NCBI GenBank assembly: GCA_003279585.1
Contig: QCHH01000004.1
Coordinates: forward strand, 1-64,000
Direction of reading: 5' to 3'
DNA from: Prochlorococcus sp. AG-402-A08
Lineage (GTDB): Bacteria; Cyanobacteriota; Cyanobacteriia; PCC-6307; Cyanobiaceae
DNA length: 64,000 nt
Under the pieces are notes generated by a model. That model saw nothing but the letters and a program-made list of their open reading frames with translations. It did no database searches and was not told where the DNA came from. Both the position numbers and the translations under genes were made by a program. Position 1 is the first letter of the stretch; each line of letters begins with the position of its first letter. Positions 1 through 64,000 of this stretch are shown piece by piece.

Positions 1-696
1 GTAAGAGGTCTTGATCCTCCTGGGACACCAGGTTGGACTCTCAATGAAACCACTGACCTATTACTAAAAAAAGAATTTGACGATTGCAGACAAAAGAAGG
101 TTCCACACAGAATATTTGCATCTAATGGACTATCTCATGTTGTTCCATTTGATCATCCTGAAATAGATAACTGGAGAAACTCTCTTCATCGGGGACTAAT
201 GCATCGTTACAAGGATACCGGAATAATTTTGACTGGAGGTGTAGACGATATTTGGCAAGACACTATTACAAGACAACTAATAATTGTGGATTACAAATCA
301 CAAGCAAAAAACGGACGAGTTGATAAGAAAGATTATTTAGAGGATCCTTTTCATGAGGCCTATAAAATTCAAATGGACTTTTATGCTTACTTACTCTCGG
401 GGATGGGTTTTAGTGTTCATCCAATATCTTATTTTCTAGTTTGCAATGCAAAAAGGGATGAAGATGAATTTAATAAGACCATGCGTTTTGATGAATATCT
501 TGTTCCCTACAAATGGAGGAATGATTGGATAGAGAGTCGACTAGATGAAATGGTCACACTAATGAATCAATCAGAGATTCCAGAATCAAATCCTTCATGC
601 AAGAACTGCGCCTATGCAGATCAATATTCGAAAATACTATTTTCAGGAAATTCAAGTAAAAAAGAAATGACACAAGGAACTTTGCCATTATTTTAA
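1..696 (+). CDS. PD-(D/E)XK nuclease superfamily protein (5' truncated by window edge)
   Basis: Frame open from base 1 through ORF 199..696; GGVDDIW...IIVDYKS core and C-terminal Cys resemble Cas4/RecB-like PD-(D/E)XK proteins. Confidence 0.75.
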   Translation, partial: VRGLDPPGTPGWTLNETTDLLLKKEFDDCRQKKVPHRIFASNGLSHVVPFDHPEIDNWRNSLHRGLMHRYKDTGIILTGGVDDIWQDTITRQLIIVDYKSQAKNGRVDKKDYLEDPFHEAYKIQMDFYAYLLSGMGFSVHPISYFLVCNAKRDEDEFNKTMRFDEYLVPYKWRNDWIESRLDEMVTLMNQSEIPESNPSCKNCAYADQYSKILFSGNSSKKEMTQGTLPLF

Positions 697-753
697 GAAC
701 GCTAATAGTTATAAAAATGATTCTGATCAAAAAGCGTCTGAAGGATTAATGGG

Positions 754-1392
754 ATGTGCGGAAGATATCAGCTATTAACAAAATTTATAAATTTACCAGA
801 TCTTTTAAAAAAAGATGTGCCAAGGGGATTGAGTCAAAATTATGAACCACAAATATTAATCAAACCAGGTTCTCCAATTCTTGTTCTTAAGAATGAAGGC
901 AAGACACAAACATCCATAATGCTATGGGGTTTTATATCTGAGTGGAGTAAAGACCCTTTTGACAACACAAGGCCAAAGCCATTTAACGCGAGATCAGAAA
1001 GTGTTGAAGAGAAGAAACTTTTTCGTGCAAGCTGGAGGCATAAGAGATGTTTGATACCAGCCAGTGGTTTTCTAGAAAAAGGTCACCTAATAGGTAGAAA
1101 AGATTCTCAAACTTTCTGGTTAGGAGGACTTTGGAATCGTTGGATGTCTAAAGAAGGATGTGAATTAGAGAGCTGTTGTGTGCTAACGACCGAACCAAAT
1201 GATTTAGTCAAACAATTTCATAACCGTATGCCCGTTATTATTCCAAATGGGCTAGAAGAAGAATGGATCTCTTCAGTTAAAAATTCTCAAGACCTTAAAG
1301 CTTTAAAACCGCTAATGACTAAATGGGACCCAGAAGAATGGACAGCCGAGCCAATAAACAAACCTAATGCCGACCAATTATCCTTCCTATAA
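754..1392 (+). CDS. yedK: SRAP domain protein (YedK/HMCES-like abasic-site DNA-protein crosslinker)
   Basis: N-terminal MCGRY, NARSE, CLIPASGF, and HNRMPV motifs. Confidence 0.93.
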   Translation: MCGRYQLLTKFINLPDLLKKDVPRGLSQNYEPQILIKPGSPILVLKNEGKTQTSIMLWGFISEWSKDPFDNTRPKPFNARSESVEEKKLFRASWRHKRCLIPASGFLEKGHLIGRKDSQTFWLGGLWNRWMSKEGCELESCCVLTTEPNDLVKQFHNRMPVIIPNGLEEEWISSVKNSQDLKALKPLMTKWDPEEWTAEPINKPNADQLSFL

Positions 1393-1402
1393 AATCAAGA
1401 CA

Positions 1403-1430
1403 AAAAAAGGGCTTATACAAGCCCTTTTTT
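1403..1430 (+). terminator. Rho-independent terminator
   Basis: AAAAAAGGGCTT-ATAC-AAGCCCTTTTTT just after yedK. Confidence 0.85.
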
Positions 1431-1451
1431 ACATTTTATAAGATCAGGACT

Positions 1452-1625
1452 TCAATGATCGTGATGCACTTCTGCCGAGCTAGGCATTTCATGGGCAGAA
1501 GACAATTTCTTCAATGATTGAGATCCACAAATAGCAGACAGAGCGATAACAACCAAGGATACAGTGCTTAACAACTGAAGCACTATCGGGAGATGTGAAT
1601 TAATTCTTTCTCTAAAGGTAGTCAT
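1452..1625 (-). CDS. Small membrane protein with His-rich C-terminus
   Basis: 57 aa by hand translation: MTTFRERINSHLPIVLQLLSTVSLVVIALSAICGSQSLKKLSSAHEMPSSAEVHHDH. Confidence 0.5.
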   Translation of the reverse strand: MTTFRERINSHLPIVLQLLSTVSLVVIALSAICGSQSLKKLSSAHEMPSSAEVHHDH

Positions 1626-2004
1626 TTGGGAAGTTAATTAACACTCCATTCAAACAAAAAGAATAAGGACCGTCCATAGCTTGAATATTATGAACTAAAT
1701 AGCTAAAAGCAAAAAAATAAGCATAAATAAATTTAGTCCTACTGTTAAGAGTGATGTACTTGGTTTAACTTCATTAGCCAAAACTAGGGACTCACTCTCT
1801 TATTGATTTCTAATTATGACCTAAATATTTAAAAGTCTCATAAGATACATAATTAAAATTAAATATTGAAAGAAAGCCCATAAATAAATAAATGTACAAT
1901 TAAGCCAATGATTAACTCAAAACTACTCATGGCTGAAAAATTAATAAAGCCCAAAACCACTAGACTTCAGATATCTGATTAAAATTAGTCAAACAAAATT
2001 AATT

Positions 2005-2511
2005 GTGATGGACGGAAATAAAATGGATCTTCCTTCTCTAGACAAGCTTAAAAAATTAGAAAAAAGCGCAAGAGTAGATGGGAGTGGCATTGAATTTGAT
2101 TCTCTATTAGGACTGTGGAAATTTAATTCAGTTTGGAAGCAGGGATCAGATACAGAAGACACGATTTCAAGCACTTTGCTACAGGTTCTTTCAGCCAGTC
2201 TAGAGTTGAAGAAAGATACACAGAATCCAGAAGAAGAGAAATTTACTATCGCCAACGCAATTAAATTTGGATTACTAACCCTGAGTTTCAGTGGCTACGC
2301 AAATTTAGAAAGGAAGCAGCCATTATTACCCTTTTCTTTTGATTGCATTCAAATAAAACTTGCTTCATTAACTATTCTAAAGAGATCTCTACCGGCACCG
2401 GATCAAAAGAAGAGGCCGTTTTTTGCATTAATAGCTATCGACCCAAATGGTAAGTGGTTGTCAGCAAGGGGAAAGGGTGGAGGACTTGCCATATGGGTAA
2501 AAGATAAATAA
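2005..2511 (+). CDS. Conserved hypothetical protein, possibly PAP/fibrillin-like
   Basis: 168 aa ORF; LLGLWKFNSVWKQG...KGGGLAIWVKD pattern. Confidence 0.65.
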   Translation: MMDGNKMDLPSLDKLKKLEKSARVDGSGIEFDSLLGLWKFNSVWKQGSDTEDTISSTLLQVLSASLELKKDTQNPEEEKFTIANAIKFGLLTLSFSGYANLERKQPLLPFSFDCIQIKLASLTILKRSLPAPDQKKRPFFALIAIDPNGKWLSARGKGGGLAIWVKDK

Positions 2512-2631
2512 GCAACCAGCTTTGAAATAACCATAGATGTTGTTTTCAGCAAATTCTTCTAAGAATATTTTTTAATAGACAAGTCTCGGTACAAAATTTA
2601 AAAAGCAAAATGTTACTTAGACGTAATGACA

Positions 2632-2868
2632 TTAAGCGATAACTTTATTTCTTAGAGAAATCCTATCAATAGAATTTGGATGCTCTCGTACAAATTTATT
2701 GAACTCAATAGCTAACTGTCTAGCTTCAAAAGCATCAATGGCATAAAACCCTAATTCATGTCTTTTGTTAGCTAAATCTCTGTAGCTAACAGCGTATCTT
2801 TTGCAGGATGTAATCGGTCTTGAAGACAATTTTTTAAATATCAACTCATTGAATTCTAAAAACAACAA
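2632..2868 (-). CDS. Hypothetical small protein
   Basis: 78 aa ORF with plausible composition. Confidence 0.5.
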   Translation of the reverse strand: MLFLEFNELIFKKLSSRPITSCKRYAVSYRDLANKRHELGFYAIDAFEARQLAIEFNKFVREHPNSIDRISLRNKVIA

Positions 2869-3189
2869 AATAGTTCTGAAAGAAATCTACCGAACAATTT
2901 GGGATAGGAAACCGAATATAAAAAGACATAATGCTTTTGAACAATTAGATGTCAAATAATATCTGAACTAAATTCTTGATGAGGATCGTCGCAACGTATT
3001 TTAGCTAAATTGCATTTTTAAATTGTATAAATTTTAAAAGACTTGAAAATTACAAAGCACCTAAATATTCAATTATTAGAAAATCTAATTACATTAATAA
3101 TTTTTACTTTATAGATTTGGTATTTCTCCCTACATACAGACATTAAGTAAAAGGGTAAATTTAAAAAAATTATTCAATTAATTGAAGTT

Positions 3190-3270
3190 ATGACTTTAGA
3201 TATTTACAAAGCGATTGTTAAAGCCTCCGAGCAAGGGAATTTATGGGGACTCAAACGAACTGATTACTAA
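3190..3270 (+). CDS. LWGL-motif microprotein
   Basis: MTLDIYKAIVKASEQGNLWGLKRTDY; paralogous to 46246..46380. Confidence 0.45.
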   Translation: MTLDIYKAIVKASEQGNLWGLKRTDY

Positions 3271-3272
3271 CT

Positions 3273-3398
3273 ATGTTTAAATTCACCAAAATTAAGTTTA
3301 TTCAACTCATTATATTATGGAATCTACCAATCCTAATTTTATTTATAGGAATAATCTCAATACCCATGGAATTATCTGATTCAATTTCAATTTTTTAA
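3273..3398 (+). CDS. Small single-TM protein (LWNLP motif)
   Basis: MFKFTKIKFIQLIILWNLPILILFIGIISIPMELSDSISIF; resembles 60109..60219. Confidence 0.45.
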   Translation: MFKFTKIKFIQLIILWNLPILILFIGIISIPMELSDSISIF

Positions 3399-3568
3399 CA
3401 ACTCAGATCTATACACAAAAATTTTTTTTGGTAGAGACATAATTAATCGATAAATGTAAGCATTAAAATCTAGATAAGCACTAGTTTTAAACAGCTTAAA
3501 TCGCTAGAAATAGTAAAAATCTGGTATTTGATCTATGGAGATTCGATAAGTACACGACCCATGTTTGA

Positions 3569-3880
3569 TTAAGCAGCTTTATACTGAACACTACTGTTGT
3601 CGGTCCATGTCCAAGCAGACTTCTCCATTGTAGATAGATCGACTCTGTGGCTCGCCATCCAGTCTCCATTGGCTTCTATAAATTTCTCAATATTCCCCTC
3701 TGGGTGCTGATGTATAACAATTATTTTTTGAGGGTCATCATCACTACACCCTCTGTACAAAGGCTGAATATTAAACTCTCTATGCCTTCTGGTAGCTTCT
3801 TTGCTGTCGAAGATTGCAGCCCACTCATCAAAGGTGCTTTCAACCTTAAAAGTAAAAACTGAGGTGACAGTAGAAGACAT
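3569..3880 (-). CDS. DUF3764 family protein
   Basis: VFTFKVESTFDEWAAIFDS...LYRGCSDDDPQKIIVIHQHPEG; resembles 18443..18718. Confidence 0.7.
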   Translation of the reverse strand: MSSTVTSVFTFKVESTFDEWAAIFDSKEATRRHREFNIQPLYRGCSDDDPQKIIVIHQHPEGNIEKFIEANGDWMASHRVDLSTMEKSAWTWTDNSSVQYKAA

Positions 3881-3984
3881 CTAAAATCTTTAATATGGCC
3901 AAACAATACCCAAACAAAACAAAACTGACTAACAGTTGTTGTAAAAACTAGATAAATAAGAAAACTTTCTGCTAGAAATAGCTG

Positions 3985-4206
3985 ATGCAGATACCAAGAA
4001 AAGCCCTCAAACGAATCATCAACTTAATTGTTGTTCTAATCGTTGCCATTGTTGGATTCATCAAAGTAAAGCACCCATTTAGTTATTTAATTGGAGTCCC
4101 TGTTACAAGTTGGGTCGTTTATCTTTTATGTAATGCCATGTGCACAGATATTCTTTTTGGAGAAACATTAGGTTGTTCAGAAAAAAGTATTTACAAGGAG
4201 AAATAA
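3985..4206 (+). CDS. Small membrane protein
   Basis: 73 aa ORF with two hydrophobic segments. Confidence 0.5.
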   Translation: MQIPRKALKRIINLIVVLIVAIVGFIKVKHPFSYLIGVPVTSWVVYLLCNAMCTDILFGETLGCSEKSIYKEK

Positions 4207-4364
4207 GCTAACTACGAATTAAAACTTTCTCAATCAGTGAAGAGAACCAGATATCCATAACCTGAAAAGTACTTACCAAAGATAAACTCAAGTTAAGATA
4301 AAGAATTAATCATAAAAGTAATCTTGACCACACAACATAACAAAATGATATTCGCTTTACTCAG

Positions 4365-5282
4365 TTGGAAATAATCCTTCTTTTAGCTGAATTAATACCA
4401 TGTCTTTTAATAGGCTATTTACTAGGACGATTTAAAAAAGATTTTTCCCAAACGATATCTCGTCCTTTAATGAACTATGGAATTCCTATCAGCTTGATGG
4501 GGATATTACTTAAGTCTGGCCTTGAATTCCCTTTGATACAATCTGCGGCTTTAGCACTCGTAGCTATTGGCTTTTTAATGACTCTATTAAATTGCCTTCC
4601 TGGTATAAAAGACTTAATCCCAAACAGATCTCTTCAACTAGGTAGTGCATTTGGAAATACTGGGTATTTCGGAATACCAGTTTCACTAGCACTGCTTCCA
4701 AATCATGCCTTGATTTACAGCATAGGTTTTGACCTTGGTGCGACATTGGTAATTTGGAGTATCGGTCCAATACTGCTAACAGATCCTTCAAAAGTTTTAA
4801 GTTCTAATAGATATTGGCAGAATTTCATAAAAGCAATCGTTAGAAGCCCTGCTGTAAAAGGACTGATTGGCGCATTAATTGTTCATTCATCACCATGGAA
4901 TGAACAAATAACAGCCTTACTTTGGATACCTTCAAGGGTTGTAATTGTTTTAGCACTTGTAATCGTTGGAATGCGTCTAAGTTGGTTGAGGAAAGCAAAT
5001 CTCTCAAGAATAAAAATCAAAATAACATCCATAAAAAATGCTTTAATCATGAAACTGGTTGGATTGCCAGTCATTATGTTGATCATTTCCTCAGCGATCA
5101 GATTACCCAACGTCATGCGAGAGGCTTTAGTACTTCAATCAGCTGCTCCAACAGCAATATCTGTCTTACTAATATCCCAAGCAGCGTCAAGAGATGAAGA
5201 TGAAGCCACATCGCTTGTTGTCTTAAGTACGATTATCGCGCTCATATCAATCCCTGCTTGGTTGATGATTTTAAGATTGTAA
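4365..5282 (+). CDS. AEC (auxin efflux carrier) family transporter, TTG start
   Basis: 305 aa, multi-TM, FGNTGYFGIPVSLAL and SAAPTAISVLLISQ motifs. Confidence 0.85.
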   Translation: MEIILLLAELIPCLLIGYLLGRFKKDFSQTISRPLMNYGIPISLMGILLKSGLEFPLIQSAALALVAIGFLMTLLNCLPGIKDLIPNRSLQLGSAFGNTGYFGIPVSLALLPNHALIYSIGFDLGATLVIWSIGPILLTDPSKVLSSNRYWQNFIKAIVRSPAVKGLIGALIVHSSPWNEQITALLWIPSRVVIVLALVIVGMRLSWLRKANLSRIKIKITSIKNALIMKLVGLPVIMLIISSAIRLPNVMREALVLQSAAPTAISVLLISQAASRDEDEATSLVVLSTIIALISIPAWLMILRL

Positions 5283-5345
5283 AAAGTTAACAACTATCGC
5301 CTTTTAACTCAGTTTGCCTAAGTTGTAAGAAATACAATTTTTTTA

Positions 5346-5546
5346 ATGACCTCAGCTACAGCAACAAAAGCGACAGCAAAGAAAACAGCGGCAGTAAAAT
5401 CCTCAGCAGTAAAATCTCAATCAATTTATTCATCAACCCAATCAAGATTTGCCAGTTCAAAGCTAATTCAAAACCTAGGTTCATCTAATGATGGGGTTCA
5501 ATTCGATTTTTCAAGTTCGTTAAGAACTGCATTTGGGAGGGACTAA
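5346..5546 (+). CDS. Ala/Lys/Ser-rich small protein
   Basis: 66 aa ORF MTSATATKATAKKTAAVKSSAVKSQS... Confidence 0.55.
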   Translation: MTSATATKATAKKTAAVKSSAVKSQSIYSSTQSRFASSKLIQNLGSSNDGVQFDFSSSLRTAFGRD

Positions 5547-5553
5547 AAGGATA

Positions 5554-5649
5554 TGGACCTTTTAAAAACACTTTTTACAGTTGCTATATGTCTAGGTATT
5601 GGATGGGCAATCTCAAAAGGGATTATGTTTGGTTTGACTCATATTTAAT
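5554..5649 (+). CDS. Small single-TM protein
   Basis: MDLLKTLFTVAICLGIGWAISKGIMFGLTHI. Confidence 0.4.
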
Positions 5650-5814
5650 ATTCCTGAAGAATGGCATCCTACAAATGAAGAACTTGAAGTGATAGAAAGG
5701 GCATGGATGCAAATCAAAATCGAATGCGAAAAAATAAAAGCGCAAACAAGTGCAAATAAAAAATATATTTCAAATATGCTTAACGAAATAGCAGATCATT
5801 ATCAAGAAAATTAA
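5650..5814 (+). CDS. W-P/CP-family microprotein, no canonical start codon
   Basis: IPEEWHPTNEELEVIERAWMQIKIECEKIKAQTSANKKYISNMLNEIADHYQEN; stop overlaps next ATG; resembles 39348..39560. Confidence 0.4.
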   Translation: MPEEWHPTNEELEVIERAWMQIKIECEKIKAQTSANKKYISNMLNEIADHYQEN

Positions 5815-6005
5815 TGGCTAAAGAATGGGAACCAAAAGAAGAACATCAAGCAGTTATTGCAAGGAGTATAGAGTTTATTTCTGATGAATTAGCTGAGTTA
5901 CAAGAGGCTTTACGGTGTCCAAATTCATTTATTGTTGAAATAGCTAATAGGGTAGTATCTGAATATAAAACAAACCAAATCATCATTAGAAGAGATGAAG
6001 AATAA
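5814..6005 (+). CDS. W-P/CP-family microprotein
   Basis: MAKEWEPKEEHQAVIARSIEFISDELAELQEALRCPNSFIVEI; paralog of 38527..38742. Confidence 0.65.
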   Translation: MAKEWEPKEEHQAVIARSIEFISDELAELQEALRCPNSFIVEIANRVVSEYKTNQIIIRRDEE

Positions 6006-6125
6006 ATGGAATTTCTGCAATCACATGATTTAAACCAATTGGGACTTTGGACCCCTCTTATTGGAGGTATTCTTCTTTACGTTGGCTTAAATCTAAAAAT
6101 CACTGAAGTTGATCCTAATGAGTAA
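6006..6125 (+). CDS. Small single-TM protein
   Basis: MEFLQSHDLNQLGLWTPLIGGILLYVGLNLKITEVDPNE. Confidence 0.45.
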   Translation: MEFLQSHDLNQLGLWTPLIGGILLYVGLNLKITEVDPNE

Positions 6126-6186
6126 TCAAGACATGAAAAATGAGTACAACGATAAGAAAAGGTTCAATTTATTAGAATAGTTAGGG

Positions 6187-6378
6187 ATGAAACAAGGAAC
6201 TCTTGAACTAATTTTTTTTACTCTGATTTTCTTGAGTCTTCAATTTTGGTGGATAAGGATGACAATTAAAAATGGTCGAACTGGAGAAGTAGATAAATGG
6301 GGACAAAAAACAAACCCAAAAAAACCAAATGAATTGGAGAAAGTGAAGCAAGATTTAGAAAAACTTTTTCGATCTTAG
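6187..6378 (+). CDS. Small membrane protein
   Basis: 63 aa, N-terminal TM, charged C-terminus. Confidence 0.5.
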   Translation: MKQGTLELIFFTLIFLSLQFWWIRMTIKNGRTGEVDKWGQKTNPKKPNELEKVKQDLEKLFRS

Positions 6379-6407
6379 TTCTCAATACAACTAAAACTCT
6401 TTAAATA

Positions 6408-6710
6408 ATGAACTATCAAATTTTGCTTGAAAGCTACGCTGCTGGTGAATGGATTAATAAAGACGAAATATCATTACTAGAATTAGAACTTGATTCTCAA
6501 CTAGAATCTATTAAATTTTCTCGCACTCAAGGTTGCACAGAAAAAGCACCAAAGCACATTTGCGAGGCAGCTCAAGTTTGCGAAGGTAGTAGTTGGCTCA
6601 CTTGCTTTGCTTCAATACTAGATAAGGCCAATCCCCTTTCTCCTGGGAATAAATCAAGAGGAGCAAAAGTCATTCATGCACTTCTAGATAACAATTATTT
6701 AATGAATTAA
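6408..6710 (+). CDS. GSSW-family small protein
   Basis: GSSWLTCFASILDKANP; paralog of 28243..28527. Confidence 0.65.
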   Translation: MNYQILLESYAAGEWINKDEISLLELELDSQLESIKFSRTQGCTEKAPKHICEAAQVCEGSSWLTCFASILDKANPLSPGNKSRGAKVIHALLDNNYLMN

Positions 6711-6769
6711 AATAGTAAAAACAATTATCAATTCATTATTAATAAACAAATTATTATTAAACAAATCCA

Positions 6770-6982
6770 ATGAGCAATAGTGAAAGTCGTGAAGAAAGGA
6801 AAAAACGTTTTAAAAATCTCTCAAGTGCAGAAAGAAAAATGTTGATTAGAAAGAAACTAGAATTGCAAGGTTTAACAGAGGGAAGCGGTGTGAGCGGAAA
6901 GGATCAATCTTCTTACGACAAAGAAGAAATGATAGATTTAATTCTATTAACAAGATGTTTTCAAAAGAATAAATTTCAATAA
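6770..6982 (+). CDS. Hypothetical small charged protein
   Basis: 70 aa ORF. Confidence 0.5.
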   Translation: MSNSESREERKKRFKNLSSAERKMLIRKKLELQGLTEGSGVSGKDQSSYDKEEMIDLILLTRCFQKNKFQ

Positions 6983-7033
6983 CTCATCCAACCAAAATTT
7001 GTTTTACGAAATTAGTCCCTGCAAAATAGGCAT

Positions 7034-7237
7034 ATGAATAAACCTATTAAAAAAAAGAAAATTACCTTTGCAAGGTTTGCTGTTCGTACTCTTGCTATTT
7101 CTGCAAGCACTCTCGCTCTATTTGATTTTCTAAAAGGAGACTATCTAGCTGGAGGGCTTCTAGCACTTGGATGGTTACTTATCGTGATCGGGGAGAAAAG
7201 GATGTTTAATGGGGAAAAGCCAAATGACGAAACCTAA
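7034..7237 (+). CDS. Small membrane protein
   Basis: 67 aa ORF with hydrophobic centre. Confidence 0.5.
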   Translation: MNKPIKKKKITFARFAVRTLAISASTLALFDFLKGDYLAGGLLALGWLLIVIGEKRMFNGEKPNDET

Positions 7238-7374
7238 GAAAATTTCCAACTGTTAACTATCAATAAATAGATCTATAAAATTCATTCAGCTTTTATCCTC
7301 TATGCCACCATAAAAGAGGTAACAGTATATAAGACTTTAAATATTGAGGCATTTTATTCCACCCCATTAATTCT

Positions 7375-7635
7375 ATGAGTGAGACAAAGAAAAATAAGAA
7401 CTTCAATCTGACAGAAATGAAGTTCAAGTTTAATGATCTATTTACTGGAATTGCACTGCTGTTGTGTGCATTTTTATGTGCGTTTAGCCTTGCACTAATT
7501 GCAATAAGGCTAGGGCCAATAGCTAAATGGGCTAATTATCAGACTATTTGTGTTGAACAAGAAAGTTTAAAATCTCCAATCGAATGGGCGGTGCGTAAGT
7601 GCAATGGAAGGTCAAAAGTTTATCAAGTGAAGTAA
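7375..7635 (+). CDS. Small membrane protein with AVxxCNGR motif
   Basis: 86 aa; ICVEQ...AVRKCNGR resembles 36411..36632. Confidence 0.6.
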   Translation: MSETKKNKNFNLTEMKFKFNDLFTGIALLLCAFLCAFSLALIAIRLGPIAKWANYQTICVEQESLKSPIEWAVRKCNGRSKVYQVK

Positions 7636-7670
7636 AGCCAACTCAATTAAAGTTGAGTTGAGGCTTTTTA
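7636..7670 (+). terminator. Rho-independent terminator
   Basis: GCCAACTCAA-TTAAAG-TTGAGTTGAGGCTTTTTA hairpin after 7375..7635. Confidence 0.75.
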
Positions 7671-7726
7671 CTATTCAGAAGATAACGTTTTTCGTAAGAA
7701 CCAATAACATCATATCAACAGTTTAT

Positions 7727-8314
7727 TTAGAGCCAAAACAATAGAAATCCTGCCAAAAGTCCAGACATATGACCTAACAAACTAATTCCAGGTAAGAATG
7801 ACCAAATAATTCCAATACCTGTAAGCACAGAAATAGATTTAAGTAATCTTGGATCTTTCTTTAGGTGACATCCAATGAACAAAAATCTTTTCTTTCCATA
7901 AATTGTAGTCATTAGAATAAACGCGTCGATACCAAATAAAACACCACTAAAGCCAATGGCTAGAGACATAGGATTTCTATAAATTAAAATATCTACGCAC
8001 CAACAAATGAATGCTTGGAGAGGAATTATCAATACAATAAAAGCCAGAAAGAAATAGTCACTTTGAAGGCTTAAAGATTTAAGAAAATATCTAGCTACGA
8101 TGATTCCAGAGATATTTGCCAATAAATGATTAACATCACCATGAAAAAAATGAGATGTAATAATCCTGTATGGCTCATAAAACAAACGTCCAGACCAATA
8201 AGCAATGGAAGCCTTATCAATTATTCCAAAGAAATCTGTTGCAAAGAAGCAAATAGTGCAAGCCAAAAAGGGGACAAAATACTGCCAATCATCTTTTGAA
8301 ATCTTCTCAAGCAT
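7727..8314 (-). CDS. Rhomboid-family intramembrane protease-like protein
   Basis: HFFHGDVNHLLANISG, GFSGVLFG (GxSG Ser), GHMSGLLAGF (catalytic His). Confidence 0.85.
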   Translation of the reverse strand: MLEKISKDDWQYFVPFLACTICFFATDFFGIIDKASIAYWSGRLFYEPYRIITSHFFHGDVNHLLANISGIIVARYFLKSLSLQSDYFFLAFIVLIIPLQAFICWCVDILIYRNPMSLAIGFSGVLFGIDAFILMTTIYGKKRFLFIGCHLKKDPRLLKSISVLTGIGIIWSFLPGISLLGHMSGLLAGFLLFWL

Positions 8315-8485
8315 TCGTAAATGGATTTACAAAATCCAATCGTACTTCGTGAATATGATCTATTGAAAAACGAATAGGGCTAATTCTTTAACTATGTGAA
8401 TAAGCTAAAGTATTTACCTATCAAGAACATCACCCATAAAGAAAAGGACTAAGGCCTAAGGTGAACAAATCTATCATTGATATAA

Positions 8486-8812
8486 ATGAAAATTAATGTA
8501 AAAAAGAGACTAAATCTCAATAGTTATGAATGGTGGAGAAACCACCGAAGGTTTGTAACCCTTGGATTATTTCTTGCAATTTTTGCAGTCTATGTCAGAG
8601 GTCCTTCAGCGAAAGACTTCAAAGTGAATGATATTTGCGGACGTCTAAGCGCTGATTTAATTACAGGGGAAAAAGCTGCAAGAGAATTGAAATTAGGAAA
8701 GAAAAGAATCGATGGACTAGAAGGAGAGAAAGCTGATATTACTAATCACTACTACCATGCCAAGTACTACTGCCAAGGCTATACAAAAGGCAATGTAGGA
8801 TTGGGATACTAA
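8486..8812 (+). CDS. Hypothetical protein with N-terminal TM
   Basis: 108 aa ORF. Confidence 0.6.
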   Translation: MKINVKKRLNLNSYEWWRNHRRFVTLGLFLAIFAVYVRGPSAKDFKVNDICGRLSADLITGEKAARELKLGKKRIDGLEGEKADITNHYYHAKYYCQGYTKGNVGLGY

Positions 8813-8885
8813 TGACATCTTCACTAAAATAGCCAGAGAAAAGCATTGCACTTTTCAGGCCGCTTTAACGGATCTGGCTTTTTGA

Positions 8886-9503
8886 CTAAGCTTTTACAGC
8901 TTTAAGACTAACTTTTCTTGCACGCTTCGCAGGTCTTCCTGCTACAGCCTTAGATGCTCTCTTTGAAACTGATTTTGCGCTTGAAGTTGCTTTTTTAGCT
9001 TGAGCAGAAGCTACTTTCTTAACTGCTGTTTTAACTTTAGAAGTCTTAACTTTTGCTTTTGCAGCGCTCTTGGCTGGAGCAGCTTTAGCTACTGCTTTCT
9101 TTGCAATTACTTTTTTAGCAGCAGTTTTTTTGACAGTGGCCTTTTTAGCAACAGTTTTCTTGACAGCAGCCTTTTTAGCTGAGGGTTTTGCTGAAACTTT
9201 TTTAGCACTCGTAGTCTTACGAGTACGGTGAGAGAGAATCAAAGCCCACTCATCAGCACTAACATTTGCAGGCTTATTACCATGGATCTCAGAAACTTTT
9301 GCAGCTTTCTCAATATCCTTTATTAAGTTTTTCCAAGAAGCAGCATAACGCTTATCAGATTGTGACTTAGCACCGCTCTCTACAAGAGTTTCAACAACTT
9401 GTGATGCTGTTACTTTTTTTCTTCTTCGGTTAAAAATTTCCTTTTGAAGGGTAGCGATCATGGCTTCGCCTTTAGCGCTAACTTTGATACTTAATTGAGA
9501 CAT
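8886..9503 (-). CDS. Lys/Ala-rich histone H1-like protein
   Basis: Folded-looking N-terminus followed by tandem AKKxVAKKA-type repeats. Confidence 0.75.
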   Translation of the reverse strand: MSQLSIKVSAKGEAMIATLQKEIFNRRRKKVTASQVVETLVESGAKSQSDKRYAASWKNLIKDIEKAAKVSEIHGNKPANVSADEWALILSHRTRKTTSAKKVSAKPSAKKAAVKKTVAKKATVKKTAAKKVIAKKAVAKAAPAKSAAKAKVKTSKVKTAVKKVASAQAKKATSSAKSVSKRASKAVAGRPAKRARKVSLKAVKA

Positions 9504-9798
9504 TGAATAAAGAATTACCTATATACAACATCTAGCACATTGTGGGTATCCAAACCGAACAATCTATTTACATGTAGATGTAAATAGCATTTGCATCTTA
9601 TAAATTTACATAAAAAACTATTCATTTAAAGACAAAAGGAACACAAAAATTGAGTTATAGGCTTGTTTAGAAAATAGATCGATAAAGTCTCACTTAAGGA
9701 GAAAATGACTATCAAGAAGGAATTAAAGTTTTATTGATTTTCTAAAAAGTAAGAAAAATCGCTATAAAACACAAAAAACAAAAAATTCGAGCAACAAC

Positions 9799-9951
9799 CT
9801 AGCTATCTATTGAAAATGTTCTTTCTAATTTTGCTTTTATTTGCTTTAAAGACGGTTCTGAGACCTTGAGAATTTTTTTATAAAAGCCAAAAAGTTTAAG
9901 ACACGCCAAGGGAACAAATATTGTCAGTAGTAAGGTTTTAGTTGTAATCAT
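9799..9951 (-). CDS. Small membrane protein
   Basis: MITTKTLLLTIFVPLACLKLFGFYKKILKVSEPSLKQIKAKLERTFSIDS. Confidence 0.45.
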   Translation of the reverse strand: MITTKTLLLTIFVPLACLKLFGFYKKILKVSEPSLKQIKAKLERTFSIDS

Positions 9952-10081
9952 ATGGATGTTATAAGCCAAATCAGCTAGAAACGCTCAAATATTACTTGTT
10001 AAACCTATATATAAACTCAAGGTCTTTAGAAAATTTTAGTTAAAGTCAAGGTGTTAAGTAGGAATTAACCAATTCAATAAA

Positions 10082-10834
10082 ATGCAAGATAGGAAGGATC
10101 TCAAAGCCCTTATTTACCAGGTAGCTGCAGCAACAGATAGAGGTCAAAGAATGAACGCGATGATTGCTCCCATGTATCAAAATAAATTAGTAGAGATGAA
10201 TAAATTAGTTGAAGATCTACTGCCCCTATCAGATGAAATAACTCAGAGTTCTATTGAAGGTGAATGGGAGCTTATTTACTCATCAGTTGAATTATTTAGA
10301 AGCTCTCCATTTTTTTTAGCCATTGAAAAGGCTTTAAACGACAAATCAAAAAGCGATTTATTTTTCAAGCTTCATCTTTTACAAGTTGGTTCATTTGGTC
10401 TGTCAACTGTTGGAAGAGTCGGTCAATATCTCAATTTTAATAAAGGGGAAATGATCTCCACCTTTGATACCACAATCTTTGGACTTACAACTATCCCAAT
10501 CCTTGGGTGGTTCAAACTTCTGCCTACCTTTGGTGGTCGCGTCATAACTCTCGCTAAGGGGCTTCAACTAAAAGACAACATACTTTCTATGGAGTTAGAG
10601 AAGACTAAGGTGTCAGAGGTTGATGGTCTGGGAAAAATTCCATTTGTAAATTCCATTCTCATGGAAAGATGGTATCCAGTTAAAACCGTATGGAAACTTC
10701 TTCCATGGAATAAAGAAAATCCAAATTGTGAAATTAACGTGATCTATGTAGACGAAGATTTAAGAATCATTAGAGATATGCATGGAGCAATGTTTGTTTA
10801 CATACGACCATCTATTCCTCTTCTAGACCAATAA
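10082..10834 (+). CDS. PAP/fibrillin family protein
   Basis: AAATDRGQRMNA, LLPLSDEITQSSIEGEWELIYSS, FDTTIFGL..., DEDLRIIRD motifs. Confidence 0.85.
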   Translation: MQDRKDLKALIYQVAAATDRGQRMNAMIAPMYQNKLVEMNKLVEDLLPLSDEITQSSIEGEWELIYSSVELFRSSPFFLAIEKALNDKSKSDLFFKLHLLQVGSFGLSTVGRVGQYLNFNKGEMISTFDTTIFGLTTIPILGWFKLLPTFGGRVITLAKGLQLKDNILSMELEKTKVSEVDGLGKIPFVNSILMERWYPVKTVWKLLPWNKENPNCEINVIYVDEDLRIIRDMHGAMFVYIRPSIPLLDQ

Positions 10835-10938
10835 AAAATATAAGCAAATTCCCTTCTCAAATACTGAATTCACTGAAGCAATTCCGATGAATTTGTAGTA
10901 GAAACTCTAAAGAAGAAAAATTCCTTTAAAAAGAGTAA

Positions 10939-12468
10939 ATGAAAAATCCAGAAGTAATAGTAATTGGAAGTGGTATAGGAGGATTATGTTGCGCAGGACT
11001 GCTAGCAAAAGCTGGTAAAAAAGTCCTAATTCTTGAGGCTCACTCAAAACCAGGAGGAGCCGCTCATGGTTTTCAGAAAGATGGATATACATTTGAATCT
11101 GGACCATCTCTTTGGAGCGGAATAGGTACTTGGCCTACGACAAATCCTTTAGGTCAAGTCCTAAAAGCTCTTAACCAAAAAGTTGAATTAATTAAATATC
11201 AGGATTGGAATGTTCAAATTCCTGAAGGTGACTACACGATTGGAGTTGGAGATAAAAGATTCCTTGATCAAATCAATTCAATTAGCGGAAATGATGCCAT
11301 TAAAGAATGGGAACATTTTATTCAAGTAATTAAACCAATTGGTGCAGCAGCCAATGCAATTCCCTTAATAGCGCTAAATCAAAACAAGGAAACTATTTTT
11401 CAGCTCTTAAGACGTAGTAAAACACTCTTCAATCACTTGAAATCTTTTAAATACCTTGGAGGTGCTTTTGGAAATTTAGTTGATGAACATCTTAAAGATC
11501 CATTTTTACGAAATTGGGTTGATTTACTTTCCTTTCTAATAAGCGGGTTATCCAAAGACGAAACGAATGCAGCTGCGATGGCAACCCTCTTTGATGATTG
11601 GTTTAAACCAGATGCCTACCTGGAATATCCAAAGGGAGGCAGTGAATCTATCGTTAAGGCTCTATTAAGTGGAATTTACTCATTTGGAGGCAAGCTTCAA
11701 CTTAATTCAAAAGTTAGTCAGATAATTATAAAGAGGAATAAAGCAATCGGAATTGAGCTAAAAAATGGTGAGAAAATCTTTGCAGATCATATTGTTAGCA
11801 ATGCCGATATTTGGAACACCATTGATTTAATACCAAAAGAAATATCTCAAAAATGGAGAAAGGAAAGGTCCACAACACCAAAATGCAATTCATTTCTTCA
11901 TGTACATCTTGGGTTTAATGCAGAAGGTCTAGAAAATATTCCACTCCACTCAATATGGGTTGATGATTGGTCTAAAGGTATTACTACCGAAAGAAATGTA
12001 GTAGTTCTCTCTATACCATCGGCTTTGGATCCAACAATGTCACCCCCCAACAAACATATTCTTCACGGATATACACCTGCTAATGAGCCTTGGGAAATAT
12101 GGAAAAATCTTAAAATAGGTAGCAAAGAATATGAAAAGACAAAAGAAGAGCGGTGCTCAGTCTTCTGGAAACCAATTAAAAAATTAGTGCCGGATATAGA
12201 AGAAAGAATCGAAATAAAAATGCTAGGGACACCACTTACTCATCAAAGATTTCTAAATACTAAACATGGAAGTTACGGTCCAGCATTATCAGCTGCAGAA
12301 GGGCTTTTCCCAGGGAATAAAACTCCTATTAAAAATCTTTTAATGTGCGGTTCAAGTACATTCCCAGGGATCGGTATTCCACCAGTGGCAGCCAGTGGCG
12401 CCATGGCCGCCACTACAATTCTTGGTTCCAAATTTCAAAGAGATCTAATCAAAGAGCTAGACATATAA
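10939..12468 (+). CDS. FAD-dependent phytoene desaturase/carotene isomerase-like oxidoreductase (CrtISO-like)
   Basis: Rossmann VIVIGSGIGGLCCAGLLAKAGKKVLILEAH; YPKGGSESIVKAL; C-terminal MCGSSTFPGIGIPPVAASG. Confidence 0.9.
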   Translation: MKNPEVIVIGSGIGGLCCAGLLAKAGKKVLILEAHSKPGGAAHGFQKDGYTFESGPSLWSGIGTWPTTNPLGQVLKALNQKVELIKYQDWNVQIPEGDYTIGVGDKRFLDQINSISGNDAIKEWEHFIQVIKPIGAAANAIPLIALNQNKETIFQLLRRSKTLFNHLKSFKYLGGAFGNLVDEHLKDPFLRNWVDLLSFLISGLSKDETNAAAMATLFDDWFKPDAYLEYPKGGSESIVKALLSGIYSFGGKLQLNSKVSQIIIKRNKAIGIELKNGEKIFADHIVSNADIWNTIDLIPKEISQKWRKERSTTPKCNSFLHVHLGFNAEGLENIPLHSIWVDDWSKGITTERNVVVLSIPSALDPTMSPPNKHILHGYTPANEPWEIWKNLKIGSKEYEKTKEERCSVFWKPIKKLVPDIEERIEIKMLGTPLTHQRFLNTKHGSYGPALSAAEGLFPGNKTPIKNLLMCGSSTFPGIGIPPVAASGAMAATTILGSKFQRDLIKELDI

Positions 12469-12511
12469 GAAAACACCTATTGTTGATAGATAACATGAAT
12501 ACACAAATCAA

Positions 12512-12775
12512 ATGAGCAACTCACTCAATAAAGCTTTTACAGGAGTAATCGCTCTAGCTCTGATTGTGATAGCTGTAGGTCGTATCCCATTTTCAAGAGA
12601 AAAAGAGCTATCAAATTTATGCAGGGAATACTACACAATGTACCTTAATCAGAATGACTACTCACTAAAAGAAAAAAACACAAAGATCAAAGTGATTGCA
12701 AAGAAAACAAGTCTTAAAGCTGAGACAAATAATGTTGGTAACTTTTGTAATTCGTTCTATTTCAACCAAAGATAG
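12512..12775 (+). CDS. Hypothetical protein with N-terminal TM
   Basis: 87 aa ORF. Confidence 0.5.
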   Translation: MSNSLNKAFTGVIALALIVIAVGRIPFSREKELSNLCREYYTMYLNQNDYSLKEKNTKIKVIAKKTSLKAETNNVGNFCNSFYFNQR

Positions 12776-12910
12776 ATTTTAAATAAGAAAATAGAAAAAT
12801 TTTCTGAATACATTTATTTAATTTCTAATAGGAACAAATACATCCGTAATTATATCGATAGATTTAATATACATTTAGTAGTTAAATAAGGATAGTAACG
12901 AGGAAAAATC

Positions 12911-13084
12911 ATGAAGAAAGAAACTTCATCAAATCTCCTTGAAAAAATTGATGTCGCTAAAGAAAGAATCAAGGAATTAGAAACAATGATTAATCATTGG
13001 GAAGGTATCGAAGTTGAAGGGTTTTGGGATGCTGAATGCTCTATAAATCCATCATCTCCGGCTTGCCTTCTCTTTAATAATTGA
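12911..13084 (+). CDS. FWDxEC-family microprotein
   Basis: ...EGFWDAECSINPSSPACLLFNN; paralog of 37577..37741. Confidence 0.5.
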   Translation: MKKETSSNLLEKIDVAKERIKELETMINHWEGIEVEGFWDAECSINPSSPACLLFNN

Positions 13085-13297
13085 CCTTCAATCGGTAAAA
13101 CCTTAAGCCAGCTAGCAAATCAACTCAGATCAAAAGCTATTCTAATAGCCGTATTAGTGATTAAAAATTAACTCAAAGACAAAAAGAATCACTTAATGGG
13201 ACGCAAAGGTATTTTTCTTTAACTGGTAAAATCTGCATTTTTTAAACTCATGATTCACAAAAAAATTTTATAGAGTAAAAAAAATTTTAGATAAAAA

Positions 13298-13858
13298 ATG
13301 ACGGAGCCATCAAAAGTCGTGTCATCCAGTGACTTTGATGATTGGTTTTCTTTGAACGACACTGTTATGGGAGGTTCAAGTAAGGCAGTTTGTAGATCTT
13401 CCTCAAAAGGCCTCTCCCTCGAAGGTGTTGTAGTTGAGGAAAAAGGAGGTTTTGTTAGTTGCAAATCTCCAATATTTTCACCTGTTCTAAATTTATCCAA
13501 TTATCAAGGTTTTGAATTAAAAATTGAAGGTAAAGGTCGAACTTTAAAATTTGGAGTGTCATGTAAATATGGAATTTTTGGATTAAGAGGATTTTTCTTA
13601 GACAAATCACCTGGTGGGCTCAGATGGGTAGCAGAAATAGAAACAAAAAGATTTGGGACAACTACAATAAAAGTACCTTTTGAAAGCCTTGAACCAACTG
13701 TTCTAGCAAAAAAAATTTCTTTACCAATTATTTTTAAATCAGAATCTATAACCCAATTTCAATTACTACATTCCAAATTTGGTAAACCAGGAGAATTGAA
13801 TCCTGGATTTAAGCCAGGCAAAATAAATATTGTTTTACAATCGATTAGTGTCTATTAG
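13298..13858 (+). CDS. CIA30 family (NADH:ubiquinone oxidoreductase intermediate-associated protein 30-like)
   Basis: WFSLNDTVMGGSSKA... GGFVSCKSP, YQGFELKIEGKGRTLKFG. Confidence 0.85.
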   Translation: MTEPSKVVSSSDFDDWFSLNDTVMGGSSKAVCRSSSKGLSLEGVVVEEKGGFVSCKSPIFSPVLNLSNYQGFELKIEGKGRTLKFGVSCKYGIFGLRGFFLDKSPGGLRWVAEIETKRFGTTTIKVPFESLEPTVLAKKISLPIIFKSESITQFQLLHSKFGKPGELNPGFKPGKINIVLQSISVY

Positions 13859-14064
13859 CACAATTAGAAAAACAATATATGTATATTGTTCTGATTTGAT
13901 AGGTAATAAAAATACTATGAATAGTAAAAGTATTTCTCAAAAGATTGACCTTAAAACAATTTAAATCTACAAAAAACATTTTTTATTGTATATACTTCAA
14001 ATACTTCAATTAATTCAGAAACATCCTTTCAATCGGACTGCTTTAAAAATATAACCTCAATAAC

Positions 14065-15540
14065 ATGAATAACAAAGACTTACCACCGATATGTGGTTTT
14101 GAAATTGAAATTAATAAGTTAGTAAATAAGGAACGAGATAGTAGACAATTCGAAGAAAAGGCAATGCTAGAAAATGTGAATTCAGGATTTGCATGTGCCC
14201 TCCATATGCATCAACCGACAATTCCAGCAGGTGAGAATGGAAAGCTCATTTCACATTTGCAATATATGTTTGAGCACACTTCAGAAGGAGATAATCACAA
14301 TGCCGAACCATTTGCTCAATGCTATAAACGTTTGGCTCAAATCATTCCAAGCCTGATAGATGAAGGATATGATCCCAAAATAATGCTTGATTACTCCGGC
14401 AATCTTCTTTGGGGAATCGAACAAATGGGTCGCAAGGATATTCTCAAATCGCTAAAACTCCTAGCGTGTGATCAGACAGTTCAACCACATGTTGAATGGC
14501 TAGGAACCTTTTGGAGTCATGCTGTAGCCTCTTCGACTCCACCTTCTGACTTTAAATTACAGATAACAGCCTGGCAGCACCACTTCTCGTCATTATTTGG
14601 AGAAGAGGCATTGCGTCGAGTAAATGGGTTCTCTCTTCCTGAGATGCATCTTCCAAACCATCCGGATGTTCTATTTCAGTTAATCAAAGCTCTTAAGGAA
14701 TGTGGATATCGTTGGGTAATGGTTCAAGAACATAGTGTTCAAAATATAGATGGCTCTAATCTAAGAGACGAGCAAAAATATATTCCCAATATGCTCAAAG
14801 CTCAGAATAGTAATGGAGAGACCATCTCTATTCTTTCATTAGTAAAAACTCAAGGATCAGATACAAAGCTTGTTGGGCAAATGCAACCTTATTACCAGGC
14901 ACTGGAGTTATCTAAACAGAATTTAGGGCAACAGATTATTCCCACTCTTGTTTCCCAAATAGCTGACGGAGAAAATGGCGGAGTAATGATGAATGAATTT
15001 CCTCAAGCTTTTATTCAGGCTTATAAAAGAATTGGTCCAAAAACCGACATAAGTCCCACAATAGCTATGAACGGATCTGAATACCTCGACTTCCTGGAGA
15101 CTTTAAATATTGATGAAAATAATTATCCATTGATACAAGCAGTCGGTCAAGACAGAATATGGGAAAAAATCTCAGGGCCAATAACTCCTACTTTGGTTAA
15201 AAAAGCAATTAATGAATTAAAAGAGGAAGATCAATCTTTTTCTCTGAGTGGAGCCAGCTGGACTAACGATTTGAGTTGGGAAGATGGATATATAAATGTT
15301 TTAGAACCAATTTCAAAACTTAGTTCCTATTTTCACGAAACATTTGACCATTTATTAGTTCAAAATCCATCGTTAACAAAAACCCATGACTATCAAGAAG
15401 CTCTCCTATACCTTTTGCTATTAGAAACAAGCTGCTTCCGTTATTGGGGACAGGGAAAATGGACTGAATATGCTAAAACAATCTTCAGAAAGGGTGAAGA
15501 GGTGATTAGAAACTTTGAATTTTCAGCACAGAGTAGTTAA
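14065..15540 (+). CDS. Glycoside hydrolase family 57-like protein
   Basis: LHMHQPTIPAG N-terminus; GFSLPEMHLPNH; 491 aa. Confidence 0.8.
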   Translation: MNNKDLPPICGFEIEINKLVNKERDSRQFEEKAMLENVNSGFACALHMHQPTIPAGENGKLISHLQYMFEHTSEGDNHNAEPFAQCYKRLAQIIPSLIDEGYDPKIMLDYSGNLLWGIEQMGRKDILKSLKLLACDQTVQPHVEWLGTFWSHAVASSTPPSDFKLQITAWQHHFSSLFGEEALRRVNGFSLPEMHLPNHPDVLFQLIKALKECGYRWVMVQEHSVQNIDGSNLRDEQKYIPNMLKAQNSNGETISILSLVKTQGSDTKLVGQMQPYYQALELSKQNLGQQIIPTLVSQIADGENGGVMMNEFPQAFIQAYKRIGPKTDISPTIAMNGSEYLDFLETLNIDENNYPLIQAVGQDRIWEKISGPITPTLVKKAINELKEEDQSFSLSGASWTNDLSWEDGYINVLEPISKLSSYFHETFDHLLVQNPSLTKTHDYQEALLYLLLLETSCFRYWGQGKWTEYAKTIFRKGEEVIRNFEFSAQSS

Positions 15541-15630
15541 TCAATTTTGTAAAGGCATCAATCAAGAAAAAGAAATAACTAGCAAAAAATAGTTTTTTGC
15601 GTTAAGGTCACCGACCAAAGCTTAAATAAA

Positions 15631-15822
15631 ATGACTAGTACAAGTTTTGACAAAAATGGACTGGATAAAGCAGGTATTCATTGGATGCAATATCTTTCAA
15701 TGACATCAATGTCATTGCTTATATTTCTCATAGCATTAGACAAAGCCGTTCCTAGCTTTCATCATTTTGTTTTAATTTCAATGGCCAAAGCAGGAATTAT
15801 TTGTAATGGGATAGCTGGATAA
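15631..15822 (+). CDS. Small membrane protein
   Basis: 63 aa ORF. Confidence 0.45.
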   Translation: MTSTSFDKNGLDKAGIHWMQYLSMTSMSLLIFLIALDKAVPSFHHFVLISMAKAGIICNGIAG

Positions 15823-15871
15823 AGCACTTTTTACAGATCCACTGATCTCGCCAAAGAAAAAATATTAAACT

Positions 15872-16006
15872 ATGAAAGGCAAAATCAATCCAGACAACGA
15901 TGGTTACGATCAATCAGAGGAATACTTCAAAAAGAAAGGTGACGCATATGAAAATGAAACTGAAGAATATTTCCCTGAAGAAACTTCTAAGCCCCCCCAT
16001 TATTAA
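15872..16006 (+). CDS. Acidic microprotein with C7 run near its end
   Basis: MKGKINPDNDGYDQSEEYFKKKGDAYENETEEYFPEETSKPPHY. Confidence 0.45.
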   Translation: MKGKINPDNDGYDQSEEYFKKKGDAYENETEEYFPEETSKPPHY

Positions 16007-16053
16007 TGGCAATCAAGAAAGGGTTGATGATAATTAAAATCAACTAATGATTA

Positions 16054-16224
16054 TTATCTATGTGAAATATACGTACCTTCAGGATAGAGCCTTGATATTG
16101 CATTAATTCGCTTTGATATTTGTCGTTCTTTGTCAATGTTAACTTTACGATTAAGAACCAAAACGTTGTGAACCATCCATAGAAAAAAGCCAATAAGCCA
16201 ATACCAAGATATGGGATGAGCCAA
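16054..16224 (-). CDS. Small membrane protein, TTG start
   Basis: MAHPISWYWLIGFFLWMVHNVLVLNRKVNIDKERQISKRINAISRLYPEGTYISHR (hand translation). Confidence 0.45.
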   Translation of the reverse strand: MAHPISWYWLIGFFLWMVHNVLVLNRKVNIDKERQISKRINAISRLYPEGTYISHR

Positions 16225-16599
16225 AATTTTTATATATCATCTAATTTTAAGATGGCAATTATGTCCGTTTTTTTCATAAGTATTTAAACCTTTTGTTATT
16301 ACCCCAACATCAAAATCAGATTTCTAAAAATGATTACTCAAGACTATTTTTCTATTTACCACATCAACAGCCAAGTAGGACTAGGTAGAACTGCCCAAGT
16401 CATTTATTAAACATGAAGATATTTGGTATAAATCAAGCGAATGTATACTGATTCATATTGGATTATTCATAGATTTTTCGACCATTATTGCTCGCTAGAT
16501 AAGAGAGTCTATTTAGGTCTCTAATTTGAGATTGAGATTCCAAAAGTTAATTGCATTATTAAATAGCTGAAATCTTCTCTGGTTTTTTGGTGTATAAGT

Positions 16600-16758
16600 C
16601 TAAAAATATGAGCTTTTCAAATGCCTTTCCATACATATAGTTTGGCAGTCGTTCTCTTCCGCACTACTAGATATTGAACAATATGTTACACACTCAAGAT
16701 AATCTTCAATTGGATCAACTTGTCCTTGAGACATTTTCTTAGAATCAATCGTATTCAT
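16600..16758 (-). CDS. Twin-CX3C microprotein
   Basis: MNTIDSKKMSQGQVDPIEDYLECVTYCSISSSAEENDCQTICMERHLKSSYF. Confidence 0.5.
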   Translation of the reverse strand: MNTIDSKKMSQGQVDPIEDYLECVTYCSISSSAEENDCQTICMERHLKSSYF

Positions 16759-16993
16759 AAAAGTCTCCTACAATTAGAATTAATCTATCCTTTCTTTTTA
16801 TTTTTTTCTATCGGTATTACTTACTAACTTATACGCATAAGAAAAACTGATACATGAATCATATTCCAACCAAAAAGTAGTGGCGAAATAGGGATTAATC
16901 TTCATTTTATAGCTCACATTAATAGTTATGTAAAAAATATCGAAAAAAAGAAAAGCTGTATCCAACTAACTCAAAATTAATATAATTTTTATG

Positions 16994-17236
16994 CTATTTT
17001 CTCAATTTTATTCTTATTCCTATTCTTTCTCGAATAGCTTTTATCGGGATCATATTTTTCATTTGATCATCTATTTGCTTTCTAATTAAATTTCTAAATA
17101 ATTGAGAAAGCAACACCAAACTAAAAAGAGATAATACAATGGTCCACAATCCAATTAATGAATAAGTATCCATTTCAAAGTTCTCTATATATTGCCCATT
17201 CATCACCATCAGCCGTAACTTCAGATAGTAAAGCAA
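16994..17236 (-). CDS. Small membrane protein (start probably internal)
   Basis: 80 aa ORF; M...NFEMDTYSLIGLWTIVLSLFSLVLLSQLF. Confidence 0.45.
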   Translation of the reverse strand: MLYYLKLRLMVMNGQYIENFEMDTYSLIGLWTIVLSLFSLVLLSQLFRNLIRKQIDDQMKNMIPIKAIRERIGIRIKLRK

Positions 17237-17438
17237 CCGCTATGTCGGACTGATCAGAGCGTTTAACAATAATCTCTTTACCCCCCATGTATGGATCATT
17301 GAACTCTGATTTTGAACGGCTAGCCTCTAGCTGTTCAAATGGTGTCAAAACTTCAAGAATTTTAATCCATATCTCATCATCTGAAGCGAAAGGAGGAACA
17401 GAAAATTTACTCGGGCTACTTTCTTTTTTTTTATCCAT
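17175..17438 (-). CDS. Hypothetical protein
   Basis: 87 aa ORF with soluble-protein composition. Confidence 0.6.
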   Translation of the reverse strand: MDKKKESSPSKFSVPPFASDDEIWIKILEVLTPFEQLEASRSKSEFNDPYMGGKEIIVKRSDQSDIAVALLSEVTADGDEWAIYREL

Positions 17439-17443
17439 ATTAT

Positions 17444-17650
17444 TTAATTTTTAGCTTTAATCTCTTTAACTTCATTAATTAACCGTTCTTGTCTTTCAGG
17501 CGTAATAAATCCAAGAGATCCACACTCATTAATATCTTGAATTGGATCTGATAGTCCATCGTGTTTCTCTAGCCATCCTTCAGTGCACCCTTTACATGCT
17601 AATTCATTTAATTCATTAGCCAAAGACTTGGCTTTCAAGCTATCCATCAA
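17444..17650 (-). CDS. Hypothetical protein
   Basis: 68 aa ORF with CKGC and NECGSLGF; just upstream of 17175..17438. Confidence 0.55.
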   Translation of the reverse strand: MMDSLKAKSLANELNELACKGCTEGWLEKHDGLSDPIQDINECGSLGFITPERQERLINEVKEIKAKN

Positions 17651-17816
17651 TAAAAATTTAATTACTTCTTTCTTTCTACTCTACAGTCATTCGATAACTC
17701 AAGGAAAAAAAAATTAATAGCCTTATTCAACAAATTGTAAAGTTAGAAAATTTACACCCTATTAAAAGATAAGTGGAATCAAAGAAAATAAGAACCAAAA
17801 CAATCTAGTTAGGAAC

Positions 17817-17969
17817 TCATGCAGCTTCTTTTTTAAATTCCCGATAAATAGAAATGTCTATAGGTCTATTCACATCGGATTGAAAATCAACAATGTCTTG
17901 ATAAATCTCATTAGGTAAAGGTTGCATTTCGCATCTTGAATAACATTTGCTGTAGTCATACTTTTTCAT
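17817..17969 (-). CDS. Hypothetical microprotein (internal start preferred)
   Basis: MKKYDYSKCYSRCEMQPLPNEIYQDIVDFQSDVNRPIDISIYREFKKEAA. Confidence 0.45.
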   Translation of the reverse strand: MKKYDYSKCYSRCEMQPLPNEIYQDIVDFQSDVNRPIDISIYREFKKEAA

Positions 17970-18183
17970 TGAAAACCTGTTGCTTAGGAGCTTAAAGATA
18001 GACAATGTCACAATGCAACTTGAGTTAGTTATATCGTTAGAAGCTGTAGATGCAATACGCAAAACTACTAGCCTTCTCTATTAATTGAGTAAGTAGTTAT
18101 TACTAATATTACTTTTTAGTAGCAGTTGCCACTTCATATCATTTTGTATAAAAAGCAAAATTTAAAAAGATTATAAAAAAAAA

Positions 18184-18345
18184 ATGTCTTTATCTCCAAA
18201 TGAGATGACTCCGTACATAAAAAAAATTCAACAGAAATTTGATGAAGCACAATTGTTTTTAGTTAAAAATGGTTTTCACCAAGCCACAAAAGGGCTTTTA
18301 CAAGACATCGAAAACGCTAACGGTATCAATAAAAAAACTAAATAA
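18184..18345 (+). CDS. Hypothetical helical microprotein
   Basis: MSLSPNEMTPYIKKIQQKFDEAQLFLVKNGFHQATKGLLQDIENANGINKKTK. Confidence 0.45.
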   Translation: MSLSPNEMTPYIKKIQQKFDEAQLFLVKNGFHQATKGLLQDIENANGINKKTK

Positions 18346-18442
18346 CATCCTCCCAGACGATGGAAGCGAAAACAACAAAGTCTGTAGGGACAAAAGTAAA
18401 ATGGTAAACATGTACATCCTCTAATATTCACTAACCTTTTCC

Positions 18443-18718
18443 ATGGCAACTGAAATCACTGTTTTAGACTTCAAGCTTAGTAATACTTTTTCAGAGTATT
18501 GCACTCATATGAATGCCCCAGAGCAGCGGGCGATGTTTAAAGAAATGGGTGTTAAAACTTTTTATATCGGTGAATGTATAAGAGACTCTAAAAGAGCAAC
18601 TGTTATGTTTGAAGGACCAGAGAATGTTTTTTATAACATTTTTATCAGTCCGGAAACAAAGCCTATTGTTGAGGCCTCTGGTCATATTTATGAAGAAACA
18701 AAATCACAAGATGGATAA
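18443..18718 (+). CDS. DUF3764 family protein
   Basis: LDFKLSNTFSEYCTHMNAPEQRAMFKEMGVKTFYIGECIRDSKRATVMFEGPENV. Confidence 0.7.
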   Translation: MATEITVLDFKLSNTFSEYCTHMNAPEQRAMFKEMGVKTFYIGECIRDSKRATVMFEGPENVFYNIFISPETKPIVEASGHIYEETKSQDG

Positions 18719-18757
18719 ACAATTGTCCTAACTGCTAGTTTTACGTGTTGAAGTTCG

Positions 18758-18907
18758 TCAAGTAATTGTATCTGGAATCATAGGTATTGAATGTTTTTTG
18801 CCGTCTGGGCTTACATATATATTCTCTTTCCCATATTCTGTATCAATGATTTTTTCAAAATGAGTCCCCTTTGGAAGATGTAAAAAATATTTTTGTGCTC
18901 TGTTCAT
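18758..18907 (-). CDS. RAQ/SPDG-family microprotein
   Basis: MNRAQKYFLHLPKGTHFEKIIDTEYGKENIYVSPDGKKHSIPMIPDTIT; paralog of 34076..34252. Confidence 0.55.
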   Translation of the reverse strand: MNRAQKYFLHLPKGTHFEKIIDTEYGKENIYVSPDGKKHSIPMIPDTIT

Positions 18908-18987
18908 TTTATTTATACAGCTATTTAAAAATAACTAGCATTTTTCCCAACGACAACATATTGATTGTTTTATGAGAGTTTTGGTGG

Positions 18988-19320
18988 CTAACTATTTGAT
19001 TTTTCTAAAGCAGTTAACAATCTTCCAACTCTAGTTCCATTAACTCCAAGATCGCCACCACCATATCTTGATGCGGATTTAATTTGAATCTTCTTACCTA
19101 TTTTTAAAATCTCCAAGTCGTCTGGAAATCTGAAAATCAAACTACGACAAACCCCTTTCCAATATTTATCATTAACCTCTAAAACTTTAGTTCTAGGAAT
19201 TTCCTGGGCAATTCTAATAAGTTGCTCAAAGGTCTTGTCAACATCTTCAAATTCTTTTTGAAAAAAAACGCAATTAAGCGGATTAAAACAGGGACTAAGA
19301 CCTGATTTAGGATCTGGCAT
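18988..19320 (-). CDS. DUF1499-like protein
   Basis: CFNPLNCVFF...FRFPDDLEI...IQIKSASRYGGGDLGVNGTRVGRLL. Confidence 0.75.
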   Translation of the reverse strand: MPDPKSGLSPCFNPLNCVFFQKEFEDVDKTFEQLIRIAQEIPRTKVLEVNDKYWKGVCRSLIFRFPDDLEILKIGKKIQIKSASRYGGGDLGVNGTRVGRLLTALEKSNS

Positions 19321-19478
19321 ATTTTCTATGAGTTAACATATTGATCATGAGAAAAGTTTATCTCCCCTTTGGTCTTGTTTTTCAGAAATTTATTACTAAG
19401 TGATGTCTAGTTCTCCCTACCTAAAATGCCCGTGCAAAAACTATCCTTCGATTAAATTTATAAAAACAATTTTTGAGC

Positions 19479-19574
19479 ATGACACGATTAGATAAAACAG
19501 GGATGATGATGATTGTTTTCAGTGTGGCCTCAACACTTCCTTATCAGTTTCATTATCTCTCTTCTATGAGTTAA
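19479..19574 (+). CDS. Small TM microprotein
   Basis: MTRLDKTGMMMIVFSVASTLPYQFHYLSSMS. Confidence 0.3.
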   Translation: MTRLDKTGMMMIVFSVASTLPYQFHYLSSMS

Positions 19575-19580
19575 AACAGG

Positions 19581-20132
19581 TTAATCCCTCTCTCTATAGA
19601 TAGTACTAATTAAAGGTCTATTGATTAAAGGCGGCTCATTTCCATATCCAATCCAAATAAAACCAATAATTTCCTCCTCACTTGAATTTATTTGTGCGAT
19701 TTGATAGGTATTAGGGTCTTTGGTGATTTTTCCTGTTGACCACTTGCAACCAACATGATCGGCGACAAGTGAAAGCGACAGGTTTTGAATCGCGCAAGCA
19801 CAAGCAGCATAATCTTCGAGTTTTTGAGCTTGATTATCAGTACATACTTGAGTGGCAATAAGCAAATGGGAAGGGTTAAGCATTTTTTCCTTTATTTTTT
19901 TTAAACTAGATTCATCTATTGACTTATCACCAAACTTCAGAGTCAGCTGTAATTGATATAGAAGTTCCCTTTTTTTTATCCCAATGTTGGTAAAACGCCA
20001 TGGGAAAGTCCTTCTGTGGCAGGGTGCCTGATTAGCTGCAACTATTGATTTTTGAATTACTTCGCTAGGAACACTTTTTTTGGAAAAGATATGAATGGTC
20101 CTTCGTTTTTTAATTGCTTCAGCTATTTCCAT
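19581..20132 (-). CDS. Nitroreductase family protein
   Basis: IKKRRTIHIFSKKSVPSEVIQKSIVAANQAPCHRRTFPWRF; FIWIGYGNEP. Confidence 0.85.
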   Translation of the reverse strand: MEIAEAIKKRRTIHIFSKKSVPSEVIQKSIVAANQAPCHRRTFPWRFTNIGIKKRELLYQLQLTLKFGDKSIDESSLKKIKEKMLNPSHLLIATQVCTDNQAQKLEDYAACACAIQNLSLSLVADHVGCKWSTGKITKDPNTYQIAQINSSEEEIIGFIWIGYGNEPPLINRPLISTIYRERD

Positions 20133-20283
20133 GATTTTTTCTTGACGTTATTAACTACACTATTAGCCATAGTGAAAAGTTACAAAAAGTTTGGTTTAGA
20201 GACCTGTATAAATAAAAAGCGTTTAAATCATCTCCAGCTTGAATCTCACATCTAAAAAAACATGATTAGTTGAAAATCACTTA

Positions 20284-20553
20284 TTAAGCAACTTTGTCAA
20301 GAATTACATTTGATGGTTTTGAAAATAACGAGACGACTTGGCCCTTGGGTGTCTTGAATACGCGTTCGATAATTTCTCCATTATTGATAATTACCCTCGT
20401 ATTAAAGGAACCAGAAGGTAGATTTACAGATCTTTTTTTTAGAAGAATTTCTAGCTCTGGATAGTGATCATTAGGTTTAAGAACCTCTTTTAACTCAGGA
20501 TGTAGATCTAAGATTGCGTCATCAAAGGCCTTAAACTTTTTCGTTAAAACCAT
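20284..20553 (-). CDS. TPKG-family small protein
   Basis: LPSGSFNTRVIINNGEIIERVFKTPKGQVVSLFS; paralog of 23926..24141. Confidence 0.65.
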   Translation of the reverse strand: MVLTKKFKAFDDAILDLHPELKEVLKPNDHYPELEILLKKRSVNLPSGSFNTRVIINNGEIIERVFKTPKGQVVSLFSKPSNVILDKVA

Positions 20554-20722
20554 ACTTTGAGAAAGCTGTTACCTATGACTTGTAACCTACTGATCTCATG
20601 ACGTAAAGAGTATTTAAACTAAGGCAGGGATAAACTTAATAAGACTTTAAATAAAGCATTAATGAGCAATGAATAAATTCATATAATAAGTTTTACAGGT
20701 AGCTAAAAGTGAAAAATAGTCA

Positions 20723-20899
20723 TTAATATCTAGTAGCATCAATCACTCGCTGTTCATGATGAGAAATAGACGTTACCTCAGTACTTCTGTCATTTAAAAC
20801 TGACTTTGTAAAAACAGTAATAGCTGCAATACTTGGTGTAATGGGTAAAAACATGAACAATGCCAACGCACTACTGTTAGGTTTAAATAATCTTTGCAT
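20723..20899 (-). CDS. Small membrane protein
   Basis: MQRLFKPNSSALALFMFLPITPSIAAITVFTKSVLNDRSTEVTSISHHEQRVIDATRY. Confidence 0.4.
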   Translation of the reverse strand: MQRLFKPNSSALALFMFLPITPSIAAITVFTKSVLNDRSTEVTSISHHEQRVIDATRY

Positions 20900-20977
20900 T
20901 AATAAATAAAGGATTAAATTATTATTGTCAACTACTTTTAGGTGATATGCGTGTTCGGTTTCCCTTGAATAAAGCTA

Positions 20978-21175
20978 TTAGTTTGACCTGTAATACCATC
21001 TAAACACCTTCGGTCGTTTCCAGAGCATTGTATAAATAGTTTCAAGTGCCTTTTGAGTTTTAGGTAGCTTGCAACTAGGCCATGACTGTTGAGTAATCAT
21101 TGTGATTATTTCGGAGTCATTATTATTTCTACATCGGATGCCACCTATAAAACCAGAGTAATAAAACTCAAGCAA
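20978..21175 (-). CDS. Hypothetical protein
   Basis: 65 aa ORF. Confidence 0.4.
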   Translation of the reverse strand: MLEFYYSGFIGGIRCRNNNDSEIITMITQQSWPSCKLPKTQKALETIYTMLWKRPKVFRWYYRSN

Positions 21176-21274
21176 AAATACATAGAACCAAAACTATTAC
21201 TCAGCTAGATATTTGTGGGGCAAATAAGCATAAAAAAAAGAGGCAATTTATGCCCCTTTTAGATCACCTTTAAA

Positions 21275-21445
21275 TTACTTTTGGTATGTATTACCTCTGT
21301 AAATTAAGGATGTTTGCATCTGCTTTTTAGCTTCTGCCTGCCTAGATGTGTAGACGTTACTTCTGTAACTAAGTTCTACAACTTTTTTTGGAGTAGCTTC
21401 TTTATGTTGAAGGTACTCTTTGCCTCTGTAAGTAAGAACAGTCAT
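21275..21445 (-). CDS. DUF4278-like protein
   Basis: MTVLTYRGKEYLQHKEATPKKVVELSYRSNVYTSRQAEAKKQMQTSLIYRGNTYQK. Confidence 0.7.
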   Translation of the reverse strand: MTVLTYRGKEYLQHKEATPKKVVELSYRSNVYTSRQAEAKKQMQTSLIYRGNTYQK

Positions 21446-21746
21446 TGCTCTTTCTCGTAGTGCTCAAGACCCCGTTCCATGTCTCGAGTCTTACTGCAGC
21501 TTGAAATTTAGCTGAACGTGTATCAAAAATAACAGAAATTATCTTTAAACGATGTTTGTCATGATACATAAAACAGTGAATTAAGTAGTGTTAACCGAAA
21601 TAGTTACATTTCTTACTAAAAAGCACCCTTAAATCACTAAAAAAGTTAATTATTTATCCTCTTCTTTTTCTTTCTTAAACTATACCAACCTTCCCCTATC
21701 CCCCCTTCTCACAAAAATCATTAAAGCACAAAAAAAGGATCCTAAT

Positions 21747-21977
21747 ATGGCAAAGATTATCAAAGTAATTAACGGCTTAAAACCAGATGAAGCAATATTT
21801 AGAAAAATTGAATCAAATGCTTCCATAACACTTCAAGAAGGTAAACCATTCAGTAACCACACAAAAGCCTCGTTATTTAATACCCAGTTTCTAAAAACTA
21901 CTATCACTATTAAATTGATCAAAAGAAGCATGAATAAACGAAGTTTTGGATCCTCTATCCCCATAAATCTATTGTGA
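21747..21977 (+). CDS. Hypothetical protein (uncertain)
   Basis: 76 aa ORF. Confidence 0.35.
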   Translation: MAKIIKVINGLKPDEAIFRKIESNASITLQEGKPFSNHTKASLFNTQFLKTTITIKLIKRSMNKRSFGSSIPINLL

Positions 21978-22070
21978 TTTAGTTTTTGTCAGACAAGGCC
22001 AGGTACAAAGATGTTAACAATTATGGGGCTACAGGAAGTTGGTAAGGAGTTGATAGAGTATGTATGATTT

Positions 22071-22328
22071 TCAATCCGCTTTAAAAGGCCTACCACCTTT
22101 ACTTAAATAATCCATATATTTATCAGATTCATTGAGGTAATAATTCCTGCTTTGACCAATATATCTAGCTTCAATTAAGAGATCCGTAACCTCAGGCCAA
22201 AAAGATTCAGGGACCAACTCAAGAGGGTTAATTGCGCTTGGATTCCAATTTAACTCAGTCAAAAATAGAAACCAAATCGACTTGCACTTAATGAAATCAG
22301 ATAAACAATCTGAATTAAAATTATTCAT
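22071..22328 (-). CDS. Hypothetical protein
   Basis: 85 aa ORF overlapping the 3' end of purT. Confidence 0.5.
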   Translation of the reverse strand: MNNFNSDCLSDFIKCKSIWFLFLTELNWNPSAINPLELVPESFWPEVTDLLIEARYIGQSRNYYLNESDKYMDYLSKGGRPFKAD

Positions 22329-23490
22329 TTATAAATTGGACTGATTGAGCTGCTTTATCAGCTTTGATTTTTGCTTCATCGATGGTTTCTGCATTTGCTA
22401 CAGCCACTCCCATTCGACGACCTTCAGTAGAGCTCGGCTTGCCAAATATAAATACACCTGTATTCGGTTGACTTAAGGCATCTTCAAGTCCCGTAAAAAC
22501 TATGTTTGAAGTTTTCTGGGAAGCTAAAATCACTCTGCTCGCAGAAGCTTCATGACAAACTATTTCTGGAATTGGGATACCTAAAACAGCTCTAAGGTGT
22601 AATTCAAACTCATTTAAATTTTGGCTAATCAAAGTTACTAAGCCTGTGTCATGTGGTCTTGGTGACAGCTCTGAAAAAATCACCTCCTCACCCTTAATAA
22701 AAAATTCAACGCCAAACAAACCAACTCCACCAAGATTATCAGTGACACATTTGGCTATCTTTTGAGCCTTATCTAAAACACTTTCAGTTAATGTAGCTGG
22801 TTGCCAACTACATTGATAATCTCCATTCTTTTGCTCGTGTCCTATCGGTTCACAAAATAATGTTTTACCATTAAATTGTCTAATAGTTAATAAAGTAATT
22901 TCTAAATCAAAATCAATAAATTCCTCTAATATAATTTTATTTGATTTACCTCTTGATTTTTCAATAGCCAAATTCCAAGCCTGGGCTAAATCATTTTTAT
23001 TATTAACTAAGCTTTGTCCTTTACCTGAAGAACTCATAACTGGCTTAATTAATAAAGGATAACCAATCGCCTCTGCGTGCAAATTAAGCTCGGATTGATT
23101 CATCGCATAACTAAATTTTGCAGTTCTTATATTTAATTCGTTAGCTGCTAAATCTCTGATTTTATCTCTATTCATAGTTATTGCAGTGGCTCTAGCATTT
23201 GGTATTACTGTTATTTTTTGTTCGATTTCCTTTAATACATCTACTGCAAGAGCCTCAATTTCAGGAATAATTATATCAGGCTTACATTTATATATCACTT
23301 CTTTTAATTCAATGCCATTATTCATATTTAATACTTCAAATTGATCAGCTATCTGCATGGCTGGCGCATCATTATATCTGTCACATGCAATAACATAACA
23401 ACCTAATCTTTTTGCTGCGATTGCTACCTCTTTCCCTAATTCTCCGCTACCTAAAAGCATTATTTTCTTTGGAAAAACGTTCATAATCAT
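22321..23490 (-). CDS. purT: Formate-dependent phosphoribosylglycinamide formyltransferase 2
   Basis: KIMLLGSGELGKEVAIAAKRLG; ATP-grasp PVMSSSGKGQS; SPRPHDTGLVTL; SSTEGRRMGVAVA. Confidence 0.95.
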   Translation of the reverse strand: MIMNVFPKKIMLLGSGELGKEVAIAAKRLGCYVIACDRYNDAPAMQIADQFEVLNMNNGIELKEVIYKCKPDIIIPEIEALAVDVLKEIEQKITVIPNARATAITMNRDKIRDLAANELNIRTAKFSYAMNQSELNLHAEAIGYPLLIKPVMSSSGKGQSLVNNKNDLAQAWNLAIEKSRGKSNKIILEEFIDFDLEITLLTIRQFNGKTLFCEPIGHEQKNGDYQCSWQPATLTESVLDKAQKIAKCVTDNLGGVGLFGVEFFIKGEEVIFSELSPRPHDTGLVTLISQNLNEFELHLRAVLGIPIPEIVCHEASASRVILASQKTSNIVFTGLEDALSQPNTGVFIFGKPSSTEGRRMGVAVANAETIDEAKIKADKAAQSVQFINE

Positions 23491-23925
23491 ATCTATAGGT
23501 CAAAAATATAAATAATATAATATCTCTAAAACAGAATTGATAAAAAAAAAAAGAAGTAGAAATTAACAGAGACACTGAAAGGAAATAATTATTCTTAGTA
23601 CAACAGAGCGCTTGATGTTAATGGATAAAATCAATTGATCATTCGCTATTGTTTTTCGACTCAATAAGATAGAAGAATGATATTCCCACCACAACAAGTA
23701 ATTTTTTTGAAAACTTCTTTTGAGTACTGCATTGGTATTGATTTTGGACATAGGTACAACCCTTTTGAAAACTATGAAAACTAGCTTATAAAAGCAATTC
23801 CTAATCCAAAAACCATATCCATTTTTTCATATTAGTCCTATAAAGAGCTGATTAGCCATACAAGCTCTTTACGAGTGGAGAAAAGTTAGTTAAAAGGAAG
23901 GAATAACTTCGACTTATTTATTGGA

Positions 23926-24141
23926 ATGGTTGCTAAGAAGAAAATTAAAGACTTCAAGGATTTGGATCAGTTCCCAGATTTAAAAGAAGCTCTTGTACCA
24001 GCAATTAAGACATTGCCCTCAGGTTCAATGAATACTAAAGTAATCGTTACTGAAGGTGAAATTGTAGAGAGAGTTTATAAAACACCAAAAGGTGAAATTA
24101 TATCTCTTTACGCAAATGATTTATCGAAACAAGCTGCTTAA
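23926..24141 (+). CDS. TPKG-family small protein
   Basis: LPSGSMNTKVIVTEGEIVERVYKTPKGEIISLYA. Confidence 0.65.
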   Translation: MVAKKKIKDFKDLDQFPDLKEALVPAIKTLPSGSMNTKVIVTEGEIVERVYKTPKGEIISLYANDLSKQAA

Positions 24142-24283
24142 ATTCTCTGCTTAAAATCAATTATTTTAGTATTTCTCTATAGAAAGGTTTGGTTCATATT
24201 GTCAGCACAAAAAGAAAAGATGGCAAAAAAACATCCAATATTGAGCAGATCTGTAATCCTAGTTTATTGTTTTTAATTGATCA

Positions 24284-24676
24284 ATGTCTTCTAAAGAAGA
24301 AATCCTAGCCATCCTAGAAGCCTTTGCCTCAACAGAGAGGATGGGATCATTCTTTTTAGACAATGCAACCCCCGACTTTTTATTTATAAGACCAAGCGGG
24401 AATCCCATTGACGCAGAAGGTTTTCAAGAGATGTGGTCCTCAGGAGATCTTGTATTACAAAGCGCAGAAGTCACAAAGGTGCACAAATTTGAACTCTTAG
24501 GTTCAAATGCAGCAATGTGCGTTTTCACCCTAGGTTCAAAATTTACTTATAAAGGGACTCAAAATGATGACCTTCCTACAGTAACTTCGATTTTTAAAAA
24601 GATTGATGAGAAATGGAAAGTAGCGTGGATGCAAAGATCTTCAGGCCAGTCAGATATGACTTTGTGGAACTATTAA
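24284..24676 (+). CDS. SnoaL/DUF4440 (NTF2-like) protein
   Basis: Cystatin-like fold pattern; C-terminal TVTSIFKKIDEKWKVAWMQRS. Confidence 0.7.
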   Translation: MSSKEEILAILEAFASTERMGSFFLDNATPDFLFIRPSGNPIDAEGFQEMWSSGDLVLQSAEVTKVHKFELLGSNAAMCVFTLGSKFTYKGTQNDDLPTVTSIFKKIDEKWKVAWMQRSSGQSDMTLWNY

Positions 24677-24790
24677 TTCATATTTCCTTCTTAATGGTTA
24701 AGTATTCGTAAATTCTATCTATATCCTTACGTCTGAAGTAATCATTCAACAAGATAGATAATTTAAAAGAGAAGCAGTCAATAGTCGTAA

Positions 24791-24967
24791 ATGCAAGAAA
24801 AGCAAAATGTTGAAGAGCTGATTGCAGATTCAATGACATTGCTCTTAATTAGAGCCCAAAAGCTACCTAAAAGGGAAAGACTAGCAATTGCTCAAGAGTT
24901 TAGAGAATGGCTTAATGGTAGTTGCAAAGTAGAAGACATATTTATCCTAGATACAAGAATCAAATAG
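24791..24967 (+). CDS. Hypothetical helical microprotein
   Basis: MQEKQNVEELIADSMTLLLIRAQKLPKRERLAIAQEFREWLNGSCKVEDIFILDTRIK. Confidence 0.5.
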   Translation: MQEKQNVEELIADSMTLLLIRAQKLPKRERLAIAQEFREWLNGSCKVEDIFILDTRIK

Positions 24968-25060
24968 TAATAACTACATCAAGTTGTTAATCATCAATCT
25001 TACTGAATTAATTTGCATTGCGTTAATCACGCACTAATCAAACAAAAAAACATTAAAAAA

Positions 25061-25097
25061 GCCTCTTCCGTAATGACAGAGAAGAGGCTTTTTTTTA
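25061..25097 (-). terminator. Terminator of hli cluster copy 1
   Basis: GCCTCTTC...GAAGAGGC hairpin flanked by A6 and T8 runs. Confidence 0.75.
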
Positions 25098-25116
25098 GTT
25101 GATTTGAATACTTGGT

Positions 25117-25242
25117 CTAAACAATTCCTGGAATGATCCAGCCTGTTATTCCGTAGTTGATGACTGCAGCAAAGAACCCCATCATCGCTAGACGGCCATT
25201 CATTTGCTCTGCTGTTTTCCAGTAGTTAGTTCCTTTGTTCAT
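25117..25242 (-). CDS. hli: High-light-inducible protein (Hli)
   Basis: MNKGTNYWKTAEQMNGRLAMMGFFAAVINYGITGWIIPGIV; ExxNGRxAM motif. Confidence 0.93.
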   Translation of the reverse strand: MNKGTNYWKTAEQMNGRLAMMGFFAAVINYGITGWIIPGIV

Positions 25243-25388
25243 TACACAACACCTGGAATGATTTGGCCGGTTGTTAGATATGCACCGACAAGAGCCAAGC
25301 AGCCAACTGATGCAGCGAGACCATTGAGTCTTTCAGCAATTACCTTGCCTTCTTCGACTCTTGGTGTTTCTGTGGCTTGATTTTTCAT
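25242..25388 (-). CDS. hli: High-light-inducible protein (Hli)
   Basis: MKNQATETPRVEEGKVIAERLNGLAASVGCLALVGAYLTTGQIIPGVV. Confidence 0.9.
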   Translation of the reverse strand: MKNQATETPRVEEGKVIAERLNGLAASVGCLALVGAYLTTGQIIPGVV

Positions 25389-25507
25389 TAAACGACACCT
25401 GGGATAAGTTGACCTGTTGTTAGGTAGATACCTGTTAGTAGAACGAATGCCATCATGGCTGGTCTGCCGATGCTTCTTTCTAGAATTGTTTTGTTAGATG
25501 GTTGCAT
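25388..25507 (-). CDS. hli: High-light-inducible protein (Hli), short
   Basis: MQPSNKTILERSIGRPAMMAFVLLTGIYLTTGQLIPGVV. Confidence 0.9.
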   Translation of the reverse strand: MQPSNKTILERSIGRPAMMAFVLLTGIYLTTGQLIPGVV

Positions 25508-25527
25508 TGTTATAAGTAGTTATTGGT

Positions 25528-25734
25528 TTAGAAAATTCCAGGAATGATCTGACCTGTTGTGAAATAAGAAACCAAAAGGCTGATCATCCCGATCATTGCC
25601 CAACGGCCATTTGTCTTTTCTGCTTCTTCTGGGTAGCTGGTGTAGTCCTCAACAAGCTGAGGCTGTGTTTCACGACCAAAGATGTTTTGCTTGCCGTACT
25701 CAGTGATTACCTGAGATGAGGATGACGTTGTCAT
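25528..25734 (-). CDS. hli: High-light-inducible protein (Hli); longer start possible at 25782
   Basis: MTTSSSSQVITEYGKQNIFGRETQPQLVEDYTSYPEEAEKTNGRWAMIGMISLLVSYFTTGQIIPGIF. Confidence 0.93.
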   Translation of the reverse strand: MTTSSSSQVITEYGKQNIFGRETQPQLVEDYTSYPEEAEKTNGRWAMIGMISLLVSYFTTGQIIPGIF

Positions 25735-25867
25735 TACTGGAATTGCGTAGATGTGAATAAATGTAAAGTATGGGATTTGCAAGGTAAAGATACGGTCGGG
25801 TACGGCTTACTCACTTCATGAAGATCTTAAAGTCGGTTCTCAACAAAACAATTCCCACAAAGATTAC

Positions 25868-26068
25868 TTAGTGGATTAAATATAGAATTGCCAAATCCTG
25901 GTTAGATTCTGCGACTTTTCTTCTTAAAAAAGTTAATGCCTCATCATTCATGCTTGACTCCGCAATCATTTTTTCGGCTTCATTGATACCATGCTCAAGA
26001 TTTCTAATTTTTAATTGAAGAACTTCCCTATCTTTTCTGCACTGCGCCAGTGTGAAGTCATCAATCAT
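25868..26068 (-). CDS. Hypothetical coiled-coil protein
   Basis: 66 aa helical ORF. Confidence 0.55.
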   Translation of the reverse strand: MIDDFTLAQCRKDREVLQLKIRNLEHGINEAEKMIAESSMNDEALTFLRRKVAESNQDLAILYLIH

Positions 26069-26102
26069 TTTAGTAAATATTTTAAGCAGCTAAGAATTTT
26101 AC

Positions 26103-26834
26103 TTAGCTTAATATGTCAAATAAAATGTTTAAAAACTCTAATCTAGAATCTAATGTTTTATGACCAAATTCTTTTTGTTGTTGTTTTAAAATAGATTGAC
26201 CGTCTTCCCCTAATGCTGAAGAAATAAATTTATGATCTTCTGAAATCCACGTATCAACCATCTCATCGTCAATCTCAACGTGAAATTGCATCCCATAAGC
26301 TAATGGACCAATACTAAATAATTGCTCCTTACATCTACAACTACTAGCGATAAGCTCTGCAGAATTAGGCAATAAAATTCTATCTCCATGCCAATGCAAA
26401 ACAGGGAAAGGATGTCTTAAAAGTCTTGTCAATTTAAAGTTATCCTCTAGTGATTGAGGAAAGATATTGTCCCACCCTATTTCAGCTAATGGTTGATGAG
26501 ATACCTCCTCCTGAATCATTTCAACATCACCACCAGCTGCATAGGCTAAAAGTTGCGCACCCAAGCATACTCCTATCAACCCAACGCCTTGATTTAAGGC
26601 TTCTTTTATTAGAGCAATTTCTTCAACAAGCCATGGATAAGTTGAAGTGCCAATGTCTCTTATACCCATAGGTCCACCCAACACCAAAAGTAAATCTCCA
26701 TTCATAAGTTCTGGAAGAGAGTCTCCTAGATCCAAACGAAAAGTACAAACACTAAATCCTCTTTCCTCAGCAAGATTGACAAACAATCCGGGACGCTCGC
26801 GTTCTAAATGCTGAAGAACAAGTAAACGACTCAT
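26103..26834 (-). CDS. Class I glutamine amidotransferase (GMP synthase-like)
   Basis: LVLGGPMGIRD; GVCLGAQLLAYAAGG; MQFHVEID. Confidence 0.9.
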   Translation of the reverse strand: MSRLLVLQHLERERPGLFVNLAEERGFSVCTFRLDLGDSLPELMNGDLLLVLGGPMGIRDIGTSTYPWLVEEIALIKEALNQGVGLIGVCLGAQLLAYAAGGDVEMIQEEVSHQPLAEIGWDNIFPQSLEDNFKLTRLLRHPFPVLHWHGDRILLPNSAELIASSCRCKEQLFSIGPLAYGMQFHVEIDDEMVDTWISEDHKFISSALGEDGQSILKQQQKEFGHKTLDSRLEFLNILFDILS

Positions 26835-26841
26835 AAATAAA

Positions 26842-27081
26842 TTAAAAGTCTACATTTTCATTTGGCGTAAAAACCGAGCAATACAACTTGATAAATAGCT
26901 CTGCCTCACTTTCATCTTTACCGTCATATTTTAGTTTAAGGTCTTTTATTGCGACTAAAGCAGTTTTCTCTTTCAACCTATATCTTGCACAAGTATCTAG
27001 AACTTTAAACATTCGGGTTGTAACTGCTCCCGAAGGAGTGCTTAGGCCCAAAAAGACGGTAAATAATAGTAGATATTTCAT
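26842..27081 (-). CDS. Secreted hypothetical protein
   Basis: Signal peptide MKYLLLFTVFLGLSTPSGAV. Confidence 0.6.
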   Translation of the reverse strand: MKYLLLFTVFLGLSTPSGAVTTRMFKVLDTCARYRLKEKTALVAIKDLKLKYDGKDESEAELFIKLYCSVFTPNENVDF

Positions 27082-27246
27082 ATAGATAATTCAATCATCT
27101 TTTTTAGATAAAGCTCTAGCGCGTTGGAACCATTTATTGCTTTTAAACAAAAGGACAAACATTGTAGACAAAAGAAAAAAAGTAAGCACTTCTAAATAAA
27201 TAAAAAATGATCATTCAAATGCATATATTTTTTAATATACATTTGA

Positions 27247-27492
27247 TTAAAGTTGCCTGAGTTCTTCATCTGTTAATGAGCAAAAACCACCTGAGCATCT
27301 TTCAGATTTATTTAAATCTGCAACGGACTCCGATCCACCGATAATTAAATTATGATTTGACATTTTATAAAATTTCTCGTGAACAGAATCATTAAACTTT
27401 TTTTCATTCTCATACTCTAATTCGCACGGATCAATGTTGTCATCAAACCAATCATCGTATTGAATATAATTTGGCTTTGCATAATATGTCAT
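27247..27492 (-). CDS. Hypothetical protein with C-terminal CSGGFCS
   Basis: 81 aa ORF. Confidence 0.5.
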   Translation of the reverse strand: MTYYAKPNYIQYDDWFDDNIDPCELEYENEKKFNDSVHEKFYKMSNHNLIIGGSESVADLNKSERCSGGFCSLTDEELRQL

Positions 27493-27682
27493 ATACCTAG
27501 ACTAATACGACGTAGGAATAAATACCACCCATTCAAGTGAAAGCTAGTTTGGTTTTTTTTCAAGAAGTTCCTTAAGATATTTCTTTTTGAGTAGCTTTTT
27601 TCTTTCTTTCAAGAACTTTTTTAATTGTTGTAACTTCAAAGCGATCGGTGAATATTTTCAGCAGAATCAATGTACATCAAAG

Positions 27683-28057
27683 TTATTTTGATGGAGTGCA
27701 TTTTGAAGAACTATCATTTGCATCAAGCTTTTGAATTTTGGAGATATCCAAATCAGATATCTCCAGACTATAAAGTTCAGCGATCTTAGTCATCGCCAAA
27801 CCTTCTGCACCTGCCCATGCTTCTGCTAATACCGACCATGTTTTTTGACTAAATTCAACTCCCAGATTTTCGTTGTTAGCTCTTTTTTTATCTATCTCCA
27901 CCACTTTCATTAGCCCCTCCGTAGACAGGTGACTTTTAATCCTTAAGAAAACAACCTCCAACATTGAGTAATAAAACTTTTCCATTGCTTTGTTATATGC
28001 CCATTCAGCTTCCTTTTGCGCCTTTTTTGCAGATTCAGTTGTAATCTCCATACTCAT
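27683..28057 (-). CDS. Hypothetical helical protein
   Basis: 124 aa; WSVLAEAWAGAEGLAMTKIAEL weakly resembles 32947..33231. Confidence 0.6.
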   Translation of the reverse strand: MSMEITTESAKKAQKEAEWAYNKAMEKFYYSMLEVVFLRIKSHLSTEGLMKVVEIDKKRANNENLGVEFSQKTWSVLAEAWAGAEGLAMTKIAELYSLEISDLDISKIQKLDANDSSSKCTPSK

Positions 28058-28242
28058 TTTTCCTTAAAGGAAGGGGTTCTTTCTTATATTGTAGTTATGT
28101 GAGTTAAGTCTTTAAGAATAAAACTTGAAAATCAGCTCGTAAAAAAATAATTTAGATAAGTGCTATCCTCAAAATCAAATAACTTTTTACGAACTGCTCG
28201 TTCCCTTAGACCTATGGATTTGTCGATTGGGTTAAATTAAAC

Positions 28243-28527
28243 ATGTCTTTAGAACTTACAGATTTAATCAAGGATTTTATAGCAACAAACCTCCTATCAA
28301 AAGTTGAACTAGATTTCTTGGAGAGTGAACTGTGGGAGACCCTCGAGCATATAGATGAAATAACTTCCTTAACCTCTGCGCCAGTCAATATTTCTAAAGA
28401 ATTGAAATTAAAAGATGGTTCATCATGGCAATTATGTTGTGCAGCAGTACTTGATGATGCTAGACCACAAAAAAACTCTCGAACAGAAGAACTTAAAAAA
28501 TTAATAGAAAAATTTTCTCTCCAATAG
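28243..28527 (+). CDS. GSSW-family small protein
   Basis: GSSWQLCCAAVLDDARP. Confidence 0.65.
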   Translation: MSLELTDLIKDFIATNLLSKVELDFLESELWETLEHIDEITSLTSAPVNISKELKLKDGSSWQLCCAAVLDDARPQKNSRTEELKKLIEKFSLQ

Positions 28528-28569
28528 TTATCCTTCTCTAAGATTAAAATTTTATAGATTATAAATTTT

Positions 28570-29064
28570 TCACCAGAGATTTAAATCTAACTTATTTGAT
28601 AAAATTATCTTTCTTAATTTATAAAAAAACATTCCTGTTTTCTCATAAAGATGTTTTGGTTCTTTTTTAAGTTCTAAATCATATGGATTGATAAAAATAG
28701 TCAACAATATTTTAAAAGCAGTATAAAAGTTTTTACTAGACTTTATATCTTGATATTTTTCATTTCTCAATTTATTAATTATACGCTTATCTAACAAAGC
28801 CTCTAGAGAGTTAATGGCTATATCTTTCTCCCTTTTACTGATTGTAGATAACAAAACCATCAATCCTTTTATTGATGAATCATCTCCTCTAATAACATTT
28901 TTAAGAATACTTCGATAAAGATTCTCCCATTTGTAAGGTTCGTTCCTAAAAAGGTTAGAAGCAGGTTCCTTTGAATTAAGCTTTAATAGCCTCTTCTTTT
29001 CATCATTCTGGTCTTGAGCAGAATTCCAATATTCATACAAAGGCGATGATTGAGCGATATTCAT
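28570..29064 (-). CDS. Hypothetical protein
   Basis: 164 aa ORF, mostly helical. Confidence 0.65.
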   Translation of the reverse strand: MNIAQSSPLYEYWNSAQDQNDEKKRLLKLNSKEPASNLFRNEPYKWENLYRSILKNVIRGDDSSIKGLMVLLSTISKREKDIAINSLEALLDKRIINKLRNEKYQDIKSSKNFYTAFKILLTIFINPYDLELKKEPKHLYEKTGMFFYKLRKIILSNKLDLNLW

Positions 29065-29411
29065 GGCTGTTTAGTGAGAATGAGAATTAAGGAAAATTAG
29101 AAATTACATTTACTTGGGTATGATGCATTTTTACATCAGTGCATTGCATTTAGAACTAATATTTGACAAGTGTATAAGTCTGTTTCATTATGTCCTATCC
29201 ATTTAAATCAGATGAAAATACTGTTAATAAATCAATATTTGATACACTTCATTTAAGTAGTATTACTAAATGAAGAATAAATAATATAGCAAGAAGTACT
29301 GAAGTCCGTATTATATGGATAAACATAAACTATTTTTATCAACTATTTCTTAGTCAAAGCTAAAGAATTATCTAAATGTAGTAGCTGTAAATAACAAAAA
29401 GAACTCAAAAA

Positions 29412-29617
29412 CTACACACAAAATATTTTTGCAGTATTATTCATGCCTATTGAAAAATCATCAATATTTAGATCTAAAGCTCTAAGGTTTTTGCGGCATC
29501 AATTTTACCGGCCACAAAACTTTCACAAATGGAACTTACTTGATCAGTTCTTGATCCTTGCGTCTTTGTGGGAAATAAAAAGCAAAATGATATTGGTAAA
29601 ACAAGCAATAATTTCAT
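29412..29617 (-). pseudogene. Frameshifted secreted microprotein
   Basis: MKLLLVLPISFCFLFPTKTQGSRTDQVSSICESFVAGKIDAAK then, after a one-base shift in an A run, NLRALDLNIDDFSIGMNNTAKIFCV. Confidence 0.5.
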
Positions 29618-29623
29618 TTGGTT

Positions 29624-29827
29624 TTAACTATTTTGAAAAGTTTTCTCCAATAAACTCACTTGAGCTCGGTATGCATCACCTTTAGAACCGCATAATTTCT
29701 CATAATCCGTTAACGGAATCCAAGACCAATCAAGTCTTACAGTTAAAGACCAAAACATAATAATGTGACCAATAAAGAGGATGGGCCAATCAAGACCTAT
29801 AAATTCAGAATGAAAAACAGGATGCAT
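29624..29827 (-). CDS. Hypothetical membrane protein
   Basis: 67 aa ORF. Confidence 0.4.
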   Translation of the reverse strand: MHPVFHSEFIGLDWPILFIGHIIMFWSLTVRLDWSWIPLTDYEKLCGSKGDAYRAQVSLLEKTFQNS

Positions 29828-30121
29828 TACTAAATCAAACAGAAACTTAAGAACTAACTTGAGATGAACTCGCCAAGATGGAAAGAGGAACTGGAGCGTT
29901 ACAAACTATCAGTATTTACAAGACTAAAAACTTTCTGAGGGAAAGAGATTCAGAGAGAAAATACAACTAATTAAACATAACCACCTCTACCCTTGCTAAA
30001 TGGATGGTAAAGGTAGGGACAACCAGCAAGAGCGTGTAACGCAAAAAGAAAAAAAACCTTAAAAACCAATGCATATACTTGATTTCGTCCTAAAAAACCA
30101 ATGATTTAAAATTTTTATTTG

Positions 30122-30292
30122 ATGAGCGGCGACAATTTGCTTGGAGAACAACCTCTAAAATTTTACTCAGAAGAGGTAACTGAAACCAAAATCGAGCTAG
30201 TTCATCGCTTACTAATACTTAATGCTCAAAAAAATTCAATAGTAGATTTAGATAGAAAACACAAAGAATGGGGAAATGAATTAGCAAGTTAA
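30122..30292 (+). CDS. MSGDNLL-family microprotein
   Basis: MSGDNLLGEQPLKFYSEEVTETKIELVHRLLILNAQKNSIVDLDRKHKEWGNELAS; paralog of 49276..49416. Confidence 0.55.
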   Translation: MSGDNLLGEQPLKFYSEEVTETKIELVHRLLILNAQKNSIVDLDRKHKEWGNELAS

Positions 30293-30483
30293 ATAAATGC
30301 TCAGATTGGTTTAGAAAAGTCTTTTTATCAATAATTATCCATAATTCTTTTTCCAGCTTTGATAGATCTAAATTTCAAGCCATAAATCCCTAAAAATCGT
30401 AGAGTAAAATCACATTTAATTTTTACCTAAGATATATTCATTTGTATTGCTTTTAAATTTATTTTACTAGATCTTTTGGATCA

Positions 30484-30882
30484 ATGATTAATCAATTTTT
30501 AACTTTCTTCTTTTCAATTCTTTTTGTTCTTACGATCACCCCCCATAAAGCAAACGCAATAACAACTGATCTGCCAGAGTGTGTTGTCATAACTCACTGC
30601 GTAAGAGAAGACTTTAAAGTAAATGATTTGGAAAATGCTTTTAAAAAAGCAACCAAAATAGTTTCTGAAACAGCCAGAACAAAAATAGTTGAAAAAACTG
30701 ATTCATTTATTCATGCTGAAGCGAAGACAAAATGGAGAAGATATACCGATGATCTACTGCTCAAAGCAATTCCAGAAAAAGGTATTATTCAAGTCAGATC
30801 AGAATCAAGAGTAGGAGTTGGAGATAATGGAGTCAATCAGAAGAGGGTTGATGATTTTGCTTATCGTCTAATGACAGAATGA
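30484..30882 (+). CDS. Secreted DUF1499-like protein
   Basis: Signal peptide; IQVRSESRVGVGDNGVNQKRVDDFAYRL resembles 18988..19320. Confidence 0.75.
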   Translation: MINQFLTFFFSILFVLTITPHKANAITTDLPECVVITHCVREDFKVNDLENAFKKATKIVSETARTKIVEKTDSFIHAEAKTKWRRYTDDLLLKAIPEKGIIQVRSESRVGVGDNGVNQKRVDDFAYRLMTE

Positions 30883-31022
30883 GACATCACTAACAGACAC
30901 ACAAAAAATCAATTTTAAATACCCCTGTAAAGTCAGTGATTTTGAACATAATAAATTTTTCGATTAAGTTTGTTTGCGAAGGGATGGCTTGAGGATAAAA
31001 AGTAAGTGATTTTTTATACAAA

Positions 31023-31418
31023 TTGCTTTTCTTTTTTATGCTTCTAGCAGCATTTGAACCAGGTAGAGAAATGGCCATCGCCAACTTTTTCCTAGCCATT
31101 TTTTGTCTGTTTACCGTTGCCCTTCCTTTTTTACTCATCACCCGTGGAGACAAAACAGAAGCAAATCGGGACTTCATAGCAGCAACAGTTAACCCATGGT
31201 CGCAAGTTGTTAAAGAAGCTGAGTTAGCACAAGTGGTTCTATCTGAGATTACCTCGCCAGTAAAAATGGAACCCAATCTGGAAGTGGCTTCTGAGCAAAA
31301 TGCCGAGCCGAGTCTAGATTCAGGAGACGTTATTTCTTTAGAAATAAAGGGAAGTGATAAATTCGATGAGTCAAAAACCCAAACATTACCAGCAGAGGAA
31401 GAACTTTTAGCTGCTTGA
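31023..31418 (+). CDS. Hypothetical membrane protein with acidic tail
   Basis: 131 aa; followed by a terminator. Confidence 0.55.
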   Translation: MLFFFMLLAAFEPGREMAIANFFLAIFCLFTVALPFLLITRGDKTEANRDFIAATVNPWSQVVKEAELAQVVLSEITSPVKMEPNLEVASEQNAEPSLDSGDVISLEIKGSDKFDESKTQTLPAEEELLAA

Positions 31419-31463
31419 AGGATCTACGCAGTACTAGTAAATTCTGATTATCAAATAATTTTC

Positions 31464-31487
31464 AAGGGGCAACTTATGCCCCTTTTT
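31464..31487 (+). terminator. Rho-independent terminator
   Basis: AAGGGGCA-ACTTA-TGCCCCTTTTT. Confidence 0.8.
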
Positions 31488-31497
31488 AATGATCTTT

Positions 31498-31692
31498 TTA
31501 ACTTTTGGGTTCCAACTGATTTATATATAGAACATGAGGGTGTTTATTCCCACCTTCACTAGCGTATATCCATTCTTTGTATTCCTCTCTTAATGCTTGA
31601 CTGTCTTTCTCACCTAATTCTTTCATCCTTCGGTAAGTGTCCTTCATGGTCACGTCAAGTGTTCTTTTTAAACTTATAGAAGGTATCTTCAT
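31498..31692 (-). CDS. Hypothetical small protein
   Basis: 64 aa ORF. Confidence 0.45.
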   Translation of the reverse strand: MKIPSISLKRTLDVTMKDTYRRMKELGEKDSQALREEYKEWIYASEGGNKHPHVLYINQLEPKS

Positions 31693-32008
31693 ACTAAATT
31701 GCTCCTCAAAGAATCAGTAATGAAAGAACAAATCACAAATGCAAATGTCATTGCCAAGGGTTTTTTAAATAGGTCATTAGGTGAGTTCATTTAAATATCT
31801 ATCAACTAGCGAAGCATGCTATTGAAGCACAGTAAATAAAAAGTAGGCACATTTCCAATGGCTTACGTGTAAAAACGGAGAGGTAAAATTGATTTGATTT
31901 CATGGATATATCATCTAAACATTTGATACGTGATGCGTGTTCGGGTTCCCCATATAACATTGCATATAGATAGGTTGTGAAGATTAGCAAGATCGTCATT
32001 ATGAAAAT

Positions 32009-32338
32009 ATGAATCGCTTATTTCCTCTATTATTAATATCCTTGGTTCTCTTATTTTCTTCAGTCATATCAGCTAATGCTGAGTCGGAATTTGAGATGTA
32101 TTTACGTGATTTTTATCAAAAACAAGAGAAAGCAAGCAAACTACTGAAAGAAATTGAGACAGATTTAAAAGATGGATCCAGAGACAGAGTTTGTGCAAGG
32201 CAAAGAGAAGCAGCTAGCTATGGAATCGAAGCTACAGAGTCGTTGATTAAAGCATTTAAAACAAATGGTTCTAAAACTGAAATGGAGAATCTTCAAGCGG
32301 GACTAGATAAATGGAGAGAGTTGAGGGACTATTGCTAA
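32009..32338 (+). CDS. Secreted hypothetical protein
   Basis: Signal peptide MNRLFPLLLISLVLLFSSVISANA. Confidence 0.65.
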   Translation: MNRLFPLLLISLVLLFSSVISANAESEFEMYLRDFYQKQEKASKLLKEIETDLKDGSRDRVCARQREAASYGIEATESLIKAFKTNGSKTEMENLQAGLDKWRELRDYC

Positions 32339-32360
32339 CAACTTTTCTCTTGCAAAATAA

Positions 32361-32609
32361 ATGGATTTATTAGTTATTGTTTTTTTTATTGCCGCAATAT
32401 GGCTCATAAGAAAATTGGCATGGAATGTAGAAGAGGGAACCAATGAACAAAGAGAACGAAATCCAGAGTTAAATACAAAAAACTTCGATATGCATGAAAG
32501 AAGACTTGAACAATTTTCAAAGTCAAAATACAAAAACCGTATGTTCTATATCGGGGTTGATGGTACTTGCTACTATTACTCAGCCACTGGAAGGAAAATT
32601 TTTTGCTGA
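32361..32609 (+). CDS. Hypothetical protein with N-terminal TM
   Basis: 82 aa ORF. Confidence 0.5.
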   Translation: MDLLVIVFFIAAIWLIRKLAWNVEEGTNEQRERNPELNTKNFDMHERRLEQFSKSKYKNRMFYIGVDGTCYYYSATGRKIFC

Positions 32610-32749
32610 TGGATCAAATATCTCAATGGGGTATTGCTGCTTTAATTGGAACATCTATTGCCGCCTTCTTGGCTTGGTTTAATAAATCCGGTTCTGACTT
32701 CAAAGACGGGTTCGAGCCAAAAATCAAAAAGGCGAAAAAGAAAAACTAA
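32567..32749 (+). CDS. Small membrane protein (start probably MDQISQWG)
   Basis: MDQISQWGIAALIGTSIAAFLAWFNKSGSDFKDGFEPKIKKAKKKN. Confidence 0.45.
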   Translation: MLLLLSHWKENFLLMDQISQWGIAALIGTSIAAFLAWFNKSGSDFKDGFEPKIKKAKKKN

Positions 32750-32946
32750 ATTGAATCCTTTAGAAAGATCAAAAAACATTGTGCGCATACCAATTAGAAC
32801 TAAATGAAACCTGAAACAAAAAGTATCTGACTTATTACTAAAGCAATCACAATGAAGATAATCAATCTACTTAAAATGAAAAGTGGTAAATTATTCACAT
32901 GAATAATCCCCTAAATATTTTTTAATCGCAGATTAATCCGTATTAT

Positions 32947-33231
32947 CTACTTACCCACTCCAGTAAAAACAAACCCATTAAGAATACAAAAATCATAAGC
33001 AAAAATCTTAAGATCATCGTGCATCTCATTCCATTTCATCTCCTCAATTTTATTTAATTGCTCTGAACTTAGGTTCTCTGCTTTAGCATATGCCTCCATC
33101 ATCTTTGACCAGCTATCAGAATAAATATCTACGTAAAATGCCTTTTGATTTTGATCAAAGAAATTAATTTTGTCTTGATTAGTACTCACCTTTTTAGAAA
33201 GTTGTTTATAGTACTCAATTTTTGATGTCAT
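32947..33231 (-). CDS. Hypothetical protein
   Basis: 94 aa ORF. Confidence 0.55.
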   Translation of the reverse strand: MTSKIEYYKQLSKKVSTNQDKINFFDQNQKAFYVDIYSDSWSKMMEAYAKAENLSSEQLNKIEEMKWNEMHDDLKIFAYDFCILNGFVFTGVGK

Positions 33232-33414
33232 GATTATTTGCTTATTTAAAAATCTAACCTAATAAATTTACCTATAAATAGTGATGAGTTGTTCAAAATC
33301 TATACATTAAGAAGTCCGTGAAGCCAACCGTTTAACTGATTCCATTTCAAAGTGAAAGATATAATACCAATACAAAATTAATCTGGAAATATAAGAATTT
33401 CATTATTTTGATCA

Positions 33415-33648
33415 TTAGTCCCACTGCGGGTTAACACGTCTCCATCCAGTTGACAATAATTCCCTCCAAAGCTTTATTGCCAATCCTCTTCTCATCCTCT
33501 TACGATTTTTTAAAAGTGGAGGTCCGTTTGATTCAAGCCTTCCCTTTTCAATCAAAATCTTGGGGTTTTGATCCCAACTCTCCCAATCATACCGAAACCT
33601 CAGTATCCATATCCCATTTACTTCCTTAATCCAACCATCCCGCTTCAT
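33415..33648 (-). CDS. DUF1651-like protein
   Basis: DGWIKEVNGIWILRFRYDWES...LWRELLSTGWRRV. Confidence 0.65.
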   Translation of the reverse strand: MKRDGWIKEVNGIWILRFRYDWESWDQNPKILIEKGRLESNGPPLLKNRKRMRRGLAIKLWRELLSTGWRRVNPQWD

Positions 33649-34075
33649 ACATCATGCAACCAGATAGTACAAGTATACCACCAGGTGATGTTGACCTTTT
33701 TAGTGTGATTTCTTAGATGAAGCTTTATTTTTTCGTTTCGGAAGAGCTGTCATATCTGCCTTAGGAATGCTGAATGGAGTAAACAATTTCATGATGGCAA
33801 AAAATCAGTTATTCATTTATATGTTTTAAGTCATCTAAAAATCCAATGCATGGGTGAAACTACCCTAAAAAAATTCGCATTACATTACAACATACGATTT
33901 GTAGGAGTAGCTAACCGCAAAACAATAAAATGTTTACTCCCACCATGCATCATGTTTGGAATTTTAGTGATAAGAGTTTATGCATTAATTTTTCAGATGT
34001 CAGAAAAAAACAAACAAAGATTTCAAATTCAAAATTCGATTTGAACTGTTATTAAATTATTAACTAGAAAACTTT

Positions 34076-34252
34076 TCAAGCAAAGCAAGTCCAATCTAGG
34101 TTTCGATGATTTGTTAAAAATGGAGCTGGTGTGCAAACCTTCTCACCATCTGGTGTTAGGTAGCACCTTTCAATGCCCCAACTTCGTTCAATAATTTTCA
34201 CCTCAGTTGAACCCTTAGGCAAAGGAGGCACAGCAATTTGAGCTCTCTTCAT
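34076..34252 (-). CDS. RAQ/SPDG-family microprotein
   Basis: MKRAQIAVPPLPKGSTEVKIIERSWGIERCYLTPDGEKVCTPAPFLTNHRNLDWTCFA. Confidence 0.55.
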   Translation of the reverse strand: MKRAQIAVPPLPKGSTEVKIIERSWGIERCYLTPDGEKVCTPAPFLTNHRNLDWTCFA

Positions 34253-34698
34253 ATAAAAATGTAACTATACATTTTTAGCTACTGGAAAAGTTTAATCAAT
34301 CGGTAAATAAATCCATTGACAGTGAATCAAGTACAAAACAGACAAACTTAATAAAAATAAATTTAAATGTTTAAGGTGGCTTGTATTTTCTCTGATATTC
34401 GACAACCAATTGAAGTTGGCACATAGATATCGAACTTTAAAATCCGACTCAAAGGCATCCAATCATCCAAATGCTTCTTATCCAGTTTTCACCAAACAAG
34501 TAATTCCTAGGTTCAAGTGCAAATACTCCCGCTACTAATGAAATTCCTGAAATAGAAAATGTACTGGCATTAAATTAAAGGGCTAAGAATCAAAGCCGTT
34601 TAAAAAAAACTTCATGTTATAAAGTGAAAGGGACATGAAGCCTATCTTCCTATAGGTTTGTGAGATAGCTAATTAGAAGTTTTTTAGAAAGAAACAAG

Positions 34699-34833
34699 AT
34701 GAAAAGAATAAAGCTCAATCAAGAATCTGAGGAAGTCGGAAAAACATATAAAATAATCGCAATATCTTTAACAGTTGTACTAAATATAATTATTTTTACT
34801 TGGTTCTTTCTCATCTCAGGGTTAACCAAATAA
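34699..34833 (+). CDS. Small single-TM protein
   Basis: MKRIKLNQESEEVGKTYKIIAISLTVVLNIIIFTWFFLISGLTK. Confidence 0.45.
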   Translation: MKRIKLNQESEEVGKTYKIIAISLTVVLNIIIFTWFFLISGLTK

Positions 34834-35043
34834 ATTATCTAAAAAAAAAAAAAAATTTCAAATAGGTCTATAATTAGAGTATCCATAAATGAAAGGAAGC
34901 GGGTTAAAAAAACTTAAATCACTCAAAGGATTAGCTTTATATACTTTTATCAGTATATTTTTTACATACAAATCACAAACCAACGAATCATATGAAAATA
35001 CGCGATTTTCTTTTATAGGGTTCAGAAATAATCCACCAAGAAA

Positions 35044-35268
35044 ATGCAAGTAGATCTAAATGAACTAGTGAATTCATACGAAGTCGTTCCCGTATCTCTT
35101 AGTGATCCTTTTAAATCTTTAGTTGCCGAACCTTCCACGATGGAAGTACTTAGATTCATACCCATTATTGCCTTCATTGCTTTAATAATTACAGCTATAT
35201 GGAGACAAGGTAAGAAGTTCCCAGTAAGAGCTATTGGCGATTTAAACAAAGATAGAAAGCAAGATTAA
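35044..35268 (+). CDS. Small membrane protein
   Basis: 74 aa ORF with one TM. Confidence 0.5.
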   Translation: MQVDLNELVNSYEVVPVSLSDPFKSLVAEPSTMEVLRFIPIIAFIALIITAIWRQGKKFPVRAIGDLNKDRKQD

Positions 35269-35360
35269 ATAAATGAAGGGAATTAAGAGATTTTCTTGTA
35301 ATTTCTATTGGTGTAGAGTTTAATAAATTTCATTAAGATCGAATAACAGCTACCTATGGA

Positions 35361-36311
35361 TTAGGGATAAGGTGAGGTATTAGCTAACTCATTCGTCAAC
35401 TCAATTAATTTTTTAGAAATCCCAATCTCTTTCATTGAGTGTCCTGCATTATCGATTACATAAAGTTTTGAAGAGGGCAATGATTTGTTAAGGTCCCATG
35501 CACTTCTCATTGGACAAACCACATCATATCTACCCTGAACAATCGAAACAGGAATATCTTTTAGCTTAGTACTGTTTTTTAAAATAAAATTTTCCTCTAA
35601 AAAAATATTATTAACAAAATAATGACACTCTATACGCGCAAAAGAATCTGAAAAATTATCATTTGCAGCTTTTTTAATGGCTAATTCCTTTGGCATGAGA
35701 AAGCTTGTTGACATTTCCCATCTCGTCCAAGCATGTGCTGCTTTGGCTCTCTCAGATCTATCTTGACTGGTTAATCTCTTATGGAAAGCATTAATCAAAT
35801 CGCTTCTCTCATTTTGCGGAATAACAGACTGATAAAGATCAAATTCTTCAGGAAAAATCTCACTTGCACCTTTTTGATAGAACCAACTTAATTCGTTTTT
35901 TCTGCACAAAAATATACCCCTAAGAGTAAGACTTAAAACTTTTTCTGTGTGTTGAATAGCATAAATCAAGCTCAATGTTGAGCCCCATGAACCCCCAAAA
36001 ACATGCCATGATTCAATTTTTAAGAGTTGTCTTAATTTTTCAATATCTTCAATTAAATGATTTGTCGTGTTTTCTCTTAACTCAGAATGAGGAGAAGATC
36101 TACCACACCCTCTTTGATCAAATTGAACAATATTAAATTTCATTGGGTCAAAATATCTTCTATAGGAAGGACTACTGCCACCCCCGGGACCACCATGAAC
36201 AATCAAGACAGAGGATCCATTTGGATTACCACTTCTTTCCCAGTAGATTGAGTGTAGAGGGCTCACTTTTAATATCCCGTGTTCCTTAGGTTCTATTTCT
36301 GGAAATAACAT
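35361..36311 (-). CDS. pip: Proline iminopeptidase (alpha/beta hydrolase)
   Basis: HGGPGGGSSPSYRRYFDP, FDQRGCGRSSPH, GGSWGSTLSLIYA, GHS. Confidence 0.93.
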   Translation of the reverse strand: MLFPEIEPKEHGILKVSPLHSIYWERSGNPNGSSVLIVHGGPGGGSSPSYRRYFDPMKFNIVQFDQRGCGRSSPHSELRENTTNHLIEDIEKLRQLLKIESWHVFGGSWGSTLSLIYAIQHTEKVLSLTLRGIFLCRKNELSWFYQKGASEIFPEEFDLYQSVIPQNERSDLINAFHKRLTSQDRSERAKAAHAWTRWEMSTSFLMPKELAIKKAANDNFSDSFARIECHYFVNNIFLEENFILKNSTKLKDIPVSIVQGRYDVVCPMRSAWDLNKSLPSSKLYVIDNAGHSMKEIGISKKLIELTNELANTSPYP

Positions 36312-36410
36312 TTTTAATTAAATTCTAGTCTTTTACTTTTGAGACAATTCAATTAACTCAAGCATATATAACCAAATTAGCTATAACGGGTTTTAAAGAG
36401 GAATAGATTA

Positions 36411-36632
36411 ATGCCCAGGAAAAATTGGCTCAAACGCTTTCGCTTAAATATTCATGCACCTGGAACAGGTTTTGCCTTAATGATCTTGGCATTAACACAA
36501 GTACCAGTTGGAATAAAAAATGCAGCTGAAGTTGTTTGTATTGGTCAAACTTCAAATAAGATTTGGAAATCAGAAAAGAATCATGCGGATGCAAATATGC
36601 TTGCAGTTCAAAGATGTAATGGAAGAAATTAA
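36411..36632 (+). CDS. Small protein with AVQRCNGR motif
   Basis: VVCIGQTSNKIW...MLAVQRCNGRN; resembles 7375..7635. Confidence 0.55.
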   Translation: MPRKNWLKRFRLNIHAPGTGFALMILALTQVPVGIKNAAEVVCIGQTSNKIWKSEKNHADANMLAVQRCNGRN

Positions 36633-36750
36633 CAGGAATCATGTGTTCGTATTCAAGCAAAATGAGATAAAAACAAAAAAATGTAACGTTGGCCTAGAAC
36701 TTGATTTTTGACACGATAAAAAGGGAGATATTTGGAAATTATTCTTTTTT

Positions 36751-37089
36751 ATGACTTCAGCGCAAAAAATAATCGATCAAGAACTAGCTCAGTTTGGATG
36801 GGTGGAGTCAATAGCGACTAATTCAATAAGTGATTTTAAGTCACCCAATATAGATACTGAAGAACAAACAACTAATGAAAAAGAATCTGATCTCATAGAT
36901 ACATTTATTTGTCATTTGATCTTCTATATAGTTTTTTGCTATTCCCTATTTCTTTATGTTTTTATTGATCTGCGTTTTGGTTACTTTTTAAAAAATAAAG
37001 TAAATACACTATTTAAACTCCAGAAAAATATGAGCTCCCTTCCTTTGTCAGTTCTCATTCCAGTTAACACGGACGAGGCTTGCTCCTAA
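36751..37089 (+). CDS. ICHLIFY-family membrane protein
   Basis: QELAQFGWVESIATNSISDF...FICHLIFYIVFCYSLFLYVFIDLRFGYFLKNK; paralog of 54012..54320. Confidence 0.65.
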   Translation: MTSAQKIIDQELAQFGWVESIATNSISDFKSPNIDTEEQTTNEKESDLIDTFICHLIFYIVFCYSLFLYVFIDLRFGYFLKNKVNTLFKLQKNMSSLPLSVLIPVNTDEACS

Positions 37090-37163
37090 ACAAATTAATT
37101 GGGTATTCCTTACTATCGCACTAACTAAAATAATGTATTTACATAGGATGGAAGTAATTCACT

Positions 37164-37193
37164 AACGGTCTGAGTCTGCACAGACCGTTTTTT
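37164..37193 (+). terminator. Rho-independent terminator
   Basis: AACGGTCTG-AGTCTGCA-CAGACCGTTTTTT. Confidence 0.8.
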
Positions 37194-37576
37194 AATTCTA
37201 AATGCAAAATTTTTTCACCAAAATAGCAAAATATTTTTATGGAATTGAAGTTGGTCAATTCTACGAAGAGCCCATAGGAGACGATTACTTCTATCCAGAT
37301 TGGTAAATAGACGTCAAAGGCGTTTATCATCCTTCATTTCTAGATTTTCATCACCACACAATCATTAGATCATAAAGCAATCAATTCTTTATTTGACTGA
37401 GAAGAACCACAAACAATATTTCTTTAACCTATTAAACTTTAAGCGTAGCCTCTACTCCTATAATTTGTATTCTTTGATTCGTCAATCAACTACTAGTTAA
37501 TTCTACTTGAGTAAAAGCCGAGGTGTATAAATAAAGCAAGATCGATTAGAACATCTATATACCTATATGGAGGGTT

Positions 37577-37741
37577 ATGAAACTAAGAACTCCTTTCAAC
37601 ATAATCAAAAATGCATTAAGTGATATTCGAACAATGCATGACTTCTCTTACATCGTTCCCAATGAAACTAGAGATGAGTTTTGGGACAAAGAATGTAGTA
37701 AGCATCCGACAGCATCTACATGCAAAGTTTATGAGGGCTAA
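37577..37741 (+). CDS. FWDxEC-family microprotein
   Basis: MKLRTPFNIIKNALSDIRTMHDFSYIVPNETRDEFWDKECSKHPTASTCKVYEG. Confidence 0.5.
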   Translation: MKLRTPFNIIKNALSDIRTMHDFSYIVPNETRDEFWDKECSKHPTASTCKVYEG

Positions 37742-37800
37742 CAATAAATAACTTTTTGGCAGTTAATAACTGTTCAATCCAAACAAGAATCATATAAGCA

Positions 37801-37828
37801 AAAAAATAGGCCCTGCTTTGCAGGGCCA
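37801..37828 (-). terminator. Terminator of DUF4278 gene
   Basis: GGCCCTG-CTTTG-CAGGGCC hairpin followed by T run on minus strand. Confidence 0.75.
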
Positions 37829-37847
37829 TATAAAAAGTGCTAACAAA

Positions 37848-38024
37848 CTAGTGCTGATAGCGATGACCGCGATAAGCCAATTGGCTATTTAGCTCAGACT
37901 TAGCATCGCTTCTGCATGTGTTGTAATGGTTACGCCTGTAGGTCAGCTCAACACAGTCTTTTTTCGCTTTTTGCTCTTTGTGCTGGACATAGTTTTGTCC
38001 ACGATAGAGAAGAGTTGTCATCAT
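37848..38024 (-). CDS. DUF4278-like protein
   Basis: MMTTLLYRGQNYVQHKEQKAKKDCVELTYRRNHYNTCRSDAKSELNSQLAYRGHRYQH. Confidence 0.7.
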   Translation of the reverse strand: MMTTLLYRGQNYVQHKEQKAKKDCVELTYRRNHYNTCRSDAKSELNSQLAYRGHRYQH

Positions 38025-38260
38025 CCATACTCCGAATGTTAATTTAAGTCCCCGTTCCTTGGCTTAAATCGAAATGCGGCTCACTATGTAGCGAGTTGAA
38101 CGTTTTGGTAGCGGTTGCTACAAAAAATATTATGTTAGGTCTCGATGGCACGTGTAGTTCAGCTCGATACAAAACTATCTAGTGGTATATACTCAAATTC
38201 CTAAATCCTTTTTGTAACTACCAAACTGAAGGAGAATTCGGATACTTTTTTTAATAAGCT

Positions 38261-38530
38261 TTAAGAGGTTTTCCATAAGGGTTTCTTAGAAACTTCCCAT
38301 TCTGTTTCCACTGCCGACCTCCATAGGTCTCTTGCTTTTTCATAAGTTAGCTTCTCACTTGCATGTAACTGAACATGTGGAGTTATACCGTGTAGGAATC
38401 TGAGCCTGCAGCTTGCGTAGTGAACCCTGATGTATGTAGTTCCTTCTTCATCAGGGTGTTTATCTTTAAAAAATCTCATTGCCCATACTCGATCTTTTTT
38501 CACAAGCCAACTTTCATTTTGCATTATCAA
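38261..38530 (-). CDS. DUF1651-like protein
   Basis: SWLVKKDRVWAMRFFKDKHPDEEGTTYIRVHYA...ARDLWRSAVETEWEV. Confidence 0.65.
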   Translation of the reverse strand: MIMQNESWLVKKDRVWAMRFFKDKHPDEEGTTYIRVHYASCRLRFLHGITPHVQLHASEKLTYEKARDLWRSAVETEWEVSKKPLWKTS

Positions 38531-38742
38531 TAGGAGCTTGGATTATCTCTTTTATGCTGCCTTGCCTTTGAATGGCAACTATCTGGCGACCAACGATTTT
38601 TAACAACTTCAAGGAAATCACATATAAATTCATCTGGGCAATCAAGTTCCTCCTGTAATTCAGCTAATTCATCAATAAAGAATTCGAATGTTCTACTTAT
38701 TAAACCTGACTTTTGCTTTGGAGACGGAATCCATTTGTCCAT
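38527..38742 (-). CDS. W-P/CP-family microprotein
   Basis: MDKWIPSPKQKSGLISRTFEFFIDELAELQEELDCPDEFICDF. Confidence 0.65.
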   Translation of the reverse strand: MDKWIPSPKQKSGLISRTFEFFIDELAELQEELDCPDEFICDFLEVVKNRWSPDSCHSKARQHKRDNPSSY

Positions 38743-38773
38743 AACTACTAAAAAAAATCAACCAAAGTAATAA

Positions 38774-38884
38774 TTAAACTATTACTGAATAACCTATTTG
38801 GTAAACACCTGCTATTAAAAGCAATACAGGAAGGTTTATCAAGACTAAAAGTTTGGCGGCAGTAATCTTATTAATTGCTGTCAT
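38774..38884 (-). CDS. Small single-TM protein (AINK...NLP family)
   Basis: MTAINKITAAKLLVLINLPVLLLIAGVYQIGYSVIV; same length as 60109..60219. Confidence 0.55.
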   Translation of the reverse strand: MTAINKITAAKLLVLINLPVLLLIAGVYQIGYSVIV

Positions 38885-38949
38885 TGCTATAAGTTTTTTT
38901 TAAATTTAGGTCTTTCACTGAGAACATAACCAAGAACTATCTATTCCTA

Positions 38950-38985
38950 AAGTTCGGTTCAGGTAGGGCTAACCAGTTCGGGTAC
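38950..38985 (-). promoter_or_regulatory. Shared upstream element CCCGAACTGGTTAGCCCTAC
   Basis: 19-nt exact match to 60010..60030 region, each upstream of an AINK...NLP TM gene. Confidence 0.45.
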
Positions 38986-39056
38986 AAAAAGAGGAAATCC
39001 CTCCCAAAACGTGAATTAATTCTAGATAGAGTTAGTTGTGTATTAGGAGAAGATCT

Positions 39057-39262
39057 ATGAAACGCTATTTATTATTTTTCTCCTCGGCTTTATTTTTAAC
39101 AGCTATGAATGCACAAGCCGAAAGTTCTTGTTGATCCTTCAAAACAGTACTTAGGGAAAAGAAAAAATAGAAATGAAAAACATGTCGCAATGCGAGGAAC
39201 AAGGCAAGGAGTACACAAAAAGTTCTGGCATTCCTCCTTACATGTGCTTAATAGGCAAATAA
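39057..39262 (+). pseudogene. Decayed secreted Cys microprotein
   Basis: MKRYLLFFSSALFLTAMNAQAESSC* then SFKTVLREKKK, then other frame MKNMSQCEEQGKEYTKSSGIPPYMCLIGK. Confidence 0.35.
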
Positions 39263-39347
39263 GAAAAAGTATCCGAGAAATTTGCCTTAAAAGAGACAAT
39301 TGGATAATTAACTAGTTGATTTGACTAGTAGACGAATTGAAGGTGAT

Positions 39348-39560
39348 TTAACAACAATCACAATCTTTTTCGCTTGTAATTGCATTTTCTTCAAAAGTAT
39401 CGGCAATATCTCGAAGCATTAGTGCTATAAATGCAGGAGGACATTGGAGATCACTAGCATACTTAGCGTATTGCTGAGCAGTTCCCTGCATTGCGGGAAT
39501 AATTATGTTATCGATTTGATCTTCAGTGGGGGACCACTTCGTTTCACATTTTTCAGTCAT
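39348..39560 (-). CDS. W-P/CP-family microprotein
   Basis: CETKWSPTEDQIDNIIIPAMQ...SDLQCPPAFIALMLRDIADTFEEN. Confidence 0.6.
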   Translation of the reverse strand: MTEKCETKWSPTEDQIDNIIIPAMQGTAQQYAKYASDLQCPPAFIALMLRDIADTFEENAITSEKDCDCC

Positions 39561-39649
39561 AGTTTGCAGTCACCTAACAACAAAACCATAAATGTATTTT
39601 GAATGGATTCAATGTATTGAGTCCATTAACAACTTGCTCAAGTATTTGA

Positions 39650-39835
39650 TCAAACTACACCTAATTTCATTCCACTTTTCACCTTGGCAAGAATCTTATC
39701 GTCCAAGTCATTGTCTGTTTGAAGAACTAGCCACTCAATTGCACTGAGAATAAAAGCTTTCATTTGCTTCTTAAAAAATTTTTTCAACATCAAAAAAAGT
39801 ATTGGCTTAAATATTAAGAAAAGGAAACTAACCAT
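39650..39835 (-). CDS. Hypothetical protein
   Basis: 61 aa ORF with N-terminal hydrophobic segment. Confidence 0.4.
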   Translation of the reverse strand: MVSFLFLIFKPILFLMLKKFFKKQMKAFILSAIEWLVLQTDNDLDDKILAKVKSGMKLGVV

Positions 39836-40416
39836 TTCACTCCAATTTATTCAATATGGTTTTACCTCATATTCTCAAATATTGGTGTAACCACCCCAAA
39901 AACTTCGCATTGCACTACAACATCGACTTAGTTCGTTGGTTAGATTTACAGAGTATTTAAATTTTTATCATGCTTACTCCATATCACATAATTTTATTCG
40001 CAATCCTTTTTATAGTTAGTTCGGCTTCTATTTTTCAAATGTCTACTGCAGAGCAAAGCTGATGACATCATTTTTCATAATTGCTATGGCTGGTTATTTC
40101 TATTTGATGGCCTGCTTATGGAGAGATTTAAGAAGAACCAAAACAAGTTGAAATTCACTTAATATTTTAATATTGAAAATTGCCTGGTAACTTCAAATAA
40201 GATTCAAAAAAATCTTCTTCATTATCTATCAAAACGCATGAATAGCATTACAAGATTTTCAACTATTGGTATACCCGCGATAATTGGAATGGGAATTGCA
40301 TGGGTTGGTAATCGAATTATTACAAATGAAAAAGGACTCAAAGATCGTGAATTAGAACTTAAGTTTCAACTAAACAACAAATTCGATTGAACATTTTTGA
40401 TTAGAAAAACTCAATA

Positions 40417-41214
40417 ATGAATAATATTGGCCTAATTTTATTTGATATCGATGGGGTTATTCGTGACGTAACCAACAGCTATCGATTAGCTATCCAAGAA
40501 ACTGTAAAATTTTTTAGTGGGTGGAGACCTTCGATAGAAGATATTGATTCTATAAAAAGTGAAGGCTGTTGGAACAATGATTGGGATTTGAGCCTAGAAA
40601 TGATCAATAGACATATACAAAAAAATAATCTTTCTTTTTCAGCTCCGTCTAGAAAAATATTAATTGAATGCTTTGAAAACTTTTATTTTGGTGGAGATCC
40701 AAACGATGACTCTAGTGAATGGTCAGGTTTTATTAAAGATGAAACGTTATTAGTCAAACAAACACTTTTCGAGGAATTAACTCAGCGAAGAATTGGTTGG
40801 GGTTTCCTAAGTGGAGCTGAATTACCATCAGCTAGATTCGTCTTAGAACATAGGCTCGGCTTAGCATCTGCTCCCTTGATTGCAATGGGTGAAGCGCCTG
40901 AAAAACCTGATCCAACAGGATTTATTTCACTATCTTCTAAACTTTCACAAAAACCTTTAGGCCTTTCCAGCCCTCCAATTGCATATATTGGAGATACTGT
41001 TGCAGATGTTAAAACAGTTATAAATGCTCGAAATAAGATCCCTGATCAGAAATTTATCAGTCTCGCTATTGCTCCTCCACATTTACATGTAGATTCAAGT
41101 CGAGAGAAACGTCTCAGATATGAAGCAGAGTTGAGAAAATCTGGTGCAGACTTGATTATTAAATCGATGGACAATTTAAGAAATGAAATTCTAAATTTGT
41201 TCATAAATCCATAG
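40417..41214 (+). CDS. HAD-superfamily hydrolase (TIGR01548-like)
   Basis: LFDIDGVIRDVTNSYR; GWGFLSGAELPSARFVLEHRLGL; KPDPTGF; YIGDTVADVKTV. Confidence 0.9.
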   Translation: MNNIGLILFDIDGVIRDVTNSYRLAIQETVKFFSGWRPSIEDIDSIKSEGCWNNDWDLSLEMINRHIQKNNLSFSAPSRKILIECFENFYFGGDPNDDSSEWSGFIKDETLLVKQTLFEELTQRRIGWGFLSGAELPSARFVLEHRLGLASAPLIAMGEAPEKPDPTGFISLSSKLSQKPLGLSSPPIAYIGDTVADVKTVINARNKIPDQKFISLAIAPPHLHVDSSREKRLRYEAELRKSGADLIIKSMDNLRNEILNLFINP

Positions 41215-41370
41215 ATAATTCAATATCTATTTTTTTATTCTCGCAATTATTCAATTTCCCAAAGAAAAATCAATATAGATAATTACTTAAACTGAATTTG
41301 TTAAAAAGGTGCTTAAAACAATTAGTTAATTATGCGTTATCAATCTTTAGCACGTAACTGCAAAACGAAA

Positions 41371-41655
41371 TCAAGCTGAAACTGCTTCAGCATTAATCAC
41401 ATCATCGCCAGACATGTTTACGTCATCATTATTTAATTTCTTATTTTGAAAAATATAGTAAGCAGCTCCGCCTGCGACTGTTGTTGAGACAATTAATCCA
41501 GAAATAAGTGTAAGTGCAACAAGGCCCCCTATCAGGCCACCTTTCAAACGAAGAAGGTTTGATTTAATTAAAAGAAGTAAAAGTAATGTTGAAGTTGCTT
41601 TTAACGAAGCGAGTCTTAAAGCTGTTAAAGGCCAAAAAGGATTAAAGAAAAACAT
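41371..41655 (-). CDS. Hypothetical membrane protein
   Basis: 94 aa ORF. Confidence 0.5.
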   Translation of the reverse strand: MFFFNPFWPLTALRLASLKATSTLLLLLLIKSNLLRLKGGLIGGLVALTLISGLIVSTTVAGGAAYYIFQNKKLNNDDVNMSGDDVINAEAVSA

Positions 41656-41886
41656 TTTAAAATTTCTTTCTTCAAATGTAGAGGTTTTTTTAACTTATTG
41701 AGGAAAAAAAATTGGAAAATGGTGAAATTCCTTGTAGTTCATTCAGGTGTAACAAAGTCTTTTGCAACTTCTTCGCTCATACATTCAGTTGGATATGAGA
41801 TCACATTCTTTGCTGTGAATCCTGCACCAATGGCGACCACTCCAATCACAAAAATCCATTTTGATCTTTCACTTGAAATAAGTCTG

Positions 41887-42102
41887 TTAATCATTTACGA
41901 AAAACCCATTTATTTTTATTCTGTCAAATAGTCTGAGAATTGGGTCAAAAAGATATTGATCAAGAGTTTTATCAGCATTTTGCGAAGTCATTACACAATA
42001 AATAAAGGCCCCCATACAGAGAAGAGTTAATATTTTCGGCCAAAAGTTTTCTGGATAATTCGAATCAGAATTGAATTCATTCTCTTTTCTCATTATTTCC
42101 AA
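41887..42102 (-). CDS. Small membrane protein
   Basis: 71 aa ORF overlapping the end of 42093..42305. Confidence 0.5.
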   Translation of the reverse strand: MEIMRKENEFNSDSNYPENFWPKILTLLCMGAFIYCVMTSQNADKTLDQYLFDPILRLFDRIKINGFFVND

Positions 42103-42305
42103 CGTATACGTTCTGGATGATTTTTTTCAATTTTCCTAAGTATCAAAACGACACCCACAAGACTTAATGGACCAATAACAAGAGCAACTTTGAGAAAGGT
42201 TTTTATTAAAGGATCTAAAACCGCAAAACAATTCATCATCTCAACAACTGCCGCCGCCATTACAACCAATAATCTTGAAAGTGAATCTGGAGGAATCAAG
42301 AACAT
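42093..42305 (-). CDS. Small membrane protein
   Basis: 70 aa ORF. Confidence 0.5.
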   Translation of the reverse strand: MFLIPPDSLSRLLVVMAAAVVEMMNCFAVLDPLIKTFLKVALVIGPLSLVGVVLILRKIEKNHPERIRWK

Positions 42306-42549
42306 ATCTTCTTACTGATTTACTTGTTGCTTTTATCTTAGTATTAGCTTGAATATAAATATTCAATTTAATTATTTTTCGAATGTGCGGCCAGCGTCCA
42401 AATATTCGACTAGTCCGTCCTCGGGGACTCTCTGTTAAACAACAAACCAGGTTTCAATCTCTGGTAAGTTTCTTTATAAAATATTAGTTATTGTATTAGG
42501 AAGATTTCAATAATGTTGCTAATTTCGTATTAGCTCGAAATTAATTTAA

Positions 42550-43146
42550 TTGACCTTTAGAGCATTATTGTTATTAGTACATCTACAAGCAGTTCTCATC
42601 CCTATACTTATTGGAATTAACTCCATAAATAGATTCAAGCAAATTAGATTTCCTCTGCTACCGCCATTTGCCTTTATCTCATTAGGTCTTGCCTCAATGT
42701 TTGAGATGTTCGATCATACGACTACAGATTGGAAATATGTAGATCACTCATCAATATATAATTGGCTGTTTTATTCATTTCTTTCTATTGGATTGTCGTT
42801 CTTTACTATTTCAGTAGCCAAAAACAGGTCGACTATAACTAGCAATATTTTACTAATAATTGCCGCAGTTTTTTCTTATTGGTTTCTAGGCAAGTCAACA
42901 ACTCTTATAATTCAAGTATTAATAAGTATTCTACTTATATCGCAATGGTGGAGCCGATTTAAAGATTGGGTCTTCTTTGTTTATCCAATCACCGGAGTGA
43001 TATTTACAACATTTTTTGGGATTCTACTTTCAAGTTCAGGCAAACAAATATGGCATGTATTTATAGGCCCATCTGGAACGATAAGTGTTTTAGCTTTTTA
43101 CTCAGTTTTAAAGAGATCAAGAAAAAAAGAAATCATTTCTGCTTAA
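42550..43146 (+). CDS. Multi-pass membrane protein
   Basis: 198 aa with about 6 hydrophobic segments. Confidence 0.7.
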   Translation: MTFRALLLLVHLQAVLIPILIGINSINRFKQIRFPLLPPFAFISLGLASMFEMFDHTTTDWKYVDHSSIYNWLFYSFLSIGLSFFTISVAKNRSTITSNILLIIAAVFSYWFLGKSTTLIIQVLISILLISQWWSRFKDWVFFVYPITGVIFTTFFGILLSSSGKQIWHVFIGPSGTISVLAFYSVLKRSRKKEIISA

Positions 43147-43256
43147 TAAGATATTGATCAACATCAAGATCCCTATGATTTATTAAAATTACATTTGCAG
43201 TTATCTACTTAGGTAATATGATTCATCTCGTAACGTTGATTAATGTTTAAAAGCTA

Positions 43257-43421
43257 ATGAGTCTGAGTTCTCATAGGCAACACAAAATTTATATTGCTGC
43301 AACAATGGGGTATGGACTTGGTTCTGAAGATCCAGAAGAATTGGCCCTTTATCAAATGATCAAGAAAGAAATAGAAATAGGCAGCAAAAACAGAAATATT
43401 GGCATTCAAAGAACTGATTAG
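43257..43421 (+). CDS. Hypothetical microprotein
   Basis: MSLSSHRQHKIYIAATMGYGLGSEDPEELALYQMIKKEIEIGSKNRNIGIQRTD. Confidence 0.45.
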   Translation: MSLSSHRQHKIYIAATMGYGLGSEDPEELALYQMIKKEIEIGSKNRNIGIQRTD

Positions 43422-43486
43422 ACTCTCATTTCAGAAAGTGTCGAAAGATAGGGGTAGGCCATTTAACTTCGCTAACTTAAAGATCT

Positions 43487-43558
43487 GCGGGTGTAGTTCA
43501 GTGGTAGAACGTCAGCTTCCCAAGCTGAATGTCGCCAGTTCGAGTCTGGTCATCCGCT
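43487..43558 (+). tRNA. trnG: tRNA-Gly (anticodon CCC)
   Basis: Acceptor GCGGGTG/CATCCGC, D-arm GTTCAGTGGTAGAAC, anticodon arm TCAGC-TTCCCAA-GCTGA, T-arm GCCAG-TTCGAGT-CTGGT. Confidence 0.95.
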
Positions 43559-43645
43559 TAAAAAAATCGAAACTAAATTCTAATTGTGTGGCATAACTCA
43601 CAACAGCAAGTTCAGTCCACAGACAACAATTGATATCGACATAAT

Positions 43646-44008
43646 TTGATTTTAGAGATTTTCATGGATAACCCCTCTAAGGAACAAATTCTTGCGGCAT
43701 CCAGTGGATGGGTAGCTACAACATTAAATTTCCTTCCAGGCTTAGGTGCTGGATACCTTTACCAACGTCGCTGGATTCCTTACTTTGTAACTGGAGGCGC
43801 AGCTACAGCTTGGTTCGTTTTAGGAGTCGTATTAAATGTTGATACAGAGCCAACAAAAGCCGAACAATTAGTTGGAATAGGAGGCTTAATTTTGATCTCA
43901 ATCACAACAATGGTTGAGGCTAAAATTGCTCATAAGAAAGCAATTTTAGCCGTAGAAGAACAGCTTCAGGCAAAGACTCCAGAGAAAAAAGGAGGTCTTT
44001 TTAGATAA
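43646..44008 (+). CDS. Hypothetical membrane protein
   Basis: MDNPSKEQILAASSGWVATTLNFLPGLGAGYLYQRRWIPYFVTGG...; start probably MDNPSKE. Confidence 0.7.
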   Translation: MILEIFMDNPSKEQILAASSGWVATTLNFLPGLGAGYLYQRRWIPYFVTGGAATAWFVLGVVLNVDTEPTKAEQLVGIGGLILISITTMVEAKIAHKKAILAVEEQLQAKTPEKKGGLFR

Positions 44009-44083
44009 TCAGCCATTAAAAAAATTAATAGTGATGACAGTAAAAAATGATAATTGTGTTAGAAGAGTTTGAAGATATGATTA

Positions 44084-44209
44084 ATGAGACATAATTTTAC
44101 TCTCGATTTTTTAGACTTATCGGCTAGTTCAAAACAAAATTTAAGAACATTAAGGCTTCGAATCTATGCTAGAAATATAAATGAAAGAATCATCAAATTA
44201 AAGACTTAA
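44084..44209 (+). CDS. Basic microprotein
   Basis: MRHNFTLDFLDLSASSKQNLRTLRLRIYARNINERIIKLKT. Confidence 0.4.
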   Translation: MRHNFTLDFLDLSASSKQNLRTLRLRIYARNINERIIKLKT

Positions 44210-44229
44210 CCAATTACAAAAAGATCTAA

Positions 44230-45924
44230 ATGAGCAGTACTAAAGCTATGCAGACAACTAGAACTTTCTCTGAGTTTGCAAAACAAGCTGACTACTCATT
44301 AATGGATTCTCTCGAACCTGATCCTCAGGCAACAGATGATGGTGACGACCACCTAACAAGAGAGGTCTTTTCTGGTCACTATGTACCTGTCACTCCAACA
44401 GCAATTCCAAAACCAGAATATGTCGCTCACAGTAAAATATTATTTAACGAGTTAGGCTTGAGTCAGGAACTTGCTCTAGATGAGCTTTTTCGTCGTCTAT
44501 TCTCCGGCGACATAAGTGTTGCGATAACACCGATGCGACCAGTTGGTTGGGCTACCGGTTACGCACTATCTATCTATGGAACTGAATATACTCAGCAGTG
44601 TCCATTTGGGACAGGCAACGGCTATGGAGATGGGAGAGCTATTTCAGTATTTGAAGGTCTCTTTAATGGAAAAAGATGGGAGATGCAACTTAAAGGAGGA
44701 GGACCAACACCATACTGCAGAGGAGCTGATGGACGAGCAGTACTTCGTTCAAGTGTTCGTGAGTTTTTAGCGCAGGAATATATGCAATCACTCGGTGTAC
44801 CAACATCACGATCCCTCACACTATATGTCTCTAAATCTGAAACAGTCCGCAGACCTTGGTATACAAAAGACTCCAATTCTATCGATCCAGACATATTGGT
44901 AGAAACACCAGCTGCAATCTCAACACGCGTCGCACCATCATTTTTACGGGTAGGTCAGATAGAACTCTTTGCACGTCGAGTACGCAACAATGAGCATCAA
45001 GATGCAATGAAAGAGCTCGAGATGATTGTGAAGCACTTAATCGTAAGAAATTACAAAGAGGAAATTGATCCGACCCTTAGCTTTAGCGATCAAGTCGTTG
45101 AGCTCGCAAATTCATTCCGAGAACGACTTACATCATTAGTAGCTAATTGGATGCGGGTTGGCTACTGCCAAGGTAATTTCAACAGTGACAACTGCGCTGC
45201 AGGAGGGTTCACCCTCGATTACGGTCCATTTGGTTTTTGCGAACTCTTCGATCCCAGATTCCAACCCTGGACAGGAGGTGGTGAACATTTTGCATTCTTT
45301 AACCAACAAGTTGCTGCCGAAGCAAATTATCAAATGTTTGGGGGGGCGATTCGACCTCTGCTTACCGGCAACGCACATGCACTGGAAAGGCTAGATAGTA
45401 TCCGCGATGGATTTACTACAGTAATGAATCAGAAAATGGAGAACATGTGGACAAAGAAACTAGGCTTAGTTAACTATGACGCGCCTCTAGTAAATGAAAT
45501 GCTACAGCTTATGGTTCACACAAAGGTCGACTACACAATCTTTTTCCGAAAACTTTCAAGTATCCCAAAAGAACTTAAGGACTTAAAAGATAGTTTCTAT
45601 CTACCAATTTCAAAGGAGATTGAAACAAAATGGATTAGTTGGCTACAAAGATGGCGGGAGCACGTAACTAACAAAGGCGATCAAAATGAAATTTCAGCAA
45701 AAATGAAACACATTAATCCAAAATACACATGGCGGGAATGGCTCATCACACCAGCATACGAAATGGCAGAGAAAGGCGACTATGGTCTCATAATGGAACT
45801 ACAAGCTGTTTTAGACAAACCTTACGAGGAACAATCATTAGAGGTACAGAAAAAATACGACAGACTCAAGCCCAAGAAATTCTTTGGAGCCGGTGGGATT
45901 TCCCATTACAGCTGTTCCTCATGA
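44230..45924 (+). CDS. selO: SelO/YdiU/UPF0061 family protein adenylyltransferase
   Basis: [68 protein letters not shown]-terminal SCSS. Confidence 0.95.
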
Positions 45925-46111
45925 ATCAACACCAGAATTTATAACCTACGAAGTTATGGCTATAGAACTTAAAAACAAAGTTTAATTATCTTCAATAGGA
46001 ACAACAAACATAAAAGAATTCTTTGGATGACTTTTTTATATAGGTAACCGAACCAACCATTCTCTCGATAAAGAAATATTTAACGCATGATTAAATTATT
46101 GAATTTGAACC

Positions 46112-46240
46112 ATGTCCGAAGATACAAAATCTAAAATCAGAATTTTTCTTCCATTTAGTTGGTTCATTCCCGCTCTCATATCTTTTGGAGTGATTAATTT
46201 CCACCAACTTTCTGCAGGCATCTCACCCATATCCATTTAG
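46112..46240 (+). CDS. Small single-TM protein
   Basis: MSEDTKSKIRIFLPFSWFIPALISFGVINFHQLSAGISPISI. Confidence 0.45.
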   Translation: MSEDTKSKIRIFLPFSWFIPALISFGVINFHQLSAGISPISI

Positions 46241-46245
46241 AACAA

Positions 46246-46380
46246 TGTCATCACATATTCCTGAATTCTACGAATCAATAGTTGAAGCTTCCGCTAGAGG
46301 AGAATTGTGGGGACTTGATCAATTTTCAAACAACATTAATCAACTTGAAATCAACTTTGATCCATCTGTTTATAAATAAT
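46246..46380 (+). CDS. LWGL-motif microprotein
   Basis: MSSHIPEFYESIVEASARGELWGLDQFSNNINQLEINFDPSVYK; paralog of 3190..3270. Confidence 0.5.
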
Positions 46381-46519
46381 GTATAACTTCAATAAAATAA
46401 ATCCTCTAAACCAAGAAGATAGGGAGTTACTTTCTGATTTAAAAACTACCTTTGACATTGGGACTCAAACTATCATTGGACAAGATGAAGATGAGATAGT
46501 TGATGATCTCATTGACTAA
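46379..46519 (+). CDS. Acidic microprotein
   Basis: MYNFNKINPLNQEDRELLSDLKTTFDIGTQTIIGQDEDEIVDDLID. Confidence 0.45.
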   Translation: MYNFNKINPLNQEDRELLSDLKTTFDIGTQTIIGQDEDEIVDDLID

Positions 46520-46661
46520 ATGACTTAATATAATGAAGATCTATAAATAGAATTAATTTCAATATAAAATTGTTGGATCTGGTAATTTTATTTTTTAATA
46601 CGATCGAATGTTGGAACTTATTAAAACTATTAAAACTAAAGAAAGTTAAAAAAGAAAAATA

Positions 46662-46907
46662 TCAACTATTAATTTTTTGCCAAATAATTTCAGCATCTCT
46701 AAAAAGGTAAATAGCTTCTTTCCTGCCAACGGCTCTTTCAGCATCATTCATTAACTTAATATACCTCTCTCTCAAAAGCTGCTTTTCCATGACAACTTTG
46801 GTAAACATATGAAGTTTTTCATGTCGATCTTCAACTTTGCTTTTGGCTACATTCTTTGTGAAGCCATTCGGGTATGTAGCTTTTACCCGAACGTTGTGCC
46901 TACTCAT
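46662..46907 (-). CDS. RYxxLMxDA-family small protein
   Basis: RERYIKLMNDAERAVGRKEAIYLFRDAEIIWQKI. Confidence 0.65.
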   Translation of the reverse strand: MSRHNVRVKATYPNGFTKNVAKSKVEDRHEKLHMFTKVVMEKQLLRERYIKLMNDAERAVGRKEAIYLFRDAEIIWQKINS

Positions 46908-47135
46908 TTACTCAAATCTTGGTTTCTGATTTATCACTTGTACATTCTGAAAAGGGAACTCATCAAACGCGTGTAGGGTTAACCTCCAATTTTTATTAAA
47001 GGAGGAGGTTTTACCAACTTCGATTCCATAGTCTCTCGCAAGTTCAATTAACTCTTGCATTGACAAGTCAACTAGATAACTTCGAATACATTGATAAGCA
47101 TTAAAGCTCTCAATACTTTTTCTCTCATTGAACAT
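46908..47135 (-). CDS. Hypothetical protein
   Basis: 75 aa ORF; stop abuts the 46662..46907 start. Confidence 0.55.
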   Translation of the reverse strand: MFNERKSIESFNAYQCIRSYLVDLSMQELIELARDYGIEVGKTSSFNKNWRLTLHAFDEFPFQNVQVINQKPRFE

Positions 47136-47322
47136 TGCACGAGAGATTCTTAGAGCTAAGGCTTCTTTAGTGAAGAGTGCACAAAAACAACTAATTAATA
47201 CTATTCAACTTCTGGATATGTTTGTGTACAAATCATCTTAAGAAAACAAAAAAAAGATCAATCTAGTTGCACTCAAGGTCACACTCTGCAAATTGACCTT
47301 TTAATATTTAAATAAAATAACT

Positions 47323-47535
47323 ATGACAGAAGTAAAGAAAAACAAAAAACTTGGATTTATCCCAAAAACGTCAAAGACTTCAGAGAAAAAAGAGGTGATT
47401 AAAGAGCCCAAAGGAAGACTTATTTCCTGGTCTCCCTGGCCTCCTGCTAATTTCAAAACTCGTTACCCAGCATTCCCTTTAGTTACGACTGTTTTGATTT
47501 TAATAATTATACGCTGGCTAACCTTGGCTAATTAG
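47323..47535 (+). CDS. Small membrane protein
   Basis: RYPAFPLVTTVLILIIIRW. Confidence 0.55.
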   Translation: MTEVKKNKKLGFIPKTSKTSEKKEVIKEPKGRLISWSPWPPANFKTRYPAFPLVTTVLILIIIRWLTLAN

Positions 47536-47585
47536 CTTAATTAAGTACTTGTAAATGTGAAATGTTATATGAAGAAAGTTGTTTT

Positions 47586-47768
47586 TCAAAAATGAAAATA
47601 GGGTATTTCTTTTGGGGGGGCTAGACGCGTAGAACAGATACCAAATTGCAAGCACTCAATCACATCATCATCATATTTTGGCTTGTAATTAGAAAACAAT
47701 TCAGACATTTCATTTTCTTGAATGGAAACCCCAGAAAAATTTCGAAATAATTGCTTTGAGAATGGCAT
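47586..47768 (-). CDS. ECLQFGICS-family microprotein (copy 1; ORF extends to 47786)
   Basis: ...DDDVIECLQFGICSTRLAPPKEIPYFHF. Confidence 0.65.
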   Translation of the reverse strand: MPFSKQLFRNFSGVSIQENEMSELFSNYKPKYDDDVIECLQFGICSTRLAPPKEIPYFHF

Positions 47769-47825
47769 GATTAGACATCTAAACAACCTGCTTAATTTCT
47801 ACTCATATTGATTAAAGAAATCTAT

Positions 47826-47852
47826 AGGGAGGAACACTCAAGTATTTATACA
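47826..47852 (-). promoter_or_regulatory. Shared upstream element of ECLQFGICS gene 1
   Basis: TATAAATACTTGAGTGTTCCTCCCTATAGA on minus strand. Confidence 0.5.
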
Positions 47853-47991
47853 GTCACGGAAAACATATTCAATACACAGAGACAATTGTCGAAGGATTAG
47901 CTAGTGCTTTCCTTGAAGAGATTGATTTAATAATAGGAGGCAACTTTTTCTCAATGCTTTACTTTGGATTATCTCGATAATAAAAGTTCCA

Positions 47992-48243
47992 TTATTTTGA
48001 TTTTTGTATTTGACTAAAGCCATCCGGAGACTGAAGATAAGAAGTTTGGCCTAAATAGGGATCGTCTCCAAGAAGATCATTCATTTGCGTTTCTGTGATT
48101 TGCCTAGGAGCTTGAACGATTTCAGCAGGGTTTGACTCTACAAGCGATGAATCTATTTCATCTGCATTAAGAGCCCCAGGACAAGAAATCAAAAGAACTC
48201 CAAGAAAAAAAGAAAAGATTCGAATTAGCAATGATTCACTCAT
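47992..48243 (-). CDS. Secreted hypothetical protein
   Basis: Signal peptide MSESLLIRIFSFFLGVLLISCPGALNADE. Confidence 0.6.
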   Translation of the reverse strand: MSESLLIRIFSFFLGVLLISCPGALNADEIDSSLVESNPAEIVQAPRQITETQMNDLLGDDPYLGQTSYLQSPDGFSQIQKSK

Positions 48244-48254
48244 TTTCTTAAAAA

Positions 48255-48410
48255 TTACCTATCAGAAGAATCGGAACTATCAACTTGCTCAACCGTCTCA
48301 TCTTGACTTGCTTTTTTCTTGTTAGATGAAGAGCATCCACCTTCACCCCAAGCCAAAACAGGAGCTGTCGTAAAATAAAGAGCAAATACTAAAGGTAGAA
48401 TTTTATTCAT
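48255..48410 (-). CDS. Secreted Cys/Ser-rich microprotein
   Basis: MNKILPLVFALYFTTAPVLAWGEGGCSSSNKKKASQDETVEQVDSSDSSDR. Confidence 0.5.
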   Translation of the reverse strand: MNKILPLVFALYFTTAPVLAWGEGGCSSSNKKKASQDETVEQVDSSDSSDR

Positions 48411-48468
48411 AAGAAAAATTAGAAGCAAAGCAATATTAGAGCCTTTTAAGGAAGTTCGTTTAACCGAC

Positions 48469-48933
48469 TTAATTCATGTCCATTCCTATTTCCATTTCAT
48501 TCATAGAAACCTCACTCTGATCAAGATCTAATGGTCCCACACTAATTTCAGGCAAATTTTCTTCACTTACTTCAGGGAAGGATGGTTCAATAACTATCCC
48601 GAGAGGATTATCACCATTGTCTTCTAGAATTGACGGCTCATCTAAAAGAGACTTGTCTTCTTCGTCTGTCAGCAATTCTGATTCTGTTAAAAGATTATTA
48701 TCTTCACTAGCTACTCTTATACTTTTATCCTTTATTAGTAATTTCGAAAGATCGACAACGTCTATGATTACTGACTTCTGACTTGTATACATATCTTGTA
48801 TTACATTAATTATTTCACCAGATTTTGTGGGTTGGGAAATAAAAGCGAAACAAGTCCAGCCAGCCAGAATAATTGAGATTAAGACAATAGAAATAAAAGC
48901 AGAAAACATTGCTCTTATTATTGTTTTGATCAT
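48469..48933 (-). CDS. Membrane-anchored acidic protein
   Basis: N-terminal TM then E/D/S-rich region, 154 aa. Confidence 0.65.
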   Translation of the reverse strand: MIKTIIRAMFSAFISIVLISIILAGWTCFAFISQPTKSGEIINVIQDMYTSQKSVIIDVVDLSKLLIKDKSIRVASEDNNLLTESELLTDEEDKSLLDEPSILEDNGDNPLGIVIEPSFPEVSEENLPEISVGPLDLDQSEVSMNEMEIGMDMN

Positions 48934-49008
48934 TCGGTAACATTAGATATTGTTAAATCTAGGCAAATCATTTGATACTTAAAACTGACTCTTCACACCC
49001 TGTAAAGG

Positions 49009-49040
49009 CGTATAAATACTTTGGGGTTTACTCTCTAGGT
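49009..49040 (+). promoter_or_regulatory. Shared upstream element of ECLQFGICS gene 2
   Basis: CGTATAAATACTTTGGGGTTTACTCTCTAGG. Confidence 0.5.
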
Positions 49041-49093
49041 TTTTGCTGCCCGATTAGGTTAGAAATGTTTAAGGATATTTAGGGAGCTTAATT

Positions 49094-49261
49094 ATGTTTT
49101 TAAATCCATTCAAACTTTTAATTCACAATATTCGAGCATTATTACCTACTAATAATCAAACAGAAAAGCAACAAAAAGATGAGGAACAGGAATGCTTACA
49201 GTTTGGGATATGTAGTATCCAAGCTCAATCACCTAGACCAGAAGAGTTGTATTTTGGATGA
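49094..49261 (+). CDS. ECLQFGICS-family microprotein (copy 2)
   Basis: MFLNPFKLLIHNIRALLPTNNQTEKQQKDEEQECLQFGICSIQAQSPRPEELYFG (not in ORF track). Confidence 0.65.
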   Translation: MFLNPFKLLIHNIRALLPTNNQTEKQQKDEEQECLQFGICSIQAQSPRPEELYFG

Positions 49262-49275
49262 AAATAAATACAGAA

Positions 49276-49416
49276 CTATGCCACTTCAGGAATATTTTCA
49301 ATAAATTCATCTAATTCTTGAAATTTTCGTTGCAAATAAATGATCTTTTTGGTTTCCGTCATTTCTTCAGAATAAAATTTTACTGGCAAATGAGAAAGCA
49401 GGTTATCACCACTCAT
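49276..49416 (-). CDS. MSGDNLL-family microprotein
   Basis: MSGDNLLSHLPVKFYSEEMTETKKIIYLQRKFQELDEFIENIPEVA. Confidence 0.55.
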   Translation of the reverse strand: MSGDNLLSHLPVKFYSEEMTETKKIIYLQRKFQELDEFIENIPEVA

Positions 49417-49585
49417 CAATCAAGTTCCACTTAATTTTCAATCTATTTAACCTAATAATCTAAAAAAGCCAATCTCTACAACTATTAAAATGTTGTATGC
49501 CTCACTTAAAATCCTCCCGGAATTTAAATCGAAATAAGTTATTCAAAATGTACAGATCTTGAGAGACTAACTATTGACTATTGAA

Positions 49586-49617
49586 AGGAATAAATACTTG
49601 AGTGTTTATTCTCTATG
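49586..49617 (+). promoter_or_regulatory. Shared upstream element of ECLQFGICS gene 3
   Basis: GGAATAAATACTTGAGTGTTTATTCTCTATG. Confidence 0.5.
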
Positions 49618-49667
49618 TATCATTCACCCCATAGGAGTAGAAATAAATTGTGGATCTTTGACCTCCT

Positions 49668-49880
49668 ATGTCCTTCGGAAATCGCTTTGCTCAATTGACT
49701 ACAGAGGCGGCAGAAAATGCAGCTCGACTTGTTCTTAGTCAACTATCTGAAAGAATAAGTTTTTCAAAGCATCCATCAAACAATGATGAAGAAATGGAGT
49801 GTTTGCAATTTGGCATCTGTTCTTATCAAACTCAACCACAAAGAGTAAATGTCTATGGTTTCTCAAATGAAATACATTGA
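49668..49880 (+). CDS. ECLQFGICS-family microprotein (copy 3)
   Basis: ...NNDEEMECLQFGICSYQTQPQRVNVYGFSNEIH. Confidence 0.7.
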   Translation: MSFGNRFAQLTTEAAENAARLVLSQLSERISFSKHPSNNDEEMECLQFGICSYQTQPQRVNVYGFSNEIH

Positions 49881-49996
49881 ACTAATTCTAATATTTTCGT
49901 CATTATCATTGACGTTTTTAGGTTTCTCTTTTCTCGCTATTTAAGAAAGAGTAAACGTTATAAAAATATTAGAATTGCTTTTTATTGCTGCATAAA

Positions 49997-50329
49997 TCAT
50001 TCATTATCAGAGTCCTCCAAAAGATCAGAATATTCCGATAACTTTACTATCGGCAACTCAGATGCGCTATTAGTTGATCTCACTAACAAAGCAGTTAATT
50101 CTGCTGTCCTTTTGTTACTAACAACATTACTACCATGAGCTGAAACTGCTGCTCCAGCGACAAGCGCAGAGATTGGCTTCCACCAATGTAAAGATTTTAA
50201 ATCGTTCTTCTGAACCTCGGCCAGGAAAAAACCTACCCCAAACAAAATACCAAATACAGCTCCTGACCATTGGCATATTTCGGCGGAAATAGATGTACTT
50301 TTTTCGGCAGCATTAATTTGGTCTTCCAT
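49997..50329 (-). CDS. Membrane protein
   Basis: 110 aa with two TM segments; C-terminus EYSDLLEDSDNE. Confidence 0.6.
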   Translation of the reverse strand: MEDQINAAEKSTSISAEICQWSGAVFGILFGVGFFLAEVQKNDLKSLHWWKPISALVAGAAVSAHGSNVVSNKRTAELTALLVRSTNSASELPIVKLSEYSDLLEDSDNE

Positions 50330-50532
50330 CAGGTAAAAATCGAAAGCTAAATTTGTGATTTCCTAATCTATATGAAAGCACTTTTCACATCTAATGAACA
50401 TGAGTAATTAATCCAATACAAGTTAGCTGTATAAAATAAGGTTAAATAATGTCTAATAAAAAACAAGCAAAGATATTCCTAAAAAAGAAAATGATAATGA
50501 AAAAAATATCAAAAGTAGTTCAGTAGTTTTCA

Positions 50533-50661
50533 TTACCACTCAGAATCTTCCAAAAGATTTGAATATAGTTCATAGTTAAAGAAAATATCTTCTTCCAAAA
50601 CTTCTTCCAGATCAACTCTTTTAAAGTAGGTCATGTCCATTAAAACATTTTTTACAATCAT
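50533..50661 (-). CDS. Acidic microprotein
   Basis: MIVKNVLMDMTYFKRVDLEEVLEEDIFFNYELYSNLLEDSEW. Confidence 0.4.
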   Translation of the reverse strand: MIVKNVLMDMTYFKRVDLEEVLEEDIFFNYELYSNLLEDSEW

Positions 50662-50853
50662 CTAGTAAAAGAAACAAAAGCGTGAGTGAGTGGTATTCGG
50701 TTTACATGGTTCGGTTAAATTTACTCATTGCTCTACTACATTCGACTTCAGCTAAGTTAAGGAAATAGATATGATGAAAATAATTTGCTTATCAACAGCA
50801 TTATGATCGAGTAACATTTATACTTTAAAAAAATTTGTTGTAATAATTTTTTC

Positions 50854-51177
50854 TTGTTAATTAATGCAAACTTAATTAATACATTTGTAGTTTCCCGATC
50901 GAGAAGAACATATAAAGGGGTTGACGTTTTTGCTCAATATTTTGCAAGTGCTTGCGAATAAGACAAGTTTGAAGGTTTCGAGGTCATTAAAAGAATTATT
51001 AATCCTGAAGGAGCCAATATATGGAGGGTTTTGAAAGCATACGATCAAAAGGTAGTTGGGAAATTGTTTCAGCTTTGATGTAAAGATTTTGGAAATAATG
51101 CTGAGGTCATTCCTGTTCTTACCGCTGGAGAATATCTTGCTGTTCATAAAGAGTTGGAACAGCAATCAAAGCTTTAA
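50854..51177 (+). pseudogene. Pseudogene of an approximately 107-aa protein with two in-frame stops
   Basis: ...TYKGVDVFAQYFASACE*DKFEGFEVIKRIINPEGANIWRVLKAYDQKVVGKLFQL*CKDFGNNAEVIPVLTAGEYLAVHKELEQQSKL*. Confidence 0.65.
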
Positions 51178-51271
51178 CTCAGAGGGTTGGTTTAAACAAA
51201 CCTTCCAAAATTTTACTCAAGGAAAAATTAAAAATTTCTCGTAGAAGTAATTTTTAATAGACACAAAAATC

Positions 51272-51445
51272 TTAACTCAAATGAAATACCTTATCGCTAA
51301 GTACAAAAATCAAAAGTCCGATTGAACTCATTGCAAGTAAAATTCCACCAAAAATAAGAGTATTACTTTTTTCAGGTTGTTGTTGTTCAAGAACTTTTTT
51401 AAAATTCTTGATATTTGATTTTTTTCTCTTATTTTTTTTACTCAT
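51272..51445 (-). CDS. Small single-TM protein
   Basis: MSKKNKRKKSNIKNFKKVLEQQQPEKSNTLIFGGILLAMSSIGLLIFVLSDKVFHLS. Confidence 0.5.
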   Translation of the reverse strand: MSKKNKRKKSNIKNFKKVLEQQQPEKSNTLIFGGILLAMSSIGLLIFVLSDKVFHLS

Positions 51446-52380
51446 AACCTTCAGAGTTATTTTTTTGATGGAGTGAAACTATATATAAACACAATTCTGC
51501 ATAGCTCCCACCTTTTCTTCTAATACCAATATTGTTCACCAATTATTGATTTTTAGAAAATACACTACATTTCCTAATAATTTTGACTTGCTCCATTTTA
51601 ACCACTAATTTCAGCAAATTCCTTTTAAAATTTTCTGGAAGTCCTCCTTTTAAGCGTTCTAAAATTTTGAGAACAGTGCTTCATTCAGAATTCTTACCAA
51701 TGAAAGAAAAAAGTAAATTTTTTCTTTCCCCTGCTTAAGATCCCAAAGGTCCTCCTTCATACACGCCTCAAAGTAGAGCTGGTATAAACAGTATTCTTAA
51801 CATGCACCACAATAGTGCAATGCCTAAAAATGCTTCTGAGTAAGTACCACCAGCCTCTCCTGCGACGCCGAGAAAAAGATTATCGACTTGTCGAACTGAA
51901 TACCACTGCGAAATACTATCCTTGGAGATGAAATCGGTTAGTCCAGAGCCCCCCCCCTCTGAAAGTGTTATTTGACAATTAGAAATCTCAAAAAATAAGT
52001 CGTCATTACTTAAGTGAATTGACCAAGATCACATAAAGCATAATTTAATTTAATTTCTAGCGATTAGATACAATAACCCTACAATCAGGAAAGGTGAGAT
52101 TAACAGTTTTTACCATTTATTACATGAGTCGATGTCAATATATTTTTTTGCTTTTTGATATTACCCAACGTATTTAATTGGACAAACTAAAACACATAAA
52201 ACTACTAAAGTAGTGTTTTCCCTCTCCCATTCGTCATTAGGAGGGTTTATGACTGTATATGTCGAGCAAAACTAGTTAAGTCTCTACACTCTCCTCATTC
52301 CAAGGAAAGAGAACCATAGCCTCTAACGCTTTCGAAAAGTATACAAAAAAACTATTACCTCACATACACACAAATTTTCA

Positions 52381-52515
52381 ATGTTTAAAATCTTCCGAAC
52401 AAAGTGGTTTAGATCCGCACCTGTTGTTGCAACACTATGGCTTTCAAGCACATCCATCATACTTATTGGAGTAAATAGCTATTTCCCTGACTATTTATTC
52501 ATGCCCATAAGTTGA
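52381..52515 (+). CDS. Small single-TM protein
   Basis: [44 protein letters not shown]. Confidence 0.45.
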
Positions 52516-52782
52516 TCTAGGGTTGGATCTAAAACAAATGATTACGTAATTAAATCTATAACTCACGATAATGAGCATATATAATTCCTAGCAAATAATT
52601 CAATAAAATAGGTAGATTTAATTTCTTTAATAGTTCTGATGAAAACTGAGATTAGTGATTAACGACGGTGTGCAGTCACTTTCATATCCAATGGTGACCA
52701 GCATTCACAATAACTTTTGCTAAGCCAGTATTCCGAATTCAATAATTTCATATAAGTTTTGGCTGAACAATAAAAAATCAAA

Positions 52783-52953
52783 ATGCAAATTACTCCTCTA
52801 GCATTAGCTTTCTCAGAGTGGGGAATTGGAAGGTTCCCATTAGATTTAATTATTTTCCTATCTATAGTATTTATTTTTGCTTTGCCAGCGGGTATAAATC
52901 GAAAAAAGATTTTTGTTAAGGGTGATGCATTTACTACTAGGTTGAAAAGCTAG
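52783..52953 (+). CDS. Small membrane protein
   Basis: MQITPLALAFSEWGIGRFPLDLIIFLSIVFIFALPAGINRKKIFVKGDAFTTRLKS. Confidence 0.45.
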   Translation: MQITPLALAFSEWGIGRFPLDLIIFLSIVFIFALPAGINRKKIFVKGDAFTTRLKS

Positions 52954-52997
52954 TAAGGATACGATCATTGTCCTATCAATTCAGTAAGAATAAAAAC

Positions 52998-53159
52998 TTA
53001 GATAGTGGTCATGTAAGCAAGAAAACCAATAGGGACAAAAAGTAAGGCAGCGATAGTAAAACGGACAAATTTCCCTGTACCTGAATCTCTTGAATAATCA
53101 GTGAAATGCTTAGGACTATTCCACTCGGACCAGTTTTTAGGTCTTTTAGATGAAGTCAT
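52998..53159 (-). CDS. NWSEWN-family small TM protein (ORF extends to 53189)
   Basis: MTSSKRPKNWSEWNSPKHFTDYSRDSGTGKFVRFTIAALLFVPIGFLAYMTTI. Confidence 0.7.
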   Translation of the reverse strand: MTSSKRPKNWSEWNSPKHFTDYSRDSGTGKFVRFTIAALLFVPIGFLAYMTTI

Positions 53160-53824
53160 TTTTTGATGATTAAATTGCGTGATAAGCAACGGCTAAGAAA
53201 AGGGCCTTGCCTTATTCATTAACAAACCATAAAAACAACATTCTTTAAACGTAGTTCGGTCGAGGTAGTGCTAACCCTAGAGATGACTTCATTTTATTAA
53301 GACTGGACTTTCCTCAAAAGTGTATCGACTCACTAGACCTGCCATTTATTGTTATTTTTATTGACCATGACAAATACATTTACCACCCTTCCAGGCAGAG
53401 CATTTTTTCTTTTTGCACTTCTTCTTTTTCTTCTTATCTCCCATAAGAATTAGATTTTATTTTCTGATTTTAGTAGAAGATAATGTGCTTGTTGGAGTAT
53501 CAAATTAGAAGTGTTTATCAATAAAATCATTTATCAATTTTATCAGTAATAAGAGAAATACATTAATAAATAAGTTGAATTCAATTTTTTTGTTTGGAAT
53601 ACTGAACCAATAAACAATCACAAAAGCCAAAAATCGAAACAAAGAGTCCAAAAAATTTTGCTTTTCTGGCATATGCCAGATAAACAGGCTTATCTAATGA
53701 AACTTAGTAGTTAGCTTAACAACTGCAATAACTGATCTTCCAAAAGAAAAAGTTCATACTGTTACATTCAATACAATCAATTTCGATTCGTTGATACATC
53801 CTTCTATCCAACGACGTGATAATT

Positions 53825-53989
53825 ATGACTAAAAAACTCACCCATAGATATGCATTCACATTATTGAAGATGAAGAATGCTGAAGGCAGAAATGAATATA
53901 TGGATTTAGCAAGAGAAGCTAATCTCATATGGCATCAAATAGTTAGCCAAAAATCTAAGAACACGCCACGCATGAACTGCAGAGCATAG
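53825..53989 (+). CDS. RYxxLMxDA-family microprotein
   Basis: MTKKLTHRYAFTLLKMKNAEGRNEYMDLAREANLIWHQIVSQKSKNTPRMNCRA. Confidence 0.5.
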   Translation: MTKKLTHRYAFTLLKMKNAEGRNEYMDLAREANLIWHQIVSQKSKNTPRMNCRA

Positions 53990-54011
53990 TTGATTTATAT
54001 AAATTCTTTAA

Positions 54012-54320
54012 TCAAGCGAAAGCAGGATTTTTCACAACAACAGTATTCTTTACAATTTCAATCAACTTCAAAAATTGATTTTTAAGAAAAGATCCAAGAC
54101 CAAGATCAATAAGGATATGGAACACAAGGGAAATACAAAAAAGCGTATAAAAGATGAGATGACAAATGAAAATATTTATAAAATCATTTTTTTCATTAGC
54201 TTCCGTCTCATTCAAGTTTGATGGAACGAAATCAGAAAATGAATTTACACTTGCCGATTCAACCAATCCAAATGGCATTAATTCCTGGTCTTTTACTGTA
54301 GGAGCAGCAGTAGCAGTCAT
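54012..54320 (-). CDS. ICHLIFY-family membrane protein
   Basis: QELMPFGLVESASVNSFSDF...FICHLIFYTLFCISLVFHILIDLGLGSFLKNQ. Confidence 0.65.
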   Translation of the reverse strand: MTATAAPTVKDQELMPFGLVESASVNSFSDFVPSNLNETEANEKNDFINIFICHLIFYTLFCISLVFHILIDLGLGSFLKNQFLKLIEIVKNTVVVKNPAFA

Positions 54321-54583
54321 AACGCAAGCCTTAACTAAATCTACCCTACTTTCTTATTGATAAGTTTGGCTTATGTACTGATTATTTCGTTTTAAATCTT
54401 GTTCAAATAAGCTATTGTTTCAAGTTCTTTCTGCATCATGATTGGAACTTTTTGCACATCGAACCTGTTTTTTATTTTAGAAATCTTTTTTTTCAAGAAC
54501 GCTGTGATGAACATAAAATCTTATAATTTGTTCCATTAAATCGATAAAAAAAAAAGAATCAATCCGTAAGAATTACCAACAAA

Positions 54584-54604
54584 AAAAGAGGGCTAATGCC
54601 CCCT
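54584..54604 (-). terminator. Rho-independent terminator of 54633..54830
   Basis: GGGGGC-ATTA-GCCCTC followed by T7 on minus strand. Confidence 0.7.
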
Positions 54605-54632
54605 AATGAAATAGGCTGTCACCTTCTGAATT

Positions 54633-54830
54633 CTACTTCGTAAAAAGAGAGCTCTTCACTCCAGCTTGTTCCCACTTTTTAATTGTTGGCCTTAGGAATG
54701 ACATGGGTAGAGCTGTCAAAATTGCGAATGAGACAACAAGAATCAAGTCAGTAGTGAAATGATTTATTCCAAGGTCAGAGCCAGCAAGCCAAAGCCAAGG
54801 AAATGCAGAAGCAAATGAAGTAGTTAGCAT
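54633..54830 (-). CDS. Small membrane protein
   Basis: 65 aa ORF with own terminator. Confidence 0.6.
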   Translation of the reverse strand: MLTTSFASAFPWLWLAGSDLGINHFTTDLILVVSFAILTALPMSFLRPTIKKWEQAGVKSSLFTK

Positions 54831-54888
54831 AAATTCTCTTCAATCAAGGCAGAGCATATAAGAGCATAGCGTTCATTTTATTCTTTGC

Positions 54889-55071
54889 TTAGTAAAAATT
54901 ATCACTGCCTTTTTCATTGTTTGGAATGTAAGAACAGCCATGTGAAAGTGCAGACTCAATTTGATCAACAATTCTTTCCTTTGAGCAATCCATAGCTACA
55001 CAAAAAAGGATTGACGATAAGAACAATCCAAAAAGGTGTGGGTAGAGCAGCATTAACAAGACTGCCTGCAT
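54889..55071 (-). CDS. Secreted/membrane microprotein
   Basis: 60 aa; hydrophobic N-terminus, two Cys in the mature part. Confidence 0.5.
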   Translation of the reverse strand: MQAVLLMLLYPHLFGLFLSSILFCVAMDCSKERIVDQIESALSHGCSYIPNNEKGSDNFY

Positions 55072-55373
55072 TTATTTATTGAAGAAGGCAACTATTAATA
55101 ATCAAGACATTAAGACCAACTCACCAAAAAAACATTTCTAGCAGAATTGAAATTTTTTATGGAACTAGAAGTAATTCATAAAAAGCCAATGCCTAAATTG
55201 CATGCCGCAACAACATCAGCGAACCTCTGACATACATCAATGATTCTACTGAAACAGACGGAGAACCGTTTCCACTGAGAAAACCAAAATGCTTATAAGA
55301 AGTACACCCAGTACAAGTGAAGAGATCTAGTAGTTTTTATAATCGATTTTATATTCAAAATTTATAATTTTTT

Positions 55374-55670
55374 CTATGGTCTTGTTTTTTTGATCAATGA
55401 AATTGTTTCTTCCAAATCTAAACAAGGTTGAATAGATATATCCATCAATTTTCTCCAAGGATGCCAGAGTTTCCATATTGTATCTAAAGAATCAGCCCTA
55501 ACTACACAATGACCAGTCCCATTCTGAATCATGAAAACCCATGAATGAACCTCATAGGTTTCTGGCCTATTCTCTACTCCTCCTGTTTCGTACCATTTAA
55601 CCAACATATCGCCACCTATTTCTTGATCTTCTCCATCATTAAATTCATAAGAGATCAGATAACGCTGCAT
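55374..55670 (-). CDS. DUF3303-like protein
   Basis: MQRYLISYEFNDGEDQEIGGDMLVKWYETGG...ENRPETYEVHSWVF; ORF extends to 55697. Confidence 0.6.
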   Translation of the reverse strand: MQRYLISYEFNDGEDQEIGGDMLVKWYETGGVENRPETYEVHSWVFMIQNGTGHCVVRADSLDTIWKLWHPWRKLMDISIQPCLDLEETISLIKKTRP

Positions 55671-55815
55671 AACTAAAAGAAAAACAAACCAATACAACTA
55701 CTTTGCATAGAGTTATCAAAAATTCAATTAAATATGATCTTTCTAGAACTTTTTCATTATCAAATTTTAAGCTAAAAATTTATATTAAGTAAATATGTGT
55801 TTTCATACCAATCGA

Positions 55816-56205
55816 TTAGTAAGAACAACTATTAATGATAGTGTTTTTAATCAACTTATTATTAATGGGGTTTTCCCAATTTTTTACTTGCTTAAGATCA
55901 GCATTTGCTGGAAATTTACTAAATAATCTATTCTCACAATCAACAGCCATTAAAAAGGAGTCATTATTTATGACAGTTTGATCATGAGGGTCGATATCAG
56001 AGTGTTTAGCAATAACAGAAAGAAAACCTTTGTTATTATATTTGATTGAATTTGGATTTATAAATAGTAATTCATTATTTGTCCTAGATACTTCTAACCA
56101 TTCGATCTCGTCAGCAAATATCTTAAAAGAAGAAGAGAAAAATATTAAAAAAAAGATGCTACAAATTAGTAAACCTTGGCGTATATGATGTCGTAAAGTT
56201 TTCAT
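55816..56205 (-). CDS. Secreted protein, surface-adhesin E-like
   Basis: Signal peptide; EWLEVSRTNNELLFINPNSIKYNNKGFLSVIAK. Confidence 0.6.
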   Translation of the reverse strand: MKTLRHHIRQGLLICSIFFLIFFSSSFKIFADEIEWLEVSRTNNELLFINPNSIKYNNKGFLSVIAKHSDIDPHDQTVINNDSFLMAVDCENRLFSKFPANADLKQVKNWENPINNKLIKNTIINSCSY

Positions 56206-56442
56206 TATTTATAGCTATTTCTATAATTATGCCTACAGAAGTCAACCAATAAAAAACAATAACCTATAACTTATAGTAAATATACATAAATTATCTTTTC
56301 TTAAAAAGTTGAAGTCTTAAATCTTGACTCAATCATGAAGTAATTTCAATAAAAATTTATATCAAACAAAATTTTTAATTTCTTAAATACTAAGCTCTTT
56401 ATAAGCGCTATTGCTTATAAGCAACATCTCAAGACTATATTC

Positions 56443-56646
56443 TTACTTATAAAGCTGATTATATGAAAAGTGTTGCTCCATTTCTCTACCCAAAGAAAAA
56501 AGAACTTCATTAACTATTTTTAACTGCTTCTCCAATTCACTTCTCTTAAATTGCAGATCTACAAATCTTCTTTGCATTTCTGCTTGAGACCTTTTTACAT
56601 AATCATCTTTTTGTTTAGATGGGTTTGATGAGGCTTTGTTTTTCAT
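56443..56646 (-). CDS. Coiled-coil small protein
   Basis: 67 aa helical ORF. Confidence 0.5.
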   Translation of the reverse strand: MKNKASSNPSKQKDDYVKRSQAEMQRRFVDLQFKRSELEKQLKIVNEVLFSLGREMEQHFSYNQLYK

Positions 56647-56823
56647 AGTTATGACCTTAGTGTTTAGAGAAGAGAACCTTTATATCCTCTCCGAAGCTTT
56701 CATTGGTTCTTTGCGTTAGTAGTGTGTATATTTTTGATTTAATAGAAATAAACCCCAAAAGTAAATCCGTCTTAATGCGGGAGTATAAAAACCTCAGCTT
56801 TCTTGCCTCAGTAATTACAAGGA

Positions 56824-56969
56824 CTAGAAAACCCCGGGAATAATTTATCTAGGAATAGCATATGAACCTATGCCAGAAATAATTCCAATAATCGAAGACC
56901 ATCATTAGATTTTTCATCCTCGACAAGATTAAAATTCGAAGAAAACAATTGAGTAATACTTTTAATCAT
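56824..56969 (-). pseudogene. hli pseudogene
   Basis: MIKSITQLFSSNFNLVEDEKSNDGLR [frameshift] SIIGIISGIGSYAIPR*IIPGVF*, resembling ...QLVEDYTSYPEEAEKTNGRWAMIGMISLLVSYFTTGQIIPGIF. Confidence 0.6.
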
Positions 56970-57076
56970 TAGTTTTAAAGCAATTAAATAAACACTAATA
57001 AAAAATTTATAAAAATCAGTTTCAACAGCTACATTCAATAGTCAGCAGAAGTTATTACAACTATAAATAAATCAAA

Positions 57077-57122
57077 TATCTACAAAACAAAGGTATCAGA
57101 AAATACCTTCGTTTTGTAGATA
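57077..57122. repeat. Long inverted repeat (20-bp arms, 1 mismatch, 6-nt loop)
   Basis: TATCTACAAAACAAAGGTAT-CAGAAA-ATACCTTCGTTTTGTAGATA. Confidence 0.9.
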
Positions 57123-57480
57123 ACTTTAACTCTGACCTAGATTAAATAGGTATATTTTGGGGAGTCATTCATTAATGATTTACTCTTCTTAGAGATTTTA
57201 TTAATAGAAATCAAGGCCAAGTCAAAAGAAGATAAACCAATCTCATATTCAAAAGAAAATTCCTTGGCTATCATTTTTTGTTTAGTAATAATTACTTTTG
57301 GGGTATCCACAGAAATCACGTATATATATTTTCAATAAAAAATATATATTGCGCTTAGCAAGAGGTATAAAGACACTTTTATAAGTGTTCGTAAAGGCTA
57401 ATTACCATTAAAATTGTAATAAATCTACTATAAAATTCAGAATTCATCCCTAAAAATAGTAGTTTATCTCAATTTGATTA

Positions 57481-57759
57481 CTAAGAAGTCGCTTGAGTCT
57501 TTGTTTTTTTTCTCTTTGGTTTTTGAAGCTTATAACCAAATTCAAGAAGTTGATGATATGTCAATTTAGCTTGTAAAGCACTTAAAGATAAACGTTTTTC
57601 ATCATCTTTTTGAAGATAGAAATTGCCTCTATTATTATTATCTGTCTCAATAGTAATAAACTCTTTTCCTTTTTTAAGAATCCAAGGCTCCTTTAGATAA
57701 TTATCATTCTCCACATCAATCTCCCATGGAACTGATACTTGCTTCTTCTTTAATGGCAT
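57481..57759 (-). CDS. Hypothetical protein
   Basis: 92 aa ORF. Confidence 0.6.
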   Translation of the reverse strand: MPLKKKQVSVPWEIDVENDNYLKEPWILKKGKEFITIETDNNNRGNFYLQKDDEKRLSLSALQAKLTYHQLLEFGYKLQKPKRKKTKTQATS

Positions 57760-57858
57760 TTTGAAAAATTACATACCATATTTTTTATTTTACATGCAAC
57801 CCTGACATAATCCAGTTCAAGCTATTAATGCTGAAAGCCATAATCTTCATAAAGAGTA

Positions 57859-58062
57859 TCAAGACCTATTGAAGTTGAGATTTTTATCAGAATTTTTTTT
57901 TGTGTTATTTGGTCCAATTTTTATCCTAGATGCTATTAGTTGAGAGGCAATTGGGTTGACCCTATTCTCATATTTTCTTGATCTATAGATTTCAAATTTG
58001 CAAATATCATCACCACCGAGAAAACAATCATCAATAAAATCATCAAGTACTTGTGATGGCAT
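57859..58062 (-). CDS. Hypothetical small protein
   Basis: 67 aa ORF. Confidence 0.45.
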   Translation of the reverse strand: MPSQVLDDFIDDCFLGGDDICKFEIYRSRKYENRVNPIASQLIASRIKIGPNNTKKNSDKNLNFNRS

Positions 58063-58403
58063 TAAAAAAAAATTAGTTACACAATTAATGCGTCATTATG
58101 GAAGGCAAACAAGTGCGTCTTAACACCTAATTTCCTATTTATGGCTAAATCTCTTCACTACGCATTAATTAATCGGAACGATCTTATAAGATAGAAATTT
58201 TTAAACCGTGCATCCAGAACTTAAAGAGAGAAAAGTTGAGCAATTAAATATCATATGGTTCCTAAAACCGAACAAAAATCTAACACGCTCAAAAAGCCTT
58301 GAAGTCATAATTAATAAACGCTGGGGAAAGCACCAACGAGAGATGGGAGAGTTGTCCTGTATACAACCTCTCCTCTCAATGAATATTTACTAAAATTTCT
58401 TAA

Positions 58404-58634
58404 ATGAGTAGTCAGCACAACACCACACTTAATTTCTCACATGCTCCTTACAAGAAAAAAAATAATATAAGGAATGTTGATCGCGAGATAAAAATGGGAG
58501 AATTTAGGCTCAGATACGTACAACTTATGAGAGATGCTCATTTAACCCTTGGCAGCAAGAACGCAAATATTTTGATTAAAGAGGCTGAGGCTATATGGGA
58601 GCAGCTTAGTAATCCAAGAAATACTGTAATTTAA
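58404..58634 (+). CDS. RYxxLMxDA-family small protein
   Basis: LRYVQLMRDAHLTLGSKNANILIKEAEAIWEQL. Confidence 0.6.
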   Translation: MSSQHNTTLNFSHAPYKKKNNIRNVDREIKMGEFRLRYVQLMRDAHLTLGSKNANILIKEAEAIWEQLSNPRNTVI

Positions 58635-58847
58635 ATGACATAAAAAAATTGTTCAAGAAATCTTTGATAATTCATATCCCCGCAAAACATAAGATATTCG
58701 AATTATAGTATCTACAGTCATCTACACCTAAATGGTTAACTAAGATAATGCATATGGCTATAACCCCTAAACGACTATTAATTTCAGTCTTGGTAAATAG
58801 CATATTTTAGTCTTTATACATAACGAAACAAATGGCATGATCAGTCT

Positions 58848-59129
58848 ATGAAAAGATTAAATGATCTAAAAATTCTTTTTAATAGCTTTTTCAATAAAAA
58901 AAGAACGAAAAGAAGAGAGATGAAAAGAGTTTTCCAATGGAGAAGGTATGTTAAATGGAGAGATTTATCACCTGAAGAAAAACTTTCAGCCAAACGATTC
59001 TTATTAATTCCGATATTTGCTTATTTCATAATTGGGATCTTTGATCAGAATCTTTCCTTGATTGTTCTATTTCTGGTTGGTTACCTACTTTATAAGAAAT
59101 TTGAAAAAGGAGCTATTTTGAAAAAATAA
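58848..59129 (+). CDS. Membrane protein
   Basis: 93 aa, basic N-terminus, two TM segments. Confidence 0.6.
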   Translation: MKRLNDLKILFNSFFNKKRTKRREMKRVFQWRRYVKWRDLSPEEKLSAKRFLLIPIFAYFIIGIFDQNLSLIVLFLVGYLLYKKFEKGAILKK

Positions 59130-59210
59130 AATAATGCATTTTTGTCATTAAAAAACCCCTTCCGTAATGACAGAGAAGAGGCTTTTTTTTAGTTGATTTG
59201 AATACTTGGT

Positions 59211-59336
59211 CTAAACAATTCCTGGAATGATCCAGCCTGTTATTCCGTAGTTGATGACTGCAGCAAAGAAACCCATCATCGCTAGACGGCCATTCATTTG
59301 CTCTGCTGTTTTCCAGTAGTTAGTTCCTTTGTTCAT
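59211..59336 (-). CDS. hli: High-light-inducible protein (Hli)
   Basis: Same protein as 25117..25242 (synonymous change only). Confidence 0.93.
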   Translation of the reverse strand: MNKGTNYWKTAEQMNGRLAMMGFFAAVINYGITGWIIPGIV

Positions 59337-59482
59337 TACACAACACCTGGAATGATTTGGCCGGTTGTTAGATATGCACCGACAAGAGCCAAGCAGCCAA
59401 CTGATGCAGCGAGACCATTGAGTCTTTCAGCAATTACCTTGCCTTCTTCGACTCTTGGTGTTTCTGTGGTTTGATTTTTCAT
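59336..59482 (-). CDS. hli: High-light-inducible protein (Hli)
   Basis: As 25242..25388 with Ala5 to Thr. Confidence 0.9.
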   Translation of the reverse strand: MKNQTTETPRVEEGKVIAERLNGLAASVGCLALVGAYLTTGQIIPGVV

Positions 59483-59601
59483 TAAACGACACCTGGGATA
59501 AGTTGACCTGTTGTTAGGTAGATACCTGTTAGTAGAACGAATGCCATCATGGCTGGTCTGCCGATGCTTCTTTCTAGAATTGTTTTGTTAGATGGTTGCA
59601 T
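59482..59601 (-). CDS. hli: High-light-inducible protein (Hli), short
   Basis: Identical to 25388..25507. Confidence 0.9.
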   Translation of the reverse strand: MQPSNKTILERSIGRPAMMAFVLLTGIYLTTGQLIPGVV

Positions 59602-59621
59602 TGTTATAAGTAGTTATTGGT

Positions 59622-59828
59622 TTAGAAAATTCCAGGAATGATCTGACCTGTTGTGAAATAAGAAACCAAAAGGCTGATCATCCCGATCATTGCCCAACGG
59701 CCATTTGTCTTTTCTGCTTCTTCTGGGTAGCTGGTGTAGTCCTCAACAAGCTGAGGCTGTGTTTCACGACCAAAGATGTTTTGCTTGCCGTACTCAGTGA
59801 TTACCTGAGATGAGGATGACGTTGTCAT
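59622..59828 (-). CDS. hli: High-light-inducible protein (Hli)
   Basis: Identical to 25528..25734. Confidence 0.93.
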   Translation of the reverse strand: MTTSSSSQVITEYGKQNIFGRETQPQLVEDYTSYPEEAEKTNGRWAMIGMISLLVSYFTTGQIIPGIF

Positions 59829-60008
59829 TACTGGAATTGCGTAGATGTGAATAAATGTAAAGTATGGGATTTGCAAGGTAAAGATACGGTCGGGTACGGC
59901 TTCTTCTAATCTTTAATAGCTGTAAAGCTCAAACACTAAATACAGCAACTAATTAGAGCGATATTTATGCAGTGATTAGATTTATTGATCATTCTGATAA
60001 GTACAAAT

Positions 60009-60049
60009 AGCCCGAACTGGTTAGCCCTACTTCAACCGTCCTGAATTAA
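60009..60049 (+). promoter_or_regulatory. Shared upstream element CCCGAACTGGTTAGCCCTAC
   Basis: Matches the minus strand of 38950..38985. Confidence 0.45.
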
Positions 60050-60108
60050 TTGGAGACTTCTATTTAAATTATTCACATCTTCAAAACCACCTAAGAAAAC
60101 ATTTAGTC

Positions 60109-60219
60109 ATGCTTGCAATCAACAAAACTATTGCTGCAAAATTAATCGTTTTATGGAATCTTCCTGCACTTCTTTTATTGGCTTGTGCTTATGAAATTGG
60201 GACAACCATATTCTCTTGA
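60109..60219 (+). CDS. Small single-TM protein (AINK...NLP family)
   Basis: MLAINKTIAAKLIVLWNLPALLLLACAYEIGTTIFS. Confidence 0.55.
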   Translation: MLAINKTIAAKLIVLWNLPALLLLACAYEIGTTIFS

Positions 60220-60225
60220 CTAACA

Positions 60226-60390
60226 ATGACTTCCTCAAATAACAGTCCAAAAAATTGGTCCGAGTGGAATAACACTAAGCATTTCACTGTGTATTCAAAA
60301 GACTCAAGTACAGGTAAAAATTTTTTTTTTACAATTGCCGCCCTACTCTTCGTTCCTGTTGGACTTCTTGCTTATATGACCACTATCTAG
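60226..60390 (+). CDS. NWSEWN-family small TM protein
   Basis: MTSSNNSPKNWSEWNNTKHFTVYSKDSSTGKNFFFTIAALLFVPVGLLAYMTTI; includes an in-frame T10 run. Confidence 0.7.
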   Translation: MTSSNNSPKNWSEWNNTKHFTVYSKDSSTGKNFFFTIAALLFVPVGLLAYMTTI

Positions 60391-60734
60391 GTCAATAATC
60401 AAGAAAGAATAATTAATTTAATTAAATTTGAGCCGATTATTCTTGGTCTACAGATTTCGCGAATTGTTTCGATTATTAGAAATAGCTACAACCAAAGAAA
60501 ATAATTAGAGTTGGAGAATAGAGATTTCTTTTAAAAAGCCTATTTAGAACATATGTCTCTGAATTTTCATTCAAAACACTTGTTTTTCGTAATTAATTAA
60601 CTTCACTTATAAAATAAGAATATTTAATCCATCTCACTAGAATTACTTATTCTTATTACTAAACCTGGGTGAGTTTACCCATCCAAGAAATCTCATCAAC
60701 AAGCTAGATTTAAAGAATATATAAATTACTTTTA

Positions 60735-61022
60735 ATGAGTCTAAAACCTGATGATTTAAAGATACTTATTAGTAAGTACAAGACTATGAATATTGAAGAA
60801 TTAAAAGCAAGTATCGACCATTGGGAAGAAAGTAAAAATTGCCCTAACCAACTACCAAGCCCCAGCATTGATATTGCAAAAAAAGAACTAGAACTAAAAT
60901 ACAAAGAGAGGAAAGAACAAATAGAACTCCTAACTAAATCTCTTACCTCTTCATCACGAGTCAGTAAATGGATATTTAGTATTAGAGCAATTCTCAACCA
61001 TTTTATAGAATCCAAAATTTAA
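60735..61022 (+). CDS. Hypothetical helical protein
   Basis: 95 aa ORF. Confidence 0.6.
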   Translation: MSLKPDDLKILISKYKTMNIEELKASIDHWEESKNCPNQLPSPSIDIAKKELELKYKERKEQIELLTKSLTSSSRVSKWIFSIRAILNHFIESKI

Positions 61023-61127
61023 CAGTCATACCAACTCTTATTTAAGAAAGATCAGAACATTTGTGAATGATCTAACAATGTCACAGACTGGAAATAGCTT
61101 ATTTATTAATTGCTTTTGCTTAGCAAG

Positions 61128-61408
61128 ATGGGAGAAGCAAAAGAATAAGAGAGCTTTGATTGCCTCCAAAAACACAAAAGAAGGAAGGAAATCAAAGACT
61201 AACGAAAAGAAGCTCTGATGGTCACAAATCTCGATCAACCAATAAAATTCTGCACCCAGAAGCTCCCCTTTTAACTACTACATTGGTTTTAACAGTTTTA
61301 AAATGGGATTCTCGCTTAAAAGCTGATAATGTATTAACGGAGTTCTTTGAAGAATTCGAAAAAATTGGTGAGATAGTCCCTAACCTGATTGGACTAGTAG
61401 GTTTTTGA
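61128..61408 (+). pseudogene. Decayed MGEAKRRK-type protein
   Basis: MGEAK [one-base loss in A run] RIREL* LPPKTQKKEG...HPEAPLLTTTLVLTVLKW; compare MGEAKRRKDLGLPPRKK at 62324..62506. Confidence 0.5.
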
Positions 61409-61532
61409 GGGGTAATGATTTAATTTGATCAAAATAAATAAGCTAAATTAAGAAAATGAAGGGAAATACCTACTCTTAGATAGTTATGATTTTTATGGTA
61501 AAGCTGAAATAATCGGATGCACCGTCACCAAT

Positions 61533-61622
61533 ATGGTTGCATTTGGATTTTTTATTTTAGCAAGTGGATACTTTGCTTTAACTGGGAAAATGGCTGAAAT
61601 GTATGGCTGGAGAGAAAAGTAA
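61533..61622 (+). CDS. Small TM microprotein
   Basis: MVAFGFFILASGYFALTGKMAEMYGWREK. Confidence 0.35.
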   Translation: MVAFGFFILASGYFALTGKMAEMYGWREK

Positions 61623-61700
61623 TAACAATATTAATAGGAACCACTGCTAAAAAGTTTCAATTGAGTATTAGAAGCCTATTTTTAAATCTTTTAAATCCTT

Positions 61701-62057
61701 TTAATTTTTATTGTTTGAGCTAGTTCCCCATTCGCACGAAAGTTCGCATTCAGTCAAATTTGTTTTTTCAAGACGACTTAATATCCTAGCCATGTCTACG
61801 GCGGAGAGACTTCCATCAGAATTCCATTTTAGAGTCGTTTTACGTTGAAATGGGACATTATCAATATTATTTCCAGAGGGTAGAAATCTAATAGTATTGT
61901 TTTCAATAAAGTCTAAATACGATTTTGCACTGTGTAAATCCCCAGTGTATGTGCATTGATTTGCAGAACAAGCTCTAAAGATTCTTCCTGACAATCCCTC
62001 TATACAATGAATTGATCCACCAAGATTAGTCACGTGGAATGGCTTTCTAAAGGGCAT
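61701..62057 (-). CDS. Hypothetical Cys-containing protein
   Basis: 118 aa ORF. Confidence 0.65.
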   Translation of the reverse strand: MPFRKPFHVTNLGGSIHCIEGLSGRIFRACSANQCTYTGDLHSAKSYLDFIENNTIRFLPSGNNIDNVPFQRKTTLKWNSDGSLSAVDMARILSRLEKTNLTECELSCEWGTSSNNKN

Positions 62058-62123
62058 AGTTAAAACTCCATTTCTGGAATGAGCAACATTTTTGTATCAA
62101 CTGCTACAAAATAACAATAGGTC

Positions 62124-62315
62124 TTAATGCTCAATGCCAAATGCCCAATGCCCAATGCTCAATCTAATCAACTTCACTTGATTCATAATCACTTGTATTT
62201 CAGCTAAATCGCTTCTAAAGATTAAACTTAGCTGTTTCATCTTTTCAGCGCTATACCTAAAAAGCTTGCGTGGCTTTTGATCATGCTCCGTAATCCCTTT
62301 CAAGAAATTATTCAA
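62124..62315 (-). CDS. Hypothetical protein whose 3' end runs through the heptamer repeat
   Basis: 63 aa ORF ending IGHWAFGIEH. Confidence 0.4.
   Translation of the reverse strand: MNNFLKGITEHDQKPRKLFRYSAEKMKQLSLIFRSDLAEIQVIMNQVKLIRLSIGHWAFGIEH
62126..62163. repeat. Heptanucleotide tandem repeat (AATGCYC x5)
   Basis: AATGCTC AATGCCA AATGCCC AATGCCC AATGCTC AATC. Confidence 0.9.
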
Positions 62316-62323
62316 TCCATCTT

Positions 62324-62506
62324 TTATTTGTAATAATTTACAAGATCAACAATAAGTACAGTCAAAAGGACTCCTCCTAGAATGAAGGGCAAAAAAGGAT
62401 ATTTGGCTGAGAGATTGCTTATAAAACCAGCTTTGTTTTCATCTTTTTTTATCCTCTTTTTTCTAGGAGGCAATCCCAAATCTTTTCTTCTTTTGGCTTC
62501 TCCCAT
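62324..62506 (-). CDS. MGEAKRRK-type small membrane protein
   Basis: MGEAKRRKDLGLPPRKKRIKKDENKAG...KYPFLPFILGGVLLTVLIVDLV. Confidence 0.7.
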   Translation of the reverse strand: MGEAKRRKDLGLPPRKKRIKKDENKAGFISNLSAKYPFLPFILGGVLLTVLIVDLVNYYK

Positions 62507-62708
62507 ATTTAGTAAAAAAGGGGTAATGCCTACAAGATAAATCGAATGCCAACCTAACTTCAACTGTATAAAACCTTAAATTTATTCATCTATTAAATCA
62601 ACAAACATAAAAGAGAAATTGGTATCAGTTGATTAAGGGTCCAAATAAATACTGATTGCTAGAAGAGTTGTTTTTGTAAAAATATTAGAAAACTGATGGA
62701 ATACTAAA

Positions 62709-63044
62709 TTGGCTCTAAAACGAAAATTCATACCAAGTTCATCCGAAGTCCAATTAATAACGGAAGAGGAAAGGATAAGAAATGACCGTCAAGCAGTTTT
62801 TCAGCTTGTACGAGACTTAGTGCAGGCTCAATTTGATCGAGGTGATGAAGAATTAACCAAGAGACTTTGGCAGGATGTCGCAGACAGAAAGATTGATCTA
62901 GACCGAGTAATAAATCTCATGTACACTTGTTGTTTTCATGAAGACGATTATGAAATGACCAGGATAGATGAGACTTATCAAAAGACATGTCTGCTTGATG
63001 AAATTAATCACTATTCAATAGACGATTGCTATAAAACCCCTTGA
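62709..63044 (+). CDS. Hypothetical protein (TTG start)
   Basis: 111 aa ORF. Confidence 0.65.
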   Translation: MALKRKFIPSSSEVQLITEEERIRNDRQAVFQLVRDLVQAQFDRGDEELTKRLWQDVADRKIDLDRVINLMYTCCFHEDDYEMTRIDETYQKTCLLDEINHYSIDDCYKTP

Positions 63045-63123
63045 GCTGAATTAGGCCAGTAATTTTTATGTGATGTCTGATTGAGCAGGATCAGTTATAA
63101 AGAGATGGTATTTATATTGCTTT

Positions 63124-63555
63124 ATGCGCCGTTTTTTATTTCTTGCATTAACAGTTGGAATTTCTATCCCAATAGTTGCTTGTAGTCCTAACAAGGAAAC
63201 ATCCCTTGAGCCCGTGGTAGTAGAAACTCTTATAAGTGCAACTGAATCGTGGAATGGAGATTCTTTTAAATATCCCAGAGGACAAGCCGAAATGAAACTC
63301 GAAAAAATAACTGCTCAACCAGGTTTTAAAACCCCTCTTCATATACATCCACAACCAGGAATTATTTATGTACAAACAGGAAGTCTTTATTGTGAAACTA
63401 GTGACGGGCAATCCCTAACAGTAAGGGCTGGCGAAAGCTTCGCCTCATCCCAGGACACTGTTCATTACTGTGAGAATAATGGTGATGAACAGATGGTAGT
63501 TTTTGTTGCCTCAGCAGGTACTAAAGGCAAGAAAACAACTGTTCCGATGGAATAA
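63124..63555 (+). CDS. Cupin-domain lipoprotein
   Basis: Lipobox IVACS; cupin motif PLHIHPQPGIIYVQTGSLYCE...GESF...HYCENNGDEQMVVF. Confidence 0.85.
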   Translation: MRRFLFLALTVGISIPIVACSPNKETSLEPVVVETLISATESWNGDSFKYPRGQAEMKLEKITAQPGFKTPLHIHPQPGIIYVQTGSLYCETSDGQSLTVRAGESFASSQDTVHYCENNGDEQMVVFVASAGTKGKKTTVPME

Positions 63556-64000
63556 AACAAACGTTTAATGCTTGAATAAAACTGTTTTACAGTTCTAGAG
63601 ATAGGAATTATGGGGCTGATTTAGTTCATTCCTTTTTCAGGTGATTCACCAATTACTTCATTCAAACTGGTTCGGAATCAGGAATTTAAGGAAAATTGCT
63701 ACTGGCGTATTTCAAATAACAATACATAACTCAACGAGAGTAAGTAGATAAGTTTTTATGATAAAAGCACAATTAAAAAAACATTAGTTAAGTTATGGGA
63801 GTCGCATTTGAAGTCAACTAAAAAGATGTTTAATAAATTTCCTTACGGGAAAGGTAACTGGAACATCGTCATGTTGATTGATGGAACTGAAAACAAACGT
63901 AAAGCTCGTATAAACAAAATTCAATTTAGACTTGATCTAAATCAGTGATATTCCCTTCAATTTCGCAACCTTTTGAACAATCGATCTTCAAGCAAACCAA

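Follow-up and report, generated by a model that had tools for sequence, protein, structure and literature searches.

Prochlorococcus, the most abundant photosynthetic microbe of the ocean, has a very small genome, in which few regulatory proteins are encoded. Among described systems, the small proteins presented here recall CP12, which is small and disordered and carries a Cys-pair loop at its C-terminus. CP12 displays a CX7-8C spacing and ends in R/K-V-Y-E/D-D, in contrast to the CX5C box of the present proteins, which lack an RVYED-type end. Given the spacing of five residues and the lack of a Pfam match for the three proteins of the locus and for 20 members, membership in CP12 was rejected.

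Prochlorosins (Nif11-type lanthipeptides) are also encoded by multiple small Cys-containing ORFs in Prochlorococcus. The present proteins display the reverse pattern, a conserved Cys box behind a variable N-terminus; they had no Pfam or NCBIfam match to this group, and no GG preceded the Cys box in the three proteins of the locus. IF7/IF17, small inhibitors controlling cyanobacterial glutamine synthetase (PMC6316151), and DUF4278 proteins are likewise small cyanobacterial proteins and candidate protein-protein regulators. Membership in either was discarded, as neither a Pfam or NCBIfam domain nor a glutamine riboswitch was found.

Short peptides are further encoded downstream of glutamine-II riboswitches, Yfr6 included (PMC2864571, PMC1242208, PMC6316151). 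These RF01704-associated genes resemble the present ones in being short conserved ORFs, in occurring several times per picocyanobacterial genome and in having a conserved 5' leader. Identity was nevertheless rejected. No RF01704 aptamer was detected at 46500-51000 (searched up to E 1) or at 48960-49110 (up to E 10), while the whole-genome search returned eight matches elsewhere, seven of them over the cut-off; moreover, the related gene of strain MED4 is not at the yfr6 locus (627729-627972; PMC1242208). Two of the RF01704 aptamers were located in the analysed stretch, at 38043-38105(-) with 65.9 bits and at 21463-21521(-) with 50.7 bits.

Members, types and distribution

The window, i.e. the whole stretch of 64,000 nt analysed here, belongs to the AG-402-A08 genome, a Prochlorococcus of a low-light-like clade. 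The three ORFs proposed by the first-pass annotation were recovered at the same positions and on the same strands, encoding 60, 55 and 70 aa (Table 1), and the identical nonapeptide ECLQFGICS was found in all three by motif DNA and translation. The corresponding 24-nt motif DNA (47634-47657(-), 49190-49213(+) and 49797-49820(+)) displayed three distinct synonymous spellings, and a reversed-pattern control gave 0 matches. Since differing synonymous codons encode the motif, its identity lies at the protein level and does not reflect a DNA repeat; a chance origin is excluded by its presence in 148 distinct ORFs from many genomes. The three copies sit within 2.3 kb. A profile search uncovered a fourth, diverged copy with the box ECLQFGNCS on another contig of the same genome (G000:C43:1272-1457(+)). 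The initial set of three copies had thus been incomplete, and the shared upstream element and the N-terminal homology described below had also been missed.

Table 1. Family members, motif codons and upstream elements (R1) in the window
Feature	Position	Strand	Remarks
Family member type A (MPFSKQLFRNFSG...DDDVIECLQFGICSTRLAPPKEIPYFHF)	47586..47768	(-)	60 aa; profile E 8.4e-24
Motif codons ECLQFGICS, type A	47631..47657	(-)	sequence pattern and translation
R1 of type A	47795..47852	(-)	~27 nt before ATG; E 8.9e-15 (site in model)
Family member type B (MFLNPFKLLIHNI...DEEQECLQFGICSIQAQSPRPEELYFG)	49094..49261	(+)	55 aa; profile E 3.4e-20
Motif codons ECLQFGICS, type B	49190..49216	(+)	sequence pattern and translation
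R1 of type B	49009..49067	(+)	E 1.3e-13 (site in model)
Family member type C (MSFGNRFAQLTTEAAENAARLVL...DEEMECLQFGICSYQTQPQRVNVYGFSNEIH)	49668..49880	(+)	70 aa; profile E 4.1e-29
Motif codons ECLQFGICS, type C	49797..49823	(+)	sequence pattern and translation
R1 of type C	49588..49644	(+)	E 7.0e-15 (site in model)

These genes form a Prochlorococcus-specific paralogous family of proteins of ~50-70 aa, of which four kinds occur in the AG-402-A08 genome. Members consist of an acidic linker and a near-invariant box between two variable ends, the N-terminus and the tail. Types A (MPFSKQLF...), B (MSFNPFK...), C (MSYGNRFAQL...) and D (MSCGNPFKHAIEDVK...) were defined in the genus of the window, whereas type E (MSLSSEAV...) was encountered in other Prochlorococcus genera; the high-light type reads MSCGNPYKH...ECMQFGIC...IPYFHY. 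Apart from the box and the upstream element, paralogues were only about 35-50% alike. Their N-termini, first described as different, are indeed diverged yet still related, aligning together with high-light relatives as M-S-x-G-N-P-x-K. The acidic stretch reported initially was present as well, but the tail tyrosine reported along with it was not general: the tails of type C orthologues mostly end in ...QPQRVNF and have no Tyr there.

In the genus of the window, whose named genomes are the single-cell genomes Prochlorococcus sp. AG-402- and AG-363-, the family was found in nearly all genomes with several kinds each, and 31 out of 41 carried the motif pattern. At the level of the taxonomic family, 95 out of 400 genomes matched the profile at E <= 0.01. 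All except one fell into five genera, the named members of which fit Prochlorococcus; the exception was marginal (E 0.007, and 0.09 with a better profile). Profile searches of the taxonomic family and of the phylum revealed no convincing member in Synechococcus or other cyanobacteria, the sole phylum-wide match outside the taxonomic family (E 0.008) being interrupted by in-frame stops. The expectation of the first-pass annotation that the motif is conserved in other strains was thus borne out by profile matches in further strains and genera. In the high-light genus, matches were obtained in 40 of the 60 genomes of at least 95% completeness, some of them with in-frame stops, which designates the gene as accessory there; its absence from the other 20, together with these stops, argues that its function is dispensable in this genus. 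A single profile match (657929-658108) was found in the 1,657,990-bp genome, which we take to be that of MED4; the family gene itself spans 657930-658112.

Viral contigs yielded no relatives by profile search, and motif-pattern matches in three of them were dismissed as chance occurrences in unrelated reading frames. Phage records gave none with a 24-aa query whose first residue was C for D, at a slight loss of sensitivity. No family was found for the members in Pfam (three window proteins, and 20 members), NCBIfam, PHROGs or PDB, and neither the motif string nor guessed MED4 locus tags occurred in any open paper found. As supposed at the outset, the family appears to be undescribed in the searched libraries and open papers, single members presumably being annotated as hypothetical proteins in some genomes. 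It provides a defined motif, a set of paralogue types and a profile with which these often-overlooked ORFs can be annotated.

Constraint on the box and its possible function

Across 148 distinct ORFs, collected by profile and with no filter on the motif, the core reads D-x3-E-C-[LM]-Q-[FY]-G-[INF]-C; the two Cys, the Glu and the Gly are each conserved at ~99% (D 143/148, E 147/148, first C 148/148, Q 144/148, F 144/148, G 145/147, I 132/147, second C 146/147). The first Cys was never replaced and the second only once, by Ser, in a short truncated ORF; the other box positions displayed L/M, Q/T, F/Y and I/N/F exchanges. ECLQFGICS was initially regarded as invariant. The box is strongly conserved, but the residue following the second Cys varies (S/D/A/T/G), and the fourth copy deviates within the box itself.

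Values of dN/dS (Nei-Gojobori) for the whole gene, motif, N-terminal part and tail were 0.23, 0.014, 0.30 and 0.25 for type A; 0.36, 0.135, 0.44 and 0.26 for type B; 0.21, 0.011, 0.22 and 0.55 for type C; 0.09, 0.054, 0.10 and 0.06 for type D; and 0.27, 0.032, 0.29 and 0.41 for type E. The motif thus ranged from 0.011 to 0.135 against 0.06 to 0.55 for the flanks, the motif dN being slightly low by construction, as these genes were gathered by the motif-core pattern; the profile set of 148 ORFs indicated that such gathering loses few members. Among high-light copies, synonymous substitution within the motif had reached saturation, whereas pN was 0.04. Synonymous sites change freely while nonsynonymous sites do not, and constraint therefore acts on the protein. 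Judging from these substitutions, the genes are translated proteins under purifying selection with the box as their most constrained part, in keeping with the early proposal that the motif itself is functional. Membership in a known family, lack of conservation and lack of purifying selection had been named as possible counter-evidence; all three were looked for and none was encountered.

AlphaFold models of two members were of low confidence (mean pLDDT 58 and 62). Type C displayed one weakly amphipathic N-terminal helix and no reliable prediction for the box, and a fold search of this low-confidence model against PDB gave no match. Inspection of member sequences showed neither a transmembrane-like nor a signal-peptide-like hydrophobic segment. 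The reading tentatively preferred here, possible rather than probable, is that of cytoplasmic, mostly disordered docking or regulatory proteins, the CX5C box of which acts as a thiol switch and the paralogues of which are co-controlled. The box would be both the recognition and the switching part: upon oxidation, or in a thioredoxin-type reaction, the two thiols may close a short loop by a disulfide, which would alter binding to one conserved partner. The diverged N-termini may set localisation or timing, while the shared upstream element R1 (Table 1) would place all paralogues under one signal, probably related to stress, and so permit their joint expression. The invariant Cys pair to be expected of a thiol switch, understood here as a kind of regulator and not as a homology family, was found (148/148 and 146/147). 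Disulfide formation, metal binding or modification, as suggested at the outset, would each be a candidate role of this pair. A family that is multicopy and near-universal in the low-light genus, with a near-invariant box and shared control, is a candidate for missing post-translational regulation.

Two other readings are both unlikely, to a similar degree. In the first, the box and acidic residues, joined in some types by a tail His, would bind metal (Cu, Zn or Fe-S related) at a small site, making the proteins metal buffers or chaperones. The two invariant Cys, the near-invariant Glu and Asp, the five Cys of type D and the many tails ending in YFHF or FFHY are consistent with such a site, but all members share no more than two Cys ligands, a tail His is lacking in type B, type C orthologues and type D, and no known metal-binding profile matched. 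In the second, the box would be a short linear motif by which the protein, as an adaptor or inhibitor, docks to a single enzyme, its residues mattering for shape and not for thiol chemistry. A single conserved box amid diverged flanks, in proteins with mostly low-confidence prediction and probable disorder, would suit this role, for which the several small inhibitor proteins of cyanobacteria, IF7/IF17 among them, offer a precedent. Against it, the Cys are the strictest of the box residues and are kept while other positions exchange, which favours a role of the thiol groups, conceivably in metal binding, over a motif that acts by shape alone.

That the proteins are processed into a secreted or modified peptide, i.e. 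a RiPP or a signalling peptide, with the box as core seems improbable. Small ORFs present in several copies, the C-terminal part of which is conserved and contains Cys, would be in keeping with it, as would the production of lanthipeptides by picocyanobacteria (PMC10783134); yet the invariant 'core' behind a variable 'leader' reverses the lanthipeptide pattern, no Nif11 or other leader match and no GG site were found, and the ten neighbours scanned included no modifying enzyme. Still more remote is a toxin-antitoxin or phage-response peptide. The MED4 family gene lies ~3.6 kb from a gene placed by yfr3 coordinates as PMM0686, whose transcript is reported to be the host mRNA most strongly induced by phage (PMC2518516), and presence in high-light strains is patchy; however, viral contigs and phage genomes lacked relatives, the window yielded neither antitoxin partner nor antisense RNA, and the maintenance of several kinds in nearly every genome of one genus suggests a role in acclimation. 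Finally, the proximity of the three copies might suggest that the motif arose as a DNA repeat or by recombination and has no significance as coding sequence; this is refuted by the differing synonymous codons and by divergence at synonymous but not at nonsynonymous sites.

Neighbouring genes and upstream element R1

Gene order at the locus (selO - small ORFs - A - three (-) ORFs - B - C - 110-aa ORF) was kept within the low-light genus. The SelO gene adjoining the cluster (protein adenylyltransferase, Pfam E 2e-67) occupies 44230-45924(+) of the window. Synteny extends to a second Prochlorococcus genus (L067), where selO was found near the MSLSSEAV type; a functional link between SelO and the family was considered on this ground and set aside.

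In the high-light genus, the family gene adjoins an ORF for a 53-aa single-helix membrane peptide with a CX8C tail (MTNLGLELLILTVLLIYFGVFMTQN...), located at 7731-7892(+) of L154 (MED4) and at high-light loci L213-L239. Most of the ~30 loci displayed one of two arrangements, the ORF either following ~40 nt downstream in the same orientation or lying divergently at ~0.5 kb. It was present in 35 of the 40 high-light genomes with the family and in four of the 20 without (Fisher p 4e-7, phylogeny being ignored). It was absent from the low-light genomes tested and can therefore not be a universal partner. hli genes are located beside the MED4 copy and a few other family loci, a weak association since such genes are numerous. 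Both neighbours could reflect island hitchhiking. Near one high-light family gene, two small ORFs of L156, at 5189-5374(+) and 6924-7088(+), display CP12-like ends (ECELNPSNPHCLVYED, ECMAHPANSHCKIYCD) and had no Pfam match.

Despite protein divergence, copies of the window's lineage share an element of ~60 nt upstream of the ATG, with the consensus GTATAAATACTTgAGTGTTtAcTCTCTAg - ~15 nt - GGAGTAGAaAT. This element, R1, was modelled from sequence only and searched in eight genomes of the window's genus; sites at family genes match the model partly by construction. RNAalifold revealed no consensus pair, and one family leader folded alone was no stabler than shuffles (z +1.27), so that a structured RNA leader was dropped and R1 was taken for a sequence element of a promoter or leader. 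It is putatively a control element (promoter, operator or leader) common to the copies of this lineage.

Beyond family genes, convincing R1 sites (E 4e-8 to 4e-4) were located next to type D copies but on the other strand, where they precede an unrelated 56-aa ORF (MTRKRDKIWTAIIATKQWF...). Its gene, which is conserved, was found at 639-869(-) of L145 (G000:C43), with MTRKRD as the probable start, and also in L203, L204, L210 and L211; divergent from type D, it displays its own R1-like element, followed by a long leader that contains a AAAGGGGGC...GCCCCCTT hairpin ahead of the ATG. Weaker partial sites (E 0.005-0.05) open a stretch that occurs in several copies, appears to be non-coding and contains a GGGGGC...GCCCCC hairpin. 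This stretch of ~180 nt (AGGTGTTTNCTCTCATGTTCC...TTAGAAATGGG...AGCACTTG...GGGGGCAACCAAAATCTTGCCCCC) was encountered in L194, L195, L196, L202, L203, L205 and L207; it matched no Rfam family and is a candidate small RNA.

It is conceivable, at rather low probability, that the family forms a network, restricted to Prochlorococcus, of small thiol-switch proteins that are under common control and share one invariant E-C-L-Q-F-G-I-C effector box, with the common element also driving another peptide and possibly the multicopy small RNA. Such a network would provide this most abundant phototroph with a shared output for stress or redox signals. Cyano-1 RNA (RF01701) scored above its gathering threshold at four sites, 4729-4793(-) of L203, 2860-2924(-) of L211, 2200-2264(-) of L196 and 77-141(+) of L202, all within ~2 kb of R1-type elements.
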